Under the pieces are notes generated by a model that worked only from the letters and a program-made list of their open reading frames with translations, was not told the DNA's origin and did no database searches. 64,000 bases of DNA from Fibrobacteraceae bacterium. GTDB taxonomy: Bacteria > Fibrobacterota > Fibrobacteria > Fibrobacterales > Fibrobacteraceae. Location of the stretch: positions 62,001 to 126,000 of the forward strand of contig JAGBSH010000005.1 in the NCBI GenBank assembly GCA_017631885.1, given 5' to 3'. Of this stretch, positions 1-64,000 are shown one piece after another; positions within the stretch are counted from its first letter, which is position 1, and each line of letters opens with the position of its first letter. The position numbers were made by a program, and so were the translations under genes.

Positions 1-1015
1 TTGAAAGTGAAAATTTCATTTCATAAGCAATTTCTCGCAATTCTTTTAAGCCATAATCAGAAAAAATAATTGTCCCTGTATCTTTTTTCTGGCATTTCAG
101 AGCCCCATTTTGAATAGACAAATTTATATCTGGAACAATCAAATCAGGGTCAAAAACAAAACTTTCTCCAAGCCCTTTACAAGCCTCACACTGGCCTTGC
201 GCATCGTTAAATGAAAAGAATCGCGGTTCAAGTTCTGGAATTGAAATACCACAACGCACACAAGCTCGTTCAGTCCCTTGGATAGAATACTTACCATTAT
301 CAAAAAGAAACGCTACTACTTTTCCATCTGTTAATTTAAGCGCACTTTCTAAAGCTTCTCGGACTCTTGAAATATTTTTCTTTTCAAGAGAAAGTCTATC
401 TACCACCACTTCAATCGTATGCTTTTCATAGCGCACAAGTAAAGGCACTTCATTAGTTCGATAAATTGTTCCATCTACTCGAACACGCATAAAACCTTTA
501 GCTTGCAAATCTTCTAATTCTTTGCGGTATTCCCCCTTACGTTCTTGAACAATCGGGGCTAAAACAATAAGATTTTCGTTTTCATTTTCTGCATACAAAT
601 TATCTACAATCTGGTCCACAGACTGGGCTTCAATTTTCTTTTTACACTTAGGGCAACGCACTTCTCCAAGACGCGCAAACAAAAGCCTGTAATGGTCCAT
701 AATTTCAACAACCGTTCCAACAGTAGAACGCGGGTTCCTGTTCACCGTTTTCTGGTCAATTGAAATCGTTGGCGAAATCCCTCGGACCGATTCTACATTC
801 GGGCGTTTCATGCTGCCGATAAACTGACGCGCATAAGCCGAAAGCGAATCAATAAAACGACGCTGCCCTTCTTGAAAAACCGTATCAAACGCAAGGCTTG
901 ATTTGCCAGACCCAGAAACTCCTGTAACCACAACAATAGAATCTCTCGGGATTGTCAAATCCACATGTTGCAAATTATTTTCATAAGCATCGCGAATTTC
1001 AACAGAACGCGTCAT
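1..1015 (-). CDS. uvrA: UvrA, excinuclease ABC subunit A (5' part; gene runs off the window)
   Basis: This is the damage-recognition ATPase of nucleotide excision repair. About 338 N-terminal residues are visible and the rest lies left of base 1. The start MTRSVEIRDAYENNLQHVDL is typical of the family. It is followed by a Walker A loop GVSGSGKSSLAFDT near residue 31, the signature-type segment around RRFIDSLSAYARQF, a CPKCKKK zinc knuckle, and a second Cys pair region CVRCG with CEACKGLG. All are expected order for UvrA domain I. The ATG is at 1013-1015. The region upstream contains the first 168-bp repeat. Only the truncation by the window limits the call. Confidence 0.97.
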   Translation of the reverse strand, partial: MTRSVEIRDAYENNLQHVDLTIPRDSIVVVTGVSGSGKSSLAFDTVFQEGQRRFIDSLSAYARQFIGSMKRPNVESVRGISPTISIDQKTVNRNPRSTVGTVVEIMDHYRLLFARLGEVRCPKCKKKIEAQSVDQIVDNLYAENENENLIVLAPIVQERKGEYRKELEDLQAKGFMRVRVDGTIYRTNEVPLLVRYEKHTIEVVVDRLSLEKKNISRVREALESALKLTDGKVVAFLFDNGKYSIQGTERACVRCGISIPELEPRFFSFNDAQGQCEACKGLGESFVFDPDLIVPDINLSIQNGALKCQKKDTGTIIFSDYGLKELREIAYEMKFSLS

Positions 1016-1127
1016 AAAAACCTACAAGGATATAATAAACCAATTTACGCAAAAAACTTTGCCAATTCCACCCCTACAATTTAGAAAAATTTTTCACAAT
1101 ACTGCACAAAGAAGCAGTAAATTTATT

Positions 1128-1212
1128 AGCTCTGCTAGGTCAAACTGTATTTTTTCTCGAAAATTACGGTTCCGCTGCATTCCAACTGCGTTCTCGCTGC
1201 AAAAATAGCCTC
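1128..1212. repeat. Partial, inverted end of the 168-bp repeat family
   Basis: The segment begins AGCTCTGCTAGGTCAAACTG, which resembles the reverse complement of the right end of the full 168-bp copies (GGCTCTGTTAAGTCAAATCA). It abuts the full copy at 1213 head to head. The flank before it (GCAGTAAATTTATTAGCTCTG region) resembles the flank of the copy at 59119, so homology may extend a little outside the 168-bp unit. The stretch 1016-1428 holds this fragment and the full copy, and no gene that I can support. Confidence 0.5.
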
Positions 1213-1380
1213 GGCTCTGTCAAGTTATGCCGTACAGCTGCGAACCTGCTGCGATAACCAAAATGGCCAAAACAGACTAAAAATGGCGATTTTGAAGCGA
1301 AAATACAGTTTTCGATGGGCTGACAAAACCCAATTTTCTTGCTATGCCAAATTATGCGTATGATTTGACTTAACAGAGCC
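1213..1380 (+). repeat. 168-bp fixed-length repeat, copy 1
   Basis: It runs from GGCTCTGTCAAG to TTAACAGAGCC, so the ends are imperfect inverted repeats. Against copy 2 (4592-4759) it aligns without gaps over all 168 positions. The first ~55 and last ~60 bases are almost the same, while the ~45 bases between them are largely different. It lies between the uvrA start and the 3' end of the broken acetyltransferase gene. Confidence 0.85.
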
Positions 1381-1428
1381 AATAAAAACGATTCGTCAAG
1401 GGATTCCGCAAAAAAATGTCACCGTTTT

Positions 1429-1901
1429 TTAGCGTAGGTCGTCAATGGCTTTTTGCAAGTTCGCGAGGAACTTCCCGCCGTGTGCCCCGTCCATTTGCGT
1501 GTGGTGAAACTGGAACGAAACCGACAACTCATAGTGGAAAAGCTTTCGTCTGAAACACCCCCAGATCATAAACGGGTTGTTGAAAATGCCAGAGTTCATG
1601 CCGACGTGCCGATGACCATGCTGTTCTCGGACAAGTCCCAATCTTGACAACTTTCCGCGACGATTTTTGTGTACTTGAGATAATCGCGGTTGAATGTCGC
1701 CAAGTCCTCGGAAAACGGAATGTCGCAAGAACTGACTTCGCCTTTGCTGTTCTTGACGATTGTATTGACCGCAATGGAATCGTATTGCATCAACTTGCCG
1801 TTTACCAGAAGCATATAAAACTCCTTAACGCTCGCAGCCGCCTTGCCGTGCAGTTCCATCAGTTCGGGAACATCATCGATTGTTGCGACTTCGATTTTCA
1901 T
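1429..1901 (-). pseudogene. Broken chloramphenicol acetyltransferase (CAT)-like gene, frameshifted
   Basis: Two overlapping frames together give the C-terminal two thirds of a CAT-family protein. The first frame (from 1901) contains NGKLMQYDSIAVNT and the DLATFNRDYLKY region. It stops at MVIGTSA, where a missing base (about 1600) shifts the frame. The second frame continues GIFNNPFMIWG and then SFQFHHTQMDGAHGGKF, which holds the family catalytic HHxxxDG motif. The stop is at 1429-1431. The first ~25 residues (MKIEVATIDDVPELMELH) do not look like a CAT N-terminus and resemble the start of a GNAT acetyltransferase, so the 5' end may be a chimera or truncation. If the base is really missing, no active enzyme is made. 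A sequencing error is the alternative. Confidence 0.75.
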
Positions 1902-1981
1902 TTACAAACCCAGAAGTTTTCATTTCCAAACATAAAAAAAATTAAAAATGGGAAGCAGTCAACATCATACTAAAATTTCTA

Positions 1982-1993
1982 TATTATACATAT
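1982..1993 (+). promoter_or_regulatory. Putative -10 box of a leaderless transcript
   Basis: TATTAT is followed by six bases (ACATAT) and then the ATG at 1994. No Shine-Dalgarno sequence fits in this space, and transcription would start at or next to the ATG. This is one of several such starts in the window. Confidence 0.4.
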
Positions 1994-2521
1994 ATGCGCA
2001 AATCATTTCTGCTCTGCCTACTATTTGCAATTTCTGTTTTGTATGCCGGTGAAAGCGTCGACCATAATGTGAGTTTCAGCTACGGTTTCATCAATCTGAC
2101 CGGAGGAAACATCGTTGCAGGGAATGCTGTTGCCAGTTCCTTTGGCGCTGACGACCAACAGGAAGATGTAGATCTTTTATCATTGAGTTCATTCAACATT
2201 GCGTATGGATACGAACTATGGGAAAAATTGGAACTCGGCGGCATACTGACATATTCGTACACAGCTTCTAGTTTTAACTATCACTCTGTAACGCTTATGC
2301 CCAAGGCAAAACTCAATTGGATTAACAAATCCGATTTTCGTTTTTATTCTCTATTGGCAATCGGTCCTGCATTCTATTTCAATAGCGACAAGTTTGAAAC
2401 TGCTGCATTATGGCAAGCAACCCTTGTCGGGTTTGAATTTGGAAATGACACATCCTTCTTTTTTGAGCTTGGTGTCGGACAAGCCGGCGGATTTGCTACC
2501 GGCGTAAAGTTTGAATTGTAG
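1994..2521 (+). CDS. Small outer-membrane beta-barrel-like protein, function unknown
   Basis: This 175-residue protein has a signal peptide (MRKSFLLCLLFAISVLYAG, cleavage near residue 19). The rest alternates polar and aromatic/hydrophobic residues (for example FRFYSLLAIGPAFYFNS and FFFELGVGQAGGFATGVKF) and ends in KFEL, as expected for an eight-strand barrel of the OmpA/OmpW size class. I do not recognise a named family. The ATG at 1994 has no ribosome binding site but has a TATTAT box six bases before it. It lies between copies 1 and 2 of the 168-bp repeat, next to a broken acetyltransferase gene. Confidence 0.65.
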   Translation: MRKSFLLCLLFAISVLYAGESVDHNVSFSYGFINLTGGNIVAGNAVASSFGADDQQEDVDLLSLSSFNIAYGYELWEKLELGGILTYSYTASSFNYHSVTLMPKAKLNWINKSDFRFYSLLAIGPAFYFNSDKFETAALWQATLVGFEFGNDTSFFFELGVGQAGGFATGVKFEL

Positions 2522-2603
2522 GATGCAATCTCGTAAATTCAAACATCTCAATAGCACCGTCAACATTGTATATTTAAAGTGGACATTCAACCCCGAGACA
2601 CGT

Positions 2604-2849
2604 ATGGAAGAGACTTTCAAGACCAGAGGCGTTTGCGCGACGACCATCCAGTTCACGCGCGACGGAGACAAAATCAGAAACATCCGCTTTACGGGCGGAT
2701 GCAACGGCAACCTGAAAGCGATTGCCAAACTCTGCGAAGGCATGAGCGCCGAAGATATCGCGGCAAAGCTCTTGGGCAACACCTGTGGCGGGAAGCCGAC
2801 ATCGTGCGCCGACCAGCTCGCCCGCGCCGTCCTCGGGAAAGACGCTTAA
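2604..2849 (+). CDS. TSCPD domain protein (TIGR03905-like)
   Basis: An 81-residue protein beginning MEETFKTRGVCATTIQFTRD and ending with the conserved block CGGKPTSCADQLARAV, which contains the TSC.D signature that names this family. The same domain occurs at the end of some vitamin B12-dependent ribonucleotide reductases. As a stand-alone protein its function is unknown. The four cysteines suggest metal or redox chemistry. I chose ATG 2604 because the family begins close to this residue, although an upstream in-frame start exists at 2511. Its stop directly abuts the stop of the convergent fic gene. The gene is visibly more GC-rich than the radA/pheT region. Confidence 0.8.
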   Translation: MEETFKTRGVCATTIQFTRDGDKIRNIRFTGGCNGNLKAIAKLCEGMSAEDIAAKLLGNTCGGKPTSCADQLARAVLGKDA

Positions 2850-3815
2850 TTATCCGTCCAAATAATAACCACCGTTCTTCCGGGCTCCCCTAAATTCAAT
2901 CTTGCCCGATTCGCTCAAAGCTTGCAACTGACGCTGAGCCGTTCGCAGGGAGAGGTTGAGCATCGAGGCCAGTGCGGGCGTATTGATCCCTGGGTTCACC
3001 CGGATTTCGGCGAGGATTCGTTCGGAGAGATTTTCACCTGTTTCGCGGTGGCGTACGGCACCTTTTTTCGGTTTAAGGTTGTTCCGCAGCAGTCGCAACA
3101 GGTCCGCCTGCGTCGCAACTACGCAATCGGCGATAAAGCCCACAAAAACCTTGTCATCGATGTGAGCCGCCTCTAGGGCAGACACGTATTCCATACGTCT
3201 AACGGCGGGAATCAGCGCAATGGTATACTCGCCGCGAAGCAGCGCCAGGTTCATCAGCAATCGCGCCACGCGTCCGTTACCATCGACAAAGGGATGAATG
3301 AATACGAACTTTTTGTGAACCTGCGCGGCGAACTCCACAGGATTCATCCTGGATTCGTTCTTGTTGAACCACGCGACGAACTTCTTCATCTCGGCACGAA
3401 TTTTCAAGTGCGGCGTAACGGGGTAACGGCTCCCGCTAATTACGACGGGCACCTTGCGATAAACACCGGCCTTGTCCGCATCTATCTGCTGGTAAAACAG
3501 CCGATGCAGCATCAGTATATCCGATTCTTCAAGAGTCTTGTTTTTTGCGAGTTTATGAATATGATCGTACGCCTTGGCATGCCCAACGGCTTCGTACACG
3601 TCTCGCAGAGGTTTCCCGTTGATGGTGAGCCCATCCTCGATGACGACCTTGGTCTCTGTTTCGGTGAGGCTGTTGCCTTCGAGGGCGTTACTCGTGTAAG
3701 TGAGTCCCACGCGGTAGAATTCCCGCAGGGACTTGAGAGTGTCCTTGGGAATCGGGCGGAACGACAGAAGTTCCTTATTGTTGTCGGCAGCAATCTTCAA
3801 ATACGGCGAAATCAT
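2850..3815 (-). CDS. Fic-family AMP-transferase with C-terminal winged helix
   Basis: The 321-residue protein has the Fic catalytic motif HPFVDGNGRVAR at residues 174-185, with the His, the acidic residue and the GNGR anion-binding loop all intact. At residues 42-47 it has SNALEG, matching the inhibitory (S/T)xxxE(G/N) motif, N-terminal as in class II Fic proteins, so activity is probably self-restrained. Residues ~262-320 form a winged-helix DNA-binding domain (INTPALASMLNLSLRTAQRQ then a GGYY wing). Fic enzymes transfer AMP to hydroxyl side chains of target proteins; the target here is unknown. The ATG at 3815 has a GAGG ribosome binding site. Four spaced copies of a TGGCGGTxTAAAT motif lie just upstream, which suggests that the wHTH domain represses its own promoter. 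The gene is GC-rich relative to the core. Confidence 0.92.
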   Translation of the reverse strand: MISPYLKIAADNNKELLSFRPIPKDTLKSLREFYRVGLTYTSNALEGNSLTETETKVVIEDGLTINGKPLRDVYEAVGHAKAYDHIHKLAKNKTLEESDILMLHRLFYQQIDADKAGVYRKVPVVISGSRYPVTPHLKIRAEMKKFVAWFNKNESRMNPVEFAAQVHKKFVFIHPFVDGNGRVARLLMNLALLRGEYTIALIPAVRRMEYVSALEAAHIDDKVFVGFIADCVVATQADLLRLLRNNLKPKKGAVRHRETGENLSERILAEIRVNPGINTPALASMLNLSLRTAQRQLQALSESGKIEFRGARKNGGYYLDG

Positions 3816-3848
3816 CGAAAAACCTCGATTTATGCACCTAATATATAA

Positions 3849-3935
3849 TTTTATACCGCCAAAACCAACAATTTAAACCGCCATATAGCAATTTATACCG
3901 CCATTTTTAGCAAAATTTGCAGATTTACACCGCCA
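3849..3935 (-). promoter_or_regulatory. Four-copy operator-like direct repeat upstream of fic
   Basis: The motif TTTAxACCGCCA (plus-strand reading; x is T, A, T, C) occurs at 3849-3861, 3871-3883, 3891-3903 and 3923-3935. The starts are 22, 20 and 32 bases apart, close to two, two and three helical turns, so all copies would face one side of the DNA. They lie 34 to 120 bases before the fic ATG. The winged helix of the Fic protein is the obvious candidate binder (inference). Confidence 0.65.
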
Positions 3936-3955
3936 AAATGAGTTTTTAGAGACCG

Positions 3956-4543
3956 TTACCGTTTCTTGAATACGACGATTTCGGCATCGGCTCCGTTCTT
4001 GCCGTATTCGCTCACGAGAATGTAGCGTTCGTCGCAGGCGATTCCAAAGCAGCGGCCTTCAGCACCAATCTTTTCGACCTGGTTGCCCCAGTAGCTTGCG
4101 TTATCGTCCAGGAGCTTGACGTTGTTGCCGTTGATCTTGTATTTCTGGTTGATGAACGAGCCCTGCAGCACAAAGAGGTTGTCGATGGTCGGCATGTCCT
4201 TGATGCCCAGCGCATTGACTTCTTCAATGAACTTCTGCTTCATGGGCGAGGTGGCGTGCGGAAGTTGGTCCTCGGGGAGGCGCCAGCGCTTGAGCGTCGG
4301 GAAATACTTGCGGAGTTTCACCTTGTATTCATCGCGGGTAAGACTCTTGCCGGTATTCTTGTTGAATTCGTCCACAAACTGCGAGCAGAATTCCACCATT
4401 TCTTCCATGGTGAAGTCGCCCGTGAACGCGCCGTCTTTGTAGCAGTAGATGCAGTATTCCTCGTTCTTGCTGCCGTCGGCATTCGTACCGAGAATTTCGT
4501 TAGTGAGCGGCATACCGCAGCTTTGACAGAATTTCATTTCCAT
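3956..4543 (-). CDS. Zinc-ribbon domain protein of unknown function
   Basis: The 195-residue protein opens with MEMKFCQSCGMPLTNE and continues to EEYCIYCYKDGAF, a CxxC...CxxC putative zinc ribbon (zf_ribbon_2 type) followed by the usual MEEMVEFCSQFVDEFN helix. This N-terminal ~90-residue module is common in uncharacterised bacterial proteins. The C-terminal half (GRCFGIACDERYILVSEYG) is not recognised. The ATG at 4543 has a strong AAGGAG ribosome binding site. It lies immediately left of copy 2 of the 168-bp repeat. Function cannot be assigned. Confidence 0.8.
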   Translation of the reverse strand: MEMKFCQSCGMPLTNEILGTNADGSKNEEYCIYCYKDGAFTGDFTMEEMVEFCSQFVDEFNKNTGKSLTRDEYKVKLRKYFPTLKRWRLPEDQLPHATSPMKQKFIEEVNALGIKDMPTIDNLFVLQGSFINQKYKINGNNVKLLDDNASYWGNQVEKIGAEGRCFGIACDERYILVSEYGKNGADAEIVVFKKR

Positions 4544-4591
4544 AAGTTCTCCTTTTTTATTTACACATGCTCAAATGTATACTAATAAAAA

Positions 4592-4759
4592 GGCTCTGTC
4601 AAGCCTGACCGTATGGCTGCGGACTTGCTGCGATAACCAAAATGGCGTTTTTAGCCAAATTTCTGCATTTTCGCAGTATAAAAACATTTTCCAATGGGCT
4701 GACAAAACCCAATTTTCTTGCTATGCCAAATTATGCGTATGGTTTGACCTGACAGAGCC
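4592..4759 (+). repeat. 168-bp fixed-length repeat, copy 2
   Basis: It starts GGCTCTGTCAAGCCTGACCG and ends GTTTGACCTGACAGAGCC. The ten terminal bases are perfect inverted repeats, and the similarity continues imperfectly for about 15 more. It has the same length and orientation as copies 1 and 3, with a different centre. It lies between the zinc-ribbon gene and the 3' end of the xylanase gene. Confidence 0.87.
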
Positions 4760-4767
4760 CAAAAATA

Positions 4768-4803
4768 GACTCTCTCAAGTCAAATCGTATAGCTAATCGG
4801 CAT
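4768..4803 (-). repeat. Partial right end of the 168-bp repeat, inverted
   Basis: GACTCTCTCAAGTCAAATCG and the bases after it match the reverse complement of the right end of copy 1 at most positions. It sits tail to tail with copy 2, as the fragment at 1128 sits head to head with copy 1. Partial ends beside full copies suggest repeated insertion at the same spots. The stretch 4544-4897 holds only these repeats and a terminator. Confidence 0.45.
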
Positions 4804-4823
4804 TACGAGATTTCGCAAAGCAC

Positions 4824-4851
4824 AAAAAAACGCCCCGTGTGGCAGGGCGTT
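4824..4851 (-). terminator. Intrinsic terminator of the xylanase gene
   Basis: Read on the minus strand, the stem AACGCCC / GGGCGTT is followed by a run of T. It begins about 45 bases after the xylanase stop. Confidence 0.8.
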
Positions 4852-4897
4852 CTCTTGTTATCCTTGATATAGGAGTGCTTTAGGAATTGACAAATTC

Positions 4898-6610
4898 TTA
4901 GCGGGCGACGCGGACCTGGGTAATCATGTTACCCTGCTTCACCATGTAGACTCCGGCCTTGTTGAACTTAGCCTTGAGAGCATCATTCAAGGAAGAACCG
5001 TTCACGACATCGACATGACCCAAAAGACGGCCCTGCATGTCGAACACCTGGAAGGTCTTGCCAGCGATGTTCAAACGTAGCGGCAATGCAATCGCCTGGG
5101 TTTCGCCACCTTCGGAACCCGGTTCAGCAGTGGTGAAAACCAGTTTGACGTCACTAATATTGACTGCACCTGTAGTTTGTCCCAAATTGAAGGCAAACTG
5201 AGCAGCAGCATCAGAATCTTCTTCCATAGTAAAAATAAATGTGTATTCTGTTTCCGTAGTAGTGATGTCAAATTCCTTAGTGGCGTATGCACCCCAAGGG
5301 TCTACAGATTGTTGGAAAGAAACTTCAATCTTGCGAGCTACATCAGCGCTAGCCTTAAAGGACAACTTGTACTTCATGCCCTTATCAAGAGCCACATTGT
5401 ACTGAACAAGCTGCGGCTGGTAATTTTCTGCACCAATAGTGGTAACGTTAACCGTAGCCGTGCCACCAGCAACAGAAGCAGTTGCAGCAGAGCCACCCCA
5501 GTTTGTACCCTGACCCAGGAGCCAAGATGCATCGTTATTTGTAGAAATCACGCTGCCACTAGAGAAATCACCATCCTTCAGAAGGTTCACGGTGGTTTCG
5601 CCTACCAATTCAAACTTAGCGACCACAGACTTTTCCTTGTCCATGGTTACAGAAATGGTTTCGGTAGAGCCAGTAGCACCACCTTCCCAACCCACAAACT
5701 TCCAGCCTTCGTTGGCTTTGGCGGTGAGCTGTACAGTTGTTTTTGGAGCATAATAGTTAGCGCTAGGACTCTTTGTCACAGTACCTGCAGCAGCCGGAGA
5801 TGCAGTTACATTGAGGGCAAGTTCATCGGCACTGCCACCGATTTTCAGCAGGTTCTTCTTAACGGTAGCAGATCCTCTTGCAGAGCCCGTATTTCCGGTG
5901 TAAGATTCAATTTTCATGGAAGCAACTTCATACAGTTTACCCATTTTCATACCCACTTTAGCCCATTCGCTGAAGTGCTTGGAAATAGAAATGGTACCCT
6001 TGGTACGATGCTGGCTCGTATTCTTCGGGATGGACCAATACTGCTTAAAGGTGCTGGTCCCCGAAAGAGACGGTTGCTGAATACGGTCGGTAGTATAGAA
6101 ATCGTAGTCAATACCATCGATAGTTGCAGAACCAAAATATTTACCGCCCTGGGTAGGATTGTAGCTTCCGCGATCCTGGATAATGTAGTATTCAATTTCA
6201 TTGCTGAAACCACTAGGAATGTCCTGCTGGTCGTAATAGCCCCAGCCATAGACACTAACATACTTCACATTGTCGGTGGAACTCCATTCCACATCAAATT
6301 CGGAAGTAATATTACCCACATTCTGTACGGTAACAGTGGAGTTAGACCCCCAACGCTTTCCGGAACGGGCCAACATGTTGATAGTACCACTCCATTCAAC
6401 GGAGAACGCACCACCATTTTCGGTGCTTGGGTTAAGCGTCATAGTTGCGTTACCGGCACCATCCTGGCTCCAAAGTTCGTAATCATAGCCACCTTCGCTC
6501 CCCATTTGCTGGGATTTACCATTAGAGCAGTTATAGGTCTGCCCCCAGGAAATGGATGACGAAATTGCAGCCATTGCAAAAGCTGTTGTTAATATTTTTT
6601 TGATACTCAT
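4898..6610 (-). CDS. Secreted modular endo-1,4-beta-xylanase, glycoside hydrolase family 11
   Basis: This 570-residue enzyme would hydrolyse internal beta-1,4 bonds of xylan outside the cell. It has a signal peptide at 1-23 and a GH11 jelly-roll domain at about 24-255. YVSVYGWG and EIEYYIIQD carry the nucleophile (Glu140), FKQYWSIP and RTKGTISISKHFSEWAKVGM are the GH11 core, and KIESYTGN carries the acid/base (Glu235). Next come an InlB-type B repeat (about 264-335, with GWKFVGWEGG), a CBM4/9-like carbohydrate-binding domain (about 338-505), and a C-terminal segment (FQVFDMQGRLLGHVDV ... VRVAR) like the tails of Fibrobacter secreted enzymes and type IX sorting domains. I chose ATG 6610, not an in-frame start at 6676, because AGGA lies eight bases before it and the signal peptide starts there. 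It stands between repeat copies 2 and 3. A second GH11 domain, as known in F. succinogenes XynC, is absent. Confidence 0.93.
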   Translation of the reverse strand: MSIKKILTTAFAMAAISSSISWGQTYNCSNGKSQQMGSEGGYDYELWSQDGAGNATMTLNPSTENGGAFSVEWSGTINMLARSGKRWGSNSTVTVQNVGNITSEFDVEWSSTDNVKYVSVYGWGYYDQQDIPSGFSNEIEYYIIQDRGSYNPTQGGKYFGSATIDGIDYDFYTTDRIQQPSLSGTSTFKQYWSIPKNTSQHRTKGTISISKHFSEWAKVGMKMGKLYEVASMKIESYTGNTGSARGSATVKKNLLKIGGSADELALNVTASPAAAGTVTKSPSANYYAPKTTVQLTAKANEGWKFVGWEGGATGSTETISVTMDKEKSVVAKFELVGETTVNLLKDGDFSSGSVISTNNDASWLLGQGTNWGGSAATASVAGGTATVNVTTIGAENYQPQLVQYNVALDKGMKYKLSFKASADVARKIEVSFQQSVDPWGAYATKEFDITTTETEYTFIFTMEEDSDAAAQFAFNLGQTTGAVNISDVKLVFTTAEPGSEGGETQAIALPLRLNIAGKTFQVFDMQGRLLGHVDVVNGSSLNDALKAKFNKAGVYMVKQGNMITQVRVAR

Positions 6611-6775
6611 ATTTTTTCCTCTTAGGAAGTTATTTGTACTCTCTTCTAATTTACAATATTCTACATAAGTACGCAAGCACTACTTAATTAATTCCGTTGA
6701 TAAAAAATCAACGATGAAACATTGTATTTAGGGGGCAAAGTCTCTTTGTTTAAACCTTCAATAAAGTCATCTATA

Positions 6776-6871
6776 TTACTTTTGAAACTTTTTCACAATA
6801 AACACATGGCGTTTCATAAGCTCCGTATGTTCTTTCGGATCAACATGTGCAGGCATCCCACCTCTTCTCAT
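6776..6871 (-). other. Possible 31-residue ORF or gene remnant
   Basis: The frame reads MRRGGMPAHVDPKEHTELMK and then RHVFIVKKFQK before a stop. The composition looks protein-like, but there is no ribosome binding site, no recognised family and no long extension. It could be the 3' end of a decayed gene. The rest of 6611-7124 is AT-rich and holds nothing that I can identify beyond the xylanase promoter region. Confidence 0.2.
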
Positions 6872-7124
6872 TAAATATAATGACACTTTTACTAAAATCT
6901 AGACCCGAAGACGTGGGCTTTGAGTTTATTTATACGCATGCGAATGCTGTATATTCGATCTAAACGGAATCGCAAATTTTAGGGAACGATATTCCACAAG
7001 CAAGACTAAATACGTAGGATTTTTCTTCGCAAGAATTTCACAATTTGAATTTTCCTTTTTTTTTCAAATCCCCATCGGAAATTGTTTTTTCACTGCAGAA
7101 TTGCAAAATTTCAACTGCGATTTT

Positions 7125-7292
7125 GCCTCTGTCAAGCCTGATTGTATGGCTACGGACTTGCTGCGATAAGCAAAATAGCCAAAACAGCCAAAAAACAGTG
7201 TTCAGGACGCCGAAAAACAGCTTCCGGGGGGCTTACGAAATGAAAAAACTTTGCTATACCGGAATATATGTATGAATTGACTTGACAGAGCC
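7125..7292 (+). repeat. 168-bp fixed-length repeat, copy 3
   Basis: It starts GCCTCTGTCAAGCCTG and ends TTGACTTGACAGAGCC. It is again exactly 168 bp, gap-free against copies 1 and 2, and in the same orientation. It is the most diverged of the three in its right half. It ends 72 bases before the radA ATG. Confidence 0.8.
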
Positions 7293-7328
7293 CTAAAAAA
7301 AACACTGCACAAAAAATCACTAAAAATA

Positions 7329-7364
7329 TTGACTTTTGTAAAAATATTTGCTATTTTGTGCAGT
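7329..7364 (+). promoter_or_regulatory. Putative radA promoter of leaderless type
   Basis: TTGACT at 7329-7334 is followed by 17 bases, then TATTTT at 7352-7357, then seven bases and the radA ATG. Transcription would begin at or next to the start codon, and no ribosome binding site is present. Confidence 0.45.
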
Positions 7365-8738
7365 ATGTCAAAACTAAAGATTCTCTCTGAATATGTATGC
7401 AAAGAATGCGGAAGCATTTCTTCAAAATGGGCAGGAAAATGCCCTTCTTGTGGGGCTTGGAGTTCTCTTGTTGAACAAGCAAAAACGAGTGATTCACGAA
7501 ATCGCGGTTTAAGCCAAGCGGTGCAATACGAAGGCAGGCCTATTGCGTTAAAAGAAATTGCAACAACCGATACAAAGCGTTTAAGCACAGCAAATTCAGA
7601 GTTTGATAGAACTTTAGGCGGCGGACTTGCACCAGGTTCTTTGGTGCTTATTGGGGGCGACCCAGGCATTGGCAAATCAACTCTTGTTTTACAAACGCTT
7701 GCTACCATGTCGGCGGCAGGTGTAAAAGCTCTTTATGTGAGTGGCGAAGAAAGTGCCGTTCAAGTAAAACTCAGGAGCGAACGGCTCGAAGTTTCTGGCA
7801 GTTCACTTATGTTACTTTGCGAAACAAGCCTTGAACGCGTTTTAGAAGTGGCTAAAAAATTCCAGCCAGAAATTCTGGTGATTGATTCTATACAAACTGT
7901 TTATAAGCAAGATTTACCAGGCACACCAGGGAGTGTTTCGCAATTACGAGAATGTACTTTAGATTTAATGGTTTTTGCAAAAAACACAAATTGTATTACT
8001 CTTTTAATTGGGCATGTCACAAAAGACGGGCAAATCGCTGGACCAAGAATCCTTGAACACATGGTTGATACCGTCGCTTATTTTGAAGGCGATAGAAACC
8101 ACCAATATCGCATTTTACGCACTATTAAAAATCGATTTGGAGCTACCGATGAAATAGGCGTTTTTGAAATGACCTCTCGTGGGCTTTGCCCGGTAGAAAA
8201 CCCAAGCAAAGTCTTTTTACAAGATTCGTTAGAAGCAGCGCCCGGTAGCGTTGTTAGTTGCACTTTAGAAGGTTCTAGAGCCATTTTATTCGAAGCGCAA
8301 GCTCTTGTAAATCATACAAATTACGCCGTTCCGCAACGCGTTGCGGCAGGCATTGACCCTAAGCGCTTAACTATTATTCTTGCTCTTTTAGAAAAATTTG
8401 GTGGCTTAGAAATCGGGGCTTCTGATGTTTTCGCTTCTATTGCTGGCGGTATGAAATTAAATGATACTGCTACTGATTTAGCCATTGCTTTAGCTATTGC
8501 TTCTAATCATTTAACAAAACCTCTCCCCCGTGATAGTCTGGTTATTGGAGAACTTGGGTTATCTGGAGAAGTGCGCGGTGTAAATCTTTTAGAATTGCGA
8601 ATTAAAGAAGCCGCTCGATTAGGTTTTAAAGAATTACTTGTTCCGGCACAAGGGAGCCTTAAAACAAATTTTAAAGGTATTCGCATAACTCGCATAAAAT
8701 CTCTTGCAGAGGCTGTTGAGTGGTTAAACGAACACTAA
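7365..8738 (+). CDS. radA: DNA repair protein RadA
   Basis: RadA is a RecA-related helicase that drives branch migration during recombinational repair. From ATG 7365 it has 457 residues, the usual length. An N-terminal zinc finger is formed by C12, C15, C26 and C29 (CKECG, CPSCG). The Walker A loop GGDPGIGKS is at 97-105, the RadA-specific KNRFG motif follows in the core, and the C-terminal ~150 residues form the inactive Lon protease-like domain. An in-frame start at 7329 would add 12 residues that the family lacks, and 7329 is better explained as part of the promoter. It is the first core gene after the repeat-bounded accessory region. Confidence 0.97.
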   Translation: MSKLKILSEYVCKECGSISSKWAGKCPSCGAWSSLVEQAKTSDSRNRGLSQAVQYEGRPIALKEIATTDTKRLSTANSEFDRTLGGGLAPGSLVLIGGDPGIGKSTLVLQTLATMSAAGVKALYVSGEESAVQVKLRSERLEVSGSSLMLLCETSLERVLEVAKKFQPEILVIDSIQTVYKQDLPGTPGSVSQLRECTLDLMVFAKNTNCITLLIGHVTKDGQIAGPRILEHMVDTVAYFEGDRNHQYRILRTIKNRFGATDEIGVFEMTSRGLCPVENPSKVFLQDSLEAAPGSVVSCTLEGSRAILFEAQALVNHTNYAVPQRVAAGIDPKRLTIILALLEKFGGLEIGASDVFASIAGGMKLNDTATDLAIALAIASNHLTKPLPRDSLVIGELGLSGEVRGVNLLELRIKEAARLGFKELLVPAQGSLKTNFKGIRITRIKSLAEAVEWLNEH

Positions 8739-8823
8739 TACTCCCCTATTTTTTTCTATTTTTTCGCCGTGGCATTTTTTGCCTTGGTTTTAAATTGCAA
8801 TGTTTTTGCAAAAAAGGATTGTT

Positions 8824-11253
8824 ATGAAAGTTTCTATAAGTTGGTTGAAACGTCACGTTGATTTGCCAGAATCTGTTGAAGAAATCGAAGCGGCTCTCAC
8901 TTCGGTTGGTTTAGAAGTTGAAGGTAAAGAAGAACCTGGTAAAGTTTATGAAAAATTAGTTGTCGCTAAAGTTCTCACTTGTGAAAATCACCCAGATAGC
9001 GATCACCTTCATGTAACAACAGTTGATACCGGCTCTGAAACTTTGCAAATTGTTTGTGGGGCACCAAATGTTGCAGCAGGTCAAACCGTTGTTGTAGCAC
9101 CAATCGGTATGGAACTGCCTTTACCAGACGGCACAATGCTTAAAATGAAAAAAGCAAAAATGCGTGGCATTGAAAGTTTTGGCATGATTTGTGCTGAAGA
9201 CGAAATCGGTCTTTCCGATGACCATGCAGGCATTATGGTGCTTGACGGTTCAATCCCTGCCGGCACTCCTTTTGTAAGTCTTGGGCTTTACGATGCCGTT
9301 CTTGAAGTGAACGTTACCCCAAACCGCCCAGATGCGTTATCTCATCGCGGTATTGCAAGAGAACTTGCTGCTAAATTCAATCGTCCATTAAAACCGCTTT
9401 CTTATTCTTTAAAAGAATCCAGCGTATCTGTAAATTCAAGAAAAGAACTTTCAGTAGAACCTGGTGCTGGTTGCTCACGTTATGTTGGTCGTATTATTGA
9501 AAATGTAAAAGTAGCTCCTTCCCCAGCCTGGCTTTCTAAATTGCTTCACGCGGTCGGGCTGAATTCTGTAAACAATGTGGTTGATATTACAAACTTTGTT
9601 TTAATGGATGTTGGCCAGCCGCTTCACAGCTTTGATATGTCACGTTTAGAAGGCAGTGCTGTAAAAGTCAGAAAAGCAAATGTTGGCGAATCCATTACCA
9701 CAATTGACCACACTGTTCACAAATTAAAAGAATCTGATTTGGTCATTTGCGACGGAAACCGTCCAGCTTGCGTTGCCGGTGTTATGGGCGGTGTTGAATC
9801 AGAAATCACAGAAGAAACAACAAACGTATTTTTAGAAAGTGCTTATTTTGACCCGAAAGTGGTTCGCCGTCAAAGCAAACGCCTTGGACTTTCTTCTGAT
9901 TCTAGCTATCGTTTTGAAAGAGGAATTGACCCATTTACACAAGCAGAAATGAATGATTACGCTTGCGCTCTTATTCAAGAAGTGGCTGGTGGCGACATTC
10001 TTCAAGGGCGCTTGGAATATACTGGCGACGATGCCAAAAGAGAACCAGATGTTTTAGAGATTAGAGAAGAACGCGTTCAAAAACTTCTCGGTATTTCTAT
10101 TTCCGCTGACCAAATCAAAAATTATTTAGAAAGCATTGGCTTAAAAGAAGTCGCTCCTTTGCGTTTTGAAATTCCTGGTTTCAGACCAGATCTTGAACGC
10201 GAAGTAGATTTAATTGAAGAAGTCGCTCGACTTTTTGGTTACGATAACATTCCTTATGACTTGCCTTCTTTCAAAATGGCTACAAACGAATTGCCAGCCG
10301 ATGAAAAATTGAATCGCAAAATTCGTTCTACCCTTTCTGCAATGGGTGTTCACGAAGGCCTTTCCTTGCGTTTTACTTCTAAAGCTTCCACAGTGGCACT
10401 TTTCGGAGAAAATGTTGAAGGGGATAGGCGCTCTATGCCTGCGGCTTTATTGAATCCGCTTTCTGAAGATCTCGGTGTTTTGCCAACTTCTCTTTTGCCA
10501 AACCTTTTAAAAGCCGTTGCTGAAAACGAAAAAAATCGTCCTGGTTCAGTGCGTTTATTTGAAGTAGGCAAAGGTCAATTTAAAACGATTCGTGAATCTG
10601 TTCGCGACACAGGTTTTAACGAAGTTCCTTTACTTGCCATTACACTTGCTGGGCATTGGAAAACAAACCCTCTCGAAGAAAAACCAGCTCCTGTTTCTTT
10701 CTTAGACTTTAAGGGATTGATTCTTGGATTCTTTAAGCGTCTTGGTATTCAAGCTTCGGTTCGTTTGCCAAAGAATCCAGAACGTTTTATGCACCCAGCT
10801 CAACAGGCTGAAGTAGTTTGTGGCAAAATAGTTCTTGGTACAGCAGGCGTTTTACACCCAGCCGTTCAAAAAGAATTTGATATTGGCTATGCAAGTGTTT
10901 GCGTTGCTGAATTTGATATTTCAAAAATTGAATTAGCTTCTAAAACAAGTGTTGCTTTTGAACCATTCAGCCGTCAAGTTCCTTCTAGCCGCGACATTTC
11001 TCTTGAAGTTTCTGAACAAATGATGCACGAAACAATCCTTGCAAGAATCAAAGGTTTCAATCCTAAGAATCTTGCCGATATTCGTTTAAAGAGTATTTAT
11101 CAAGGCGATAAATTAGAAGCGGGTAAAAAGAATCTCGTTTATACACTTGTTTACCAAGCTAGTGACAGGACTCTTACCGACGAAGAAGTGAACAAGGTGC
11201 ATAACAAGTTGAGAGAAAAACTTGTTGCTGATGGCGACATCGTTTTGCGATAA
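8824..11253 (+). CDS. pheT: Phenylalanine-tRNA ligase beta subunit
   Basis: This is the beta subunit of the alpha2-beta2 enzyme that charges tRNA-Phe with phenylalanine. It has 809 residues. In order there is the N-terminal B1 region (MKVSISWLKRHVDLPES), an EMAP/OB-type tRNA-binding domain at about 40-150 (KVLTCENHPDSDHLHV, QIVCGAPNV), the B3/B4 editing region (SRYVGRIIENV onward), B5, the core domain, and the C-terminal FDX-ACB anticodon-binding domain (FSRQVPSSRDISLEV to the end). ATG 8824 has AAGGA before it, whereas a start at 8800 does not. pheS, which usually precedes pheT, is not in this window. Confidence 0.97.
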   Translation: MKVSISWLKRHVDLPESVEEIEAALTSVGLEVEGKEEPGKVYEKLVVAKVLTCENHPDSDHLHVTTVDTGSETLQIVCGAPNVAAGQTVVVAPIGMELPLPDGTMLKMKKAKMRGIESFGMICAEDEIGLSDDHAGIMVLDGSIPAGTPFVSLGLYDAVLEVNVTPNRPDALSHRGIARELAAKFNRPLKPLSYSLKESSVSVNSRKELSVEPGAGCSRYVGRIIENVKVAPSPAWLSKLLHAVGLNSVNNVVDITNFVLMDVGQPLHSFDMSRLEGSAVKVRKANVGESITTIDHTVHKLKESDLVICDGNRPACVAGVMGGVESEITEETTNVFLESAYFDPKVVRRQSKRLGLSSDSSYRFERGIDPFTQAEMNDYACALIQEVAGGDILQGRLEYTGDDAKREPDVLEIREERVQKLLGISISADQIKNYLESIGLKEVAPLRFEIPGFRPDLEREVDLIEEVARLFGYDNIPYDLPSFKMATNELPADEKLNRKIRSTLSAMGVHEGLSLRFTSKASTVALFGENVEGDRRSMPAALLNPLSEDLGVLPTSLLPNLLKAVAENEKNRPGSVRLFEVGKGQFKTIRESVRDTGFNEVPLLAITLAGHWKTNPLEEKPAPVSFLDFKGLILGFFKRLGIQASVRLPKNPERFMHPAQQAEVVCGKIVLGTAGVLHPAVQKEFDIGYASVCVAEFDISKIELASKTSVAFEPFSRQVPSSRDISLEVSEQMMHETILARIKGFNPKNLADIRLKSIYQGDKLEAGKKNLVYTLVYQASDRTLTDEEVNKVHNKLREKLVADGDIVLR

Positions 11254-11269
11254 TTGATTTGTTAAAAAC

Positions 11270-11433
11270 AGGTTGTCATCGCAAGCGTAGTGTGGCGATC
11301 TAATAACAAGTTGTCATGGCGAGGAGTCTTTAAGACGACGCGACCATCTTGCTTTTTGTCATTACGAGCGTAGCGAAGTAATCCAAAAACAAGTGCTGCT
11401 TGCAAACAGATTGCGTCAGTCACTACGTTTCTT
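11270..11433. repeat. REP-like dispersed repeats (CATTRCGA family)
   Basis: This stretch is built of short units such as TTGTCATGGCGAGGAG and GTCATTACGAGCGTAGCGAAG. The block GTCATTACGAGCGTAGCGAA at 11359 onward recurs, inverted, at about 43990-44024, 60345-60381 and 60507-60543. Such units are typical of palindromic intergenic repeat families. No protein is encoded here despite open frames. The stretch 11254-11976 contains only these repeats, the 72-bp array and a hairpin cluster. Confidence 0.7.
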
Positions 11434-11439
11434 CGCAAT

Positions 11440-11670
11440 GACAAAGGGCTTGCGGGCAAGTGTAGAACTGGTAAGCAGATTGCCGCGCCGTGTATTCTGC
11501 ACGGCTCGCAATGACAAAGGGCTTGCGGCAAGTGTAGAACTGGTAAGCAGATTGCCGCGCCGTGTATTCTGCACGGCTCGCAATGACAAAGGGTTTGCGG
11601 CAAGTGTAGAACTGGTAAGCAGATTGCCACGCCGTGTATTCTGCACGGCTCGCAATGACACTGGCAATGA
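11440..11670. repeat. 72-bp tandem repeat, three copies
   Basis: The marker TGTAGAACTGGTAAGCAGAT occurs at 11461, 11533 and 11605, giving an exact 72-base period. Each unit ends with GCACGGCTCGCAATGACA. The unit length is divisible by three, so open frames on both strands persist and encode a false 24-residue repeat. There are no unique spacers, so this is not a CRISPR array. Confidence 0.85.
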
Positions 11671-11749
11671 CAAGAAGTGTTTGCGCATTTCATAGTAATA
11701 ACAAGTAGCGTACAAGTAACGAGAACCATTTAGCAAGTTCCATCACAAG

Positions 11750-11900
11750 TGTGTTAGCGACTTTGGCCCGAATGGGTTCGGACTCGCCTATTGTGGCGAG
11801 GCTGAACGGACGAGCGCCAGAGCAATTCATAAACAAACAAAATATGATGGCGCGAGATAACGCCAAAGGCGCGACGGCTTTAGCCGGAACACCCAATATT
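11750..11900. other. Cluster of GC-rich hairpins, unassigned
   Basis: Consecutive inverted repeats can be read: CCGAA-TGGG-TTCGG, CTCGCC-TATTGT-GGCGAG, CGCC-AAA-GGCG and CGGCT-TT-AGCCG. It lies about 75 bases before the lipoprotein gene at 11977. It may be an intergenic mosaic element or a structured RNA. I cannot assign it to a known class. Confidence 0.3.
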
Positions 11901-11964
11901 TTCCCTTTAATACGCTTTTTTTTAGTTTTTTACGCTTGATTGATTTTTTCTTTAGTTATGAAAG

Positions 11965-11976
11965 TATATTTAGAGC
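11965..11976 (+). promoter_or_regulatory. TATATT -10 box of a leaderless transcript
   Basis: TATATT (11965-11970), six bases, then ATG 11977. There is no ribosome binding site. Confidence 0.5.
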
Positions 11977-12555
11977 ATGAAGTTTTTGAAATTCTTTACT
12001 TTGTGTTCTTTAGCACTACTTGCTGGGTGCGCTGGTTCATCTAACGGTGATGATTTAGAAGTTCCAACTAATTTGCCGCCTATTTGTCAAGGCATCGATT
12101 TTGTCGCCGAACCTGATATGCGGGATTTGTGTGGTGTGCGTCGCGTTCGCTATAAAGCTTATATCAACATTCTTCAGCAACGTTATTTGATTAAACCTGC
12201 TGATGCTTCAATTGTTAAAGAGAAAAATCGTTTGGAGCTTCGCTTTAATAATTCTTTGCCTATTGAACTTCCTGGTGTTATTGCTCAGGATCTTGAATTC
12301 AGTCAAGAAAAGAGACTTGAAAAAATCAAGAATACTTATGATTATGTGGAATTTTTCCCAAAAGGACAACCACGCCAAAGAGTGTTTAAACTTGGTATTC
12401 CAACAGAAGCTGGCAGAACCCATAATTTCTGTTTCCGAATTCCTGAAAGGAGCGGGAACGCAAGAACACGTAGTGTGGCTATGGGTACAAACATTGAACA
12501 AATTGCTTGTTCTGAATACGAGAGAGTTCTCTCTTTGAAAAACGCTTCTAAATAA
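11977..12555 (+). CDS. Lipoprotein of unknown function
   Basis: A 192-residue protein with a lipoprotein signal ending in the lipobox LAGC (MKFLKFFTLCSLALLAGC), so it is probably anchored in the envelope by Cys18. The mature part is mixed alpha/beta in composition and has several cysteines (CQGIDF, DLCGVRR, NFCFRIP, IACSEYE) that could form disulfides. No family was recognised. It has no ribosome binding site, and a TATATT box lies six bases before the ATG. An intrinsic terminator follows at 12571, so it is probably a single-gene transcript. Confidence 0.75.
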   Translation: MKFLKFFTLCSLALLAGCAGSSNGDDLEVPTNLPPICQGIDFVAEPDMRDLCGVRRVRYKAYINILQQRYLIKPADASIVKEKNRLELRFNNSLPIELPGVIAQDLEFSQEKRLEKIKNTYDYVEFFPKGQPRQRVFKLGIPTEAGRTHNFCFRIPERSGNARTRSVAMGTNIEQIACSEYERVLSLKNASK

Positions 12556-12570
12556 TTTTTTTTGTGAATA

Positions 12571-12595
12571 AACGGTCCTTGAGGCCGTTTTTTTT
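12571..12595 (+). terminator. Intrinsic terminator of the 11977 lipoprotein gene
   Basis: AACGGTC / GGCCGTT stem (one G-T pair), loop of five, followed by eight T. Confidence 0.85.
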
Positions 12596-12700
12596 GCAAT
12601 TGTTTTTTGGGCAAAAGTTCACCATTTCTATTTTTTCTAAAAATTATTTCACTTTTTAGAAGAACTCTTTTTTAGAATATGGCTTGTCAAAGAGTATAAG

Positions 12701-12775
12701 ATGCGAACACAAGTTGAATTTATATTTCACAAATTTCAAGATTGGAGTAAAGCAAAGAAGTTTTTTCTTTTTTAA
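12701..12775 (+). other. Candidate tiny ORF or small RNA region
   Basis: An ATG frame of 24 codons (MRTQVEFIFHKFQDWSKAKK and so on) lies just before a 17-bp perfect hairpin. No ribosome binding site is visible and the hairpin is better explained by the convergent aminotransferase gene. It is listed only because it fills the otherwise empty space 12596-12780. Confidence 0.15.
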
Positions 12776-12780
12776 GCGTA

Positions 12781-12818
12781 AAAATTCCCGAAAGTTGTAT
12801 TCAACTTTCGGGAATTTT
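12781..12818. terminator. Strong terminator hairpin for the aminotransferase gene
   Basis: A perfect 17-bp stem (AAAATTCCCGAAAGTTG and its complement) with loop TATT. On the minus strand the stem ends in T-rich sequence after the aminotransferase stop. It may also stop plus-strand transcription. Confidence 0.85.
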
Positions 12819-12848
12819 ATTTCCACGCAAGATGGTTAGTTTTTAAAC

Positions 12849-14156
12849 TTATTTAGCACTTGCTAAATAAGAAATGATGGCGTCATGAATTTCAGTAAAG
12901 ACATGGCGGAGTTCGTCTTCGTCTTCTTCAAGAAGCGTTACACGGAACCCTTTCAAATCTGTACAGAAACTTGTACTTGGCACAACACAAATACCTTTAG
13001 CACCAAGCAAATAATAGACAAAACGATAATCCAAATTGGTTGTGCTTGCACACCATTCTTCTACTTTTGCTTTGATTTCTGGATTTTCTATTGGCAAGAA
13101 TTGGCGGTCATTTAAAGCACCTTCTCGGAAAATAATTGTATTGTAGAACGCACCATAAGTCGGGTTGAAATAAAGTTCTGGAATATCCCCGAGAATTTCA
13201 TTGATGATTGCACTTCTACGACCAATTTTTTCGTTCAATGCTTTACGGTGTTCCATAAAACGCGGGTCGCCTAAAACTTTTGGAATAGTAAGCTGTGGTA
13301 AAGTTGTAGAACAGACTTCTATCATTTTTGCATTATCAATAGCACGACAGAACGCATCAAATTGTTCGTCTTTATCACGGTTATAATATTCTGCCCAACC
13401 ACAACGAGAACCCGGCCATGGGTATTCTTTTGAAATCCCTTTCAGGGCAATGCCCGGAACGTCTCCGATGTATTCGGCAAGTGCATAAGCTCTAGCACCA
13501 TTGTAAGTAATTTTGTTGTAGATTTCATCACAAATAATAAAGAGATTATAACGCTTTGCAATGTCTACAATCTTCTTTAAAATTTCTAACGGATAAACCA
13601 TTCCCGTTGGATTGTCTGGGTTCAAAATGAGAATACCAGAAATCGAAGGATTATATTTTACCTTGTTTTCTAATTCTTCTAAATCCGGATACCAATGGTT
13701 TTCAGGCATCAAACTATAAGTAATAGGAACAGTATGTGCATGTGAAGCTTCTGCTGAACTATGCGTACTATAAGCAGGAGAAGGTCCAATGATTCGTGTT
13801 GTCATTGCAAGCAAACCATAAATAGTTGCAATAGCATCACCAAGACCATTAAAGAAAAGAATATCATTAGGTGTAATCTGAACACCACCAAGCTTATTGG
13901 TTTCATTGGCTAAAAATTCTCTTGTCGCTAAAACACCTTGAGAAGGACAATAGCCATAGCTTTTATTTTCTTTGGCTAATGAAACAACAATGTCTTTTAT
14001 CCATTCAGGGACTTGGCATTTTTTTTCAATCGGGTCACCAATATTTTCCCAATGAATAGGTAAACCTAAGGCTTTTAACTGGTTAGCCTTTTTTACAATT
14101 TCACGAATTTCATAAGAAAGTTCTTTCGCACCTTCGCTCAATAATCTTCTGCGCAT
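12849..14156 (-). CDS. PLP-dependent aminotransferase, class I/II
   Basis: A 435-residue fold-type I aminotransferase. The sequence shows the glycine-rich cofactor region (FFNGLGDAIATIYG), the NPDNPTGMVYP substrate/PLP segment, CDEIYNKITYNG with the PLP-binding Asp and Tyr, and the Schiff-base lysine in LKGISKEYPWPGSRCGW. It belongs to the large aspartate/alanine/tyrosine aminotransferase group. The amino donor cannot be read from sequence, though alanine or aspartate is likely. ATG 14156 has AAGGAG before it. The gene ends at a strong hairpin and is divergent from the nuclease-domain gene at 14213. Confidence 0.88.
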   Translation of the reverse strand: MRRRLLSEGAKELSYEIREIVKKANQLKALGLPIHWENIGDPIEKKCQVPEWIKDIVVSLAKENKSYGYCPSQGVLATREFLANETNKLGGVQITPNDILFFNGLGDAIATIYGLLAMTTRIIGPSPAYSTHSSAEASHAHTVPITYSLMPENHWYPDLEELENKVKYNPSISGILILNPDNPTGMVYPLEILKKIVDIAKRYNLFIICDEIYNKITYNGARAYALAEYIGDVPGIALKGISKEYPWPGSRCGWAEYYNRDKDEQFDAFCRAIDNAKMIEVCSTTLPQLTIPKVLGDPRFMEHRKALNEKIGRRSAIINEILGDIPELYFNPTYGAFYNTIIFREGALNDRQFLPIENPEIKAKVEEWCASTTNLDYRFVYYLLGAKGICVVPSTSFCTDLKGFRVTLLEEDEDELRHVFTEIHDAIISYLASAK

Positions 14157-14212
14157 TTAAAAACTCCTTGAGTGTAAGGAAATATATAAAAAATAATGCT
14201 ACATTCTCTTCT

Positions 14213-14614
14213 ATGTCTTTTATTTTTGACCCTATCAGAAAAAAAAATGTCCCTGCGACAAGAGAAGAACTTGTCCGCCAGCATGTGATTTCTGTTTTAA
14301 CGCAAATAAAAAACGTTCCACCCCATTTAATTGAAGTGGAATTTTCTTTAAGTTTAATTTCTCCTCAGAATAAAGATCGCGTTGATTTAATTGTAACTGA
14401 CTTAAAAAATGGTTTAGACCACCCATGGCTTTTGGTTGAATGTAAAGCCCCTGAACAATATACTTTTGAACTTTTAGAGGCCCAACTGAACCGCTATTTA
14501 CGCGTTTTGACGCCTAAATATATTTTACTTGCCCTTGGAAACCAGACAAAAATTTTTGCATTATCAGAACTTGGAAAATACGAACCTATAGACGATTTTC
14601 CAAATTACCAATAA
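14213..14614 (+). CDS. Stand-alone HSDR_N-type nuclease domain protein
   Basis: A 133-residue protein matching the HSDR_N_2 domain found at the N-terminus of type I restriction HsdR subunits. RREELVRQHVI-like helices are followed by RVDLIV and LLVECKAPE, giving the D...ExK signature of PD-(D/E)XK nucleases, then ALGNQTKIFAL. Only the nuclease-like domain is present, with no helicase and no hsdM or hsdS nearby. Small free-standing members are common in this clade, and their job is unknown. I chose ATG 14213 over TTG 14168; a TACATT box lies seven bases before it and no ribosome binding site exists. Its stop is two bases from the stop of the convergent pmbA. Confidence 0.8.
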   Translation: MSFIFDPIRKKNVPATREELVRQHVISVLTQIKNVPPHLIEVEFSLSLISPQNKDRVDLIVTDLKNGLDHPWLLVECKAPEQYTFELLEAQLNRYLRVLTPKYILLALGNQTKIFALSELGKYEPIDDFPNYQ

Positions 14615-14616
14615 CC

Positions 14617-15942
14617 TTAATTCGAAACAGATATATTCGAAACAGCCAAAGCCGGAACGCGAACAGAACTGTAATGGTCATTGTATTCAGAGCCAACAGC
14701 TTGAATGTTCTGTAAAAGATCAAAATAATTAGTAGACAAAGTCAAGCCATCTACTGGGTGGATAATTTTACCATTTTCACACAAAAATCCTTGTGCGCCA
14801 ATACTTAGTTCTCCACTAACAGCATTACAACCAGAACTGCCATCTAACTTGACAATAAGCAATGTCTGCGGGAAAAGAGAAAGCAATTCTTCTGTTGAAA
14901 GTTTGCCTTGTTCTACAATTAAATTATGGAACCCGCATGTTGCAGGCCCACCATAAGAACGAGAAGCACAACCATTTGATTTCAAGCCATCTTTAGCAGC
15001 CGTTTCTAAATTATACAAGTAAGAATTTAATTTGCCATCAACAACCATTTCAAGAAGTTCTGTTGGAACTCCTTCACCATCAAATGTGGCAAAGCCAGGC
15101 AAATCTTTTCGGGTCGGATCATTTTTCATTGAAAAACAAGGAGCGGCTATTTGCTTGCCCATTAAACCTTTTAACCGAGAATTTCCTTTTTGAACCGCTT
15201 CAGCACTAAAGGCAGAAGCATACATGCTTACAATGTTACCAGAAACCCTTTCAGAAAAAACTATCGGATAAATTCCTGATGTAATTGGTTTTGAACCAAG
15301 TAAACTTCTTGCTCTATCAACCGCATTAAAAGAAATTTTTTCTGCATCAAAATCTTTTCCGTTAAAAACAACTTGAGAATAAACGCCTAGTTTTTTTACA
15401 GAATCTCTTTCTGCAACTACCCCGACACTTGCGGCCAAATGACTTGATTTTCTAGAATAACGAATCCCATTTGAATTCAAAAAATAAAAATCAGAAACAC
15501 TTTTTGAAGCCCCTAAATAAGGGACATTTTCTATTTCTGGATTTTTTAAAGAGCGTTCTTCAATATCAAGACAGAGTTCTTTCATTTCTTCAAAAGAATA
15601 CGCTTCTACTTCTGGGAAATACAATTCGGTTTCGTTACCATCTAATTTCGGAGCCGGTAATTCTATTGGCAAAGGTTCTGTAAATTCAGTATGAGCTATA
15701 GCGTCTGAAAGCACCTGGTTTAAAGCCCTTTCTTCTAAGCTTTCGGTAAAAGCATAACCTGGTCTGCCATCACAAAAAACTCGAATTCCTATCCCCGAAG
15801 AATTAGAAATTTCAGTTTCTTTTAATTTGCCTTGAAATACAGAAATACCACTAGAAGAATTAACACCTGCCACTACATCAAACGCATCACATTGTGCTAA
15901 CGCATTTTTAGAAAGAAAATCTAAAGCTTTTTCAATATTCAT
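14617..15942 (-). CDS. pmbA: PmbA/TldE-like protein of the TldD/PmbA family
   Basis: A 441-residue protein with the family N-terminus (FDVVAGVNSSSGISVFQGKL) and the conserved C-terminal block (GCNAVSGELSIGAQGFLCE, then HPVDGLTLSTNYFDLL). No HExxxH zinc motif is present, so it corresponds to TldE/PmbA, the non-catalytic partner of the TldD protease. In E. coli this pair matures microcin and degrades CcdA antitoxin. No tldD is in this window. The ATG at 15942 has AGGAG and starts two bases after the hemL stop, so it is co-transcribed with hemL. Confidence 0.9.
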   Translation of the reverse strand: MNIEKALDFLSKNALAQCDAFDVVAGVNSSSGISVFQGKLKETEISNSSGIGIRVFCDGRPGYAFTESLEERALNQVLSDAIAHTEFTEPLPIELPAPKLDGNETELYFPEVEAYSFEEMKELCLDIEERSLKNPEIENVPYLGASKSVSDFYFLNSNGIRYSRKSSHLAASVGVVAERDSVKKLGVYSQVVFNGKDFDAEKISFNAVDRARSLLGSKPITSGIYPIVFSERVSGNIVSMYASAFSAEAVQKGNSRLKGLMGKQIAAPCFSMKNDPTRKDLPGFATFDGEGVPTELLEMVVDGKLNSYLYNLETAAKDGLKSNGCASRSYGGPATCGFHNLIVEQGKLSTEELLSLFPQTLLIVKLDGSSGCNAVSGELSIGAQGFLCENGKIIHPVDGLTLSTNYFDLLQNIQAVGSEYNDHYSSVRVPALAVSNISVSN

Positions 15943-15944
15943 TT

Positions 15945-17219
15945 TTAACTCCTAGACATTTCTTGAAAAACTTCTTTTGCGGCACTAGCTATTTTTTCTA
16001 AAACACTTTCAGAATGTTCAGTAGATAAAAACGCTGCTTCATATTGAGATGGAGGCAAATAAATACCTCGCTTAAGCATCCCATGGAAAAATTTCGAAAA
16101 CTGCTTTGCATCAGATGCTAGTGCTGTTGCTGTATCCACCACAGGGACTTCTGAAAAGAACACCGTAAGCATAGAACCAACACGATTTATCTGTATTTTT
16201 ACCCCACAAGATTCAGCCGCTTCTTTTATGGCATTTTCTAGCCACTTTCCTTTTTCTTCTAGTAAAGCCCACGGATTTTGACTGAGTAAAACCTGCATTT
16301 GAGCAAGCCCAGCCGTAACAGCCATCGGGTTACCAGAAAGAGTTCCGGCCTGATACACACCACCAAGTGGGCTTACCATTTCCATAATTTCTTTACGCCC
16401 TGCATAAGCTGCAAGAGGCATACCGCCACCGACAATTTTACCAAGAGTAATCATGTCCGGTTTAATCCCAAAAAGTTCTGCGGCTCCACCACGAGAAACT
16501 CTAAAGCCAGTCATCACTTCATCAAAAATAAGTAGAGAACCATAATCATCACAAAGTTCACGCAAGCCTTCTAAAAAGCCTTTTTTAGGGGGAACAACGC
16601 CCATATTACCAGCGACTGGTTCTACAATAACGGCCGCAATTTCTTTACCCGATTGTTCAAAAATTGCTTTTACTTCTTCTAAATGGTTATAATCGGCAAC
16701 AAGTGTGTCTTTTGCCGTTCCAACAGTTACACCTAAAGAACTTGGAACACCATGCGTTAAAGCACCAGAACCTGCTTGAATTAAAAAAGAATCTCCATGC
16801 CCATGGTAACAGCCACGGAATTTCAAAATCTTTTCTCTTTTAGTAAAACCTCTTGCCACTCTTACTGCAGACATAGTAGCTTCTGTTCCTGAATTCACAA
16901 GGCGAAGCATATCCATAGAAGGGATACAAGAAAGTATAACTTGAGCTAATTCCACTTCTTTAGAAGTGCAAGCTCCAAAACTCAGACCATATTCCAATTG
17001 TTTTTCAAGAGAAGCGATAACATCTTTTTGAGAGTGTCCAAGAATCATTGGCCCAAATGAAAGAACCAAATCAATAAGTTCGTTACCTTCGCTATCATAA
17101 AGATAAGGGCCTTTCGCTTTTTCCATAAAGACAGGATTTCCACCCACAGAACCAAAAGCACGCACTGGAGAGTTTACTCCACCAGGCAAAAGAGTACAAG
17201 CTTTTTCCCACAAACTCAT
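15945..17219 (-). CDS. hemL: Glutamate-1-semialdehyde 2,1-aminomutase
   Basis: This PLP enzyme makes 5-aminolevulinate from glutamate-1-semialdehyde in the C5 pathway to haem and other tetrapyrroles. The 424 residues show the family landmarks: LLPGGVNSPVRAF near the N-terminus, VNSGTEATMSAVRVARG, FRGCYHGHGDS, FDEVMTGFRV, and the PLP lysine in TLGKIVGGGMPLAAY. The ATG at 17219 has GGAG upstream; the TTG at 17225 is less likely. It lies between an HTH protein gene (stop three bases before this ATG) and pmbA, all on one transcript. Other hem genes are not in this window. Confidence 0.97.
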   Translation of the reverse strand: MSLWEKACTLLPGGVNSPVRAFGSVGGNPVFMEKAKGPYLYDSEGNELIDLVLSFGPMILGHSQKDVIASLEKQLEYGLSFGACTSKEVELAQVILSCIPSMDMLRLVNSGTEATMSAVRVARGFTKREKILKFRGCYHGHGDSFLIQAGSGALTHGVPSSLGVTVGTAKDTLVADYNHLEEVKAIFEQSGKEIAAVIVEPVAGNMGVVPPKKGFLEGLRELCDDYGSLLIFDEVMTGFRVSRGGAAELFGIKPDMITLGKIVGGGMPLAAYAGRKEIMEMVSPLGGVYQAGTLSGNPMAVTAGLAQMQVLLSQNPWALLEEKGKWLENAIKEAAESCGVKIQINRVGSMLTVFFSEVPVVDTATALASDAKQFSKFFHGMLKRGIYLPPSQYEAAFLSTEHSESVLEKIASAAKEVFQEMSRS

Positions 17220-17221
17220 TA

Positions 17222-17455
17222 TCAACTTCTCCTGTATTTACGTTCAAGCATTTTCCAGAAATTAGCCGGGCTCCCAGTTAATGCTTCTAATGAAGCGGCT
17301 AATTCTTCTGTCAATGGTTCTTCACCACTCATAAAACGTTCAAGGTATTCTTTAGATTTACCAAGACGCCTTGCAAAATCTTCTTCTGTCATTTTCAAAA
17401 AACGAATGCTTTCTTTAAGTGTTTCTCCCGGAGGGAGGACTTTTTTGTTTGCCAT
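17222..17455 (-). CDS. HigA-type helix-turn-helix protein without a partner toxin
   Basis: A 77-residue protein with the HigA/XRE antitoxin pattern: VLPPGETLKESIRFLKMTEE, FARRLGKSKEYLERFMSG, and GSPANFWKMLERKYRR. Such proteins usually repress their own operon and neutralise a RelE/HigB toxin. Here no toxin gene is adjacent: metK lies upstream and hemL downstream with almost no gap. It may have become a regulator of hemL-pmbA, or be a remnant. ATG 17455 has a GAGG site. Confidence 0.82.
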   Translation of the reverse strand: MANKKVLPPGETLKESIRFLKMTEEDFARRLGKSKEYLERFMSGEEPLTEELAASLEALTGSPANFWKMLERKYRRS

Positions 17456-17508
17456 AAATACCTCAATCAAAATATAGCTTTTAGAAGATTTTTAATGTGT
17501 ACAAAAAG

Positions 17509-17547
17509 AAAAATCCTGCTAAAGCGGAAAACTTTAACAGGATTTTT
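17509..17547 (-). terminator. Intrinsic terminator of metK
   Basis: AAATCCTGCTAAAG pairs with CTTTAACAGGATTT (one mismatch), followed on the minus strand by T-rich sequence. It separates metK from the HTH-hemL-pmbA transcript. Confidence 0.85.
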
Positions 17548-17563
17548 CATTAACAAGTTTCAA

Positions 17564-18763
17564 TTATTTTTTAAGAGCAAAGGCTGCTTTTTTCAAAGCT
17601 TGTGCTTTATCAGTTTTTTCCCAAGTAAAACGTTTACCTGAACGACCAAAATGCCCAAGAGCAGCAGTTGCAATATAACCTGGCTTTTTCAAATCAAGCA
17701 TTTTTGAAAGGCCTGCTGAAGAAAGGTCAAAGAATTTAGGCAAAAGTGCTTCAATTTCTCTGTCCGTAATTTTACCAGTTCCAAAAGTATTAACTAAAAT
17801 AGAAACCGGTTTAGGTTCGCCAATAGCATAAGCTAATTGCACTTCACAACGACTAGCAATGCCTGCTGCCACAATATTTTTAGCTACATAACGAGCCGCA
17901 TAAGCACCAGAACGATCTACTTTAGAAGGGTCTTTTCCACTAAAAGCACCACCGCCATGACGCCCCATACCACCATAAGTATCTACGATAATTTTACGAC
18001 CAGTTAAACCACAATCACCATGTGGGCCACCAACAACAAACTTACCCGTTGGATTGATATAATACTTTGTCTTTTTTGTTAAAAGTTTTGCCGGAATAAC
18101 TTTTTTAACAAGTTTTTCAATCATTTCCTTTTGAATAAAGGCATGTGTCAACTTTTTACCTTTAAAGGTTTCTGCATGTTGTGTACTGATAACAACAGTA
18201 TCCACACAGACTGGCTTGTCATTTTCATCGTATTCAACAGTTACCTGGCTTTTAGCATCTGGGCGAAGCCAAGCAATTTTACCACTTTCACGAAGTTCTT
18301 GAATTTTTTCCATTAAGCGATGTGCTAAAGAAATAGGCAATGGCATTAATTCTTCGGTTTCGTCACAAGCATAACCAAACATCATACCTTGGTCACCAGC
18401 ACCTTGTTCTGCACCTGTTTTACCTTCGGCTGCTTTAGCATCTACACCTTGAGCAATGTCTGGGGATTGTTTATCAATTGAAACGAGAACCGCACAACTT
18501 TTGTAATCAAATCCCATTTCAGAATCAGTATAACCGATGTTTTTTATAGTTTCTCGTGCTATTGCAGAATAGTCTAAATTAGCTTTCGTTGTAATTTCAC
18601 CAGAAAGCACTACAAGACCTGTGGTCACAAGCGTTTCGCAAGCAACACGGCTAGAAGGATCTTTAGCTAAGCAGGCGTCAAGAATGGAATCAGAAATTTG
18701 GTCAGCAACCTTATCTGGATGACCTTTGGAAACAGATTCTGAACTGAAAAGATAGTGAGCCAT
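17564..18763 (-). CDS. metK: S-adenosylmethionine synthetase
   Basis: It forms S-adenosylmethionine from methionine and ATP, supplying methyl groups for the whole cell. The 399 residues carry the conserved [19 protein letters not shown] start, [15 protein letters not shown], the [20 protein letters not shown] block, and the P-loop-like [19 protein letters not shown] 18763 has AGG at the right distance; an in-frame start at 18817 would add an unneeded extension. No SAM riboswitch was visible upstream. The 278 bases from 18764 to 19041 are AT-rich and hold only promoter-type sequence. Confidence 0.98.
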
Positions 18764-19041
18764 AAAACCTCGTTTTAATTTATGCGCAAATTTAGAAAAA
18801 CGCATAAAGCATGGCAAGTGAAAAAGGAAAAGATTTTATTTGAGAAACCTTAAAATGCTTTTTTTCGCTTAAATTTTAAGATTTCCAAAATTTTATTAAA
18901 AATCAAAAAGACTCTCTTAAATACAGAAAACCAAAAAAAAATAAAAAATAGGTTTCTAAAAGCAACATATTATATATATTGATTTGAAAGTAAATTTTAA
19001 AAATCCAACTTCAACGGTGTTAAAACATCAAAAAGGTTATT

Positions 19042-19566
19042 ATGACAACTTTCGCAGAAGCGCTCCAAATAGCAACAGAAATCCATGCTGGTCAACAAGA
19101 TAAAGCTGGTGGTCCATATATTGAATTCATGAAACATGTTGCTTCTAAATTAAAAGAGGCCGGGGAACCAGAAGAAGTTCAGGTTGTTGCTCTCTTGCAA
19201 GATACTATTACCGATTCTACTGGCAAAACTAAAGATGACCTTTTAAATTTAGGCGTTTCTCCAGAAATTGTAGACCTGATAGTGCTTTTAACCCATCACA
19301 AGAACCAACCTTATATTGACGAATACAGTTGCAAATTAATGGCTGAAGGTATTCCTGCCGAAGAAGCCACCTACGAAGCTCGTGAAAAAGAATTTTTGCT
19401 CTTTATTGATACATTAAAAGCAAATCCTATCGCTGTTAAGGTAAAGGCGGCCCTTCTTTCGCTTCTTATGGAAGAAAAATACATCTTAAGAAACGAACGG
19501 CGGGAATTAAAAACCAAATTCAGGTTGCATAAATACCAATCAGCTATAGAAGCATTAAAAAATTAA
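19042..19566 (+). CDS. Degenerate HD-domain protein related to the RelA/SpoT/MESH hydrolase fold
   Basis: A 174-residue all-helical protein whose first 60 residues align with the HD hydrolase of (p)ppGpp enzymes: EIHAGQQDKAGGPYI, then VVALLQDTITDS. The metal-binding set H...H...HD...ED is mostly lost. H15 remains, the second His is replaced (YIEFMKH), HD has become Q53-D54, and ED has become T57-D58. Mn-dependent phosphohydrolase activity is therefore unlikely, and a binding or sensing role is possible. The gene has its own terminator at 19569 and precedes serC. The ATG follows AAAGGTTATT, a usable ribosome binding site. Confidence 0.7.
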   Translation: MTTFAEALQIATEIHAGQQDKAGGPYIEFMKHVASKLKEAGEPEEVQVVALLQDTITDSTGKTKDDLLNLGVSPEIVDLIVLLTHHKNQPYIDEYSCKLMAEGIPAEEATYEAREKEFLLFIDTLKANPIAVKVKAALLSLLMEEKYILRNERRELKTKFRLHKYQSAIEALKN

Positions 19567-19568
19567 GC

Positions 19569-19598
19569 AAAAAGTCCCACTATCGGGACTTTTTCTTT
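19569..19598 (+). terminator. Intrinsic terminator after the HD-like gene
   Basis: AAAAAGTCCC / GGGACTTTTT stem, loop of six, T-rich tail. Confidence 0.88.
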
Positions 19599-19690
19599 TT
19601 AGAATAATTGCTAATTTTAACCCATATTTAAAAATCATCGGAAGACGCCCGAAAACGCCATCCATAAAGTCTTAAAATTAAGGAAAAATT

Positions 19691-20794
19691 ATGACACAAA
19701 CCGTATACAATTTCAGCGCAGGCCCTTCGGTTCTCCCTAAAAAGGCCACACAAGAAGCTGCTGCAGCCATTATGGACTTTGCCGGCACAGGTATTGGCAT
19801 TTTAGAAATGAGCCATCGTTCCAAACCGATTGAAAACATGGTTGCAGAAACAGAATCTATGTTGCGTGAACTCATGGGCATTTCAGATAATTACGATATC
19901 GTATTCCTTGGTGGCGGTGCATCTCTCCAGTTCTGCATGGTTCCAATGAACATTTTAGATGAAAAAGCTCATGCTGACTACACAGATACAGGTGTTTGGG
20001 CTGCAAAAGCAATTAAAGAAGCAAAACGTTTTGGTACAGTAAATGTTGTTTCTTCTTCTAAAGCTGATGTTTACAACCACATTCCAAAAGATTTCAAACA
20101 AACTGAAGGTGCTGCTTACTTGCATGTAACTAGTAACAACACTATTTACGGGACTCAATGGAAAAATTTCCCAGAAGCAGCAACTTACCTTGTAGCTGAC
20201 ATGAGTTCTGACATTCTCAGCAGAAAAATTGACGTTTCTAAATTTGGTCTTATCTACGCTGGCGCTCAAAAGAATATGAGCTGTGCTGGTGTTACTTTGG
20301 CTATTATCCGTAAAGATATTTTGGGTAAAGTGGAACGCTCTATTCCGACTATGTTGGATTATGCTACTCATATTCCTGAACACAGCATGTTCAACACACC
20401 TCCTGTGTTCCCAATTTATGTTATGAACCGCACGCTTTCTTGGTTGAAAGAAAATGGTGGTGTTGAAGCAATGGAAGCACTCAACAATAAAAAGAGCGGA
20501 ATCCTTTATGACGCTATCGACAATTCTAAACTCTTTGTTGGTACTGCAGCAAAAGAAGACCGTTCCACAATGAACGTTCCATTTATTTTCAATAAAGATG
20601 TTGTGGCTCAGGAAAAAGCTGATGAACTCCAAAAAGAATTCCTTGCTTTTACTAAAGAACGCGGTTTAGAACAACTCAAAGGCCATCGTTCTGTTGGTGG
20701 CTTCCGTGCAAGTATCTATAACGCAATGCCTTTGGCAGGTGTTGAAGCTCTTGTTTCTGCGATGGATGCCTTTGAAAAGAAAGTTCTTGGTTGA
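19691..20794 (+). CDS. serC: Phosphoserine aminotransferase
   Basis: It transfers an amino group from glutamate to 3-phosphohydroxypyruvate in serine synthesis, and acts likewise in pyridoxal phosphate synthesis. The 367 residues show VYNFSAGPSVLPKKA at the start, ILEMSHRSKPIENM, FLGGGASLQFCMVPMN, and the PLP lysine in YAGAQKNMSCAGVTL, then GHRSVGGFRASIYNA near the C-terminus. The ATG follows AAGGAAAAATT. Terminators on both sides indicate a single-gene transcript. serA and serB are not in this window. Confidence 0.98.
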   Translation: MTQTVYNFSAGPSVLPKKATQEAAAAIMDFAGTGIGILEMSHRSKPIENMVAETESMLRELMGISDNYDIVFLGGGASLQFCMVPMNILDEKAHADYTDTGVWAAKAIKEAKRFGTVNVVSSSKADVYNHIPKDFKQTEGAAYLHVTSNNTIYGTQWKNFPEAATYLVADMSSDILSRKIDVSKFGLIYAGAQKNMSCAGVTLAIIRKDILGKVERSIPTMLDYATHIPEHSMFNTPPVFPIYVMNRTLSWLKENGGVEAMEALNNKKSGILYDAIDNSKLFVGTAAKEDRSTMNVPFIFNKDVVAQEKADELQKEFLAFTKERGLEQLKGHRSVGGFRASIYNAMPLAGVEALVSAMDAFEKKVLG

Positions 20795-20815
20795 TTCTTG
20801 AACTTTAATTGTTAG

Positions 20816-20843
20816 ACGCTGCACTCCGTGCAGCGTTTTTTTG
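20816..20843 (+). terminator. Intrinsic terminator of serC
   Basis: Perfect ACGCTGCAC / GTGCAGCGT stem with loop TCC and a run of seven T. Confidence 0.92.
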
Positions 20844-20867
20844 TATAAACTCTTGATACTTACAAAA

Positions 20868-20897
20868 AAAACTTGTGACCATCTAGCCACAAGTTTT
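20868..20897 (-). terminator. Intrinsic terminator of the FadL-like gene
   Basis: AAAACTTGTG / CACAAGTTTT stem. On the minus strand it is followed by eight T. Confidence 0.88.
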
Positions 20898-20919
20898 GGG
20901 GATTTTTAAGGAAGGAATT

Positions 20920-22272
20920 CTAGAATTCGAAATTCAAGCCAACAGCAATGTTTTGACTTGTACGATCATATTCGGTCGGAAGTTTTGTCAAAGCATCAAC
21001 CTTATTCCATTCGTCATAAATTGTAATCATATAACCAAGTTGAACACTGAGCCAGTTGGTGCACTTGAAAGCAAAACCACCACCAAAGCTCCAGGAATCA
21101 AGATTGAAACTCATATCTTCAATGTATTCATCAGTAAGACCGTAGAATGTTTTTTGAACACCAGCAGAAACAGTAAGCCAAGTTAAAGGATCAACTTCTA
21201 CACCAAAAACAGCTTCATGTTCGTTATGGTCAAGTTTGTCATCTTTATCGCCAGAGTAATTGGCCAATTTATCAAAGTAATGGTGGTAACCTGCAGAAGT
21301 ACGAAGCCATGGGAACCAAGCGTAGTTTACACCAACAGAAAGGAAGCCAGGCATATCGTTATCACTTTTCTTACCATCAAGGAACTGAGGCAAAGCTTTT
21401 CCAACTGCATCAGCAATTTTCTTTGTATCATTTTCAACTTCAAGATAAGTATTGTGTTCATACTTAACAGAAGCATCAAGATTTTTATAGCGGAAATGCA
21501 CACCAACAATAGGAGTAATACCAAAGCCACTCTGGTCCACATCAAGAAGTTCTTGGTTAAGCGTTGCAGAAAGAGTCTTTTTAATGCCGGCTTTTACTTC
21601 ATCAGCTAAAGGAGTTTTAGAAACCGCACCTTCTAAAGCTTCCGTTGATTCCATTTCACCTTTATAATTGTTAGTTGCATAATTGAAACGAGCACCAAGA
21701 GAAACAGAGAACATATCATTGATTTTATAAGCTCCACCAAGAGTAAAACCAAAGATATACTGAGTTCCTTCAAAAGACGCATTATACAAATCCATTGCAG
21801 AAAGATCTGCTGCTTTCATAAGAGCGCCAAGTTGTTCATTTTGACTAAGACTTGCACCAAGAATTTGGCTAAGCATAGCATCAATCATTGGGAGGCCGTC
21901 ATCAAATTTTGCACTACCGCCACCGCCAACAATCATAAAACCACCATAAACGTTCCAATCACCGTGGTGCCAATCAATGAAAAAACTTGGCATTGCAGGA
22001 ACAAATGATTCTCCTTCGTATTCACCAAGGCCTTTTGCCGTCACAGTTCTTGTTTGCAAAATGGTCTGGTTATGCAAAGCAATATGAAAACCTTGTGAAC
22101 CAAAAGCCAAACCGGCTGGGTTGTAATAAGCCGCATGGGCACCGGTTGCCGCATCTTGTGCAAAATTGCGAACAAAATCAACAGATTGGTTTGTATTGTG
22201 CATCAAGCCACCAGCAAAAGAGGCTGAAGCTAAAGAAAGGAGTAAGGCTCCTTGCTTAACGAATTTACGCAT
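20920..22272 (-). CDS. FadL/OmpP1/TodX-family outer-membrane transporter
   Basis: A 450-residue outer-membrane barrel of the family that takes up long-chain fatty acids and other hydrophobic compounds. It has a signal peptide (to about residue 20, SLASASFAG), then the characteristic hatch region NQSVDFVRNFAQDAATGAHA followed by AYYNPAGLAFG, then barrel strands and a terminal VGLNFEF. The true ligand is unknown. The ATG at 22272 has GAGG upstream. It is divergent from a SIMPL lipoprotein gene, and a perfect TetR-type palindrome lies between them at 22369-22390. Confidence 0.9.
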   Translation of the reverse strand: MRKFVKQGALLLSLASASFAGGLMHNTNQSVDFVRNFAQDAATGAHAAYYNPAGLAFGSQGFHIALHNQTILQTRTVTAKGLGEYEGESFVPAMPSFFIDWHHGDWNVYGGFMIVGGGGSAKFDDGLPMIDAMLSQILGASLSQNEQLGALMKAADLSAMDLYNASFEGTQYIFGFTLGGAYKINDMFSVSLGARFNYATNNYKGEMESTEALEGAVSKTPLADEVKAGIKKTLSATLNQELLDVDQSGFGITPIVGVHFRYKNLDASVKYEHNTYLEVENDTKKIADAVGKALPQFLDGKKSDNDMPGFLSVGVNYAWFPWLRTSAGYHHYFDKLANYSGDKDDKLDHNEHEAVFGVEVDPLTWLTVSAGVQKTFYGLTDEYIEDMSFNLDSWSFGGGFAFKCTNWLSVQLGYMITIYDEWNKVDALTKLPTEYDRTSQNIAVGLNFEF

Positions 22273-22368
22273 AAATTCCTCGTTTCTAAAAATTTACCCA
22301 CAAATTTAGAAAGGCTAGTCATTTTTCCTAGTCTCTAAACAATGATATTCTTACATTAAGCTCTAACT

Positions 22369-22390
22369 ATTAAATGAACATTCATTTAAT
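22369..22390. promoter_or_regulatory. TetR-family-type operator palindrome
   Basis: Two perfect 10-bp arms ATTAAATGAA and TTCATTTAAT are separated by two bases. The core AATGAACATTCATT resembles TetR/FadR-type operators such as the B. subtilis FadR consensus (recalled, not searched). It sits about 97 bases before the FadL-like ATG and 122 bases before the SIMPL ATG, where one regulator could act on both. Confidence 0.55.
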
Positions 22391-22511
22391 AATTTCGAAA
22401 CTTCATCTTTTAAAGGTATTTCGATTACAAAACTCTCTGTTTTCCAAAGAGAATTTTCTTTTTCTCTTTTTATACAAGTCATCTTTTACTATTCTTATTG
22501 CTGAGGTTATT

Positions 22512-23219
22512 ATGAAAAAATCTTTTATCCTTTTTGCTCTTTTCTCGTTACTTTTAACGGCTTGCGGAACAGATTCAGAAGTTCCAAAAACAATCAAAGT
22601 TTCTGGTTCGCACAAAGAAACTATTACGCCTGATTTGTATAAATGTCACCTTTTTATTAAACAAAATGCAGTTGAAAAAGAAACCGCTATAAAAAATCTT
22701 GAACAAACAAGAACTGAACTTTACCAAATTGTAAAAAACGCAAAACTCCCCGATTCTTTAATTAAAGCCAATTCCATTTCTGTAAGAAAACAACAAAAAT
22801 GGGAAAACGGCGTATCTCAAGATATTGGATTTATTGCAGAACAATCTTTTGTAATTTCAATCTCTGAAAAGCAAAAAACTTCTGATTTTATAAAAGCCTT
22901 TGCTTCATTAAACGATATTGAATTGCGCTACATTGAACCATTGCTTTCTAATCCAGAAAAAACAAAAAATGAAATATCGGCAAAGGCTCTTGATTTAGCT
23001 ATGAAAAAAGCTGAATCTTTAGCAGAATCCATAAATGCAAAAATAGGAAAGCCTATTCAAATTTCAGAAGAAAATTTTCAAGAACCTCGTTTTCATTCTT
23101 TTTCTTTAGCCAAAAATAGCGTTACCGCTTATGGTAGAGAGCAAAGTCTAGGCGATGATTTTTCAACTTCTATCGAAATGGAATCCACAATCTTTTTAAC
23201 CGTTGAACTAAAGTTCTAA
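22512..23219 (+). CDS. SIMPL-domain (DUF541) lipoprotein
   Basis: A 235-residue protein with a lipoprotein signal ending LLTACG (Cys at about 18), followed by the SIMPL pattern: TIKVSGSHKETITPDLYKCH, then EKETAIKNLEQTRTELYQIV, and LAMKKAESLAESINAKIGKP. SIMPL proteins form periplasmic or surface oligomers of poorly known function, and some protect against oxidative stress. ATG 22512 has GAGG ten bases upstream, so the in-frame start at 22374 is rejected. A bidirectional terminator follows. Confidence 0.85.
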   Translation: MKKSFILFALFSLLLTACGTDSEVPKTIKVSGSHKETITPDLYKCHLFIKQNAVEKETAIKNLEQTRTELYQIVKNAKLPDSLIKANSISVRKQQKWENGVSQDIGFIAEQSFVISISEKQKTSDFIKAFASLNDIELRYIEPLLSNPEKTKNEISAKALDLAMKKAESLAESINAKIGKPIQISEENFQEPRFHSFSLAKNSVTAYGREQSLGDDFSTSIEMESTIFLTVELKF

Positions 23220-23262
23220 TTTTTTCACCCTAAGAACTTAGTGTGAAAAAATTTCCCTTTTT

Positions 23263-23298
23263 AAAAATCCCCGAAGGCGAAAGCCTTCGGGGATTTTT
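23263..23298. terminator. Bidirectional terminator between the SIMPL gene and ppa
   Basis: Perfect 16-bp stem AAAAATCCCCGAAGGC with GAAA loop and T-runs on either strand. Confidence 0.95.
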
Positions 23299-23322
23299 AA
23301 AATACATTTTATTCAAATTCAA

Positions 23323-23922
23323 TCACATCAAAAGCGAGCAAGCGCCGTTCGATGAATTTTCATAAGTTTCTGGTTCTTGATAACAAGTTTCCGGAATTTG
23401 AACCTGACGCTGGAAAAAGGCTTTATGGGCAGCAATTACTTTTTCTCTTGCAGATTCTGCATCTTGCCAATCGCCAATTTCCACATTTTTCCCTTCTAAT
23501 TCTTTATAATACTGGAAAAAGTTTCTTGTAATTTTCAAGAACATCGGGTCCACATCTTGAATATCGCGAATCGGACGCGGCGTATAAGCAGGCACTCCTA
23601 AAAGTTTATAATCTTTTTTACCGCCATCGCTCATATCTAAAACGCCAACCACCCGGCAAGTCACAACCGTACCAGTATTCAAAGTCGCTGAATCATAAAT
23701 CAGCATATCGATAGCATCGCCGTCATCGGCAAGCGTACTTGGCACAAAACCATAACTACAAGGATAATTCATTGACGAAAGCAAACAACGATCCAAGCGA
23801 AAAACGTGAAGGTGTTCATCGTATTCATACTTAACATTTGTATCCTTTCCGATTTCAACCACACAATCTACTTCATACGGGTACTTTGGACCAATCGGAA
23901 GATTTAAATAATTGATAGCCAT
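23323..23922 (-). CDS. ppa: Soluble inorganic pyrophosphatase, family I
   Basis: It hydrolyses pyrophosphate and so drives biosynthetic reactions. The 199 residues carry the family I pattern: KYEYDEHLHVFRLDR, NYPCSYGFVPSTLADDGDAI and the signature DGDAIDMLI. All three metal-binding Asp are kept; the usual Pro after the second Asp is Ala. ATG 23922 has a perfect AAGGAG site. It starts 18 bases after the stop of the Omp85-like gene, so the two are probably co-transcribed. It ends at a bidirectional terminator. Confidence 0.95.
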   Translation of the reverse strand: MAINYLNLPIGPKYPYEVDCVVEIGKDTNVKYEYDEHLHVFRLDRCLLSSMNYPCSYGFVPSTLADDGDAIDMLIYDSATLNTGTVVTCRVVGVLDMSDGGKKDYKLLGVPAYTPRPIRDIQDVDPMFLKITRNFFQYYKELEGKNVEIGDWQDAESAREKVIAAHKAFFQRQVQIPETCYQEPETYENSSNGACSLLM

Positions 23923-23940
23923 AACATCTCCTTTATGCCA

Positions 23941-25200
23941 CTAACGAGAACGCCAACGCTGTGACACATTCTTTTCATACAAACCTACAAAAAATTTTGC
24001 CTCTTTGGTGTCAGGACTATACCCAACTTCTATGCGTAAGCGTTCTAAAGCAGGAATCAGCAAGTGAATTCCGCCATAAATTGCGCCAGCAAAATTTTCT
24101 TTTTCGGGCGAGCCATCGTTCCACAAAATAGAACCATCAAGCCCAGCGACTAATTGCACGCCATAAAAGAAATGAAAACCACCTAAATTAACAGGTCTTC
24201 TTTCAAGCAATACAAACCTTTCTTCAAAATTCAAGATAACTTCACTCTCACCATGCCGCAAAGAATCCGCTTCATAACCACGAAAAGAATTTGCACCACC
24301 ATGATGGAATCTATCAAAAAAAGCCACTTCGCCAGGGCGATACCTAAACAAAATCGACGCACCACTTATAAAGCGATTCAGAGTAAAATAACCACGTAAA
24401 TCAATTAAATATTCCACATAATCATCTGGAGAATCAAGCCAACCGCCTACTTTAGTAATAAGCATTTCTTCATAAATCCCCTTACGAGAATCTAGTGGCG
24501 AATCACGAGTATCAATAGCAAAACCAGCCCCGATTTCAGGAACATGCCCAAAAGGTTCAACATAACGATACGCAAGGGCAAGCAACAAAGCATAAGGCTT
24601 TTGAAAATGCCATTCCAAATCAAGATCCGAAAGCCACGATTCTGCTTGATAATTTCTGAGTTCATCATAGCTATCCGTTCTCAAAAATTCAAGATTCCAC
24701 GAAAGCGGAAGTCCAAAAAGCCATGGCGAAGAAAGATAAATTGCATATTCATTTGCATCAAACCAAGGCGAAACAGATGTTCTATACTGCGTTTCCACAC
24801 GAATATCGTCGCCAGCCAAATTCAAATAAGCAAGAGCCGCTCCAAGCATCCAGCCATCTTGATCGGTTTTCTTACCAGCAGGAGCAGGAATCAACGGAAA
24901 AATTTCTGTAAACTGAAAAGTCAGATTCTGGAGATTCCCATTTTTTTCACACGAAAGTTCAATATTTGAAAAAATATCCAAACTCTCTAAACGCCTGGCA
25001 TCTGCTTCAAACAAAGAATCCGAATAAAGTGCCCCGCTTTTTAATTGCAATTCGCGTAACACCACTTGTTCTTTTGTAAAGCGTAACCCCTTCAATTCGA
25101 CATTACCAATATTTACGCCATCAGAACAGCCCACACCCTTGTAGGCAAACGAAAAGCCAACAAGCAAAAACAAAAGTGCAGACAAGCGTTTCAAAAACAT
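23941..25200 (-). CDS. Omp85-superfamily outer-membrane protein with one POTRA domain
   Basis: This 419-residue protein has a signal peptide (LLFLLVGFSFAYKG), a single POTRA-like domain (GNVELKGLRFTKEQVVLREL to about residue 105), and then a 16-strand-type barrel containing the superfamily loop motif NSFRGYEADS. One POTRA and the short length separate it from BamA (five POTRA) and TamA (three). Roles in protein or lipid insertion are possible. ATG 25200 is preferred over TTG 25203. It lies upstream of ppa. Between it and nif3 is an unusual hairpin-rich segment (25261-25371). Confidence 0.85.
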   Translation of the reverse strand: MFLKRLSALLFLLVGFSFAYKGVGCSDGVNIGNVELKGLRFTKEQVVLRELQLKSGALYSDSLFEADARRLESLDIFSNIELSCEKNGNLQNLTFQFTEIFPLIPAPAGKKTDQDGWMLGAALAYLNLAGDDIRVETQYRTSVSPWFDANEYAIYLSSPWLFGLPLSWNLEFLRTDSYDELRNYQAESWLSDLDLEWHFQKPYALLLALAYRYVEPFGHVPEIGAGFAIDTRDSPLDSRKGIYEEMLITKVGGWLDSPDDYVEYLIDLRGYFTLNRFISGASILFRYRPGEVAFFDRFHHGGANSFRGYEADSLRHGESEVILNFEERFVLLERRPVNLGGFHFFYGVQLVAGLDGSILWNDGSPEKENFAGAIYGGIHLLIPALERLRIEVGYSPDTKEAKFFVGLYEKNVSQRWRSR

Positions 25201-25260
25201 CAAAACAAATTTAGATAATTTTTCTTAACAAAAAGTTCATTTAAAAAGTATTTCATAGCG

Positions 25261-25371
25261 TTGCGTGATTCCACGCCCGTGCCCTTGCGTTATCGCCGAA
25301 CTCTAGAGTTCGGCGTCCGTAAAGCCCGCTCAAAAGCGGTCCTTACCCAGTTGGGCTACGGTCACTAACGC
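25261..25371. other. Hairpin-rich, cloverleaf-like intergenic element
   Basis: Read on the minus strand, an outer GCGTTA / TAACGC pairing encloses CCGTAGCCC / GGGC-TT-TACGG, hairpin CCGCT-TTTG-AGCGG, and the perfect palindrome CGCCGAACTCTAGAGTTCGGCG. The D-arm-like TAGCCCAACTGGGTAAGG gives it a tRNA look. The T-arm consensus and a seven-base anticodon loop are missing, so I do not call a tRNA. It may be a structured RNA leader or terminator between nif3 and the Omp85-like gene, or an intergenic repeat with no second copy here. Confidence 0.35.
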
Positions 25372-25375
25372 ATTT

Positions 25376-26137
25376 TCAAATCGGGTTATCCACATCAACA
25401 AACTCAGCAAAAATTCCAAGTTCTGTAGAAATCTTTTCAGCCAAAGCTTTCACGCCAAAAACTTCTGTTCTATGGTGCCCGCAAGCCACCAGATTAAGCG
25501 CATTTTCGCAAGCAAAAATTGGAGAAGTTTCTTTAATTTCTCCAGTCAAAAAGCAGTCAACTCCCAAAGAAAGAGCTTCACTCAAGCCAGAAGAACCGCC
25601 GCCCGAACAAATCGCAAGCGTTTTAATTTCATCTTTACCATAAAGAAACGAATCTTTCACACCATTTGAAAAAACACTTTCCAATTTTTCCATAAATTCT
25701 GTTTTAGAAAGAGAATTTTCAAAAGTAGCTACACAAGCAATGTCTTTTTCACCTTCTCGCATAAAAGTAGAAGTCACTTTTGCACCAAGAGCCTTTGCAA
25801 TCAAAGCATTATTACCTATTTCAAGGTGGCCATCAAGTGGCAAGTGAAATCCATAAAGAGAAATCCCATGCTTAAAAAGTTTACCCACTTGTTTACCTAA
25901 AATACCAACAGGCAAGCGCGATTCATTATTCCAAAAACCGTGTGGGTGATGCACAATAATCGTATCGGCTTCAAGTTCTATTGCTCTATCAACAAGAAGA
26001 CTTCTAAAAGAGACGCCTGTTACCACGCGTTTTACTTCTGTTGAAGCTTCTACACAAATAGCATTAGGACAAAAATCTCTAAACGCACTTGGTGTAAGTA
26101 AATTTTCAAGCCATTTTCCAAATTCTTTTTGCTGCAT
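25376..26137 (-). CDS. Nif3-like dinuclear metal centre protein
   Basis: A 253-residue member of the Nif3/YbgI family, widely conserved with debated function (a GTP cyclohydrolase I type 2 annotation is common, and metal binding is established). Metal-binding motifs are visible: DTIIVHHPHGFW near the N-terminus and ACGHHRTEVFGVKALAEKI near the C-terminus, with FLTGEIKE before the latter. The ATG lies 17 bases after the recG stop, so it is co-transcribed with recG. Confidence 0.9.
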   Translation of the reverse strand: MQQKEFGKWLENLLTPSAFRDFCPNAICVEASTEVKRVVTGVSFRSLLVDRAIELEADTIIVHHPHGFWNNESRLPVGILGKQVGKLFKHGISLYGFHLPLDGHLEIGNNALIAKALGAKVTSTFMREGEKDIACVATFENSLSKTEFMEKLESVFSNGVKDSFLYGKDEIKTLAICSGGGSSGLSEALSLGVDCFLTGEIKETSPIFACENALNLVACGHHRTEVFGVKALAEKISTELGIFAEFVDVDNPI

Positions 26138-26154
26138 AAAAAAATCCTTTTACT

Positions 26155-28194
26155 TTAATGAATCCCATCTTGAAAACCAGGTGGCAATTCTTCATACCAC
26201 ATTTGTATTTTTTCACGAACTTCTGGAGAAAAACTTTCACTAGAATCTAAAATTCTTTCCGCTTGTTCTAATGTTTTTGCAATTAATTCTTTGTCTTTAA
26301 TCCAATCAAACCAACGAAAAACCCAAGAACCGCTTTGTTCGCCACCTTCTAAGTTTCCGGCGCCACGAGTTTCTAAATCCATTTCTGCAATTTTAAAACC
26401 ATCTTCTGTTTTTGCAAATTGAGAAAGTCTTTCATAAGCCGAATCTTCAGGAGAAGAAAGTAAAAAGCACCAAGCTTCACTAGCTCCGCGGCCTACACGG
26501 CCGCGGAGCTGGTGCAATTGTGCAAGGCCAAAACGTTCCGGGTGTTCTATTACCATCAAATTTGCTTCTGGCACATTCACCCCAACTTCAATCACAGTTG
26601 TTGCCACAAGAACTTGAACTTGACCACTTGCAAAATCGTCTAAAATCGCGCTCCTCTTTTTTTCATCCATCTGCCCATGAACGCCTTGAACATTCCATTC
26701 AGAAGAAAAAGCTTTCAATTCTTCAACCACATCTGAAACACCCACCATACCTTCAGCATCTGATTCCACACGGCTCACCACCCAATAACAACGGTTCCCT
26801 GAAGCAATTTCTTTTTTCAAAAATTCTTTCATTGCTTCTCGTTTAAAAAGTGGAGTCATTCGCGTTTTAACTGGTTTTCTGCCGGCAGGTTTTTCACTAA
26901 TCACAATAGTCCGCAAATCCCCATAAAGAGTCATAGCCAAACTACGTGGGATAGGCGTCGCACTCATCACTAACAAATCAGGATAGCGTCCTTTTGCCAA
27001 AAGGGCTTCTCGCTGGTTCACGCCAAAACGGTGTTGTTCATCAATAATCACAAAACCTAGATTATTAAAAACCACATCTTTAGAAAACAACGCATGTGTT
27101 CCAATCACTGCATCAATATGCCCTGTTTCTAAATCATACAAAACAGACCGGCGTTCCTGCGTTGTCATTGCACCAAGTAAAAGCGAAACATGTAAGCCCA
27201 ATTTTTCAAAAACGCCTTGCATTGTCTGAAAATGTTGTCTTGCCAAAATATCAGTCGGAACCATTAACGCACATTGTTCGCCAGTACCGCAAATAGCAAG
27301 CATAGAAAGCATCGCGACAACCGTTTTTCCACTCCCCACATCTCCTTGCAACAAAGCATGGAATTGTCTTTTCCCAGAAAGGCCTTCTAAAATTTCATTC
27401 AATGCTTTAGCTTGTCCATCTGTAAGCGAATAAGGTAAATCTTGAATAGCTTTAAAAACATTCTGTTTAATCAGTTTTCTTTCTGAACCGCGATAAAGCA
27501 AAGCACGACGCCGCTTAATCATTCGCAAACAAAACGGCAAAAGTTCAAGAACTTTCAAAAATTTTCTGCCCTGGTAAACTTCCCCCATTGAACGCGGGCA
27601 ATGCAAACGGCGTAAAATTTCAATCACCGCAGGCATTTCCAAAAAATCAGTTAATTCTCTTGGGCAAATTCTTGGAATAGAAAGATTTTGACTTTTAAAA
27701 AGATTCGCATAAAGCAAACGGAAAAATTTCTGTTCCATTTTGGCTTCATGACAAGCTTCTGAAATAGAATAAACAGGAACTATTCCGCCATGGTATTCAT
27801 CATTTTCTTCAATGGCTTGGATTTCTGGATGCACCATTTGTAATGTTCTACCAAATTCTCCAAGAGTACCAACAAGCACATAACGAGAACCCGCAGAAAT
27901 TTTCTTTGACCAATAAGAAGTCGCTTTAAAAAAGAGTATTTGAATTTCTCCTGTCCCATCAGAAAAATACGCTATAAATCGCGTTGTCCGAGAGCGCACT
28001 AAACCACACCTAAGAACACGCCCCACCAAAACAACTTTATCGCCAACTCGTGATGTTCCAATTGAAGCTACTTGTGTTTGATCTAACCAAGTTCTAGGAA
28101 TATTATAAAGCAAATCAGCAACTGTTGAAAGTCCTGATTTCTTTAGTGCAGAAACGCGCTTTGGACCAAGCCCAGGCAGATAATTCAAATCCAT
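26155..28194 (-). CDS. recG: ATP-dependent DNA helicase RecG
   Basis: RecG remodels stalled replication forks and Holliday junctions. The 679 residues contain an N-terminal helix-hairpin-helix-like start (LNYLPGLGPKRVSALKKSGL), the OB-fold wedge domain (VGRVLRCGLVRSRTTRFIAY), then superfamily 2 motifs: Walker A LQGDVGSGKT, motif II DEQHRFGV, motif III MSATPIPRSLAMTLYGD, and motif VI QLRGRVGRG. Length and motif order are standard. The gene is downstream of a yej-type ABC operon and upstream of nif3 on the same strand. Confidence 0.97.
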   Translation of the reverse strand: MDLNYLPGLGPKRVSALKKSGLSTVADLLYNIPRTWLDQTQVASIGTSRVGDKVVLVGRVLRCGLVRSRTTRFIAYFSDGTGEIQILFFKATSYWSKKISAGSRYVLVGTLGEFGRTLQMVHPEIQAIEENDEYHGGIVPVYSISEACHEAKMEQKFFRLLYANLFKSQNLSIPRICPRELTDFLEMPAVIEILRRLHCPRSMGEVYQGRKFLKVLELLPFCLRMIKRRRALLYRGSERKLIKQNVFKAIQDLPYSLTDGQAKALNEILEGLSGKRQFHALLQGDVGSGKTVVAMLSMLAICGTGEQCALMVPTDILARQHFQTMQGVFEKLGLHVSLLLGAMTTQERRSVLYDLETGHIDAVIGTHALFSKDVVFNNLGFVIIDEQHRFGVNQREALLAKGRYPDLLVMSATPIPRSLAMTLYGDLRTIVISEKPAGRKPVKTRMTPLFKREAMKEFLKKEIASGNRCYWVVSRVESDAEGMVGVSDVVEELKAFSSEWNVQGVHGQMDEKKRSAILDDFASGQVQVLVATTVIEVGVNVPEANLMVIEHPERFGLAQLHQLRGRVGRGASEAWCFLLSSPEDSAYERLSQFAKTEDGFKIAEMDLETRGAGNLEGGEQSGSWVFRWFDWIKDKELIAKTLEQAERILDSSESFSPEVREKIQMWYEELPPGFQDGIH

Positions 28195-28239
28195 TCGTAA
28201 GCCTCTGAAAACAACTTATAAAAATTCATGGCTTTTAGT

Positions 28240-29205
28240 TTAAGAATTTTCAGACAAATGAACTGGAAAAAAGCACCTTGTCCAATGATTTTCATTTTCA
28301 TACAATGGTGGAAAATCTTTACAACAAGGTTTAGCATTAAAACATCTATCACAAAAACGACACCCCTCCACAAAATCCACTGGAGCAGGAACGTTCCCTG
28401 GAATAGATTGTAAATCTTTTAATGATTTTTTTCCATCTGGTAAAGCTGCTAAAAGACCTTTGGTATAAGGGTGCATTGGATTTTTAATAACCTCTTCAGC
28501 AAAGCCACATTCTACAATACGCCCTGCATACATCACAGCAACTCGGGAAGCGTATTGGGCTACAAGTCCCATATTATGCGTAATTAAAAGAACCGCAGTC
28601 CCGAACTCTTTTGAAAGTTTTTTCAGAAGTTCCATGACTTGCGCTTGTACTGTTACATCTAGTGCCGTTGTTGGTTCATCAGCAATTAAAAGCGAAGGCC
28701 TTGGCAAAAGAGCCATCACAATACAAATGCGTTGTAACATTCCACCAGAAAGTTCATGCGGGTAAGAATTCAATACTCGCTCCGGGTCAGAAAAACCAGC
28801 AAAACGCATCAATTCTAAAATTCGTTCAGGAGAATCTTCTTTGAGTTTCGCTTCTTCTAGTTGTTTACGAATAGAAAGTACCGGATTAAGAGCCGCCATT
28901 GCTTCTTGGAAAATGCAGGCTATTTTTTTTCCTCTAATTAGTTTCAATTCTTTAGAAGAAAGTTCTAAAAGATTTTTCCCTTCAAATAAAACTTTTCCCG
29001 AAGAAATCTTAGCACCAGGTTCTGGTAAAAGTTTAAGAATGCTCATTGCAGTCACACTTTTCCCGCAACCAGATTCCCCGACCAATGCAAAAAATTCACC
29101 TTTTTTTATATCAAAAGAAACTTTATCCGTAACGGCGACAGAACGTTCTTTTCCAAAAGCAACTGAAACATTTTCAAGAGAAATCAATGTTTGCCTTTCA
29201 TCCAT
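28240..29205 (-). CDS. Peptide ABC transporter ATP-binding protein (single ABC domain)
   Basis: A 321-residue ATPase of the DppD/OppD/YejF-N type. It has Walker A GESGCGKS, Q-loop CIFQEAMAALNP, signature LSGGMLQR, Walker B LLIADEPT, and the C-terminal oligopeptide extension with cysteines CRFCDRCF ... CC ... RCFF that in related proteins can hold an iron-sulfur cluster. E. coli YejF has two fused ABC domains, while this protein has only one, and no second ATPase gene is adjacent. ATG 29205 has GGAG and overlaps the yejE stop by eight bases; the start at 29265 is rejected. Confidence 0.92.
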   Translation of the reverse strand: MDERQTLISLENVSVAFGKERSVAVTDKVSFDIKKGEFFALVGESGCGKSVTAMSILKLLPEPGAKISSGKVLFEGKNLLELSSKELKLIRGKKIACIFQEAMAALNPVLSIRKQLEEAKLKEDSPERILELMRFAGFSDPERVLNSYPHELSGGMLQRICIVMALLPRPSLLIADEPTTALDVTVQAQVMELLKKLSKEFGTAVLLITHNMGLVAQYASRVAVMYAGRIVECGFAEEVIKNPMHPYTKGLLAALPDGKKSLKDLQSIPGNVPAPVDFVEGCRFCDRCFNAKPCCKDFPPLYENENHWTRCFFPVHLSENS

Positions 29206-30241
29206 AACGATCTCCTGACTTCGGATCCATTGCATCACGAACACCTTCACCCACAAATGTGGCAAGCAAAAGCGTTATAAAAAGGGCAACAAGCGTAGAA
29301 ACTGCAATCCAAGGAGCGTAAAGATTATTAAGCCCTTGGCTCATGAGTTCTCCCCAACTAGGCGTTGGCGGTTGTAAACCAAAACCCAAGAAATCAAGAG
29401 AAGTTAAACTCCCTATACCACCAATTAAAGTAAATGGGAAAAGTGTTACAACAGGTGTAAGCGCATTGGGTAAAATTTCTTTGAAGAAAATATGCCTGTG
29501 AGGCATTCCTAACATTTTAGCAGCACGGACATAAGGCACGGAACGCAATTTTAAAAATTCTGCTCGCATATAATAACTAAGCGAAATCCATTGGAAAAGG
29601 GCCATAATACAAATCAGCAAAATAAAACTACGTCCATAAATTCCACCAATAAGAATCACTACATAAAGAAATGGTAAAGACGCCCAAATTTCTACAAATC
29701 TCTGAATAGCTAAATCCCAAAAGAACCCTAAATACCCTTGAATTCCGCCTATTAAAATACCTAGAAATGTGCCAAGAACTGTTAAAAGCAAACTAAAAGA
29801 AAGGCAAATTCTAAAACCATGAATCAAACGCGCTAAAACATCTCTGCCATTAGCATCTGTTCCAAGCCAATGTTTTGAAGACGGTGGAAACGGAGGCGCG
29901 CCATCTAAAGAAAGGTCTGCTTTAAGCGGGTCATGAGGAATTGGCGGCATTATAGCAAAAATATCTTTTCCAGAAAGTTCCGCTTCTTCTAATAATTTTT
30001 TGTAATCTGGTTCTGTGTTATAAATCCCACCAAATTCTGTTTCTGGATAATGAACAAAAGCAGGAAAATAAAATTTTCCTTGGTAACGCAAAACAAAAGG
30101 CTCGTCATTTACAGTCCAAGGACTTGTAAGAGAAAGCAAATAGGCAAGAGCTAAAAGAACAAAAGAATAAAAAGCCCTGCGCGTTTTGCAAAAACGCAAT
30201 GCATAGACTTTAAATTTTTTGAACTTATTTAACACAAGCAT
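29198..30241 (-). CDS. yejE: ABC transporter permease, YejE-like
   Basis: A 347-residue inner-membrane permease with the YejE-specific periplasmic stretch after the first membrane helix (RYQGKFYFPAFVHYPETEFG) and the LGTDANGRDVLARLIHG motif. It ends with LTSLDFLGFGLQPPTPSWGE and the permease EAA-like loop (AAKMLGMPHRHIFFKEILPN). About six membrane helices are expected. YejABEF-type systems import peptides. It overlaps the ATPase gene downstream and starts three bases after yejB, so all three are one operon. No substrate-binding protein (YejA) gene is in this window. Confidence 0.93.
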   Translation of the reverse strand: MLVLNKFKKFKVYALRFCKTRRAFYSFVLLALAYLLSLTSPWTVNDEPFVLRYQGKFYFPAFVHYPETEFGGIYNTEPDYKKLLEEAELSGKDIFAIMPPIPHDPLKADLSLDGAPPFPPSSKHWLGTDANGRDVLARLIHGFRICLSFSLLLTVLGTFLGILIGGIQGYLGFFWDLAIQRFVEIWASLPFLYVVILIGGIYGRSFILLICIMALFQWISLSYYMRAEFLKLRSVPYVRAAKMLGMPHRHIFFKEILPNALTPVVTLFPFTLIGGIGSLTSLDFLGFGLQPPTPSWGELMSQGLNNLYAPWIAVSTLVALFITLLLATFVGEGVRDAMDPKSGDRYG

Positions 30242-30244
30242 ACT

Positions 30245-31261
30245 TTACCTGAACCTAATTCTTGGGTCTACAAATGTGTACAAAATATCACTAAACAATC
30301 GCCCAAGTAATGCCATCAAAGAAGAAAGGAAGATTATTCCTAACACCACATTGTAATCTCTATTGACCATAGAATTGTAATAAAGAAGCCCCATGCCATC
30401 AATATCAAAAACTTTTTCAATCAAAAGAGCGCCTGCAAACATAAGCGTAAAAATTTCAGAAAGTCTAGTTGCTACAGGAATCAATGCATTACGTAAAGCA
30501 TGACGAAAAAGAGCTTCTTTAAAAGAAAGACCTTTTGCAAGCGCCGTTCGCATATAATCTTTTCCAAGTTCTTCTAACACGCTATTTTTCATTAAAAAGG
30601 TTAAAAAAGCAAATTCGCTAATAATGTAGCAGAACATAGGTAAAGCAAGGTGGTGTAATAAATCAAAAATTTTCCCAGTAAAAGACAAATCTTCAAATTC
30701 ATCTGAAGTCAAGCCCCCCATTGGGAACAAATCCAAATAAGAACCGCCTGCTAAAAAAATGATAAGTAAAATGCCTAAAGCATAGCCTGGCATTACATAA
30801 CCAGAAAAAATAATACCAGAAGAAAGAGAATCCAAACGACTACCATGCCGAACCGCTTTCCAAAGCCCCAAAGGAATACAAACCAAATAAGAAATAAAAA
30901 ATGAAGTTAAGCCAAAAAACAACGAAACCGGAAATCTTGAAGCTATCACTTCAAAAACAGGGGCCCCATAAGTATAAGATGTACCAAAATCCAAATGTAA
31001 AACATTCCAAAGCCACTGTAGATAACGCTGCCAGGCCGGCTTATCAAAGCCAAAATAAGCCTGAATCTGAGCAATTTGCTCTGGAGAAAGGGCTTTAGAA
31101 GCATCAGCACCTCCTCGCATTGCCGCCGCACTTTGTGCTCTAGAAACCAGTTCTTCAACAGGGCCTCCTGGAATCAACTGGATAAGAATAAAGCAAACCA
31201 AAGAAATCCCCACAAGGGTCGGAATCATTAAAAGCAAACGACGGAGGATATAAGTTTTCAC
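30245..31261 (-). CDS. yejB: ABC transporter permease, YejB-like
   Basis: A 338-residue permease matching YejB along its length: YILRRLLLMIPTLVGISLVC, IQLIPGGPVEELV, YFGFDKPAWQRYLQWLWNVL, and FDIDGMGLLYYNSMVNRDYNV near the end. The start codon is GTG at 31261, since translation begins directly MKTYILRR. There is no ribosome binding site; instead TATATT lies six bases before the GTG. It is the first gene of the yejB-yejE-ATPase(-recG-nif3) run and is divergent from the aldo/keto reductase gene. Confidence 0.93.
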   Translation of the reverse strand: MKTYILRRLLLMIPTLVGISLVCFILIQLIPGGPVEELVSRAQSAAAMRGGADASKALSPEQIAQIQAYFGFDKPAWQRYLQWLWNVLHLDFGTSYTYGAPVFEVIASRFPVSLFFGLTSFFISYLVCIPLGLWKAVRHGSRLDSLSSGIIFSGYVMPGYALGILLIIFLAGGSYLDLFPMGGLTSDEFEDLSFTGKIFDLLHHLALPMFCYIISEFAFLTFLMKNSVLEELGKDYMRTALAKGLSFKEALFRHALRNALIPVATRLSEIFTLMFAGALLIEKVFDIDGMGLLYYNSMVNRDYNVVLGIIFLSSLMALLGRLFSDILYTFVDPRIRFR

Positions 31262-31273
31262 GCCGTAAATATA
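31262..31273 (-). promoter_or_regulatory. TATATT -10 box for leaderless yejB
   Basis: On the minus strand TATATT (31273-31268), six bases TACGGC, then GTG 31261. The same arrangement is found before the gene at 62661. Confidence 0.5.
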
Positions 31274-31356
31274 GATTTATTTTATCTATCAGTTTTTTCG
31301 TTCCATGCTGTAAACACATTGTGATAAAAATATGTTCCCTGAAAGGCAATTAAATC

Positions 31357-31369
31357 TATATTCCCTTGT
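31357..31369 (+). promoter_or_regulatory. TATATT -10 box for the leaderless aldo/keto reductase gene
   Basis: TATATT (31357-31362), seven bases CCCTTGT, then ATG 31370. It is the divergent counterpart of the yejB box, within the same 108-bp space. Confidence 0.5.
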
Positions 31370-32365
31370 ATGAAATACTCTGCAAATGAAAAACGTTACG
31401 ATTCTATGATTTACAATCGCTCTGGAAAAAGCGGTTTAAAGCTCCCCGCCATTTCTCTTGGACTATGGCATAATTTTGGCGATAATGATAATTTTGAAAA
31501 TTGCCGCGATATGTTGCGATTTGCTTTTGACAATGGCATTACGCATTTTGATTTAGCTAATAATTACGGCCCGCCTCCAGGTTCTGCAGAAACAAATTTC
31601 GGCAAAATTTTTAACGATGATTTCAAAAGCTATCGTGATGAACTTGTGATTTCCACTAAAGCCGGCTGGGAAATGTGGAAAGGGCCTTATGGCAATTTCG
31701 GTAGCCGTAAATATTTAGTAGCAAGTCTAGACCAAAGCTTAAAACGCATGGGACTTGATTATGTTGATATTTTCTATCACCACCGTCCAGACCCTGAAAC
31801 ACCTCTTGAAGAAACAATGGGAGCTCTTGATTATATAGTTAAAAGTGGCCGCGCTCTTTATGTAGGGATTTCAAGCTATAATGCCGACGAAACGCGCCGA
31901 GCCGCAAAAATTTTAAAGGAAATGGGCACTCCTTGCTTAATACACCAACCTCCCTATAATATGTTCCGTCGCGAACTTGAAGGCGATTTACAATCTGCCA
32001 TCAGAGAAACTGGTATGGGGTGTATTGTATTCTCTCCATTAGCTCAAGGTCTTTTAACATCTCGTTACTTAAATGGCATTCCAGAAGGTTCAAGAGCTAC
32101 CAAAAGTCCATTTTTAACACCGGCACAAGTTGAAGAAAGTCTACCTAAAATAAAAGCATTAAACGATTTAGCAAAAAAACGCGGTCAAACACTTACCGAA
32201 ATGGCTCTTGCTTGGAATTTACGTTTACCAGAAATCACTTCTGTTCTTATCGGAGCCAGTCGAATTTCTCAAATAGAAGATGCTTTAAATTCTCTAAAGA
32301 ATCTTGACTTTTCTTCTGAAGAATTGGCAAAAATCGACTCTATTTTAAAAGGCGAAAATATATAA
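31370..32365 (+). CDS. Aldo/keto reductase, YghZ/Gpr (AKR14) type
   Basis: A 331-residue NADPH-dependent reductase. It follows E. coli YghZ (L-glyceraldehyde 3-phosphate reductase, methylglyoxal detoxification) from the first residues (NEKRYDSMIYNRSGKSG vs NPERYGQMQYRYCGKSG). It keeps THFDLANNYGPPPGSAE (Asp and Tyr of the catalytic tetrad), the Lys in VISTKAGWEMW, the His region DIFYHHRPDPETP, and the cofactor-binding VLIGASRISQIEDAL. The YghZ-like N-terminus supports ATG 31370 over 31406. Substrate is inferred from the family only. Confidence 0.93.
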   Translation: MKYSANEKRYDSMIYNRSGKSGLKLPAISLGLWHNFGDNDNFENCRDMLRFAFDNGITHFDLANNYGPPPGSAETNFGKIFNDDFKSYRDELVISTKAGWEMWKGPYGNFGSRKYLVASLDQSLKRMGLDYVDIFYHHRPDPETPLEETMGALDYIVKSGRALYVGISSYNADETRRAAKILKEMGTPCLIHQPPYNMFRRELEGDLQSAIRETGMGCIVFSPLAQGLLTSRYLNGIPEGSRATKSPFLTPAQVEESLPKIKALNDLAKKRGQTLTEMALAWNLRLPEITSVLIGASRISQIEDALNSLKNLDFSSEELAKIDSILKGENI

Positions 32366-32371
32366 TCGACT

Positions 32372-33082
32372 TTATTTGGTCAGTTTTTTGATTACTCCTT
32401 GTGGGAGCCTTATCCCACAAGGAGAAAACATTTCCCACCCATTTTTATTTCCATTTTCTGCAGGATATTTTTCTTTTAAAGCCTCACAATCATAATTTGT
32501 TGATTCCGTTTTGTCTTCTGTCGTATTTCCAGTTGGGCTTTCTGTCGTATTTCCAGTAGGATTTTCCGTTGTATTTTCTGTTGTACTTTCTGAATGATTA
32601 TTGCAACCAGGGATTGCTCTAACAGTCCAATTCAATGTCAATGGTTCGCACCCTTCATACGACAAATTATGCATATACAAGACTTCTTTATCTGAACTCG
32701 CTTTAATAACAATTCCCCAAGAACTGCCTACAAGACAACCATTTAATTTTACAAGATTTGAAGCTCGCCACCCAGTTTCACCATTTTTTAAAGAAGAAAT
32801 GTTCAAAGAATCAACAATACACCCCTCTGTATATCTGAAATTTTCAGTCAAACCATTGCCTGGGGCAATATAACCTATTTGTTTCCAACTCCCAACAGAA
32901 GCTTTTTCGCCTAAAAAAGCATCTTGTAAACGAGTATAAAGAGCCCCGGCAACTGGAATTTCGCTTGCTTTAGCTTTAGCAATTTGCCCAAATAATTTAG
33001 GCAAAGAAACAGCCGCTAATACCCCGACAATAACCACAACTATAACTATTTCTATTAACGTAAAACCCGATTTGTTTTTCAT
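32372..33082 (-). CDS. Type IV prepilin-like protein with a repeat-bearing linker
   Basis: A 236-residue pseudopilin. After a short leader (MKNKSG) comes the prepilin peptidase site and hydrophobic helix FTLIEIVIVVVIVGVLAAVS with Glu at mature position +5. The globular part has several cysteines (CIVDSL, LNGCLVG, YEGCEPL, IPGCNNH). Then follows a linker of 8-residue units (NPTGNTTE, SPTGNTTE) coded by 24-bp DNA repeats and rich in N-T-T sequons, and a short Cys-containing C-terminus. ATG 33082 has AAGG; a start at 33136 is rejected. Pilin assembly genes are not nearby, so it may be a minor pilin or a substrate of a remote system. Confidence 0.85.
   Translation of the reverse strand: MKNKSGFTLIEIVIVVVIVGVLAAVSLPKLFGQIAKAKASEIPVAGALYTRLQDAFLGEKASVGSWKQIGYIAPGNGLTENFRYTEGCIVDSLNISSLKNGETGWRASNLVKLNGCLVGSSWGIVIKASSDKEVLYMHNLSYEGCEPLTLNWTVRAIPGCNNHSESTTENTTENPTGNTTESPTGNTTEDKTESTNYDCEALKEKYPAENGNKNGWEMFSPCGIRLPQGVIKKLTK
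32395..32424. other. Perfect 12-bp inverted repeat inside the 3' end of the prepilin gene
   Basis: CTCCTTGTGGGA and TCCCACAAGGAG with a six-base loop. It codes for part of the protein C-terminus and lies where a transcription terminator would be useful, but no T-run follows on either strand. It could be a processing or stabilising hairpin. Confidence 0.5.
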
Positions 33083-33215
33083 ATTTTTACCTTTTTTATG
33101 AATATAGCTCTGCATTACAAGAATCACCATACTCATTTTTAAGTGAAAATATTACCCTAAAAAAAATAACTTATTTTTTGCAACCTCTTTTTATTTTCAG
33201 ACATCTAATTTCAAA

Positions 33216-33755
33216 ATGACCTTTAATAATTCAGAAATTCCGGATTTTTACAACAGAGAAACGCTTGAAAAACTCTGGAAAGAAGAAAGTGCTCGTATGT
33301 TGAATTTGGCGTATCGGATTTTGAAAGATAGAGACAAAGCTGAAGACGTTCTAATGGACGTATTTTCTTCTATTCCTGAAACCATTAAATCTTTTAGAAA
33401 CGAATCAACTATCTCTACTTGGCTTTTTAAAATGACATTAAACGCAAGTCTTATGCAAATGCGAAAAGAAAAACGTCATTTTGAGCTAGAAACAGAAAAT
33501 TCAGACTTGATTTTAGAAAAAACAGTTGGTTTTAAAAAGGATTTATCTCATTTTGAAACACAGGCTTTGACAGAAGCTTTAAACGCTCTTCCGGCACTAA
33601 ATAGAAGCATTCTTTGGTTAAAAGATGCAGAAGGCATCTCGGTAAATGAATTAGCCACTATTTATAAAAGTCCTTCTGGAACCATTAAAGCTAGACTTTC
33701 AAGGGCTAGAACTTTTGTAAGAGACTTTATTGAAAGGAGAAACAAGAATGACTAA
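33216..33755 (+). CDS. ECF-type RNA polymerase sigma factor
   Basis: A 179-residue group 4 sigma factor. Region 2 is ARMLNLAYRILKDRDKAEDV with the following LMDVFSSI and FRNESTISTWLFKMTLNASL; region 4 is LPALNRSILWLKDAEGISVN followed by the helix ATIYKSPSGTIKARLSRAR. It would direct polymerase to stress promoters. The next gene overlaps it by eight bases and codes for a one-helix membrane protein, the usual place of an anti-sigma factor. The third gene codes for a Spy-like periplasmic protein. GCAACC at 33179-33185 and TCTAAT just before the ATG are possible self-activated promoter elements (weak). Confidence 0.92.
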   Translation: MTFNNSEIPDFYNRETLEKLWKEESARMLNLAYRILKDRDKAEDVLMDVFSSIPETIKSFRNESTISTWLFKMTLNASLMQMRKEKRHFELETENSDLILEKTVGFKKDLSHFETQALTEALNALPALNRSILWLKDAEGISVNELATIYKSPSGTIKARLSRARTFVRDFIERRNKND

Positions 33756-34071
33756 GCCTATTGATTTTTCCTGCATTGAAAGGATTTACCCTAAAAGTGA
33801 TTCTTTTGATAAAGTTTTCCAACGTATTGAATCAAAAAAAACAAAACAGCTTTTTCTTTTTAGGTTTTCTAAACTCTCTTTAGCTGCTAGTTTGCTTTTT
33901 TTCTTAAGCGGACTTTTAGTTCCATTATTTTTTGCAAATGAATCAAAATCTTTAATTTCTATGAACGAACTAAATTCTTTAGATAATTTTTTTGAAGAAA
34001 GTGTAGTGTCTGAATTTCTTGTATTAGATTCTGCAATTTCCATTTCTTACCTTTCAATGGAGGATAAATAA
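33748..34071 (+). CDS. Putative single-pass anti-sigma factor
   Basis: A 107-residue protein: a short cytoplasmic N-terminus (MTKPIDFSCIERIYPKSDSF), one membrane helix at about residues 40-62 (LSLAASLLFFLSGLLVPLFF), and a small outer part. No zinc-binding anti-sigma motif HxxxCxxC is present. The assignment rests on position and topology: ATG 33748 has GGAG, and the gene overlaps the sigma gene by eight bases, implying coupled translation. Like CnrY of the Cnr metal-sensing system, it would hold the sigma factor at the membrane. Confidence 0.6.
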   Translation: MTKPIDFSCIERIYPKSDSFDKVFQRIESKKTKQLFLFRFSKLSLAASLLFFLSGLLVPLFFANESKSLISMNELNSLDNFFEESVVSEFLVLDSAISISYLSMEDK

Positions 34072-34644
34072 ATGAAAAAATTCTTTTTTGCAAGTCTTAT
34101 TGTTCTTGCTTGTGCCATAGGCTTTTTCTGCGGCGCTCTCTACGTCACTCCATCTTGTCCATTAAAATCAAATAACAAAGGGGTTTTTCCACCAAAAGAA
34201 TGTCCGTTTAAAAATAAAGACATGGCAGAAAAGCCTAAAAAACAAAAGCCTAATAAAGAATTCTTTGCGAAAAAACGAAAAGAATTTCACAAAAAACTAG
34301 ATGAATTTTTAGAAGTTTCTATTGAACAAAAAAAATCTCTTGATTCTTTAAGGGCTTATCAAGATAGCGTTTCTACTTTGATAAAAAAAGAAACAAGAAA
34401 TGCTGAAAAAGAATTGCGCCAAATTCTTGAAGCAGAAACCCCTGATTCACTAGCCCTTTCTCAAGCCAAAAAGAACCTTCTTGACCTTCAGGAAAAAGCT
34501 CTTAATCATAGAATTCAAGGAAAATCCGGACTTTCAAAAATTCTGACTCCTGAACAAAAGGCCAAAATGCAAGAATTTCACAAGAACTTTCGAAATAAAA
34601 AATTTAACCGAGAACAAAAAGTACAAGAACCTGTTTCAAAATAA
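34072..34644 (+). CDS. Spy/CpxP/CnrX-like periplasmic protein, membrane anchored
   Basis: A 190-residue protein with an N-terminal membrane anchor (FFFASLIVLACAIGFFCGAL). Next is a segment with two similar Cys motifs, SCPLK and ECPFK, and then long charged helices ending in the LTPEQKAKMQEFHKNF block, which matches the LTxxQ motif of Spy/CpxP/ZraP proteins. These act as periplasmic chaperones or metal/stress sensors. The start codon follows the anti-sigma stop directly. As third gene of a sigma/anti-sigma operon it resembles CnrX, the sensor in cnrYXH (inference). A terminator follows at 34684. Confidence 0.75.
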   Translation: MKKFFFASLIVLACAIGFFCGALYVTPSCPLKSNNKGVFPPKECPFKNKDMAEKPKKQKPNKEFFAKKRKEFHKKLDEFLEVSIEQKKSLDSLRAYQDSVSTLIKKETRNAEKELRQILEAETPDSLALSQAKKNLLDLQEKALNHRIQGKSGLSKILTPEQKAKMQEFHKNFRNKKFNREQKVQEPVSK

Positions 34645-34683
34645 GCTTTTTCGACACATTTACCCCTACATACCCTAAAAACG

Positions 34684-34712
34684 GTTCTCTCGCCTTTGGC
34701 GAGAGAACTTTT
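34684..34712 (+). terminator. Terminator of the ECF sigma operon
   Basis: GTTCTCTCGC / GCGAGAGAAC stem with a small loop, followed by TTTTCTTT. Confidence 0.9.
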
Positions 34713-34817
34713 CTTTATTTTAGCTCTCGTTTTAAACCTTTCCCTTGAGAGTGTGAAATTTTTTTCTAGATTTGGCGCAACAAAACAATAAACATCAACT
34801 CCATTTGTGGAAAAATC

Positions 34818-36926
34818 ATGAAAAACATCGAAAAACACAGAAATATCGGTATCTCTGCCCACATTGACTCGGGTAAGACCACCCTTACCGAACGCATTCT
34901 CTATTTTACAAAGCGTATTCACGCTATTCACGACGTTCGCGGTAAAGATGGCGTCGGTGCTACAATGGATAGCATGGAACTTGAACGCGAACGTGGTATC
35001 ACCATCCAGTCCGCTGCAACATACGCAAACTGGAAAGACACCACCATTAACATTATCGATACCCCGGGCCACGTTGACTTTACTGTTGAAGTTGAACGTT
35101 CTCTCCGCGTGTTGGACGGTGCAATTCTTGTTTTAACAAGCGTTGAAGGTGTGCAATCCCAGTCTATCACTGTTGACCGCCAAATGCGTCGCTACCGCGT
35201 ACCTCGCGTAGCTTTCGTTAACAAGTGCGACCGTTCTGGTGCAAACCCACTCCGCGTAGCAGTAATGCTTAAAGAAAAGCTCAACCACAAGCCTTGCGTT
35301 ATGCAAATTCCAATCGGTCTTGAAGACCAGTTGAAAGGTGTTGTGGACCTTGTTGAAATGAAAGGTTACTACTTTGAAGGTAATAATGGCGACGAAGTCC
35401 GCGAAGCTGAAATTCCAGCCGAATTGATGGATCTCGCTATGGAATACCGCGAAAAGCTTATCGACTGCTGTGCTGACTATAGCGATGACATTATGGAAAA
35501 AGCTATGGAAGGTGAATACCTTGATATCGATAAAGCTCTTATCAAGGAAACCATCCGCAAAGCAACTATCAGCTTAGAAATCACTCCAGTGTTCATGGGT
35601 TCTGCTCACAAAAACATTGGTGTTCAGAAACTCCTTGACGGTGTTGCTGATTACCTCCCGAACCCAACTGAAGTTGAAAACAAGGCTTTGAATATTGATG
35701 ACAACGAAGCTGAAGTTATCCTCAAGTCCGAAGACGATGCAAAGCTCGTTTGCTACGCCTTTAAACTCACCAACGACCGCTATGGCCAGTTGACTTACAT
35801 CCGCGTTTACCAGGGTTCCATCAAGAAAGGTGATTCTATCTACAATATGGCAACCGGTAAAAAAGTAAGCGTTGGCCGCTTGGTTCGTATGCACGCCGAC
35901 GAAATGCAAGATATTAACGAAGCCGGTGCTGGTGATATCGTTGCTCTCTTTGGTATTGATTGTGCTTCTGGTACAACCTTTACCGATGGTTCTTTACACT
36001 ATAACATGACTTCTATGCACGTTCCTAACCCAGTTATCGAACTTGTTATCGAAGCTAAGAACCGCGACGATTTGAACAACCTTTCTAAGGCTCTCAACCG
36101 CTTCACTAAAGAAGACCCAACATTCCAAGTTGAAGTGGATAAAGAAAGCGGACAGACCATTATCAAAGGTATGGGCGAACTTCACCTTGACGTTTACATT
36201 GAACGTATGCGTCGTGAATATAAAGTTGACGTTCAAACTGGTGCTCCTCAGGTTGCTTATCGCGAAACTATTACTCGCGAAGCTAACTACGACTACACCC
36301 ACAAGAAACAGACTGGTGGTTCTGGTCAGTTTGCTAAGGTTGTTGGTGTTATGCGTCCAATGCCAGTTGAAGGCGATTCAGAAAAGGTTTACAACTTTAT
36401 CAACTCTGTTGTTGGTGGCCGCATTCCAAAAGAATACATTCCTTCTTGCGACAAGGGTTTCCAAAGCTGTATGGAAGCAGGTTCTTTGATTGGCTTCCCA
36501 GTTGTTGGTATTGAAATGGAAGTTACTGATGGTCAATACCACGATGTGGACTCTTCTGATATGGCTTTCCAGATTTGTGCTCGTATGGCATTCCGCCAAG
36601 CTTTCGAAAAAGCTGGTGCACAAATCCTTGAACCAATTATGAAGGTTGAAGTTCAGACTCCAACAGAATTCCAGGGTGCAGTTGTTGGTAACCTTTCACA
36701 GCGCCGTGGTAGCATTGCTGGAACAACAGAAGAACTCGGCATGACAACAATCATTGCAGAAGTTCCTCTTTCTGAAATGTTCGGCTATGCAACAGACCTT
36801 CGTTCTATGACTCAAGGTAAAGCTGAATTCACAATGGAATTTGCAAAGTACCTCCCAGTACCACGCAACATCCAAGAAGAACTCATCAAGAAATACGGCG
36901 ACAAGGCTAAAGGTGCCCAACGCTAA
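34818..36926 (+). CDS. fusA: Elongation factor G (spirochaete/mitochondrial-type EF-G1)
   Basis: This GTPase moves tRNA and mRNA through the ribosome. The 702 residues have G1 [10 protein letters not shown]3 DTPGHVDF, G4 NKCD, and the usual domains II-V. The switch I region ([20 protein letters not shown] followed by ITIQSAATY) differs from the canonical bacterial form and agrees with the spd-type EF-G1 group known from spirochaetes, planctomycetes, some deltaproteobacteria and mitochondria. The gene is isolated from any rpsL-rpsG-tufA cluster, and a canonical second EF-G elsewhere in the genome is possible. Codon use is markedly biased (GGT, CGC/CGT, AAC), as for a highly expressed gene. Confidence 0.95.
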
Positions 36927-36943
36927 TTTCTACAATTAGTTAT

Positions 36944-36976
36944 CAAAAGAAGCATCTCTTTGAGATGCTTCTTTTG
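36944..36976 (+). terminator. Terminator of fusA
   Basis: Perfect 15-bp stem CAAAAGAAGCATCTC / GAGATGCTTCTTTTG with loop TTT. Confidence 0.85.
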
Positions 36977-36990
36977 TATATTCTCACCAA
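36977..36990 (+). promoter_or_regulatory. TATATT -10 box before the glycosyltransferase gene
   Basis: TATATT (36977-36982) begins directly after the fusA terminator stem, eight bases before ATG 36991. There is no ribosome binding site. Confidence 0.4.
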
Positions 36991-38100
36991 ATGAAAAAAA
37001 AGATTTTAATTGTCTGCGATAAAAACCCATGCACTAGCTTTGGGCGCCTTTCTTTAGATTTTCAAGAAGCATTAAAATCTTCAGAATTTTCTTCAAACAT
37101 TTTATGGCTAGAAACGCCGGAGTATTTCCCTAACGGAGTTTCTGACGGAGAAGATTCTTTAAAAGCGAAATCGCTTTCTATTGGCTTTTTTACTTACAAA
37201 AAGCCATTTATGATTTACTTAAAACAAAAAACGCCCGATATAGTTTTATTTATTCGACCAGAACTTGGTTTTTTATGTCCTATTGCAAAAAACACACTTC
37301 CAAAAAGTAAAACCATTGTAATGGTTCATGATACTTTTGCAGAAACCCTTTACCCCAATAGTTTAAAATTCAAAATTCTTAACAAATTCTTTATAAACCC
37401 GACAAAAACTGCCGACACTTATATTTATAATTCCCACTATACAGAGCAAGAATCAAACGCATTTTTTGGGGCACCTAAAATTCCAGGAACAATTGTTGGT
37501 TGCCCTATTTCAAAAGGATTTCTTGAACCATTTGAAGATATTTCACCTGATTCTAAAAAACTTTTCTGGGAACGTTTTGGAATTAAAAATTTTAACGCCG
37601 TTTGTCTCAATATCAGTTTAGATGAGCCTAGAAAAAACTTAAAAACCTTCTTTCAACTCGCCAAAGAAAAACCTGAATTAGCTTTTGTAAGAGTAGGGCG
37701 TTTACGAAAAGAAACTCATGACCTAATCCAAACCATGAATTTGAAAAATCTTTTCCATTTTGAAAATCTTGACTTTTCAACTTTACGCGATTTTTACCGG
37801 AATGCATCTGTTTTTATTTACCCATCATTTCTTGAAGGTTTTGGATTACCGCCATTAGAAGCTTTAGCCTCAAAAATTCCTGTTATTTCTTCTAAAACAA
37901 GTGCTTTAGAAGAAAATTTAAATGGAATTGTTCCGCTAATAACCCCACCAGACAATATTAAAGAATGTATTAATACTTTAGATTTAATTCTTTCTGGGAA
38001 AATTCATATCAATCAAGAACAAAAAAACGCTCTTTTAAACAGATTTTCTCCAGAATCTTTTGCAGAAAAATTCCTTACGTATCTAAGAAAAATTTCTTAA
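36991..38100 (+). CDS. Glycosyltransferase, GT4 family
   Basis: A 369-residue GT-B enzyme. The N-terminal half is weakly conserved (ILIVCDKNPCTSFGRLSLDF). The C-terminal half shows the nucleotide-sugar donor region: VRVGRLRKET, NLFHFENLDFSTLRDFYRNA, and the GT4 motif SFLEGFGLPPLEALASKIPV followed by ISSKTSALEE. The E...E pattern (EGFGLPPLE) is the family hallmark. Donor and acceptor are unknown. It is probably a single-gene transcript with a TATATT box; a Wza-like exporter follows 1.4 kb downstream, but the two are not in one operon. Confidence 0.88.
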   Translation: MKKKILIVCDKNPCTSFGRLSLDFQEALKSSEFSSNILWLETPEYFPNGVSDGEDSLKAKSLSIGFFTYKKPFMIYLKQKTPDIVLFIRPELGFLCPIAKNTLPKSKTIVMVHDTFAETLYPNSLKFKILNKFFINPTKTADTYIYNSHYTEQESNAFFGAPKIPGTIVGCPISKGFLEPFEDISPDSKKLFWERFGIKNFNAVCLNISLDEPRKNLKTFFQLAKEKPELAFVRVGRLRKETHDLIQTMNLKNLFHFENLDFSTLRDFYRNASVFIYPSFLEGFGLPPLEALASKIPVISSKTSALEENLNGIVPLITPPDNIKECINTLDLILSGKIHINQEQKNALLNRFSPESFAEKFLTYLRKIS

Positions 38101-38192
38101 ATCATTCAACTCTCCTACAACAATACATTGTAAGAAAAAAAACTTTCTTTTTCATAAACTCTTTTGAAAACAAAAGTTTATATTAGAGTGTG

Positions 38193-39308
38193 ATGATAAT
38201 CAATCTTTCTAAAACTTTTTGTGCTTCTATTGCCAGTTTATGGCTTCTTTTGAGTATAACTTCTTGTTCTTCTAATGATAATTATTCTTCTCACACAGTT
38301 CAATCAAAAGATAAACTTATTTCTTGCGATAAAAAACGCAATGGTGAAATTTGGCTCGTTTTAGAAAACAAACAAGAATACCATTGCATTGATGGGCATT
38401 GGATTTTACAAGAAACTTTATCAAGTTCAGCAACTCAGGGTTCAAAAATCACTTTAGAAACAATTTCTGCTTATTTAGAAGAAGCAGAAACTAACAAAAA
38501 AGATTCTTCCGAAAGTTCCTCTTCTGTATTTTCTTCTAGTTCTATTCAGAAGTTTTCTAGCTCTTCTATACTCTCTAGCTCTTCCTTTAAAAGTTCATCT
38601 TCATTTGTTTCAAGTTCTTCTTTAGACTCTATCATTACAGATTCAACAATTCAAGATTCTACTTTAACTGATTCACTTTCTGATACACTTTGTGCAAACG
38701 TACCTGCTGGAATGATGTGCGACAAAAGAGATGGAACTCTTTACCCTCTTGTAAAAATTGGTCGTCAAGTCTGGTTTGCTAAAAATTTGAACTTTGATGT
38801 TTCTGGTAGTTATTGTTATGAAAATAAAACTGCAAATTGCACTAAATTCGGTAGACTTTATACTTGGGCCGTCGCTATGGCACTCCCAACCAATTACAAT
38901 AATGAACTTGCAGGAAATTTATTAAACAAGCCATTACAAGGCATTTGTCCTGAAGGTTATCATGTTCCATCTTTTGAAGATTTTCAAATTCTAGCTGATT
39001 TTGTTGATAAAGCAAATGAAGACGAAGGAATTGGGACCAGTTTAAAAACAACAGAAGTCTGGAACCAAGTTGAAAATATTGCCATTGGTACGAATCGTTT
39101 TGGATTTTCAGCCTTGCCTGCAGGTCAACGCACACCTAATGGACAATTTAATTCTCTTGGAGACGATCAATCTTTCTGGATTGCTGAAGAATCTCATTCT
39201 GGAAACCAGGCTTCTTATTGGAACTTATATTCAGAAAACGATAAATTTATCGGAACTTATGTAAACAGTAAAAATTACGCTTATTCTGTTCGCTGCGTAA
39301 AACATTGA
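38193..39308 (+). CDS. FISUMP-domain surface lipoprotein
   Basis: A 371-residue lipoprotein with lipobox near LSITSC, a Ser-rich linker at about residues 105-165, and then the Fibrobacter succinogenes major paralogous domain: CDKRDGTLYPLVKIGRQVWF, AKNLNF, GRLYTWAVAM, GICPEGYHVPSFEDF, GFSALPAGQRTPNGQF, and a terminal YSVRCVKH. This domain is found in very many paralogous surface proteins of Fibrobacter and some Bacteroidetes; function is unknown, and fibre adhesion has been proposed. This gene is the best lineage marker in the window. ATG 38193 or GTG 38190 may start translation; TATATT lies just upstream and no ribosome binding site is present. Confidence 0.92.
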   Translation: MIINLSKTFCASIASLWLLLSITSCSSNDNYSSHTVQSKDKLISCDKKRNGEIWLVLENKQEYHCIDGHWILQETLSSSATQGSKITLETISAYLEEAETNKKDSSESSSSVFSSSSIQKFSSSSILSSSSFKSSSSFVSSSSLDSIITDSTIQDSTLTDSLSDTLCANVPAGMMCDKRDGTLYPLVKIGRQVWFAKNLNFDVSGSYCYENKTANCTKFGRLYTWAVAMALPTNYNNELAGNLLNKPLQGICPEGYHVPSFEDFQILADFVDKANEDEGIGTSLKTTEVWNQVENIAIGTNRFGFSALPAGQRTPNGQFNSLGDDQSFWIAEESHSGNQASYWNLYSENDKFIGTYVNSKNYAYSVRCVKH

Positions 39309-39525
39309 TTTTAAAAATCGTATTTCCTAAAAACTTGCTTTATTTTTTATTGTATTCTGTCTGAAAATACTTGCAATAACTTTTAAGCATAAAACAGAAG
39401 AATGCAATGTTTTTTCAACAATTCCTTTAAAACACTAAAAATCCTATAGAAATATCCTGAAATTGAATTGCCAAAAAGTAAGTTTTTTTTACTTTTTAAT
39501 AAGTTAATCGAAAAAAGAGAACAAA

Positions 39526-40665
39526 ATGAAACGAATTTTTCTTTTGGTTTTTTGTCTACCTTTGATTTTATCTTTTTCAGCTTGTTTCTGGGCCCCGGGG
39601 ATGCATTTAGGCGAAACGTCTAACGAAGAAGGTACTGTTGATACCCTCGCCACATTCCAAGGAGCAGAAGTTCACCTTCAAAGTATAACACCAAAAGCTT
39701 TAGTTGATGCCCAAAAAGAAGAAAGTGCATTAAATGCTATTCCAGAAGAGCTCCTTTCATACCAGCCAGAACTTTATAAACTCGGAAAATTTGATTTAGT
39801 TCAAGTAACAGTCTGGGAGCACCAAGAACTTTCTTTGCCGCTTGGCCCTTATCGTAATGACAATTCTGTCGGGCAAATGGTTGATGAAAATGGCGAAATG
39901 TTTTACCCTTACGCCGGCCAGTTAAAAGTTGAAGGCAAGACAATCACAGAATTACGAGAAATGATTGTACAAGGACTTTCTTCTGTTTTAAACAAACCCC
40001 AACTCGATGTTCGCCTTTTGCGCAGCCAGAGCAAAAAAATCTACGTTCAGGGTGGCGTTATGAAAGCTGGCGTTATTCCTTTAACCAATATCCCTACAAC
40101 GCTTTTAGAAGCAATCAACCTTTGTGGTGGCGTTGACCCTCGTACAGGTGACCCAACCCAAGTAGAACTTGTTCGCGAAGGAAAAGCATACCCCATTAAC
40201 TTACAAGCAGCCTACCCAGCTGGCAAAGGGCCATCAGATATTGTCTTGAAAAATGGCGATGTTATTCGAGTAGCTAGCTTAAATGAATCTCAAGTTTATG
40301 TTTTAGGTGAAGTCACTCGTCAACAAGCATTGACTATTGAAAATGGTCGTATGTCTCTTTCTCAGGCTTTAGCCGAAGTTGGAGGTTTACAGACGCTTTC
40401 AGCAGAAAGTAAAGGCATTTATGTTATTCGCGGTGGCCTTGATCGGATAAATGTTTACCATTTAAATGCCAAAAACCCTTTAGCTTTAGTATTTGGCGAA
40501 AAATTTGAATTAAAACCACATGATGTTGTCTTTGTAGATGCAACAGGACTTGCTCGTTGGAACAGAGTTATTTCTCAAATTCTCCCAACAGCTCAGACAT
40601 TCTACTACACGGCTTTGTCTATTCATAATGCCAAAGTAGCCAAAGATGACATAAAAAATTGGTAA
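39526..40665 (+). CDS. Wza-like outer-membrane polysaccharide export lipoprotein
   Basis: A 379-residue lipoprotein (lipobox FSACF) with the polysaccharide export (Poly_export) domain: FDLVQVTVWEHQELSLPLGP, VDENGEMFYPYAGQLKVEGK, then SLBB domains (QVYVLGEVTRQQALTIENGR, GLQTLSAESKGIYVIRGG) and a C-terminal region that in Wza forms the outer-membrane helix (ISQILPTAQTFYYTA). It would form the export channel for capsule or exopolysaccharide. No wzc, wzb, polymerase or flippase lies beside it, so it works with genes elsewhere. A terminator follows. Confidence 0.93.
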   Translation: MKRIFLLVFCLPLILSFSACFWAPGMHLGETSNEEGTVDTLATFQGAEVHLQSITPKALVDAQKEESALNAIPEELLSYQPELYKLGKFDLVQVTVWEHQELSLPLGPYRNDNSVGQMVDENGEMFYPYAGQLKVEGKTITELREMIVQGLSSVLNKPQLDVRLLRSQSKKIYVQGGVMKAGVIPLTNIPTTLLEAINLCGGVDPRTGDPTQVELVREGKAYPINLQAAYPAGKGPSDIVLKNGDVIRVASLNESQVYVLGEVTRQQALTIENGRMSLSQALAEVGGLQTLSAESKGIYVIRGGLDRINVYHLNAKNPLALVFGEKFELKPHDVVFVDATGLARWNRVISQILPTAQTFYYTALSIHNAKVAKDDIKNW

Positions 40666-40691
40666 AAACGCTCTATTTTTTAAATCTTAAA

Positions 40692-40721
40692 AAAAAATCT
40701 CTGTTAAACAGAGATTTTTTT
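40692..40721 (+). terminator. Terminator of the wza-like gene
   Basis: AAAAATCTCTGT / ACAGAGATTTTT stem with loop TAA and a T-run. Confidence 0.9.
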
Positions 40722-40742
40722 CATTTTTTTCAATTTACCCTA

Positions 40743-40770
40743 TTGACAAACGCCTTTAGAAGTGTATGTT
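40743..40770 (+). promoter_or_regulatory. Putative promoter of the small-gene/transglycosylase operon
   Basis: TTGACA at 40743-40748, 16 bases, then TATGTT at 40765-40770. Initiation about seven bases later would leave only a few untranslated bases before ATG 40781. Confidence 0.5.
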
Positions 40771-40780
40771 TGCGAATGTA

Positions 40781-40936
40781 ATGCAATACAGACATTCTAA
40801 AATTTCTGCTAGACACAGCACAAGAAAATCAAGCCGAACCAGACGCTTGAATAGAATGTTAATGTTTTTACAAATGATTGCTGCATTAATATTAGGTTGC
40901 GTCATTTGGTTAGGTGTAGAAAGGGTTATTCATTAA
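40781..40936 (+). CDS. Small membrane protein, 51 residues, unknown function
   Basis: The frame codes for a very basic N-terminus (MQYRHSKISARHSTRKSSRT, then RRLNR), one membrane helix (MLMFLQMIAALILGCVIWLG) and a short tail VERVIH. An in-frame ATG at 40766 would add five residues, but it overlaps the -10 box. It ends 11 bases before the next small gene, whose AAGGAG site overlaps this gene's stop. It is probably the first gene of an operon with the acidic protein and the LysM transglycosylase. No family was recognised. Confidence 0.6.
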   Translation: MQYRHSKISARHSTRKSSRTRRLNRMLMFLQMIAALILGCVIWLGVERVIH

Positions 40937-40947
40937 GGAGAGCATAT

Positions 40948-41166
40948 ATGAGTAAAATCCAATATTATAGAGAAGTTTTATGTGCCAGACGCCCCAAAAG
41001 CGATGGCTTTGAAGATACTTCTTCTTTTCCAGAAGATGATTTAGATGAAGAACTTCTTGAAGAAGAAGAAGTTGAAGAAGAAGTTGATTTTGAAAATTCC
41101 TCTTTTGGTAGCGGTCGTGAAGAAATTTGGACTGACTATGCCGAAGATCTTGATTACGACCAATAA
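40948..41166 (+). CDS. Small acidic protein, 72 residues, unknown function
   Basis: It begins MSKIQYYREVLCARRPKSDG and continues into a strongly acidic stretch (DDLDEELLEEEEVEEEVDF) and an acidic C-terminus. ATG 40948 has a perfect AAGGAG seven bases upstream, so the in-frame start at 40897 is rejected. It lies between a basic small membrane protein and the lytic transglycosylase with gaps of 11 and 5 bases. The opposite charges of the two small proteins raise the possibility that they pair (inference). Confidence 0.7.
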   Translation: MSKIQYYREVLCARRPKSDGFEDTSSFPEDDLDEELLEEEEVEEEVDFENSSFGSGREEIWTDYAEDLDYDQ

Positions 41167-41171
41167 ACTTA

Positions 41172-43511
41172 ATGCGTAAATCATTATCTTTGCCTTCTCT
41201 CCCACTAATTTTTCTAGTCGGAGGAATTCTTAGTTTACTCTTGGCTTGTGCTGGCCCGCGTCAAGAGGCTAGTTTGGCGTCTTCGCCTGCAGAAGAAATC
41301 CCAGAAACATTTGCTTCAAACGCATTAAAAGACACTTTACCCGAACCACTTTCGTTAAGAGAATCTTGGATTAATTACCGATACGCTCTTGAAGCTATGG
41401 ATAACGGGGAATGGTTATTATCTGCTCATTATTTAGATTTAGCTTTAAAGCATTTAGTCAACGAAAGAAAAGATTCTACTTTACGCTCCCCTGCAGATTC
41501 TCTTTATAATTCTTCTTTTTTAGCTCGCATTTTAAAAGCGTCTGATGAAGTTTACCCGCAACTTTCCGATTTAGGAGAAAATGCAGAAACTTGGAGCCCT
41601 TATGAAATTTCTCTTGAAGGTTTAGAAGACGATGGTGAAAAAGCTGATAGTGCTTCATTACAAATTATTGAAAATTTCCTTGATACTCTTGATTTATCGC
41701 AATTTTCTTTACCTGTAGAATTGAACGAACGCGTTTTACAAGAAATTCATTATTTTACAGAGCGTGTTCCTAGTTTTATAAAATCTTCTTTATCTAGAAA
41801 AACCGCTTATGATTCTTTAATTTATAGCATTTTACGCGAATACGAAATGCCAGAAGATTTAATTTATTTGTCTCTGGTTGAATCTGGTTTTAAAGTAAAA
41901 GCTTATAGTCGTGCCAAAGCCTCTGGGCTTTGGCAATTTATCCCGGCAACAGGAGAACGCTTTGGATTAGCCTCTAATTTTTGGGTTGACATGCGACGCC
42001 ACCCAGAAAAAGCAACTCGTGCTGCCGCTGCTTATTTAAGTTATCTCCATAAAGAATTTGGTGATTGGCTTTTAGCGATGGCAGCTTACAACTGTGGTGA
42101 AGGTAGAGTACGGCGTTTAATCAAAGAAATGAAAGCAGATTCTACCAGAGATACAACAAAAGCCATTTCTTATTGGGAATTAAATTTGCCAAAAGAAACT
42201 ATGCATTATGTGCCAAGAATTTTAGCCGCTATGATTATAGGGCATTTTCCTGAACATTATGAAATAGAAGTCAAAAAGCAAGAATTACCTAAATATGACA
42301 CCGTAACTATAACAGATTGCCTTCCTATTTCTGAAATTGCAAAAGCTCTTTCCATTTCAGAAGATTCCGTTCGGTCTTTAAATATGGAACTCATAAAGTG
42401 GAGCACGCCTCCAGATATGCCTTCATACACTCTCCGCATTCCAACAGGGAAACGCGCTTTATTTTTAGCCGCTTACGACAAAATGGACAAAAACAAATTC
42501 CCTCGCTGGCATTACCACCAAGTAAAACGCGGAGAATACTTTGGAAGCATTTCTAAGAAATATGGTGTATCTATTTCAGACATTCAAGCAGCGAACAATA
42601 TGAAGACAACGCGCTTGCGCGCAGGGCAAAAATTATTGATTCCTTTGCCAGCACAAAAAGGGAACAAAGGTGGGCCATATAAACAAGTTACTGCTTCTAA
42701 AAAAGTAAAAACCTACACCGTAAAACAAGGTGAAAATCAAGCTTCTGTGGCAAGGCGTTATGGCATATCTCTTTCAAACTTGCAAAAATGGAACAAATTA
42801 AATGCAGAATCTGCTTTAGAAGAAGGCAAAGTGCTTTTTGTTTCAGAACCAGCAGAAGATTCTGTTTTACCGCCTAAAAAGCCAAACTTAGAACAAGGCA
42901 AATACCGCGTTCAATCTGGCGACACATATTTAAGCATTGCACAAGCTTTTGGCGTTTCTCCGATAGCGTTGATTGAAAAAAATAACGGCAATCGAACCCC
43001 TTTACGCGTAGGGCAAATGCTAGTCATACCTCCACCAGAAAAAAAGATTGAAAAAAAGGATTCTTCAACTAAGTCTTCAAAAAATGAAAAAACAGCAAAA
43101 GCCGAAACTAAAAAATCAAACTCTGGTCAATCAAACGCTAAATATTATACTGTAAAAAGTGGAGACAATCTTTCATTCATTTCACAAAAAACAGGTGTAA
43201 GTGTTGAAAATCTCCAAAAATGGAATGATATGGGAACATCAGAAACCATTTACCCAGGCCAAAAATTAAAACTAGAAGGTGCTGCAAAAAAAACAACAAC
43301 AGTAACACCTAATAAACCAGCAAATAAACCTGAAAAGAAATCAACACCTAAAGGCAAAAATTCCAGAATTCATGTTGTTCAAAAAGGCGAATCCTTGTGG
43401 GATATTTCCAAAAAATACAAAGTCTCTATTGACGACTTAGTTAAATGGAATGAACTAGAAGGCACAAGAATCCGCGCGGGGCAAAACATCTATGTAGAAC
43501 CGCAATTTTAG
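41172..43511 (+). CDS. Lytic murein transglycosylase with five LysM domains (MltD-like)
   Basis: A 779-residue lipoprotein (lipobox LLLACA) that cleaves peptidoglycan glycan strands. The SLT domain lies at about residues 225-360: IYLSLVESGFKVKAYSRAKA with catalytic Glu237, SGLWQFIPATGERFGL, and MAAYNCGEGRVRRLI. Five LysM peptidoglycan-binding modules follow, starting with YHQVKRGEYFGSISKKYGVS, KTYTVKQGENQASVARRYGI, KYRVQSGDTYLSIAQAFGVS, KYYTVKSGDNLSFISQKTGV and RIHVVQKGESLWDISKKYKV, joined by Lys/Ser-rich linkers. E. coli MltD has two LysM, so this is an extended version. The ATG is five bases after the acidic protein gene and has no clear ribosome binding site, implying translational coupling. 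Confidence 0.95.
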   Translation: MRKSLSLPSLPLIFLVGGILSLLLACAGPRQEASLASSPAEEIPETFASNALKDTLPEPLSLRESWINYRYALEAMDNGEWLLSAHYLDLALKHLVNERKDSTLRSPADSLYNSSFLARILKASDEVYPQLSDLGENAETWSPYEISLEGLEDDGEKADSASLQIIENFLDTLDLSQFSLPVELNERVLQEIHYFTERVPSFIKSSLSRKTAYDSLIYSILREYEMPEDLIYLSLVESGFKVKAYSRAKASGLWQFIPATGERFGLASNFWVDMRRHPEKATRAAAAYLSYLHKEFGDWLLAMAAYNCGEGRVRRLIKEMKADSTRDTTKAISYWELNLPKETMHYVPRILAAMIIGHFPEHYEIEVKKQELPKYDTVTITDCLPISEIAKALSISEDSVRSLNMELIKWSTPPDMPSYTLRIPTGKRALFLAAYDKMDKNKFPRWHYHQVKRGEYFGSISKKYGVSISDIQAANNMKTTRLRAGQKLLIPLPAQKGNKGGPYKQVTASKKVKTYTVKQGENQASVARRYGISLSNLQKWNKLNAESALEEGKVLFVSEPAEDSVLPPKKPNLEQGKYRVQSGDTYLSIAQAFGVSPIALIEKNNGNRTPLRVGQMLVIPPPEKKIEKKDSSTKSSKNEKTAKAETKKSNSGQSNAKYYTVKSGDNLSFISQKTGVSVENLQKWNDMGTSETIYPGQKLKLEGAAKKTTTVTPNKPANKPEKKSTPKGKNSRIHVVQKGESLWDISKKYKVSIDDLVKWNELEGTRIRAGQNIYVEPQF

Positions 43512-43518
43512 GTGATTT

Positions 43519-43659
43519 ATGACTGATTTTGATATAGAAGATTTTTGCAAAGAGAGTTCCATTAATAATGAAGATTATTGGTTTTTAAAATTAAACCAGA
43601 TAAACGAAGACACAAGCGAAAAAGAAGAAAAAAACGACGATTCCTGCGAAACGCCATAA
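43519..43659 (+). CDS. Possible 46-residue acidic protein
   Basis: ATG 43519 follows the transglycosylase stop by seven bases, with AGGTG overlapping that stop. The frame reads MTDFDIEDFCKESSINNEDY and ends EEKNDDSCETP. It is short and acidic with two Cys, without recognised homology. Position and ribosome binding site support translation; size alone does not. The repeats begin shortly after its stop. Confidence 0.4.
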   Translation: MTDFDIEDFCKESSINNEDYWFLKLNQINEDTSEKEEKNDDSCETP

Positions 43660-43729
43660 AGAGATATCCACACCCATCTACAAGCAAGTATCGCGAAAAA
43701 ACAAATTGCCCGCAGTTCTTGCCTGCGAC

Positions 43730-44125
43730 TTGCCTGCGGTTCTTGTCTGAGAACCTTGTCATTGCGAGCCGTGCTGAATGCACGGCGCGGCAATCTACTT
43801 GCCAACAGATCGCCACACTGCGTTCGCGATGACAACCCAGAACTTGCCCGCGGTTCTTGCTCGAGTCCCTTGTCATTGCGAACCCCAACAAGATTTTTTG
43901 CGAAGCCTAAATGTGAGCCTGCCACGAGCCACACTTGTTCCAAGGGTGGCGTGGTGGAAGCAATCCCATTGCAAGCAACATTTGTTTTTGGATTACTTCG
44001 CTACGCTCGTAATGACAAAAGCCAAGATCGCCACGAGGTACAAGGCCTCTCGCGATGACAACTTGCTAACAGATGGCCGCGAGGCCCAAGGCCTCTCGCC
44101 ATGACAAGTTACACTGCGTTCGCGA
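43730..44125. repeat. REP-like repeat cluster (CATTGCGA/CATTACGA family)
   Basis: The stretch contains repeated units CTTGTCATTGCGAGCCGTGC, CGGCGCGGCAATCTAC, TTGTCATTGCGAACCCC, TTGGATTACTTCGCTACGCT, and several TCGCGATGACAAC pieces. The same units occur at 11270-11670 and 60255-60605. Open frames across it are by-products of repetition. The space 43660-44206 between the transglycosylase operon and ispF holds nothing else. Confidence 0.8.
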
Positions 44126-44206
44126 TGACAATTCGTACTACTCACCAATCTTTATTTGTATGTTTGACCATCACGAGAATCTATCATTAAACCTTCTTCC
44201 ATATAC

Positions 44207-44692
44207 CTACCCTTTAAATATCATTGCCACTGCTTGCGAAGCGATTCCTTCCCCACGGCCAGTAAAACCAAGCTTTTCTGTTGTAGTACCTTTAACGCCA
44301 ATTTGAGAGACATCTATATCTAAAGCTTTGGCAATATTCTTTTTCATTTCTTCACGATGGGGGTTCACCTTTGGGCGTTCACACATCACAATGCTATCAA
44401 TATTCACTATTTGAAAACCAGCTTCTTTGATTTTTTTACCTACTTCAGCAAGCAAAACTAAACTGTCTGCTCCTTTATAAGCCGGGTCTGTATCTGGGAA
44501 AAAGGAACCAATATCGCCTAGGCCCGCGGCTCCAAGTAAAGCATCAGAAATCGCATGCAAAAGGACATCTGCGTCACTATGGCCTAAAAGCCCTTTTTCA
44601 TACGGAATATCTACACCGCCAATAATACATTTACGCCCTTCGACAAGTTTATGAACATCAAAACCAATTCCTGATCTGTATATCTTTTCCAT
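44207..44692 (-). CDS. ispF: 2-C-methyl-D-erythritol 2,4-cyclodiphosphate synthase
   Basis: It forms the cyclic diphosphate intermediate of the non-mevalonate (MEP) isoprenoid pathway. The 161 residues include GIGFDVHKL with the zinc ligands Asp and His, [20 protein letters not shown] with the third zinc His, [19 protein letters not shown], and the signature [20 protein letters not shown] near the C-terminus. It is the complete single-domain form, not the IspDF fusion. It lies downstream of the nuo operon terminator, on the same strand. Confidence 0.98.
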
Positions 44693-44757
44693 TATAAATC
44701 CTTTATAAAATTGAAAATCAAATCGTTTCTAAAATAGAAAATCCATTTATACATTAC

Positions 44758-44793
44758 AAAAAAAAATCCCGAGAAGAATTACTTCTCAGGATT
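44758..44793 (-). terminator. Terminator of the nuo operon
   Basis: On the minus strand AATCC-TGAGAAG / CTTCTC-GGGATT (one mismatch) is followed by seven or eight T. It lies 20 bases after the nuoN stop and before ispF. Confidence 0.88.
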
Positions 44794-44812
44794 AAAACTT
44801 ACTCACTCAAGT

Positions 44813-46228
44813 TTAGAAACAAACCCAATCTGGCTTAACGGATAATACAAGCATAGCGATAGCTGCAATAGCAATGCCTGCTTTTAAAATCCAAGAAGCA
44901 GAAACTGGTGGTTTTTCTTTACAGCAACAGCAACATTCATTCTTTGAACAAGCTGGTGCAAAAAGCACATAAGCGATTCGTAAATAGTAAACAGCTGCAA
45001 CAAGAGAAAGCGCAAAGGCTGCAGAAGCAAGTGCCCCATAACCTTCTTTGAACATTCCTGTAAAAAGAGAGAACTTGGCTAAAAAGCCTGCTGCAGGTGG
45101 TAAGCCAGCCAAAGAAGCGAGGCAAACAGCAATTGCAACACCTACACCCGGAGATTTACGAGCACGACCGCGCAACCCACAAAGTGTTTCACGCTTGTCA
45201 TCTTTTCCAGAAAGGTAAGCAATGCCTGTTAATGCACCAGCAGAAGCAACAGCATAAGTCACAAGGAAGAACTGTAAAGCTCCGCCAAAGAATTCGTTTG
45301 AGCCTTCTTTGTGAAGGAACAATGCACAAAGCATAAAGCCAGCGTTCATTACAGCAGAGAATGCTAAAATGCGACGAATAGATTTTTGTGCAAGGCCTGA
45401 GAAAGCACCAATAATCATTGAAGCTAAAGCAACGATAGCCACAACAATTTTCATAGATGAATCAAGAGCCATATCAACCCAAAGAGAAGCAATGGCTGCT
45501 AATGCCCCGACCTTAACAACTGCTGCCATAAATGCAGTTACCGCCACAGGAGCACCCGTATAAACATCGGCTACCCAGAAATGAGCAGGAGCAGCACCAG
45601 CTTTAAAGAACAATCCTAATAAAACTAAGAAAGCACCTATTTTAAACAATGGCAAACGACCATCTAAAACAGTTGCAGCAAATTGTGTAGAACCAGTTGC
45701 ACCATAAAGCAATGCGACACCATAAAGGAAAATAGCACTGAAAATAGCACCTGTCACAAAATACTTGAACACACCTTCGTTTCCATTTACATCTTTACGA
45801 CGAATGCCTACAAGAGCGTAAACTGGGAATGCCGCAAGTTCCATGCCAAGGAAAAGAGAAAGGAAGTTTGTGGAAAGTGCCATTAAAATAGCACCAGCTG
45901 AAGCTAAAAGCATTAAACCATAAGCTTCACCACCTTGGAACTTTTCACGAGCAAGAGTCCACTGTACGCCACCTATTCCCAAAAATAGACAGAATAAAAT
46001 TGTCAAGGAAAAGAGTCGACGCATAGAGTCCATTGTGTAAACTTGGTAATAGCTTCCATCTGGGGAAACTATCAATGATGCTGCCGCTAAAACAGTAAAG
46101 ACTACTGCAACCCAAGGCAAAACAGAATGTTTGTTTTCGTTTTGCAAAAATGGTTCTGCGGCGATGGTGACTAATGCACCTAAAACGGCTACCAAAACCG
46201 GCAATAAAATCAAAAGTGAATTAGTCAT
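44813..46228 (-). CDS. nuoN: NADH-quinone oxidoreductase subunit N
   Basis: An antiporter-like membrane subunit of complex I, 471 residues with about 14 membrane helices. VGALAAIASLWVDM-type helices and the LAQKSIRRILAFSAVMNAGF motif identify the family, as does LAGLPPAAGFLAKFSLF. An unusual loop near residue 430 reads PACSKNECCCCCKEKPP, with seven Cys in eleven residues; standard NuoN has none there. It overlaps nuoM by eight bases and is the last gene of the operon. Confidence 0.97.
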   Translation of the reverse strand: MTNSLLILLPVLVAVLGALVTIAAEPFLQNENKHSVLPWVAVVFTVLAAASLIVSPDGSYYQVYTMDSMRRLFSLTILFCLFLGIGGVQWTLAREKFQGGEAYGLMLLASAGAILMALSTNFLSLFLGMELAAFPVYALVGIRRKDVNGNEGVFKYFVTGAIFSAIFLYGVALLYGATGSTQFAATVLDGRLPLFKIGAFLVLLGLFFKAGAAPAHFWVADVYTGAPVAVTAFMAAVVKVGALAAIASLWVDMALDSSMKIVVAIVALASMIIGAFSGLAQKSIRRILAFSAVMNAGFMLCALFLHKEGSNEFFGGALQFFLVTYAVASAGALTGIAYLSGKDDKRETLCGLRGRARKSPGVGVAIAVCLASLAGLPPAAGFLAKFSLFTGMFKEGYGALASAAFALSLVAAVYYLRIAYVLFAPACSKNECCCCCKEKPPVSASWILKAGIAIAAIAMLVLSVKPDWVCF

Positions 46229-47777
46229 TTGTAGAACCCTCCAAAGCAGATTCTGTTTTAACCGAATCTACGATTTGATTTTCAAGAGCCCCTTCAGTAA
46301 CGTTAAGTGTATCTTGTGGGACTGCTGTCGGGATTTCTTCGACTACAGGAGCATTAACTGGTTCTGTAGTGCGTATTTCGTAAATGAGTCCTGGACGTAA
46401 TCCAAAGAGAAGTAAAAGGAAAAGGAATGCCCCAATGACAGAACCTTCTAATACACCAAGATGCACCGAATTTTCTTCACACTGATTTGCTTTTCCAAAA
46501 ATTACTCCTTGAATCAAACGGAGCATATAAGCTGCAGAAAGAACAAGGCAAATTGCCCCAACCAATGTCGGTAAAGGGCCTACATCCCAGAGAGAAAGCA
46601 TTACAAGAAATTCACCAATAAAGCCAGCAGTTCCTGGAACAGCTAAAGCAATGATTCCTGCTGCCCCGAACAAGAAACCAAATACAGGTTTTGATTTTAC
46701 AAGACCGCCCATTTTAGAAAGCTCGCGTGTTCCTGTCATACGTTCTGCTACTCCAGAAAGCAAGAAGAGAGAACCAGCTGAAAGACCGTGCCCGACAAGC
46801 AAAACGAGAATTGCTGGGAACATTTTAGGGCTAAATGTGAATATTGCAGCAACAGCTAAACCTAAATGCCCCATAGAACTGAATGCCAAAATTTTCTTGA
46901 CATCTGTTCCGCGTAAAGCCATTAAACCGCCATAAACAGCAGTTATAAGACCAAGCCAGAGCATTGTGGTAAAGAAGGTTTCTGACAATGTAAACAAAGA
47001 AAGAACCCAAATTAAAATTCCATAAACACCAACCTTTGACATAGCACCAGTAAGGATTGCTGATAAAGGAGCTGGGGATTCAGCGTAAGCACTTGCTTGC
47101 CAACCATGGAATGGGAAAATAGGAGTCTTTACTAAGAACGCTAACAAGAATGCAATAGCAAGTGTGGCTTGATTTTCTGCAGATTCACCTTGAAGGAATG
47201 TGAAAAGATCAGAAGCCGTTGTTACACCACTTTTGGCAACCATATACCAAAGAGCTATTGCCATTGGAGCAGAACCCACTAATGTGTAAATTGCAAAATT
47301 CATAGCTGCTGGTTTTCTGTCTTTTCCACCATAAGCAGCCATCAAAAGAGCCGCCGGAATAACCATAGCTTCAAAGAAGAAGAAGAAAAGAACAGCGTCA
47401 AGAGCAAGAAATGCTCCGTTCATTGTTCCAAGAAGCGCTAAAATTCCTACCGAGAAATTTTTGAATTCGCCTTCTGCAACAGAAGATTTTGCAAAAACAA
47501 GTGATGCAAGAGAAAGTACACAAGAAAGGAAAACAAGCCAAGCATTGATTGTGTAAGAGCCTAACCAATATTTGACAGAAGCATCGCTACCTGGAAGTTT
47601 AAACCAATCAATAGCAGTTGTTGTCAAATCTCCGCCTGCAATCAAAGCTACTGAAGCTAGCGAAAGAAGTGCTGCAGAAAATAGTGACAAACGATAAGCT
47701 GAAGTGCCACGACCACCTACAAGAGCAACGAGCAAAGCAGCAAAGAACGGAGCTAAAACTAAAATATGTAATAACAT
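46221..47777 (-). CDS. nuoM: NADH-quinone oxidoreductase subunit M
   Basis: The second antiporter-like proton-pumping subunit, 518 residues. Family motifs are FFFFFEAMVIPAALLMAAYG, KTPIFPFHGWQASAYAESPA, LSAILTGAMSKVGVYGIL and KKILAFSSMGHLGLAVAAIF. The ATG at 47777 overlaps the nuoL stop by one base (TAATG); an upstream in-frame start at 47828 lies inside nuoL and is rejected. The C-terminus has a ~55-residue polar tail (VPQDTLNVTEGALENQIVDS) beyond the last helix, longer than usual. Confidence 0.97.
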   Translation of the reverse strand: MLLHILVLAPFFAALLVALVGGRGTSAYRLSLFSAALLSLASVALIAGGDLTTTAIDWFKLPGSDASVKYWLGSYTINAWLVFLSCVLSLASLVFAKSSVAEGEFKNFSVGILALLGTMNGAFLALDAVLFFFFFEAMVIPAALLMAAYGGKDRKPAAMNFAIYTLVGSAPMAIALWYMVAKSGVTTASDLFTFLQGESAENQATLAIAFLLAFLVKTPIFPFHGWQASAYAESPAPLSAILTGAMSKVGVYGILIWVLSLFTLSETFFTTMLWLGLITAVYGGLMALRGTDVKKILAFSSMGHLGLAVAAIFTFSPKMFPAILVLLVGHGLSAGSLFLLSGVAERMTGTRELSKMGGLVKSKPVFGFLFGAAGIIALAVPGTAGFIGEFLVMLSLWDVGPLPTLVGAICLVLSAAYMLRLIQGVIFGKANQCEENSVHLGVLEGSVIGAFLFLLLLFGLRPGLIYEIRTTEPVNAPVVEEIPTAVPQDTLNVTEGALENQIVDSVKTESALEGSTND

Positions 47778-49720
47778 TAGAGAAGCCCTCCGCGAACTAA
47801 TACAACAACCACAAGAGCCACAACGCAAATAATGCTAAGAGTCATTTGCAAACGCACTTTTGCCACTTGCAACCCACTGACGAAATCTCCAAGAAGTTCT
47901 CCAAGACCGCCAACCAACCATTGAAGCATCATTACAAAGCGGTTAACAACATTTTCTGCAATCCAAGCAAGCACTTTAAATGCGTTAATGAATACTCCAT
48001 GCAACTTATCAAAGCAGAATGTCCAAGTTGCACCCAAGCCTTCTGGAGCAGAAGAACCCTTTGGCAAAGGAATCCGACGGTTCGCATAAAGTTTCCAAGC
48101 AACGAACATTCCAAAGACTGCTGCAATGGTGCCAAGCAAGGCAAAAATCCATGGCGATACATGTGCCCCACTATGAGCAAATGAAGCCTGAGCCACACCA
48201 ACAACCGGTGCAAGCATTTGTTCAAAGAGATTTGCGCCAGGAATAAGACCTGCCCAAAGGAAACCTGCAAAAATGGAACCAAAGGAAAGGATAACCATTG
48301 GAATAAGCATTGATGCCGGAGCTTCGTGGACATGCTTTTCAAGTTCTTCACCACCACGGAATTTACCAAAGAAGGTAAGAACCATAAGGCGACCCATATA
48401 AATAGCGGTAATGACAGCAGTCAAAAGAGCTATTGCATAAAGGAATGGTCCCATTGGGCCAGAAACATACAAACGTTCAAGAATCAAATCTTTAGACCAG
48501 AACCCTGCAAAACCAGGGAACCCGATAATGGCAAAGAAAGCAAAAAGCATTACACAAGCAGTTACAGGTGTTTTCTTTAGCATGCCACCCATTTTACGCA
48601 TATCTTGTTCGCCTGCAAGTGCATGAATCACAGCACCAGCTCCAAGGAAGAGAGCGGCTTTAAAGAAAGCGTGAGTGAATACATGGAAAATAGAAACATC
48701 AAATGCAGCAACACCTGCAGCCATGAACATGTAACCAAGCTGAGAAATGGTTGAATAAGCTAACACTTTCTTGATATCGTTTTGGAAAAGCCCAGCAACA
48801 GCAGCCCAGAAAGCAGTAAGCAAACCTATAACCACTACAACTGCCATTACTTGCGGCAAAAGAACATACAAATCAGAAAGACGAGCTAAAAGATAAACAC
48901 CAGAAGTCACCATGGTTGCCGCATGAATCAATGCAGAAACTGGTGTTGGACCAGCCATAGCATCTGGAAGCCAAGTCAAAAGTGGAATCTGAGCTGATTT
49001 ACCCGTACAACCTACAAAGAACAAAAGCCCTGCAAGAGCGAAAACCGGGAAAAGAATCTTAATGAGTTCTATATTACCAGCATCGCGAAGGAAAGCAGAA
49101 AGTTCACGATAGGAAAGTAAATCGCTTGAAACCATCGCAAGGCAAAGCATACCAAGAATAAAGCCCAAGTCACCAACGCGGTTTACAATAAATGCTTTAT
49201 TTGCTGCTTTACAATTATTTGTATCAGAATTCCAAAAACCAATCAGCAAGTAAGAACAAAGTCCAACGCCTTCCCAGCCAAGGAATGTTAAAAGCAAGGA
49301 ATCAGAAAGGACAAGCACAACCATGCTAAAGAGGAACAAGTTAATGTAAGCAAAGAAACGAGCAAAACCTCTGTCTCCATGCATATAACCTGTAGAATAC
49401 AAGGTTATCAATGTTCCAATCCCTGTAACAAAGAGGAGCATGATACGGGAAAGGGAATCAAAGAGAAAACCAAAACTTGCTTTAAATGAACCGACATCAA
49501 TCCAAGTTCCTAATGTTTCTTGAATCCCTTGCGCAGGCATATTCCAGCCAATAACAACTGTAGAAACAAAAGCAAGAAGTGGGAACATTACTGCAAGTCC
49601 GCCAACTATTCCTTCTGTTGCTCCTTTCTTTGAACCAGTAGAAGCAAGAGTAATAGCTGCAAGAACAACCGTTCCAATCAATGGGAACAGCGGAATGAGC
49701 CAAAGAGGAAGATTTGTCAT
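47777..49720 (-). CDS. nuoL: NADH-quinone oxidoreductase subunit L
   Basis: The largest antiporter-like subunit, 647 residues, with the long lateral helix in its C-terminal half. Recognisable segments are LFVTGIGTLITLYSTGYMHG, LGWEGVGLCSYLLIGFW, AQIPLLTWLPDAMAGPTPVS followed by ALIHAATMVTSGVYL, and KKVLAYSTISQLGYMFMA. It contains the conserved Lys and Glu expected for proton transfer. The ATG follows the nuoK stop by three bases. Confidence 0.98.
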   Translation of the reverse strand: MTNLPLWLIPLFPLIGTVVLAAITLASTGSKKGATEGIVGGLAVMFPLLAFVSTVVIGWNMPAQGIQETLGTWIDVGSFKASFGFLFDSLSRIMLLFVTGIGTLITLYSTGYMHGDRGFARFFAYINLFLFSMVVLVLSDSLLLTFLGWEGVGLCSYLLIGFWNSDTNNCKAANKAFIVNRVGDLGFILGMLCLAMVSSDLLSYRELSAFLRDAGNIELIKILFPVFALAGLLFFVGCTGKSAQIPLLTWLPDAMAGPTPVSALIHAATMVTSGVYLLARLSDLYVLLPQVMAVVVVIGLLTAFWAAVAGLFQNDIKKVLAYSTISQLGYMFMAAGVAAFDVSIFHVFTHAFFKAALFLGAGAVIHALAGEQDMRKMGGMLKKTPVTACVMLFAFFAIIGFPGFAGFWSKDLILERLYVSGPMGPFLYAIALLTAVITAIYMGRLMVLTFFGKFRGGEELEKHVHEAPASMLIPMVILSFGSIFAGFLWAGLIPGANLFEQMLAPVVGVAQASFAHSGAHVSPWIFALLGTIAAVFGMFVAWKLYANRRIPLPKGSSAPEGLGATWTFCFDKLHGVFINAFKVLAWIAENVVNRFVMMLQWLVGGLGELLGDFVSGLQVAKVRLQMTLSIICVVALVVVVLVRGGLL

Positions 49721-49723
49721 AGA

Positions 49724-50038
49724 TTACCCCTTCATTCCAGAATAGTTATCAGAATCGACACTTTCCTGATTACGGAAAATCAAAATTACCATAGCAAGGC
49801 CAACGCAAGCTTCTGCTGCTGCCACTGCAATAGTAAACAAAGGAACGATCTGGCCAGCAAGACTTAAATCAGCTGGCAATGTTTTTGAAAAACCAATCAA
49901 GCTTAGATTAACTGCATTCAACGCAAGTTCTACGCCCATCAAAACGAAAAACACGTTCCGGCGAGAAATCGCAGTTAAAAGCCCTATTACAAAAAGGACT
50001 AAAGCCAAAATCTGAACATATACAGCCTGGAGTTCCAT
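49724..50038 (-). CDS. nuoK: NADH-quinone oxidoreductase subunit K
   Basis: A three-helix subunit of 104 residues. RRNVFFVLMGVELALNAVNL contains the conserved membrane Glu, and AVAAAEACVGLAMVILIFRN contains the second. Length is standard. Its ATG overlaps the nuoJ stop by one base. Confidence 0.97.
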   Translation of the reverse strand: MELQAVYVQILALVLFVIGLLTAISRRNVFFVLMGVELALNAVNLSLIGFSKTLPADLSLAGQIVPLFTIAVAAAEACVGLAMVILIFRNQESVDSDNYSGMKG

Positions 50039-50577
50039 TAGTTTTCACCTCCTTCTGTTTCATTTGTAGTTCCAAGACGACGTTTTGCCATTAAAACAGC
50101 AGCAACCATAGCAGAAAGTAAAAGCAAGCCAACGACTTCAAACAAAATGAAATAACCATGACCTGATTTTGCAGTATCAAACAAAGTTGCAGATGTCAAT
50201 GCAACTGAACCTCGCCAAGTTTCTGCGCTGAAAGCCAAAGGAGTAGAAACTAAAGCAAAGCCAAGTAATGCACCTAATGCTATCACTGCTGGGAAAACAA
50301 AGAGTGAAACTTTGTCAAAGCGCGGGGTTCTTGAATCACGAGCACCATTCAAGACCATGATAACAAAAGTTAAAAGCATCATGATAGCGCCAGCATAAAC
50401 CATCACTTGAACAACTCCGACAAATGGAGCGCCAAGTAAACCATAAATACCGGCAAGAGAAAGCATTGAAACCACTAAGGACAATGCTCCATAAAGCGGA
50501 TGTCTAGCAAACAAGACACACAAAGCTCCGCCAACAGCTATTACAGCTAATATGATAAAATAAATCAATGCTAGCAT
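50038..50577 (-). CDS. nuoJ: NADH-quinone oxidoreductase subunit J
   Basis: A five-helix subunit of 179 residues. HPLYGALSLVVSMLSLAGIY, VGVVQVMVYAGAIMMLLTFV and the following IMVLN are the family core; the last marks the pi-bulge helix. It ends with a short charged tail. The ATG shares a base with the nuoI stop. Confidence 0.97.
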   Translation of the reverse strand: MLALIYFIILAVIAVGGALCVLFARHPLYGALSLVVSMLSLAGIYGLLGAPFVGVVQVMVYAGAIMMLLTFVIMVLNGARDSRTPRFDKVSLFVFPAVIALGALLGFALVSTPLAFSAETWRGSVALTSATLFDTAKSGHGYFILFEVVGLLLLSAMVAAVLMAKRRLGTTNETEGGEN

Positions 50578-51149
50578 TAGTTTACCTTCATCCCCCAGGC
50601 ATCGAGAGCCTGTTGATTTAAAGTACCACCCGGAGCCATTTGACTCTGAGAATCATTTTGCGGATAAGTTTTCGGATCCCAAGTCATTAAATCAAACATC
50701 GGAGCCACAAAATCATCGCGCTTTGGATGCACGTAACTCGTTTCGCAAGTATCCATACGAAGAGCATCTACTGGGCAAGCTTCTACGCATAGCCCGCAGA
50801 AAACACAAACCAAGTGGTCAATATCAAAACGAGCCGGAGCTTTTTCAATACGAGGGTCTTCAGTTTCTGCCGCTTCAATGTAAATACAATGAGCCGGGCA
50901 AGCTGCTGCACACATACCGCAAGCAACACAACGCGGCATTCCGTCTGGACGAAGCATCAAGCGATGCCTTGCACGATAGTTCCTTGGAATTTCCGGTTTC
51001 ATTTCCGGATAAGGAACTGTAGGTAAAGTTTCATAGCGAAGCAAACCACGAAGGGCGTGTTTCAATGTGGTAAAAAGACCGCGAAGAGCTTCAAAAACGT
51101 AAAGACGTTCTACCCAATTCATCGGTTTTTGTTTAACTTGACGAACCAT
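50577..51149 (-). CDS. nuoI: NADH-quinone oxidoreductase subunit I
   Basis: The peripheral-arm ferredoxin-like subunit, 190 residues, carrying clusters N6a and N6b. The two motifs are CVACGMCAAACPAHCI and CVFCGLCVEACPVDAL, each with the expected CxxCxxCxxxCP spacing. I chose ATG 51149, which overlaps the nuoH stop (TAATG), over the in-frame start at 51227 inside nuoH. The C-terminal ~30 residues after the clusters are polar. Confidence 0.97.
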   Translation of the reverse strand: MVRQVKQKPMNWVERLYVFEALRGLFTTLKHALRGLLRYETLPTVPYPEMKPEIPRNYRARHRLMLRPDGMPRCVACGMCAAACPAHCIYIEAAETEDPRIEKAPARFDIDHLVCVFCGLCVEACPVDALRMDTCETSYVHPKRDDFVAPMFDLMTWDPKTYPQNDSQSQMAPGGTLNQQALDAWGMKVN

Positions 51150-52507
51150 TAGTTGCCTCCCAGAAGTTTTGCAGCAATTGCTGTGACGACAAGGTTCAAA
51201 ATGGCAATATTCAAAAGTATTTTCCAACCAAGATGCATGACATGGTCATAACGGAAACGTGGTAATGTCCAACGCACCCAAATCCATACCCAGCAGAAGA
51301 ATACTGCTTTTACAAGCAATACAAGCAATTGGATAAGAGCTGTACCAAGAGCAACGCCAAATCCATAAACAGCTTCTCCATTTATGATTTGAACTTCTGG
51401 GTGTATGAACATAGCAGAAAGTACACCGAGAACAGCAAAGACTACTACAGCACACCAGCCCAGAATCTTATACAAAGAATATTCGCGCAAAATAACTTCT
51501 TTGTTTGTGGCAGCGCAAGTCTTGTACCAACGAGCGTAGCGATAAAGCAAATGGAGGAACGCAAGAACTGCTACAGCACAAACTCCACAAAGAACGCCTA
51601 AAGAAATTCCCAAATTGCTTTGGACAGTTTCCATAGATACAAACGGAATGGAATAACCGCCAAGGAAAAGGCAAGCAACCAAAATACTGTTTATACCAAT
51701 GTGGCTATATTCACCCATGTAGAAAAGACCAAACTGCATAGCACCATATTCAGTATGGAAACCTGCAACAAGTTCTGGTTCACCTTCTGCAACGTCAAAC
51801 GGAGCACGACCTGTTTCTGCAATCATTGCAATCAAGAAACAGAAGAACGCTACTGGCTGAGCAACAATACCCCAAACATTCGCGTCTTGCCAAGCGATAA
51901 TTTCATCAATACGGAATGTGCCTGCAAGTAAGAGCATGCCCATAAGGCAAAGGCCTAAGCAAACTTCATAACTGATAGTCATTGCGCTTGTACGAAGGCC
52001 ACCAAGCAAGGAGAACTTAGATTTAGAAGCCCAACCTGCAAGAACCGCACCGTAAGCTGACAAAGAAGAAAGGCCAAAAAGCAAAAGAATGCCAACTTCT
52101 GTATCTACTGTCATTCCTGGAATTTTAATGACTTGACCACCAAATTCAAATACCATCGGGGCAAACCAAGGAATAACACAAGGCGAAATCAGCACGATTG
52201 CAAAAGGAATCGCTGGAGCTAACATGTAAATCCATTTGTTTACACCAGCAGGAGCAAACATTTCTTTGAAGAAAAGTTTCGTTCCATCACAAGCGTTCTG
52301 CACCCAACCGAAAAGGCGAATGCGACCAAAATATGGAATTTTAATGTAAGAACGGTTTGGACCTTGACGGTCTTGGATAAAACCTGCTCCACGACGTTCC
52401 ATCGGGATAAGCAACAAAATGAAAAGAATAGGAACAAAAGCAAACGCAAACTTTGCTATCGTAATAATCCATTCAATCCAATGTTTTGATTCAATAATAT
52501 CCATCAT
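51149..52507 (-). CDS. nuoH: NADH-quinone oxidoreductase subunit H, enlarged
   Basis: The quinone-chamber subunit, 452 residues, against about 325-350 in most bacteria. The conserved parts are LLIPMERRGAGFIQDRQGPN, FGWVQNACDGTKLFFKE, and the quinone-site loop IAETGRAPFDVAEGEPELVA followed by GFHTEYGAMQFGLFY. Between IPFVSMETVQSN and LVLLVKAVFFCWVWIWVRWT lie about 110 extra residues with two or more added membrane helices (LGVLCGVCAVAVLAFLHLLY, ILGWCAVVVFAVLGVLSAMF). The ATG overlaps the nuoG stop (ATGA). Confidence 0.96.
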   Translation of the reverse strand: MMDIIESKHWIEWIITIAKFAFAFVPILFILLLIPMERRGAGFIQDRQGPNRSYIKIPYFGRIRLFGWVQNACDGTKLFFKEMFAPAGVNKWIYMLAPAIPFAIVLISPCVIPWFAPMVFEFGGQVIKIPGMTVDTEVGILLLFGLSSLSAYGAVLAGWASKSKFSLLGGLRTSAMTISYEVCLGLCLMGMLLLAGTFRIDEIIAWQDANVWGIVAQPVAFFCFLIAMIAETGRAPFDVAEGEPELVAGFHTEYGAMQFGLFYMGEYSHIGINSILVACLFLGGYSIPFVSMETVQSNLGISLGVLCGVCAVAVLAFLHLLYRYARWYKTCAATNKEVILREYSLYKILGWCAVVVFAVLGVLSAMFIHPEVQIINGEAVYGFGVALGTALIQLLVLLVKAVFFCWVWIWVRWTLPRFRYDHVMHLGWKILLNIAILNLVVTAIAAKLLGGN

Positions 52508-54108
52508 AATTGCACTCCATCGAGCATAACACCCGTGCTGCGGATGGTTTCATAGGAATAAGCAGATAATACATTTGCCATTTTCTTAGCTAAAGCAAAC
52601 GCTTCACATGCACAAGAAAGTGGTGTTTCTGCAAGTTCAGCTAAAACACTAAATGCAGGGCGTAATTCAGCATCTGGTGAAACCGGTGCCGCAGACAATT
52701 TCTGCAACATTCCATTGCAGTTAACCATTGTGCCCTGAACTTCACTCCAGTGATTTACACCAAGCGCTACTGTAGAAGCTTTAACTGTCGCATTGTTAAA
52801 TGCAGAAAGAGCAATTTTTTCAGGAATCGCACCCAAAATTTTTGCTGCGTTTTCATTTTCAAACAAATCGCAATGGACAGAAAGCAATACAGAAAATTCA
52901 CTTACTCGTTTCAGTAATTCTTCTAAGTTACCAGCAGGCAAACCAAGAAGCTTCATACCGGCACGGTTTGCAACAGGGTCTCCGCTTTTTGCAATACCAT
53001 CAGCAGCAAGAACAGGAGCAAAGGAACCTGTGAAAATTTCAGCTCTTTCTCCTAATTTTTCTGCAAGTAACTTTAAAGCAGCCAAGTCTTCGATTGTACA
53101 AGAGCCGCCAGCAACTAAAGCCACCTTGCCTTCTTTAGCAAGAGTTTGTTTAATTGGAGCTACATCACCTGCTGGCATACGATCTTTTAAAAAATTCTGA
53201 TAAGCTAAACGGCTCGTATTAGAAAGCCAACTACGGTTTACTTCAGGGTTACAACGAGGCATCAAGCGCCATACTTTACCTTCTGCATGGTCAATCCAAA
53301 TGTTTGCACCTAAAGAATCATCCATAGAAATACTTGGAGTGCGAGAAAGCAACCAAACTCTCTTTTGGAAACGGAAATGTTTGCCAGTCATTGCGCCAGT
53401 CGGGCAAATATCTGTAACGCACAAATCGTATTCATGATCAAGCTTTTCACCAGGGAATGTGGTAATGTAAGTATGATCTGCACGGGAAGCAAGTTGGAGT
53501 TGTTCATCGCCAGCAATGCTTCTCATAAAGCGTACGCAACGATCACATTGTACACAACGTTCTTCATCAAGAACAATTCGTGGGCCAATATCTACACGTT
53601 TACCGCCACGAACTTGACCTTTAGAATCAATAAACTGGTGAGCTGGATTACCGTGATAATTTTTGCCATATTCAGGGCGCATACGAGATTCATTCTGCCC
53701 GGCTTCCATGTAATTTTCTTGCAAAGTACATTCACCTGCTTTATCGCAAATTGGGCAATCAAGTGGGTGATTCACAAGCATAAATTCTTGTGTTGCTTTA
53801 CGCGCACTCTTTACACGTTCGCTAGAAGCAGGCGTATAAATTTTCATTCCAGGAGAAACTGGTGTATAGCAAGCAATCACCAACATGCGACCACGAGGGC
53901 CTTCTTGTTCCACCAGACATTGGCGGCAGTTTCCAGAAACTGGAAGATAAGGGTGATAGCAAACGTGAGGAGTTTCAATCCCGACAGCTTTTAATGCTTC
54001 GAGAAGATTGGTATCGCCCGGAACCATTACAGCCTTATCGTCCACGAAGATTTCCACCTTCGGGCTGTTTTCGGTCGGGAGTTTTGGCATATTGTAATAG
54101 TTACTCAT
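52504..54108 (-). CDS. nuoG: NADH-quinone oxidoreductase subunit G, short form
   Basis: The 534-residue subunit carries a chain of iron-sulfur clusters. The N-terminal 2Fe-2S site is HVCYHPYLPVSGNCRQCLVE with a later Cys; next are the His/Cys3 cluster (LVNHPLDCPICDKAGECTLQ) and the 4Fe-4S motifs CVQCDRCVRFM and CVTDICPTGAM. The molybdopterin-oxidoreductase-like C-terminal region is reduced compared with the ~900-residue E. coli protein. ATG 54108 follows the nuoF stop; the start at 54180 lies inside nuoF and is rejected. Confidence 0.95.
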   Translation of the reverse strand: MSNYYNMPKLPTENSPKVEIFVDDKAVMVPGDTNLLEALKAVGIETPHVCYHPYLPVSGNCRQCLVEQEGPRGRMLVIACYTPVSPGMKIYTPASSERVKSARKATQEFMLVNHPLDCPICDKAGECTLQENYMEAGQNESRMRPEYGKNYHGNPAHQFIDSKGQVRGGKRVDIGPRIVLDEERCVQCDRCVRFMRSIAGDEQLQLASRADHTYITTFPGEKLDHEYDLCVTDICPTGAMTGKHFRFQKRVWLLSRTPSISMDDSLGANIWIDHAEGKVWRLMPRCNPEVNRSWLSNTSRLAYQNFLKDRMPAGDVAPIKQTLAKEGKVALVAGGSCTIEDLAALKLLAEKLGERAEIFTGSFAPVLAADGIAKSGDPVANRAGMKLLGLPAGNLEELLKRVSEFSVLLSVHCDLFENENAAKILGAIPEKIALSAFNNATVKASTVALGVNHWSEVQGTMVNCNGMLQKLSAAPVSPDAELRPAFSVLAELAETPLSCACEAFALAKKMANVLSAYSYETIRSTGVMLDGVQL

Positions 54109-54112
54109 ATTA

Positions 54113-55420
54113 TTACCAGAAAATTCCAGGACGGCTTGTTTCTTGAACGCGCGGTTTTGCACGGTCAGGGTTCTTTGCAATCAATTCATCAAAGTCACTG
54201 CGGAACTTTGTCGTGTAAGAACTCACAGGTCCACCTAAAGAAACGGAAAGAGGGCAAATAGTTACTCCACCAAATCCGTTAGAAAGGCTTTGCATAAATT
54301 CTACATCTCCATCGTGACCTTTGCCTTCAACAATTTGATTTAAAATTCTATGAATAAGCCCGGTGCCTTCACGACAAGGCGTGCATTGACCGCAAGATTC
54401 GTGGCTATAGAAATTACCAAGAACATTCAACAATTCTGCCATGTTATGAGTATCGTTAATGACAATCATAGCACCAGAACCAAACATGGTTTTCATAGAA
54501 GCGAGGCATTCGTAATCCATTGTAGCAACAGCACATTCTTCAGCTGTTAAAGGCGCACAAGAAGAACCACCAGGAAGCACTGCTTTCAAGTTACCACCAA
54601 CAACGCCACCAGCATAATCATTAATCATGGTCATCATTGGCGTTCCTAAAGGAGCTTCATAGACTCCTGGATTTTTTACATCACCTGAAATACAGAATAC
54701 TTTAGTTCCGCCAGCACGTGGTGTTCCAAGTTTTGCATATTCTTCTGGTTCATGCTTGAAAATCCAAGGCAATGCCATAATCGTTTCTACGTTATTTACG
54801 CAAGTTGGACTTTTCCAAGCACCACTTACCGCTGGGAATGGAGGTTTCAAACGAGGTTGCCCTTTTTGACCTTCAAGCGAGTTAATAAGAGCCGTTTCTT
54901 CACCGCAAATATAAGCACCAGCACCACGATGAACGAAAATATCAAAACTAAACTTGGTTCCGCAGATATTTTCGCCAAGGTAACCTGCTGCATAAGCTTG
55001 GTTCAAAGCCTTGTTCAATGTTTCAATACAAGGCAAAAATTCTCCACGAACATAAATGTAAGCAGAACGACTTCCAAGAGCCCAGCCAGCAATAATTAGA
55101 CCTTCAATTAAACGATGCGGATCTTCCATCATTAAATAATGGTCTTTGAAAGTTCCGCCTTCGCCTTCGTCTGCGTTCACTACAATGTAAACAGGCTTTC
55201 CTGAATTGCGAGGAACAAAACTCCATTTCATACCTGTAGGGAAACCAGCACCGCCACGACCACGCAAATTAGAACGTTGTACATAGTCAATGACTTCAAA
55301 TTGACTCATATTGAACAGGCGTTCTGAAATGTTTTCATAGCCACCCAATTTCTTGTAAACTTCAATATCCTGGGCGCCTTTGCCAAAGTTTTCAGTACAA
55401 ACTTTTACACACTCTGCCAT
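54113..55420 (-). CDS. nuoF: NADH-quinone oxidoreductase subunit F
   Basis: The NADH-oxidising flavoprotein, 435 residues. NADH and FMN sites are SNLRGRGGAGFPTGMKW, VNADEGEGGTFKDHYLM and HRGAGAYICGEETALINSLE; the N3 cluster is bound by ESCGQCTPCREGTG and a later Cys (VTICPLS). Length and order are standard. It starts three bases after nuoE. Confidence 0.98.
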   Translation of the reverse strand: MAECVKVCTENFGKGAQDIEVYKKLGGYENISERLFNMSQFEVIDYVQRSNLRGRGGAGFPTGMKWSFVPRNSGKPVYIVVNADEGEGGTFKDHYLMMEDPHRLIEGLIIAGWALGSRSAYIYVRGEFLPCIETLNKALNQAYAAGYLGENICGTKFSFDIFVHRGAGAYICGEETALINSLEGQKGQPRLKPPFPAVSGAWKSPTCVNNVETIMALPWIFKHEPEEYAKLGTPRAGGTKVFCISGDVKNPGVYEAPLGTPMMTMINDYAGGVVGGNLKAVLPGGSSCAPLTAEECAVATMDYECLASMKTMFGSGAMIVINDTHNMAELLNVLGNFYSHESCGQCTPCREGTGLIHRILNQIVEGKGHDGDVEFMQSLSNGFGGVTICPLSVSLGGPVSSYTTKFRSDFDELIAKNPDRAKPRVQETSRPGIFW

Positions 55421-55423
55421 AAA

Positions 55424-56482
55424 CTAAACCGCCTTTTCTTCAGGAACAGGTTTCTGTGTTGCAACAGCTTCTAAAGAAGGTTTAGCGACACGTTCACCAG
55501 AGGTTGCTATCATGCGATAAGTATCGCCAACTTTACCAGTAGCATCTACAAAGCATTTGTCTTTTACGCTTGGTTCGCCGACCACTTCCCAATTAGAACC
55601 GTTTTTCTTTTCAACGACAAGTTTTGTGAATTCAGGAGCACCTTTCCAAGTTAATGACGCACCTGTTTCATCGGCTTCTGCTTTTACATTCAAAACAGGA
55701 CTTGGTGGCGCGTAATCAGCAACTTGTGGTTTAGCTGTGGCACCAGGAGCATTTGGGTGCCCCATATGACCTTTTACGATTCCTCCCAAGACATCGCGTT
55801 TTGGAACGTTGTTGGCATGAGCTTTACACCATTCAACAATTCTATCGATGCTTTCTTCGGTAAGGGTTGTGCCGCGTTTCATTTTTAACTGGCCATCTAC
55901 AACATCAGTTGCAAAATCGTCGTTCACAAGCATCATCGGACCATTACCACAGCTTCCAAGACATTCTACTTGAAGAATCGTAAAGAGACCATCTGGAGTG
56001 GTTTCGCCCGATTTAATACCAAGTTTATTTTCAATGTACTTGATTAAAGGTTGCGCGCCTTTGATTGCACAACTGATATTTCTACAGAATTGCAAAAGGA
56101 ACTTGCCTTTTGGAGCGTGATTATACATGGTGTAGAATGTTGCAACCCCAAGTGCATGAGCTGGAGCACAGCTACAAACTTCTGCAGCCCAGCGGATACC
56201 TTCTGTTGGAACCCAACCGAGAACGCCTTGCACGAGCCATAATACTTCAAGAAGAGCGCCTTGTGGTTCTGGGTAACGAGAAAGCAAATCTGCACAACGA
56301 TCTTTAATTTCAGGAACGTCTAGCAAAGCACGAACTTCTTCACGAGAAGGTTGTTTCTGTTCTTCGTTTTTCTTTTGAACCGGAGCGGCAGATGACGGAC
56401 GCACAAACAGAGGTTTTGGTCCGTCTTCAAATTTCAAATTGTTATTGGCGACGAAATGGATAGCGCCTTGTTTATGGTTCAT
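55424..56482 (-). CDS. nuoE: NADH-quinone oxidoreductase subunit E with C-terminal Fn3-like domain
   Basis: A 352-residue protein, about twice the usual 160-180. Residues 1-48 are a polar extension. Residues ~49-222 are normal NuoE: a helical bundle and a thioredoxin-like 2Fe-2S domain with C133/C138 (CRNISC) and C174/C178 (CLGSC). A linker rich in Gly/Pro/Ala follows. Residues ~259-343 look like a fibronectin type III domain (PPSPVLNVKAEADETGASLT, then KLVVEKKNGSNWEVVGE and TYRMIATSGERVAKPS). The ATG overlaps the nuoD stop by four bases. No frameshift is needed to read the fusion. A structural or docking role of the extra domain is inferred. Confidence 0.94.
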   Translation of the reverse strand: MNHKQGAIHFVANNNLKFEDGPKPLFVRPSSAAPVQKKNEEQKQPSREEVRALLDVPEIKDRCADLLSRYPEPQGALLEVLWLVQGVLGWVPTEGIRWAAEVCSCAPAHALGVATFYTMYNHAPKGKFLLQFCRNISCAIKGAQPLIKYIENKLGIKSGETTPDGLFTILQVECLGSCGNGPMMLVNDDFATDVVDGQLKMKRGTTLTEESIDRIVEWCKAHANNVPKRDVLGGIVKGHMGHPNAPGATAKPQVADYAPPSPVLNVKAEADETGASLTWKGAPEFTKLVVEKKNGSNWEVVGEPSVKDKCFVDATGKVGDTYRMIATSGERVAKPSLEAVATQKPVPEEKAV

Positions 56483-57672
56483 CGATCCAATTCTCCTGCA
56501 ATAATGTTAATACTAGAAAGTGTAGCCATAGAGTCAGCAAGCATTGTGCCTTCCACTAATTCTTGATAAGCAGCAAACTGCGTTAAGCAAGGTGGACGAA
56601 CTTTTATACGCCATGGTTTTCCAGAGCCATCAGAAATCAAAGTGAAACCGAGTTCACCATTTGCAGTTTCAGATCCGCAATAATGTTCACCTTTAGGAAC
56701 GCGAATGCCTTCATAAACACTCTTAAAGCGACCAATCAAAGCTTCCATATCTTGATAAGCAAGAGCGTGAGCAGGCACACGAACGCGTGGGTCAACAATA
56801 TCAATAGGGCCAGGAGCTAAGCGTTTCAAAGCTTGGCGCACAATTTTAATGGATTCTTCAATTTCTGCTAAACGAACCATTAAGCGATCATAAACGTCAC
56901 CTTTTGTGCCAACGACAACGTTCCAATCATATGTTTCGTAATCGTAATAAGGTTCGTCTTTACGCAAGTCGCTAGCAACACCTGTAGCTCTAAGGCATGG
57001 GCCTGTCCAGCCATAAGAAATAGCGCGTTCTGGAGAAATCACACCAACGTTTGTCGTTCTGTCTAAGAAAATTCTGTTGCGGTCAAAGCAAGCATGAACG
57101 TCTTTCAAGTTACGTTCTGCTGTATTACAAACATCAAGGACATCTTCTTCAAAACCGTTGTAAAGGTCTCTATAAAGGCCACCGATTCTTGAATAACTAT
57201 TTGTTAAACGAGCGCCTGTGAGCTTTTCCCAGATAACCATCGTTTTTTCACGGCTATCAAACAAATAGAAGAAACCTGTGGTAGAACCTAAATCCTGTGC
57301 TGCTGCAGCCACACAAATACAGTGGTCAGCCATACGAGAAAGCTCATTAACGATAACGCGAATAACCTTAGTGCGTTCAGGAATTTCAACGCCAAGCATT
57401 TCTTCGACGGCACGGCAATAAGCGATGTTATTCATAATCGCAGAACAGTAATTCAAACGGTCTGTATAAGGCAAAACTTGTTGCCAGGTTCCACGTTCAG
57501 CCATTTTTTCAAAACCGCGATGCAAGTAACCAATTTCAGTTTCGCATGCCACAATTGTTTCGCCATCCATAGCGGCCATATAGCGTAAGCAGCCATGTGT
57601 TGCAGGGTGAGAAGGGCCTACGTTCAAAGGCATCAAGGTTTGTTTTTCACCATTAGGATTCAATACTATCAT
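56479..57672 (-). CDS. nuoD: NADH-quinone oxidoreductase subunit D
   Basis: The 49-kDa-type subunit lining the quinone pocket, 397 residues. Motifs: NVGPSHPATHGCLRY, ETEIGYLHRGFEKMAERGTW, RLNYCSAIMNNIAYCRAVEE, ELSRMADHC, and GELGFTLISDGSGKPWRIKV near the end, with the conserved His and Tyr that contact quinone (YLHRG, LPYTDRLNY). It overlaps nuoC and nuoE by four bases each. Confidence 0.98.
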   Translation of the reverse strand: MIVLNPNGEKQTLMPLNVGPSHPATHGCLRYMAAMDGETIVACETEIGYLHRGFEKMAERGTWQQVLPYTDRLNYCSAIMNNIAYCRAVEEMLGVEIPERTKVIRVIVNELSRMADHCICVAAAAQDLGSTTGFFYLFDSREKTMVIWEKLTGARLTNSYSRIGGLYRDLYNGFEEDVLDVCNTAERNLKDVHACFDRNRIFLDRTTNVGVISPERAISYGWTGPCLRATGVASDLRKDEPYYDYETYDWNVVVGTKGDVYDRLMVRLAEIEESIKIVRQALKRLAPGPIDIVDPRVRVPAHALAYQDMEALIGRFKSVYEGIRVPKGEHYCGSETANGELGFTLISDGSGKPWRIKVRPPCLTQFAAYQELVEGTMLADSMATLSSINIIAGELDR

Positions 57673-58274
57673 ACTTTGCAGCTCCCTTCGAGGTATTCAC
57701 CATCATTTGGCAAAACTTCTTTAGAACGAGAAACAATGCGATACCCTTTCTTTTCTAAACGAGCTTCCAATTCAGGCAACAAATAATCGTTTGTAGAAAG
57801 CCATTGTCTTTTGTGAGCCGGATAATCCTTACGAAGTGGATGACCTTCAAATTCAGCATGGTTCAACAAACGACGGAGGTCCGGGTGTCCTTTAAAAACA
57901 ACACCATACTGGTCAAAGACTTCACGTTCTTGCCAGTTTGCAATTGCATAAAGGTCATGAATTGAAGGAACATTACAATCTGCTTCAGAAACAAAAACCT
58001 TCACACGCATACGTTTCACAGGTGCTTTCATCGTTTTAAGCACATATTCTACCGCAAAACGAGGACCTTCGTAATCTTTAAAGCCTTGGTAATCAATGCC
58101 GACTATATCTAAAAGCATGTCGAACTTAGCACTCTGGTCATCGCGTAAAAAGAGCATCAAATCGTGCAAATTTTCTCTATCGACCACAACAGTCAGTCCC
58201 TGATGGTCAGCTTCTTCACGACGAGCACCAAACTTTTCTTCAAGGATAGCCAAAAGCTTTTCACAATCTGCCAT
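57669..58274 (-). CDS. nuoC: NADH-quinone oxidoreductase subunit C
   Basis: The 30-kDa-type subunit, 201 residues, as a separate gene and not fused to nuoD. FDMLLDIVGIDYQG and EREVFDQYGVVFKGHPDLRR followed by LLNHAEFEGHPLRKDYP are the family signature. The last ~40 residues are a basic extension. The start follows nuoB by three bases. Confidence 0.97.
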   Translation of the reverse strand: MADCEKLLAILEEKFGARREEADHQGLTVVVDRENLHDLMLFLRDDQSAKFDMLLDIVGIDYQGFKDYEGPRFAVEYVLKTMKAPVKRMRVKVFVSEADCNVPSIHDLYAIANWQEREVFDQYGVVFKGHPDLRRLLNHAEFEGHPLRKDYPAHKRQWLSTNDYLLPELEARLEKKGYRIVSRSKEVLPNDGEYLEGSCKV

Positions 58275-58277
58275 AGC

Positions 58278-58913
58278 CTACTCCTTCCAGAAAGCAACCT
58301 TTTTCAAAAGATTGTCTTTCCCGTCTTTAATCGTTTGCACACCGCAAGAAACGGCATTTTTAACTGCCTTTTCTGCATTTTCTTTACATTCAGCCGTTTT
58401 AGCCTTAATCATTTCAAGCTGTTCTTTCACACGTTCAGCACGTGCTTTCATATAAGATTCATCTTGAATTTTTTCTTGCAATTGGAACATTGCGTCAAAG
58501 AAAGATTCCGGGCGAGGAGGACAACCGCCGATATAAACATCTACTGGAATGATATGGTCAATTCCAGGGACTGTGCAATAAGCATCGTAAAAACCACCAG
58601 AACTAGCGCAAGCGCCCATAGCAATCACCCAACGAGGTTCAGCCATCTGTTCATAAATTCTTTTCAGAATCGGAGCTTGCTTATAAGTAATTGTCCCGGC
58701 CACAAGCAACACATCGGACTGACGTGGAGTAAAACGCACATATTCAGAACCAATACGAGAAAGGTCGTAACGAGCCGTTTCCGTACTCATAAATTCGATA
58801 GCACAACAAGCCGTTCCATAAGGGAATGGCCACAATGAATTCTTACGCCCCCAATTGACAATAAAGTCAAGGGACGAAGTAATGATGTTGGCTTTTTCCG
58901 CCAAAGCAGTCAT
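58278..58913 (-). CDS. nuoB: NADH-quinone oxidoreductase subunit B
   Basis: It binds the N2 4Fe-4S cluster, the last in the chain to quinone. The 211 residues contain GTACCAIEFMS (tandem Cys), GACASSGGFYDAY, and GCPPRPESFFDAM. The C-terminus has about 60 extra charged, coiled residues (ESYMKARAERVKEQLEMIKA and so on). ATG 58913 has GAGG at the right distance; starts at 58934 and 59000 are in frame but lack this. It is the first gene of the operon: nuoA does not precede it. Confidence 0.96.
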   Translation of the reverse strand: MTALAEKANIITSSLDFIVNWGRKNSLWPFPYGTACCAIEFMSTETARYDLSRIGSEYVRFTPRQSDVLLVAGTITYKQAPILKRIYEQMAEPRWVIAMGACASSGGFYDAYCTVPGIDHIIPVDVYIGGCPPRPESFFDAMFQLQEKIQDESYMKARAERVKEQLEMIKAKTAECKENAEKAVKNAVSCGVQTIKDGKDNLLKKVAFWKE

Positions 58914-59118
58914 AGGTACCTCACAAATATCCATGCGAAATATAGCAACCCTGTTAAAAAAAATCGCACTTTTTTGCTTATTAAATGCAAATATGCGCAT
59001 TATTTAACTTTAAAACTAATTTTTGCGCTTAAAACAAAACCCCGTTTCTAAGATAAATTTTTAATAATTCTATGAAAAATTAATCAAGAAACTTACTCAA
59101 ATGAGCAGTAATTTTAGT

Positions 59119-59286
59119 AGCTCTGTCGGGCCATTTTATACGCCCGGCTCCGGTTCGCAAAAAAGTTCCGTTTCGTCAGCCCGTCGGAAACTGCAAATTG
59201 ACTTTTAAAATGGCGTTTTTAGGCTGTTTTGGCCACTTAGCCTGCCGCAGCGTTTTTGCACGTTCTCTCTCAAAGTATAGATTCAC
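59119..59286 (-). repeat. 168-bp fixed-length repeat, copy 4 (inverted, one end eroded)
   Basis: Read on the minus strand, the segment from GTGGCCAAAACAGCCTAAAA to the end CCCGACAGAGCT aligns gap-free with the last 112 bases of copy 1. The first 56 bases align at the same offset but keep only patches such as GCTGCG. It lies between the nuoB promoter side and the 3' end of the orphan gene at 59302. The gap 58914-59301 holds nothing else recognisable. Confidence 0.65.
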
Positions 59287-59301
59287 CAAACAAAGTCCAA
59301 A

Positions 59302-60099
59302 TTATTTTTCTTCTGCTCTTGATTGTGCTTCAAACTCCTTCATTTTCAGTTCGTTAATCATCGTTTCAAGATCGCAGATTTCACCATCGCCATACAACTC
59401 ATAGCCAATTCCAGACCATTTTGAGGCATTCCCTTCGTTAACCTTCTTATCGTAAGTCAGTTCAGCAAGACTCCATTTAGCGATAATGTTCTTTGCGACC
59501 TTTTCAATATCATTCCCAATATTCTTAAGCATCAGACTATAATATTTGCCAAAGCTACGGTTTCCAATGCTAGATTCCTTTTTGCAATTAGGGCAAATCG
59601 CAGTTGCTCTTGAACTTCCCGAAAGAGGCGACCCGCTAAACGAACGAATAACGGCCGTATCGCCACATTTGCATTTTATTTGAAACTGCTCAGAGTTCCA
59701 AATTTCAAGAAGCGTTGAAAGTTTGAGATTGATATTGACAAGAGTTCCAGAAAAGTTGAACTGCCTTGCGGTAGCAAGAGGCCCCACATAAAGTCCACCG
59801 CCACGAATAAGATAATGTGCGTCAATATTTGCATACCGCGCTGTAGCACAAATTTCATCTCTATGACGTAAGATTAGGTCTAAGGATTCATAGAACAACG
59901 AGTATTTACGTTTATTACGACTAGCCCTAAGTTCCCGCAGATTCTCCTGGTCCTTTTTTTCTAATTCCATTTGATCGCTGATAAGTTTCAATTTTGCCTT
60001 CTGGCGATTGCAATAATTTGCAAAAGTTTCGCGTTTGTTATCCGACTTTGCAAGGAAATTCGGAAAAGGTTTTGTGTCATTGATATATATTGTAGCCAT
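59302..60099 (-). CDS. Orphan protein with a central zinc ribbon, function unknown
   Basis: A 265-residue protein. Residues ~25-75 are strongly charged and probably coiled (RQKAKLKLISDQMELEKKDQ). The middle has a zinc-ribbon pattern, IKCKCGDTAVIRSF followed by ICPNCKKESS. The C-terminus is again helical and charged (LETMINELKMKEFEAQSRAE). I recognise no family. ATG 60099 has an AGGAG site. A 15-bp-arm palindrome lies 35-76 bases upstream. The gene is enclosed by repeat copy 4 on one side and REP-like repeats on the other, and looks like an inserted accessory gene. Confidence 0.75.
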   Translation of the reverse strand: MATIYINDTKPFPNFLAKSDNKRETFANYCNRQKAKLKLISDQMELEKKDQENLRELRASRNKRKYSLFYESLDLILRHRDEICATARYANIDAHYLIRGGGLYVGPLATARQFNFSGTLVNINLKLSTLLEIWNSEQFQIKCKCGDTAVIRSFSGSPLSGSSRATAICPNCKKESSIGNRSFGKYYSLMLKNIGNDIEKVAKNIIAKWSLAELTYDKKVNEGNASKWSGIGYELYGDGEICDLETMINELKMKEFEAQSRAEEK

Positions 60100-60133
60100 A
60101 AAAAACTCCTGTTGATGTCATTGTGTTTTTTAT

Positions 60134-60175
60134 TATTTATCTATGCGTGTATTTGCATATACGCATAGATAAATA
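60134..60175. promoter_or_regulatory. Long palindrome upstream of the orphan zinc-ribbon gene
   Basis: TATTTATCTATGCGT and ACGCATAGATAAATA are perfect 15-bp arms separated by 12 bases. The position, 35 bases before the ATG, suits an operator over the promoter or a hairpin in the leader. There is no T-run to make it a terminator. Confidence 0.6.
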
Positions 60176-60254
60176 TACAAATATTTCTAGAAAAAAAAAT
60201 GCCTTTTTTATATTTTTTCAAAAAAAATCCATGATTATTTATTTTAGACTTGCC

Positions 60255-60605
60255 CACGGTTCTTGCCCATAACTTGTCACTCGCGCACAACTTGTCATTG
60301 CGATGGAACGTAGTGACAGAAGTAATCTCATTGCAAGCAACACTTGTTTTTTTTTGGATTACTTCGCTACGCTCGTAATGACAAAAGCCAAGATGGCCAC
60401 ACTGCGTTCGCCATGACAATCCTGAACTTGCCTGCGGGTCTTGCCCGCGAATCTTGTCATTGCGATGGAACGTAGTGACAGAAGCAATCTCATTGCAAGC
60501 AACACTTGGTTTTTTTTTGGATTACTTCGCTACGCTCGTAATGACAAAAGCCAAGATGGCCACACTGCGTTCGCCATGACAACTTGCTAACAGATGGCCA
60601 CGTCG
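60255..60605. repeat. REP-like repeat cluster with a 162-base duplication
   Basis: A block starting CTTGTCATTGCGATGGAACG at 60291 recurs at 60453 with few changes over about 127 bases. Each block contains TTGGATTACTTCGCTACGCT, which is shared with 11360 (inverted) and 43990. Together with the upstream palindrome this fills the gene-free stretch 60100-60619. Confidence 0.85.
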
Positions 60606-60619
60606 TCTTAAAAAATATT

Positions 60620-60937
60620 TTAATTAAAATCAATTAACCGAAAAATTGTTCCTATCACAAGAGAAGAAAGCATTAAATTCAAAAAGAAAAATGCTCTACG
60701 CAAAATAGTAAAAAGCAAATTTATAACTTGATTTTTGTCTTTAATTGGGGTTGGTGTTTTCCATTCTTTAAAACTAAGCACTAACGTTAAAGCACCTGTA
60801 ATACAAAGCATTAATGCTCCTGGGTAATAACCAGAACCCCGCACAAGCCACGAAAGAACAAAGCCAAAAACCACAGACAAAACGCCCACGAACATTTCGA
60901 CAAAAAGAAAGCGGTGCTTCAAATGATTCCAATTCAT
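60620..60937 (-). CDS. Small inner-membrane protein, three helices, unknown function
   Basis: 105 residues with hydrophobic segments at about 12-32 (FVEMFVGVLSVVFGFVLSWL), 37-55 (YYPGALMLCITGALTLVLSF) and 78-100. The start codon overlaps the stop of the Omp85-like gene by four bases, so the two are translationally coupled. No family was recognised. The pairing with an outer-membrane assembly-type protein suggests an envelope role. Confidence 0.7.
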   Translation of the reverse strand: MNWNHLKHRFLFVEMFVGVLSVVFGFVLSWLVRGSGYYPGALMLCITGALTLVLSFKEWKTPTPIKDKNQVINLLFTILRRAFFFLNLMLSSLVIGTIFRLIDFN

Positions 60938-62661
60938 AAAGAAAACTTCCCGATGATAGAAATTTTAGGGATAATGCTGCGCTCTAAAGAGCCATGAATC
61001 GGCCAACTTAAATTAATATGGCTCACGGAACGCATAATTGATTTTGTCATACCAAAACGAAAACCAAGACCAGCTAAATATTCTAAATCTCTTGGTTCAA
61101 ATGCAGAAATTCGGTCTGTTGTTTCGCCAACACCAACAAATGCTGTAAAAACAGGAACAACTGTACCAATTTCTATGTCTGGGAAAAAGCGTTGTTCAAG
61201 CGAAGCATAAAATCGAGATTGCCCAGCAAAAATAGCTGTTGGTAAACCATTCATTCCTTCAAAACCACCTAAATAAAGTTGTTTTCCATAAGGTGAACGT
61301 TTATAAGTATCCATTTGTCCATAAAAAACAGTCGCATGTTTATCAAATGGCTTAAAGATATATTCTAGTTTCAAAGCTTCGTAAATATCATGGCGGTCAT
61401 TTTCATTAAAATAAAAATAGGAATTAGCAGAAAGTGATAAATGATTATAAAGTCCACCTAATGAAAGCGCTAAACGATAATCCAAACGCCAATCAGAATT
61501 ATCAGCCCCTAAAGCGTCAAAGTTTTTTGAAATTTTTGCTTTAATTGAATACCCTCTATCAATATCTTCTACCCACTTTACATTATGAAAATTCCGGAAT
61601 CTATCATAACGAATTCTAGATATTTCAAAAGCTAAACCTGGGCGCGAATCTCTATAATTTGGAATCCATTCTAAAACAGCCTCACTATCTATTGCAAAAG
61701 CCTTGTTACTATGCTCAAAAATATAACGAGAAACATCAGAATAATCTTTCCCATAAGAATGGTAATCATAAGAAGCCGTCAAGAAAAATTTTAATTCAGA
61801 GCCACCAAAAGAACGCCCTAGACGAAAACTTAAAGAATCTTCTCGCATTCTTGAAACTTCAAGGACTTTTAAAGCTTCTTCGCCATTTAATTCTGGTAAT
61901 GAGGCTATGTCTTTTTTGTAATCTACTTGTTTTGCACCAAATGGCATTTTTCCACTTGCATAAAAATTGGCATCACCTTCAAAAGAATACCCTTCTAATG
62001 TATAAGCAAATTGATTTTGTGAACGACTTAAATAAGGGATATTCATTTGTCCAAAAGCTGAATAGCCATCTGTGTTGTAACTATATGTCGCTCGCAAATG
62101 ATTGTGTCTAAAGAGAAAATGCATGTTTTCGTATAAGGCTGAAAACATATCTCTAAATTCATCGTGAGAGTAATACACACCGACTGTCTGACCTAGTCCT
62201 AAAAAATTATTTTCTTGAATGCCAATGCCATAATACCATTCACTACCTGGGTGTTCAAGCGAAACAGGCACAGAAAAGGTCCAATTATCACTGGTGCGAA
62301 CGCGCAAAACGTTCTTTCCATTAATTTGTTCTCTTTTTATGGATGCGTCTGAAATATAACGTTGAGATCTTAAAAGGCGTTCTGTTTCTATCAAACGATA
62401 AAGATTTATGGAATCCCCAACATCAAAAAGCAAAAATTTGCGAACAACTGATTCGCGGGTTTCTATGTGAATAATGTTTAAAAGATGATAAACCGCACTA
62501 TCTAAATAAGTATGTGCTCTGGAATCGTCAAAAGCGTCTAAACGTTCTATAACGATAGAATCTACAACAAAGGTTTTTAAAGAATCTTCTGGAACAGAGA
62601 GTTGTTCTGCGTGAGCAACACTCAAAATTCCTAAAAAAGCTAAGATTATAAAAAATCGCAC
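60934..62661 (-). CDS. Omp85-superfamily-like outer-membrane protein
   Basis: A 575-residue protein with a signal peptide (FIILAFLGILSVAHA). A POTRA-like segment follows (RESVVRKFLLFDVGDSINLY, RLIETERLLRSQRYISDASI), then a beta-barrel rich in aromatic strands, with GLGFRFGMTKSIMRS and a terminal IIGKFSL. A clear RGY loop motif is missing, so the superfamily call rests on the POTRA pattern and barrel. The start codon is GTG 62661, with TATATT six bases upstream and no ribosome binding site. It forms an operon with the small membrane protein. Confidence 0.7.
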   Translation of the reverse strand: MRFFIILAFLGILSVAHAEQLSVPEDSLKTFVVDSIVIERLDAFDDSRAHTYLDSAVYHLLNIIHIETRESVVRKFLLFDVGDSINLYRLIETERLLRSQRYISDASIKREQINGKNVLRVRTSDNWTFSVPVSLEHPGSEWYYGIGIQENNFLGLGQTVGVYYSHDEFRDMFSALYENMHFLFRHNHLRATYSYNTDGYSAFGQMNIPYLSRSQNQFAYTLEGYSFEGDANFYASGKMPFGAKQVDYKKDIASLPELNGEEALKVLEVSRMREDSLSFRLGRSFGGSELKFFLTASYDYHSYGKDYSDVSRYIFEHSNKAFAIDSEAVLEWIPNYRDSRPGLAFEISRIRYDRFRNFHNVKWVEDIDRGYSIKAKISKNFDALGADNSDWRLDYRLALSLGGLYNHLSLSANSYFYFNENDRHDIYEALKLEYIFKPFDKHATVFYGQMDTYKRSPYGKQLYLGGFEGMNGLPTAIFAGQSRFYASLEQRFFPDIEIGTVVPVFTAFVGVGETTDRISAFEPRDLEYLAGLGFRFGMTKSIMRSVSHINLSWPIHGSLERSIIPKISIIGKFSL

Positions 62662-62673
62662 GCCCCCAATATA
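62662..62673 (-). promoter_or_regulatory. TATATT -10 box for a leaderless GTG-start gene
   Basis: On the minus strand TATATT (62673-62668), six bases GGGGGC, then GTG 62661. The spacing equals that of yejB and of the lipoprotein gene at 11977. Confidence 0.5.
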
Positions 62674-62857
62674 GCAAAAGGCAAATATTTATAATGTTAT
62701 TTTTAAATGAAATCTGTTTACTAAGCCATTCCTAAGTTGATTATAGGCATTTAAAACCATAAATAGAAACAGCTAAATCTTTTACAAAATAAAAAAAGCA
62801 AAAATATTTTTTCCCTTTTTCTCTATTTTTGATTTATAATAAGTAAAAAGGTTTTGT

Positions 62858-64000
62858 ATGGTTTTTCTTTCTCATTTTACACATTTAGAAAAACGTTTAA
62901 AACGGCATGTCTCCGGACCTGTCCATACCTTTCGTGCATTTGCTCATTTAGGCTTTGAAAGTGTTCTTGCAAGCGAGCTTTCTCGTTGTGGCATTAGTCA
63001 TTTTGAAAATTTTCCTGGTGGACTTTTAATTAACACTCGTTTAGCCGAAGCTTGGAAAATATGCGCTTATTCTAGAACACTCCGTCGTTTAGACATGGAA
63101 ATTGCGCATTTTCATGCAGAAAATTTTGGCAAACTTGAAAAAGAATTTGAAAAAATTCCTTGGGAACTTTTTTTTGATATAAACGAACTTCCGCAAATTA
63201 AAGTTAAAACGAAAAAATCAAGACTTTACCATTCTGATGCTATTAAAGAGCGCTTAGAAATATTTCTTTCAAAAAAATACGACGCCCAAAAGAATCAAAA
63301 TTCAAACCAACGCATTCGTATTGAATTTGATAATGATTCTTGTAGAATTTACATAGATATTGGTGGCGTTTCTATGTACAAACGAGGCTACGATAAATTT
63401 GTTGAAAATGCTCCCATTCAAGATTCTTTAGCGGCATCTATTTTATTAGCCGGTGGTATTTTTCAGGCAACAGGACTTATTGACCCTATGTGCGGTTCAG
63501 GGACTTTTTCTCTTGAAAGCGCCGCTATGATAAAAAATTTTCACCCTGCTTTCTCTAAAACTTTTGCTTTTGAAGGTCAACCAGCTTTTAAGCCAGATTC
63601 TTTTAACTACACAAAAGAACACTTACCTAACTATTCTTTTTCTGAAAATTTTTTAATCCACACTTTTGATATCAATAAAAAGTGTATCCAGACCGTTTTA
63701 AAAAACGTTGAATTTTCTAAAACTTTAGATTTAATTTCACCACAAAATAAAGATTTCTTTGATGGAATTATTCCACATAAGCCAGGAAGTCTTCTTGTTT
63801 TGAACCCTCCCTATGGGATTCGGCTTCAGGCAAACACCAAGCGTTTATACTGTGAAATAGGTAAAAAAATCCGTTCCGATTATAGAGATTGTAAAGTAGC
63901 ATTAATTTGTCCTGATCACACCACATTGCACGCTTTTTCGCCAGGCGTTATATCAGCTGTTCGGACTAATCACGGCGGACTAAATATTTTTGTCATTTTT
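62858..64000 (+). CDS. THUMP-domain RNA methyltransferase, RlmK/L (YcbY-N) type (3' end outside window)
   Basis: 381 residues are visible with no stop by base 64000. The N-terminal ferredoxin-like and THUMP region (FRAFAHLGFESVLASELSRC, then VSMYKRGYDKF) is followed by the Rossmann methyltransferase: GLIDPMCGSGTFSLESAAMI is the SAM-binding motif and LLVLNPPYGIRL the catalytic NPPY. Such enzymes make m2G in 23S rRNA; E. coli RlmKL residue G2445 is the precedent. The second, RlmK-like half is not seen. ATG 62858 has AAGG upstream and a TATAAT box further upstream. Confidence 0.9.
   Translation, partial: MVFLSHFTHLEKRLKRHVSGPVHTFRAFAHLGFESVLASELSRCGISHFENFPGGLLINTRLAEAWKICAYSRTLRRLDMEIAHFHAENFGKLEKEFEKIPWELFFDINELPQIKVKTKKSRLYHSDAIKERLEIFLSKKYDAQKNQNSNQRIRIEFDNDSCRIYIDIGGVSMYKRGYDKFVENAPIQDSLAASILLAGGIFQATGLIDPMCGSGTFSLESAAMIKNFHPAFSKTFAFEGQPAFKPDSFNYTKEHLPNYSFSENFLIHTFDINKKCIQTVLKNVEFSKTLDLISPQNKDFFDGIIPHKPGSLLVLNPPYGIRLQANTKRLYCEIGKKIRSDYRDCKVALICPDHTTLHAFSPGVISAVRTNHGGLNIFVIF

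What the first reader, a model, noticed from the sequence alone, without database searches (positions are those of the whole stretch)
3849..3935. Helically phased four-copy operator before a Fic-wHTH gene
Four copies of TTTAxACCGCCA are spaced 22, 20 and 32 bases, close to whole helical turns. The gene they precede codes for a Fic enzyme with a C-terminal winged helix and an inhibitory motif. An AMP-transferase that binds its own promoter could couple AMPylation state to its expression.
Basis: partly seen in the sequence, partly recalled or inferred. Interest (0 to 1): 0.6.

Follow-up and report, generated by a model that had tools for sequence, protein, structure and literature searches.

The report
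Self-addressed operator repeats of winged-helix proteins
The repeats before this enzyme gene look like the DNA address that the protein's own DNA-binding domain reads, and in relatives the same address is written inside the protein-coding part of the gene or just after it, which points to a widespread and apparently undescribed kind of self-targeting DNA-binding protein.

Summary
In detail: four exact TTTANACCGCCA copies (sense: TGGCGGTNTAAA) precede a Fic-wHTH gene, spaced 22, 20 and 32 bp. The motif follows the wHTH, not Fic. Among Fic genes found by protein similarity, 22 of 24 with this wHTH carry the array and 1 of 122 without it; the three exceptions are incomplete. The array's place changes: upstream (Fibrobacter, some Bacteroidales), inside the gene between Fic and wHTH (encoding GGVN/GGVK), both, or just after the stop. 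Inside genes the codons are frozen (GGC 39/39, GGT 38/39, GTA 32/32), while 0 of 51 invariant degenerate columns of the same genes keep one codon; upstream, motif columns vary ten times less than spacers. Other wHTH proteins (Schlafen/AlbA_2 and other Fic types) carry their own 12-bp units before the wHTH, in 33 tetrapeptide types. The unit covaries with the recognition helix (partial r 0.48, 0 of 5000 permutations), and the window's noncoding site fits. Most likely the wHTH binds these repeats and regulates its own gene; the repeats sit around -35/-10-like elements. Binding is not shown, and AMPylation coupling is untested. CccR is a known Fic-HTH autorepressor, with inverted repeats.

The parts
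3850..3861 (-). repeat 4 in gene sense (TGGCGGTATAAA), between -35-like and -10-like elements
3872..3883 (-). repeat 3 in gene sense (TGGCGGTTTAAA)
3892..3903 (-). repeat 2 in gene sense (TGGCGGTATAAA)
3924..3935 (-). repeat 1 in gene sense (TGGCGGTGTAAA)
3829..3840 (-). degenerate fifth copy TAGGTGCATAAA (TAGGTGTATAAA in several relatives)
   Evidence: read by eye
3863..3868 (-). -35-like TTGGTT (TTGATT in several relatives), 17 bp before the -10-like element
   Evidence: consensus recalled; not flagged by the scan
3840..3845 (-). -10-like TATATT, the same in all 11 aligned Fibrobacter rows
2850..3815 (-). fic-wHTH gene, 321 aa
3675..3692 (-). codons of inhibitory-type motif S42-NAL-E46-G47
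   Evidence: sequence; compare S59ARIEG of CccR in PMC9755527
3240..3533 (-). Fic domain, residues 95-192
3030..3077 (-). linker coding region (residues 247-262), where relatives carry the repeats; none here
2865..3023 (-). winged helix-turn-helix, residues 265-317
2910..2948 (-). recognition helix, residues 290-302; Q294 is the residue that tracks GG in the DNA unit

Best explanation
The repeats are binding sites for the winged helix of the protein they accompany. One wHTH unit reads each 12-bp repeat; several units sit side by side on direct repeats, two or three helical turns apart, and so control the protein's own gene. In the window the array surrounds a sigma70-like promoter, where bound protein would shut out RNA polymerase (negative autoregulation). 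Shown by computation: the element is conserved as nucleotide sequence, tracks the wHTH, can lie upstream of, inside or behind the gene, and its sequence covaries with the recognition helix. Inferred: physical binding, DNA (not RNA) as the target, repression as the outcome, and roadblock or looping for arrays inside or behind the gene. Unknown: any link to AMPylation.
For: (1) Association: of 150 distinct Fic-encoding loci, 25 of 27 with an LR[TS]xQR-type wHTH have two or more motif copies; exceptions L045 (contig begins inside the gene) and L053 (5' part replaced). 2 of 123 others have them: L051 (contig ends before the wHTH) and L105 (frameshift inside the array). Without the loci that I had found by the motif: 22 of 24 against 1 of 122, Fisher 9e-23 (rows include near relatives). 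(2) Frozen codons: 39 repeats in 12 genes, preceding base T 39/39, GGC 39/39 (background 0.193), GGT 38/39 (0.33), Val GTA 32/32 (0.239); one repeat per gene: 12, 11, 11 of 12. Control: 0 of 51 invariant 4- or 6-fold columns in 11 of those genes keep one codon. (3) Fibrobacter noncoding arrays, 11 rows: off-majority letters 1.4% in motif columns, 14.8% in spacers, 25% in the free column; 38/44 against 18/38 columns invariant, P 2.7e-4. (4) Relocation: upstream, inside, both (L099), downstream (L236); 7 changes on the Fic-domain tree, starred branches forcing at least 3 for 'up'. (5) In other wHTH proteins 33 tetrapeptide types share the synonymous bases, e.g. A at column 9 in 29/33 (null 10.4; 0 of 20000). 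(6) Unit against recognition helix: r 0.487, partial 0.478 given the rest of the domain, 0 of 5000; E/Q/D before the conserved R with GG in 18 of 19, without GG in 4 of 29, Fisher 1.7e-8. (7) L129: a related Fic with another wHTH carries another unit, TGATACTGTAAA, twice in the linker and once across its stop codon. (8) Promoter overlap: TTGRTT-N17-TATATT in several Fibrobacter rows; TTTG-N19/20-TAATTTTG within the arrays of L128 and L050.
Against: No binding or expression data. An array inside or after the gene cannot shut polymerase out of the promoter, so one mechanism does not fit all places. Every array I read is in gene sense, which an orientation-blind DNA operator would not require; an RNA target would predict it, and the window leader folds slightly better than shuffles (z -2.2, 5 of 200 as good). 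L235 and L052 carry changed motifs (TGGCGGTGRAAA, CGGCGGTGTAAA). The helix code was noticed after looking, rows are related by descent, and exceptions exist (L247 K with GG; Q with CC, CA and GT). In other families the 12-bp tandem arrays may owe part of their uniformity to slippage. Only 1 of 62 other genes has its own unit upstream (L280, where the call of the start codon may simply lie within the linker; control 0.16) and 1 of 63 near the stop.
Confidence: 0.72

Rival explanations
1. The element acts in the mRNA: UGGCGGUGUAAA repeats in leader, coding region or trailer are bound by the protein or another factor and control translation or decay.
For: All arrays read are in gene sense; all places lie on or near the transcript; the last copy overlaps the start codon in L099 and abuts it in L237; the window leader folds a little better than shuffles.
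Against: Covariation is with the wHTH recognition helix, the part that reads DNA in this fold; in the window and in L050/L128 copies sit upstream of or inside the predicted promoter and would not all be transcribed; spacings cluster near whole helical turns.
Confidence: 0.12
2. The repeats are recombination or slippage sequence: exchange between paralogues keeps the units alike and swaps wHTH domains; there is no binding function.
For: Chimeric or broken copies meet at the repeats: L097 (other gene joined to the fic 3' part), L105 (frameshift in the array), L107 (wHTH deleted), L092 (remnant); 12-bp tandem arrays in many AlbA_2 proteins.
Against: Fibrobacter noncoding copies 20-32 bp apart with unlike spacers are conserved far above the spacers; the unit follows the recognition helix after allowing for the rest of the domain. 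May coexist with binding.
Confidence: 0.1
3. Protein-level explanation: GGVN/GGVK repeats are a flexible linker and the DNA likeness is a by-product.
For: The linker is predicted disordered in the window protein; the repeats keep the frame in intact genes.
Against: The same DNA is noncoding in the window, L050, L128, L236 and L237; synonymous sites are frozen; peptides as unlike as VPEN and GTLN share the synonymous bases.
Confidence: 0.02
4. Binding is real but the purpose is not autoregulation: the protein recognises its own gene as an address, for instance to sense incoming elements with the same module, and the Fic or AlbA_2 domain acts on the result.
For: Arrays lie anywhere in or beside the own gene; some neighbours look like restriction-modification or RhuM genes (read by eye); PADLOC models of candidate systems match the Fic part.
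Against: No test of sensing; the window gene sits between zinc-ribbon and TSCPD genes; promoter overlap in several lineages favours regulation.
Confidence: 0.12

Closest known systems
CccR of Yersinia pseudotuberculosis (Fic-HTH autorepressor; PMC9755527, passages read)
   Same: Fic domain with N-terminal inhibitory motif, C-terminal HTH, binds its own promoter near -35/-10 and represses its own gene
   Different: CccR protects two inverted 10-bp repeats separated by 26 bp and acts as a dimer; here direct repeats in several copies that can lie inside or behind the gene; secretion was not examined here
Coxiella CbFic2 (DNA-binding Fic; PMC10628234, passages read)
   Same: Fic with DNA-binding HTH; its (de)AMPylation responds to DNA
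   Different: High-affinity binding to random DNA; no specific own site in the passages read; 17% identity to the window model in the fold alignment
SoFic (3eqx, 3zcn)
   Same: Fic plus C-terminal wHTH (the wHTH of SoFic is recalled)
   Different: DNA binding not shown experimentally according to PMC10628234; no array known to me
BldC and KdpE type regulators on direct repeats (PMC5859096, PMC3264566: search listing only)
   Same: DNA-binding domains lined up on direct repeats
   Different: Nothing in the listings says that the sites are encoded within the regulator's own reading frame
RGG-motif proteins and G-quadruplex-coding mRNAs (PMC11789052: search listing only)
   Same: Coding sequence doubles as a target for the encoded protein
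   Different: RNA target, set by the genetic code; here the element also occurs in noncoding DNA

Membership tests
Class II Fic AMP-transferase (FICD-like) | Fic catalytic motif HPFx[D/E]GNGR | tested here: met
   HPFVDGNGR in the sequence; PF02661 E 1.5e-21; FICD best in PDB by sequence, E 8e-36, and by fold
Class II Fic AMP-transferase (FICD-like) | N-terminal inhibitory motif [S/T]xxxE[G/N] | tested here: met
   S42NALE46G47, with S, N, A, E and G invariant in alignment A1; class definition recalled
Class II Fic AMP-transferase (FICD-like) | AMPylation activity | not testable with these tools
   none
Fic-HTH autorepressor (CccR-like) | C-terminal HTH | tested here: met
Fic-HTH autorepressor (CccR-like) | Inverted-repeat operator in own promoter | tested here: not met
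   No inverted repeats in 3600-4200; direct repeats instead
Fic-HTH autorepressor (CccR-like) | Repression of own gene | not testable with these tools
   Only promoter overlap is shown
Operator array read by the gene's own wHTH | Motif present with the wHTH and absent without it | tested here: met
   22 of 24 against 1 of 122
Operator array read by the gene's own wHTH | Constraint on nucleotides, not on peptide | tested here: met
Operator array read by the gene's own wHTH | Site covaries with recognition helix | tested here: met
   rows related by descent
Operator array read by the gene's own wHTH | Specific binding | not testable with these tools
   none

The most novel reading that the evidence does not exclude
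A large, so far unnamed group of bacterial proteins (Schlafen/AlbA_2 ATP-binding proteins and several Fic types) ends in a winged helix that travels with its own DNA address: 12-bp direct repeats of the form TG-N-C-N-N-W-N-W-AAA, usually written into the codons just before the wHTH, but movable to the promoter or the 3' flank. The variable bases are read by the recognition helix through a simple code (E/Q with GG, K with CC or AC), so a protein's target can be predicted from its own gene.
Probability: 0.65. Interest if true: 0.9.

Novelty: new variant of a known kind. Interest (0 to 1): 0.84.

Why it matters
Autorepressors with operators in their promoters are common. An operator that is kept base for base while it moves between promoter, reading frame and 3' flank, and that can be read off from the gene of the protein that binds it, is not described in anything my searches found. 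It would give specific DNA targets, and a testable recognition code, to many 'Fic family' and 'ATP-binding' proteins of unknown role, and would explain the odd tetrapeptide repeats (GGVN, DTVN, VPVN, DRIN) that precede their C-terminal domains.

Tried and rejected
Regulon: only three other single copies of the motif in the genome, all inside ORFs; no evidence for further targets. Mobile or viral spread: none of the 80 best viral Fic loci had the array, and the two tandem-motif hits in viral contigs were in unrelated settings. Plasmid and phage collections gave Fic homologues all under 60% identity; the 25 plasmid rows listed match residues up to at most 236, without the wHTH. A search for GGVNGGVN coding with any codons in viral contigs and 287 Bacteroidota genomes found mostly unrelated proteins with other codons, so the GGVN peptide alone does not bring these codons with it. 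L129 first looked like a Fic with no motif; it carries a different unit of its own. The 3' repeats of L279 and L337 do not clearly fit the general unit and are left open. A test of any repeated 11-of-12 word masked the wrong base and is not used. AlphaFold was run on 12 aligned sequences; residues 40-65 and the linker 248-261 are below pLDDT 50, so nothing rests on them. Literature: open PubMed Central papers only, found no description of these repeats; subscription papers and preprints were not searched.

Full report
Observation. In gene sense they read TGGCGGTNTAAA and lie 46-120 bp before the ATG of a 321-codon gene for a FICD-like Fic protein with a C-terminal winged helix. The genome has only three other exact copies, all single and inside ORFs.

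Orthologues. A protein search of genome contigs gave 39 loci. Fibrobacter orthologues (92-97% identity) with their upstream region in hand carry the same array at the same distances; L041 has one copy with a mismatch, and L040 three copies, one of them mismatched. Two Bacteroidales genes (L050, L128) have three copies upstream. In L046-L049 the three copies are not upstream at all: they lie inside the gene, between the Fic and wHTH coding parts, where they encode GGVN or GGVK, once GGAN. L104, L096, L125, L127, L233 and L234 do the same; L235 and the archaeal-labelled L052 carry altered forms; L099 has copies both before and inside the gene. In L236 the promoter region is free of repeats and three copies start 3 bp after the stop codon. 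L237 has two exact copies over the leader, the last abutting the ATG, and two further up, one of them degenerate. A tree of the Fic part needs 7 changes of place.

The motif follows the wHTH. Among 150 distinct Fic-encoding loci, 25 of 27 with this wHTH have at least two copies and 2 of 123 others do; all four misfits are truncated, chimeric or frameshifted. Leaving out loci found by the DNA motif itself: 22 of 24 against 1 of 122. These rows include near relatives. The tandem pattern was in 17 of 167 Fibrobacterota and 2 of 296 Bacteroidota genomes, and the pattern read backwards in none of them.

Nucleotide, not peptide, is conserved. In 12 genes with intragenic repeats, 39 repeats use GGC 39 times, GGT 38 times, and GTA for all 32 valines, always after a T (L052 was left out of these counts because its array is altered). 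In 11 of those genes none of 51 invariant four- or six-fold degenerate columns of the Fic part keeps one codon, so synonymous sites are otherwise randomised. In the noncoding Fibrobacter arrays, 44 motif columns deviate in 1.4% of cells, 38 spacer columns in 14.8%, and the free eighth base in 25%.

Promoters. In the window, repeat 4 fills the 17-bp spacer between TTGGTT and TATATT; TATATT is the same in all 11 aligned rows. The tool's promoter scan did not flag this pair. In L050 and L128 a Bacteroidota-type TTTG-N19/20-TAATTTTG (consensus recalled) is woven into the array. This is what a repressor that shuts out polymerase would need. Intragenic and 3' arrays need another mode, such as roadblock or looping.

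Beyond Fic. Searching with the wHTH alone brought up other proteins: AlbA_2 plus HATPase_c_4 proteins and another Fic type. A profile of 16 wHTHs (A3; it includes two loci first found by the DNA motif) matched in 89 of 167 Fibrobacterota genomes. I fetched 60 of the listed stretches. Of 72 distinct linkers, 66 hold a repeated tetrapeptide by a permissive rule that also passes a few false ones. Thirty-three tetrapeptide types ending in N or K share T-G-N-C-N-N-W-N-W-A-A-A: C at column 3 in 20 (null 10.9; 12 of 20000), A/T at column 6 in 25 (15.6; 20 of 20000), A at column 9 in 29 (10.4; 0 of 20000), A/T at column 12 in 32 (18.1; 0 of 20000). The amino-acid-changing positions vary while the silent ones do not, the reverse of protein-level selection. 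One further Fic type, L272, has the unit both in the linker and directly after its stop. Own units upstream were found in 1 of 62 such genes and near the stop in 1 of 63, so relocation is common in the window's family and rare elsewhere in this sample.

Covariation. In 48 wHTH proteins (66 before removing rows over 85% alike; four of the 66, including the window with its noncoding unit, were added by hand), the difference between DNA units correlates with the difference between recognition helices (r 0.487) and not with the rest of the domain once the helix is accounted for (0.059); partial r for the helix is 0.478, 0 of 5000 permutations as high. The residue before the conserved R is E, Q or D in 18 of 19 units with GG and in 4 of 29 without (1.7e-8); K or R stands there in 15 of 23 units with C at the second of those bases and in 1 of 25 others (6e-6). 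I noticed this position by eye before testing it; in a scan of all helix-by-unit column pairs it ranks second (z 6.8), behind a pair with the preceding base that I take to reflect a different register of some units. L129, a Fic of the same family with another wHTH, has another unit, so domain and address changed together.

Reading. The simplest account is a winged helix that reads repeats in or beside its own gene, with negative autoregulation the most likely use in the window. Association, nucleotide constraint, relocation and covariation are computed results. Binding, repression and the choice of DNA over RNA are inferred. CccR shows that a Fic-HTH protein can repress its own promoter (PMC9755527, passages); it uses inverted repeats, so the window gene may work like CccR but does not meet that operator feature.

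Noticed in passing
window 4611-4636 and 7144-7169: A 26-bp sequence occurs twice, apparently in intergenic DNA, with one mismatch, inside longer similar stretches; 0 of 100 shuffles had two.
   Followed up: partly
L097 (G133): Chimeric locus: a fragment resembling a YhcG/DUF1016-type nuclease (recalled) is joined to the 3' part of a fic-wHTH gene just before the repeat array.
   Followed up: no
L105 (G173) and L107 (G011): Decayed relatives: L105 is frameshifted within the array (spacing 25 instead of 24), L107 has lost most of the wHTH; both keep the repeats.
   Followed up: partly
L045, L072, L073, L074 (Fibrobacter RGIG9997): Contigs of one assembly break inside the fic gene (near residues 24 and 67), as if two near-identical copies were present; G122 likewise holds two arrays.
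   Followed up: no
L051 and L052: Contigs labelled Bacilli and Methanimicrococcus carry this Fic; the Bacilli one is 85% identical to the window protein, which suggests a misplaced Fibrobacter contig.
   Followed up: no
L129, position 2432 (0-based 2431): The gene's own unit TGATACTGTAAA occurs a third time exactly across its stop codon (TAA supplied by the motif).
   Followed up: partly
L344 (plasmid NZ_CP062215.1): An ORF annotated ATP-binding protein ends in an EGVS/EGVN linker and wHTH and lies next to a macrolide-resistance gene on an IncX4 plasmid; 21 plasmid records, mostly Acinetobacter, match the same wHTH query.
   Followed up: no
L279 and L337, 3' flanks: Two genes without linker repeats have short direct repeats within about 50 bp after the stop codon; the fit to the general unit is unclear.
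   Followed up: partly

Follow-up and report, generated by a model that had tools for sequence, protein, structure and literature searches.

Complex I is among the best-studied enzymes; the main role ascribed to its extra subunits is to stabilise it. Within the peripheral arm, NuoE and NuoF lie side by side at the NADH end. Fibronectin type III (Fn3) domains of bacteria are usually located on secreted proteins. The peripheral arm of Escherichia coli complex I is stabilised by C-terminal extensions of NuoB, NuoI and NuoF and by a loop of NuoG, and these elements overlap what are supernumerary subunits in other species (PMC8357420). They comprise tails of 22–45 residues and a 94-residue loop, none of them on NuoE (PMC8357420). 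With 166 aa, E. coli NuoE is without such an extension (PMC8357420, Table 2).

The window (the whole stretch of 64,000 nucleotides analysed here, from a Fibrobacteraceae bacterium) contains a run of nuo genes. Apart from the Pfam-matched NuoB, NuoE and NuoG, gene names in this run were assigned by eye from the sequence.

44813..59000, minus strand: nuo run nuoB-C-D-E-F-G-H-I-J-K-L-M-N, which contains nuoE (ORF lists; Pfam for NuoB and NuoG)
55424..56482, minus strand: nuoE, 352 aa, complex I subunit of the 24-kDa type with a predicted C-terminal Fn3 module (ORF; PF01257, E=2.6e-43)
54113..55420, minus strand: nuoF, 435 aa, the next gene
52504-54180, minus strand: NuoG, 558 aa, of which Pfam recognises only the end of the molybdopterin-type domain

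An earlier note on this DNA gave the limits and length of the nuoE frame exactly and left the strand unstated. The plus strand over 55424-56482 contains many stops in the ORF reading. nuoF lies in the same frame as nuoE: the TAG of nuoE is followed by one codon and then by nuoF. In the 2.37-Mb draft genome PF01257 matches nuoE alone. As this is the sole NuoE of the genome, the Fn3 module belongs to the complex I type equipped with the NADH module.

Another complex I cluster lies at about 6269-16313 of L115 (contig C10:18000-36000). Its genes are nuoA to nuoD and nuoH to nuoN (names partly by eye), with nuoE, F and G absent; this genome therefore has complex I of two types. The nuoB-N run lacks nuoA (nuoB end: 58278-59000). 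A lone NuoA gene is present on another contig (L116:7634-8101, contig C17), and nuoA was not found upstream of nuoB in Fibrobacter loci either. NuoB carries a C-terminal extension of ~65 residues (approx. 58281-58475, minus strand), which is Lys/Ala/Glu-rich and probably helical. The adjoining ORF of 265 aa (59302-60099, minus strand) has no Pfam match at E <= 0.01.

With NuoE, Nqo2 and NDUFV2 the protein of the window has in common the 2Fe-2S thioredoxin-like core, the four cluster cysteines and the gene order nuoDEFG, whereas an N-terminal extension, a linker and the Fn3 module are added.

56315..56482, minus strand: N-terminal extension, residues 1-56 (alignment; dN/dS 0.147)
55868..56314, minus strand: 2Fe-2S thioredoxin-like core, residues 57-205 (Pfam, alignment)
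55715..55867, minus strand: post-core C-terminal helix and Gly/His/Pro/Ala-rich linker, residues 206-256 (alignment, AlphaFold2, dN/dS)
55454..55714, minus strand: predicted Fn3 module, residues 257-343, ~87 residues (PDB profile, AlphaFold2, Foldseek, dN/dS)

Pfam 2Fe-2S_thioredx (PF01257) matches residues 65-198 with E=2.6e-43 and 147.8 bits (curated cut-off 24.8). The score against NCBIfam nuoE_fam TIGR01958 is 141.3 bits, slightly below the cut-off of 142.4. The cluster ligands Cys133, Cys138, Cys174 and Cys178, from which a complete 2Fe-2S domain had already been read, are all present and are invariant in 20 aligned NuoE sequences, including three alphaproteobacterial relatives. Judged by these sequence features, the electron-transfer core is of the ordinary type. 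The N-terminal extension (~56 residues), absent from the earlier note, is conserved, yet it is the fastest-evolving part of the protein. The linker (~50 residues) carries the motif LGGxVKGHxGHPGAPGA. It is predicted to be disordered, with pLDDT values mostly below 50 from residue 228 on, where the AlphaFold2 model starts. Its conserved His/Gly/Pro part, KGHxGHPGAPGA (55739-55774, minus strand; shorter in genus g5), may be a short motif for binding or for a metal.

The C-terminal module described in the earlier note is real and conserved, and its limits are now drawn more tightly at residues 257-343. None of the 19 members is matched by a Pfam fn3 (PF00041) model, and the module is absent from the genome-wide PF00041 matches. 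Weak Pfam hints include a rhamnogalacturonan lyase beta-sheet domain. When a profile from 19 relatives was compared with the PDB, the top six matches were all Fn3: an FN3con variant (E 1.1e-4), a Clostridium thermocellum Fn3-like protein (4.3e-4), FN3con (1e-3), two Fn3-containing titin chains and then CtXyl5A. These are followed by the rhamnogalacturonan lyases YesX and YesW with E > 0.1.

An Fn3 domain is a sandwich of seven strands. The AlphaFold2 model of residues 228-352 (17 sequences) is Fn3-like, with six strands of at least three residues and short pieces at the expected site of strand G. Block means of pLDDT are 74-92 across residues 268-347, and the same strands recur in a separate, larger NuoE-NuoF model. 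Foldseek with the module model gave 26 PDB matches at E <= 0.001 (E 1e-4 to 1e-3); those listed are overwhelmingly Fn3 domains or Fn3-containing proteins. Normalised to stand-alone Fn3 domains, the TM-scores are 0.70 (3mpc) and 0.73 (7jgu). A Trp in strand B and a Tyr in strand F are signature residues of Fn3, and the corresponding Trp279 and Tyr322 do not vary among 19 relatives, which come from two families.

The C-terminal module is predicted to be an Fn3 fold. The earlier note had called it Fn3-like, which agrees with the PDB profile, AlphaFold2 and Foldseek; the predicted structure of the C-terminal region came out Fn3-like, not disordered. The Pfam fn3 miss is a matter of the detection threshold of one model. 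It lowers the Fn3 claim without removing it, since the claim rests on the fold. Compared with the Fn3 domains of C. thermocellum (3mpc), CtXyl5A (5g56) and FN3con, the module has the same strand pattern with the signature Trp and Tyr, whereas its sequence is too divergent for Pfam fn3. The nearest bacterial matches belong to secreted enzymes, while the subunit that carries the module described here belongs to a respiratory arm on the cytoplasmic side. No second copy was found elsewhere in the genome at E <= 10.

Across 121 genomes searched, near full-length alignments to the fusion occur throughout the Fibrobacteraceae (family f1) and in f4, a family of the same class. By name, the relatives are Fibrobacter succinogenes, Fibrobacter sp. 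and, at 99% identity, a Fibrobacteraceae MAG. Every f1 genome with nuoE in this search has the module, one of them as a contig-end fragment only. A module-only profile found the fusion in 97 of 168 Fibrobacterota genomes; the seven f1 genomes without a nuoE match in the smaller search are also without the module in this larger one. The module matches sit in NuoE-sized frames, apart from contig-end fragments, one weak match in a protein of 937 residues and MAG G059, the sole genome with a broken frame at the fusion. Frameshift, misassembly or chance extension is ruled out as the origin of the fusion, since it recurs in 97 genomes.

NuoE of family f3, which is of the same class, has an unrelated C-terminal tail and no Fn3 module. 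Conservation of the extension within Fibrobacterota, raised in the earlier note, therefore holds for f1 and f4, where it is neither missing nor a separate gene, and does not extend to f3. The f3 tail (L047-L051) is itself conserved, with the pattern GAR..KDPY...RTT.VPPPL.TPLTAPV. As it differs from the Fn3 tail, the NuoE C-terminus was apparently extended twice in the class. A tree of NuoE cores places f3 at a clear distance from f1 and f4; the module accordingly follows a single nuo lineage. The tree leaves the branching order among f1, f4 and the alphaproteobacterial rows unsettled, and one gain would be its simplest interpretation. The gene encodes a real clade-specific NuoE, and the nuo lineage common to two Fibrobacterota families has the fusion.

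E. coli NuoG has 908 aa. NuoG of f3 (about 510-640 aa) is similarly short to that of the window, without an Fn3 module on NuoE; the module thus shows no specific tie to the shortening of NuoG, and compensation for a short NuoG by the module is not favoured.

Values of dN/dS were obtained from 59 near relatives by Nei-Gojobori counting of pooled pairs, not tree-corrected. The N-terminal extension has 0.147, the iron-sulphur core 0.074, the linker (residues 206-254) 0.108 and the module (residues 255-340) 0.086. Purifying selection acts on the module nearly as tightly as on the iron-sulphur core. Such conservation shows that the module matters and does not reveal its purpose. Given its retention under selection throughout the family, it probably helps to hold the complex together or to bind a partner. 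Three loops form the linker-side pole of the modelled domain.

55625..55642, minus strand: BC loop GAPEFT, residues 281-286 (conserved pole, conservation analysis)
55556..55576, minus strand: C'E loop EPSVKDK, residues 303-309 (conserved pole, conservation analysis)
55478..55498, minus strand: FG loop GERVAKP, residues 329-335 (conserved pole, conservation analysis)

These loops score 3.32 bits versus 2.58 bits for the opposite pole (one-sided p = 0.017, from a single post hoc test with loop limits taken from the model), and the better conservation of the linker-side pole is suggestive only.

By analogy with E. coli, the favoured reading of the module is a built-in supernumerary domain that would dock on the peripheral arm and stabilise the NADH module; the probability of this reading is put at about 0.5. 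The flexible linker would let the Fn3 domain reach neighbouring subunits of the arm. It may then dock via the conserved BC/C'E/FG pole onto NuoF, NuoG or NuoI. The docked domain would stabilise the NADH module; E. coli uses its tail extensions and the NuoG loop to such an end. In both cases the additions are lineage-specific and are made to core subunits of the peripheral arm, while the NuoE described here has a complete folded domain on a linker. We infer the docking surface and the stabilising role; likewise, we infer a cytoplasmic location of the module because NuoE sits in complex I and has no obvious signal peptide. NuoE and NuoF were also modelled as one chain with the TAG of nuoE read as Gly, which is a modelling device and not biology. 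The confidence of this model (pTM 0.34, pLDDT of NuoF mostly below 50) is too low to read docking either way.

Counting against the stabilising role, the predicted disorder of the linker also fits a free tether, and the similarly short NuoG of f3, where NuoE has no Fn3 module, speaks against a tie to NuoG shortening. As the main rival, the module may be a tether that reaches beyond the tip of the peripheral arm and binds a separate cytosolic protein, for example an NADH-producing dehydrogenase or a regulator. Complex I would thereby be brought near its electron source or be controlled. The flexible linker (pLDDT < 50), a conserved loop pole of the type used by Fn3 domains for binding and the strong selection on the module are consistent with this. 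Conservation, however, cannot tell an outside partner from an adjacent subunit, and the nuo operon consists of nuo genes only, with no non-nuo gene as a candidate partner. The tether is a tentative alternative, on the unlikely side. Its more specific form, a dedicated docking domain through which Fibrobacter complex I would be linked, at its NADH tip, to one specific cytosolic partner, is doubtful. To our knowledge, no comparable tethering device is known in any other complex I.

The module might also aid folding, iron-sulphur insertion or NuoE-NuoF assembly and have no role in the finished complex. It is carried by the subunit that is established to pair with NuoF in the NADH module, and the flexible linker would suit such an aid. 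Against this, NuoE of family f3 has no such module; the reading is improbable.

Fn3 domains are mobile, and a domain of a secreted protein may have joined nuoE by chance and been tolerated without function. The sole other module-like protein in the phylum search, the weakly matched protein of 937 residues from an f4 genome, has ordinary Fn3-like repeats and looks by eye like a secreted peptidase. Capture of an Fn3 domain of a secreted protein by nuoE is plausible. A functionless passenger, on the other hand, is already disfavoured by the measured selection: dN/dS of 0.086 is almost as low as that of the iron-sulphur core, and the module is retained in f1 wherever nuoE is found and also in f4. 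This reading is very unlikely. That the module is a small beta sandwich other than Fn3 would accord with the lack of Pfam fn3 matches in all members and the weak rhamnogalacturonan lyase hint, but it is highly improbable given that the leading profile and Foldseek matches are Fn3 and that the strand B Trp and strand F Tyr are invariant.

Among the papers searched, none combines NuoE and fibronectin type III, and neither NuoE (under that name) nor fibronectin is mentioned in a survey of complex I variants from 2025. The listed PDB Fn3 matches, from the profile and from Foldseek alike, include no complex I chain. The Fn3-bearing NuoE is a new form of a known subunit. A complete Fn3 domain on a core subunit, present across two families of bacteria, amounts to a natural experiment in the origin of extra parts, and the domain could be removed with the electron-transfer core left intact. 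It would be a bacterial Fn3 domain adopted for intracellular use.
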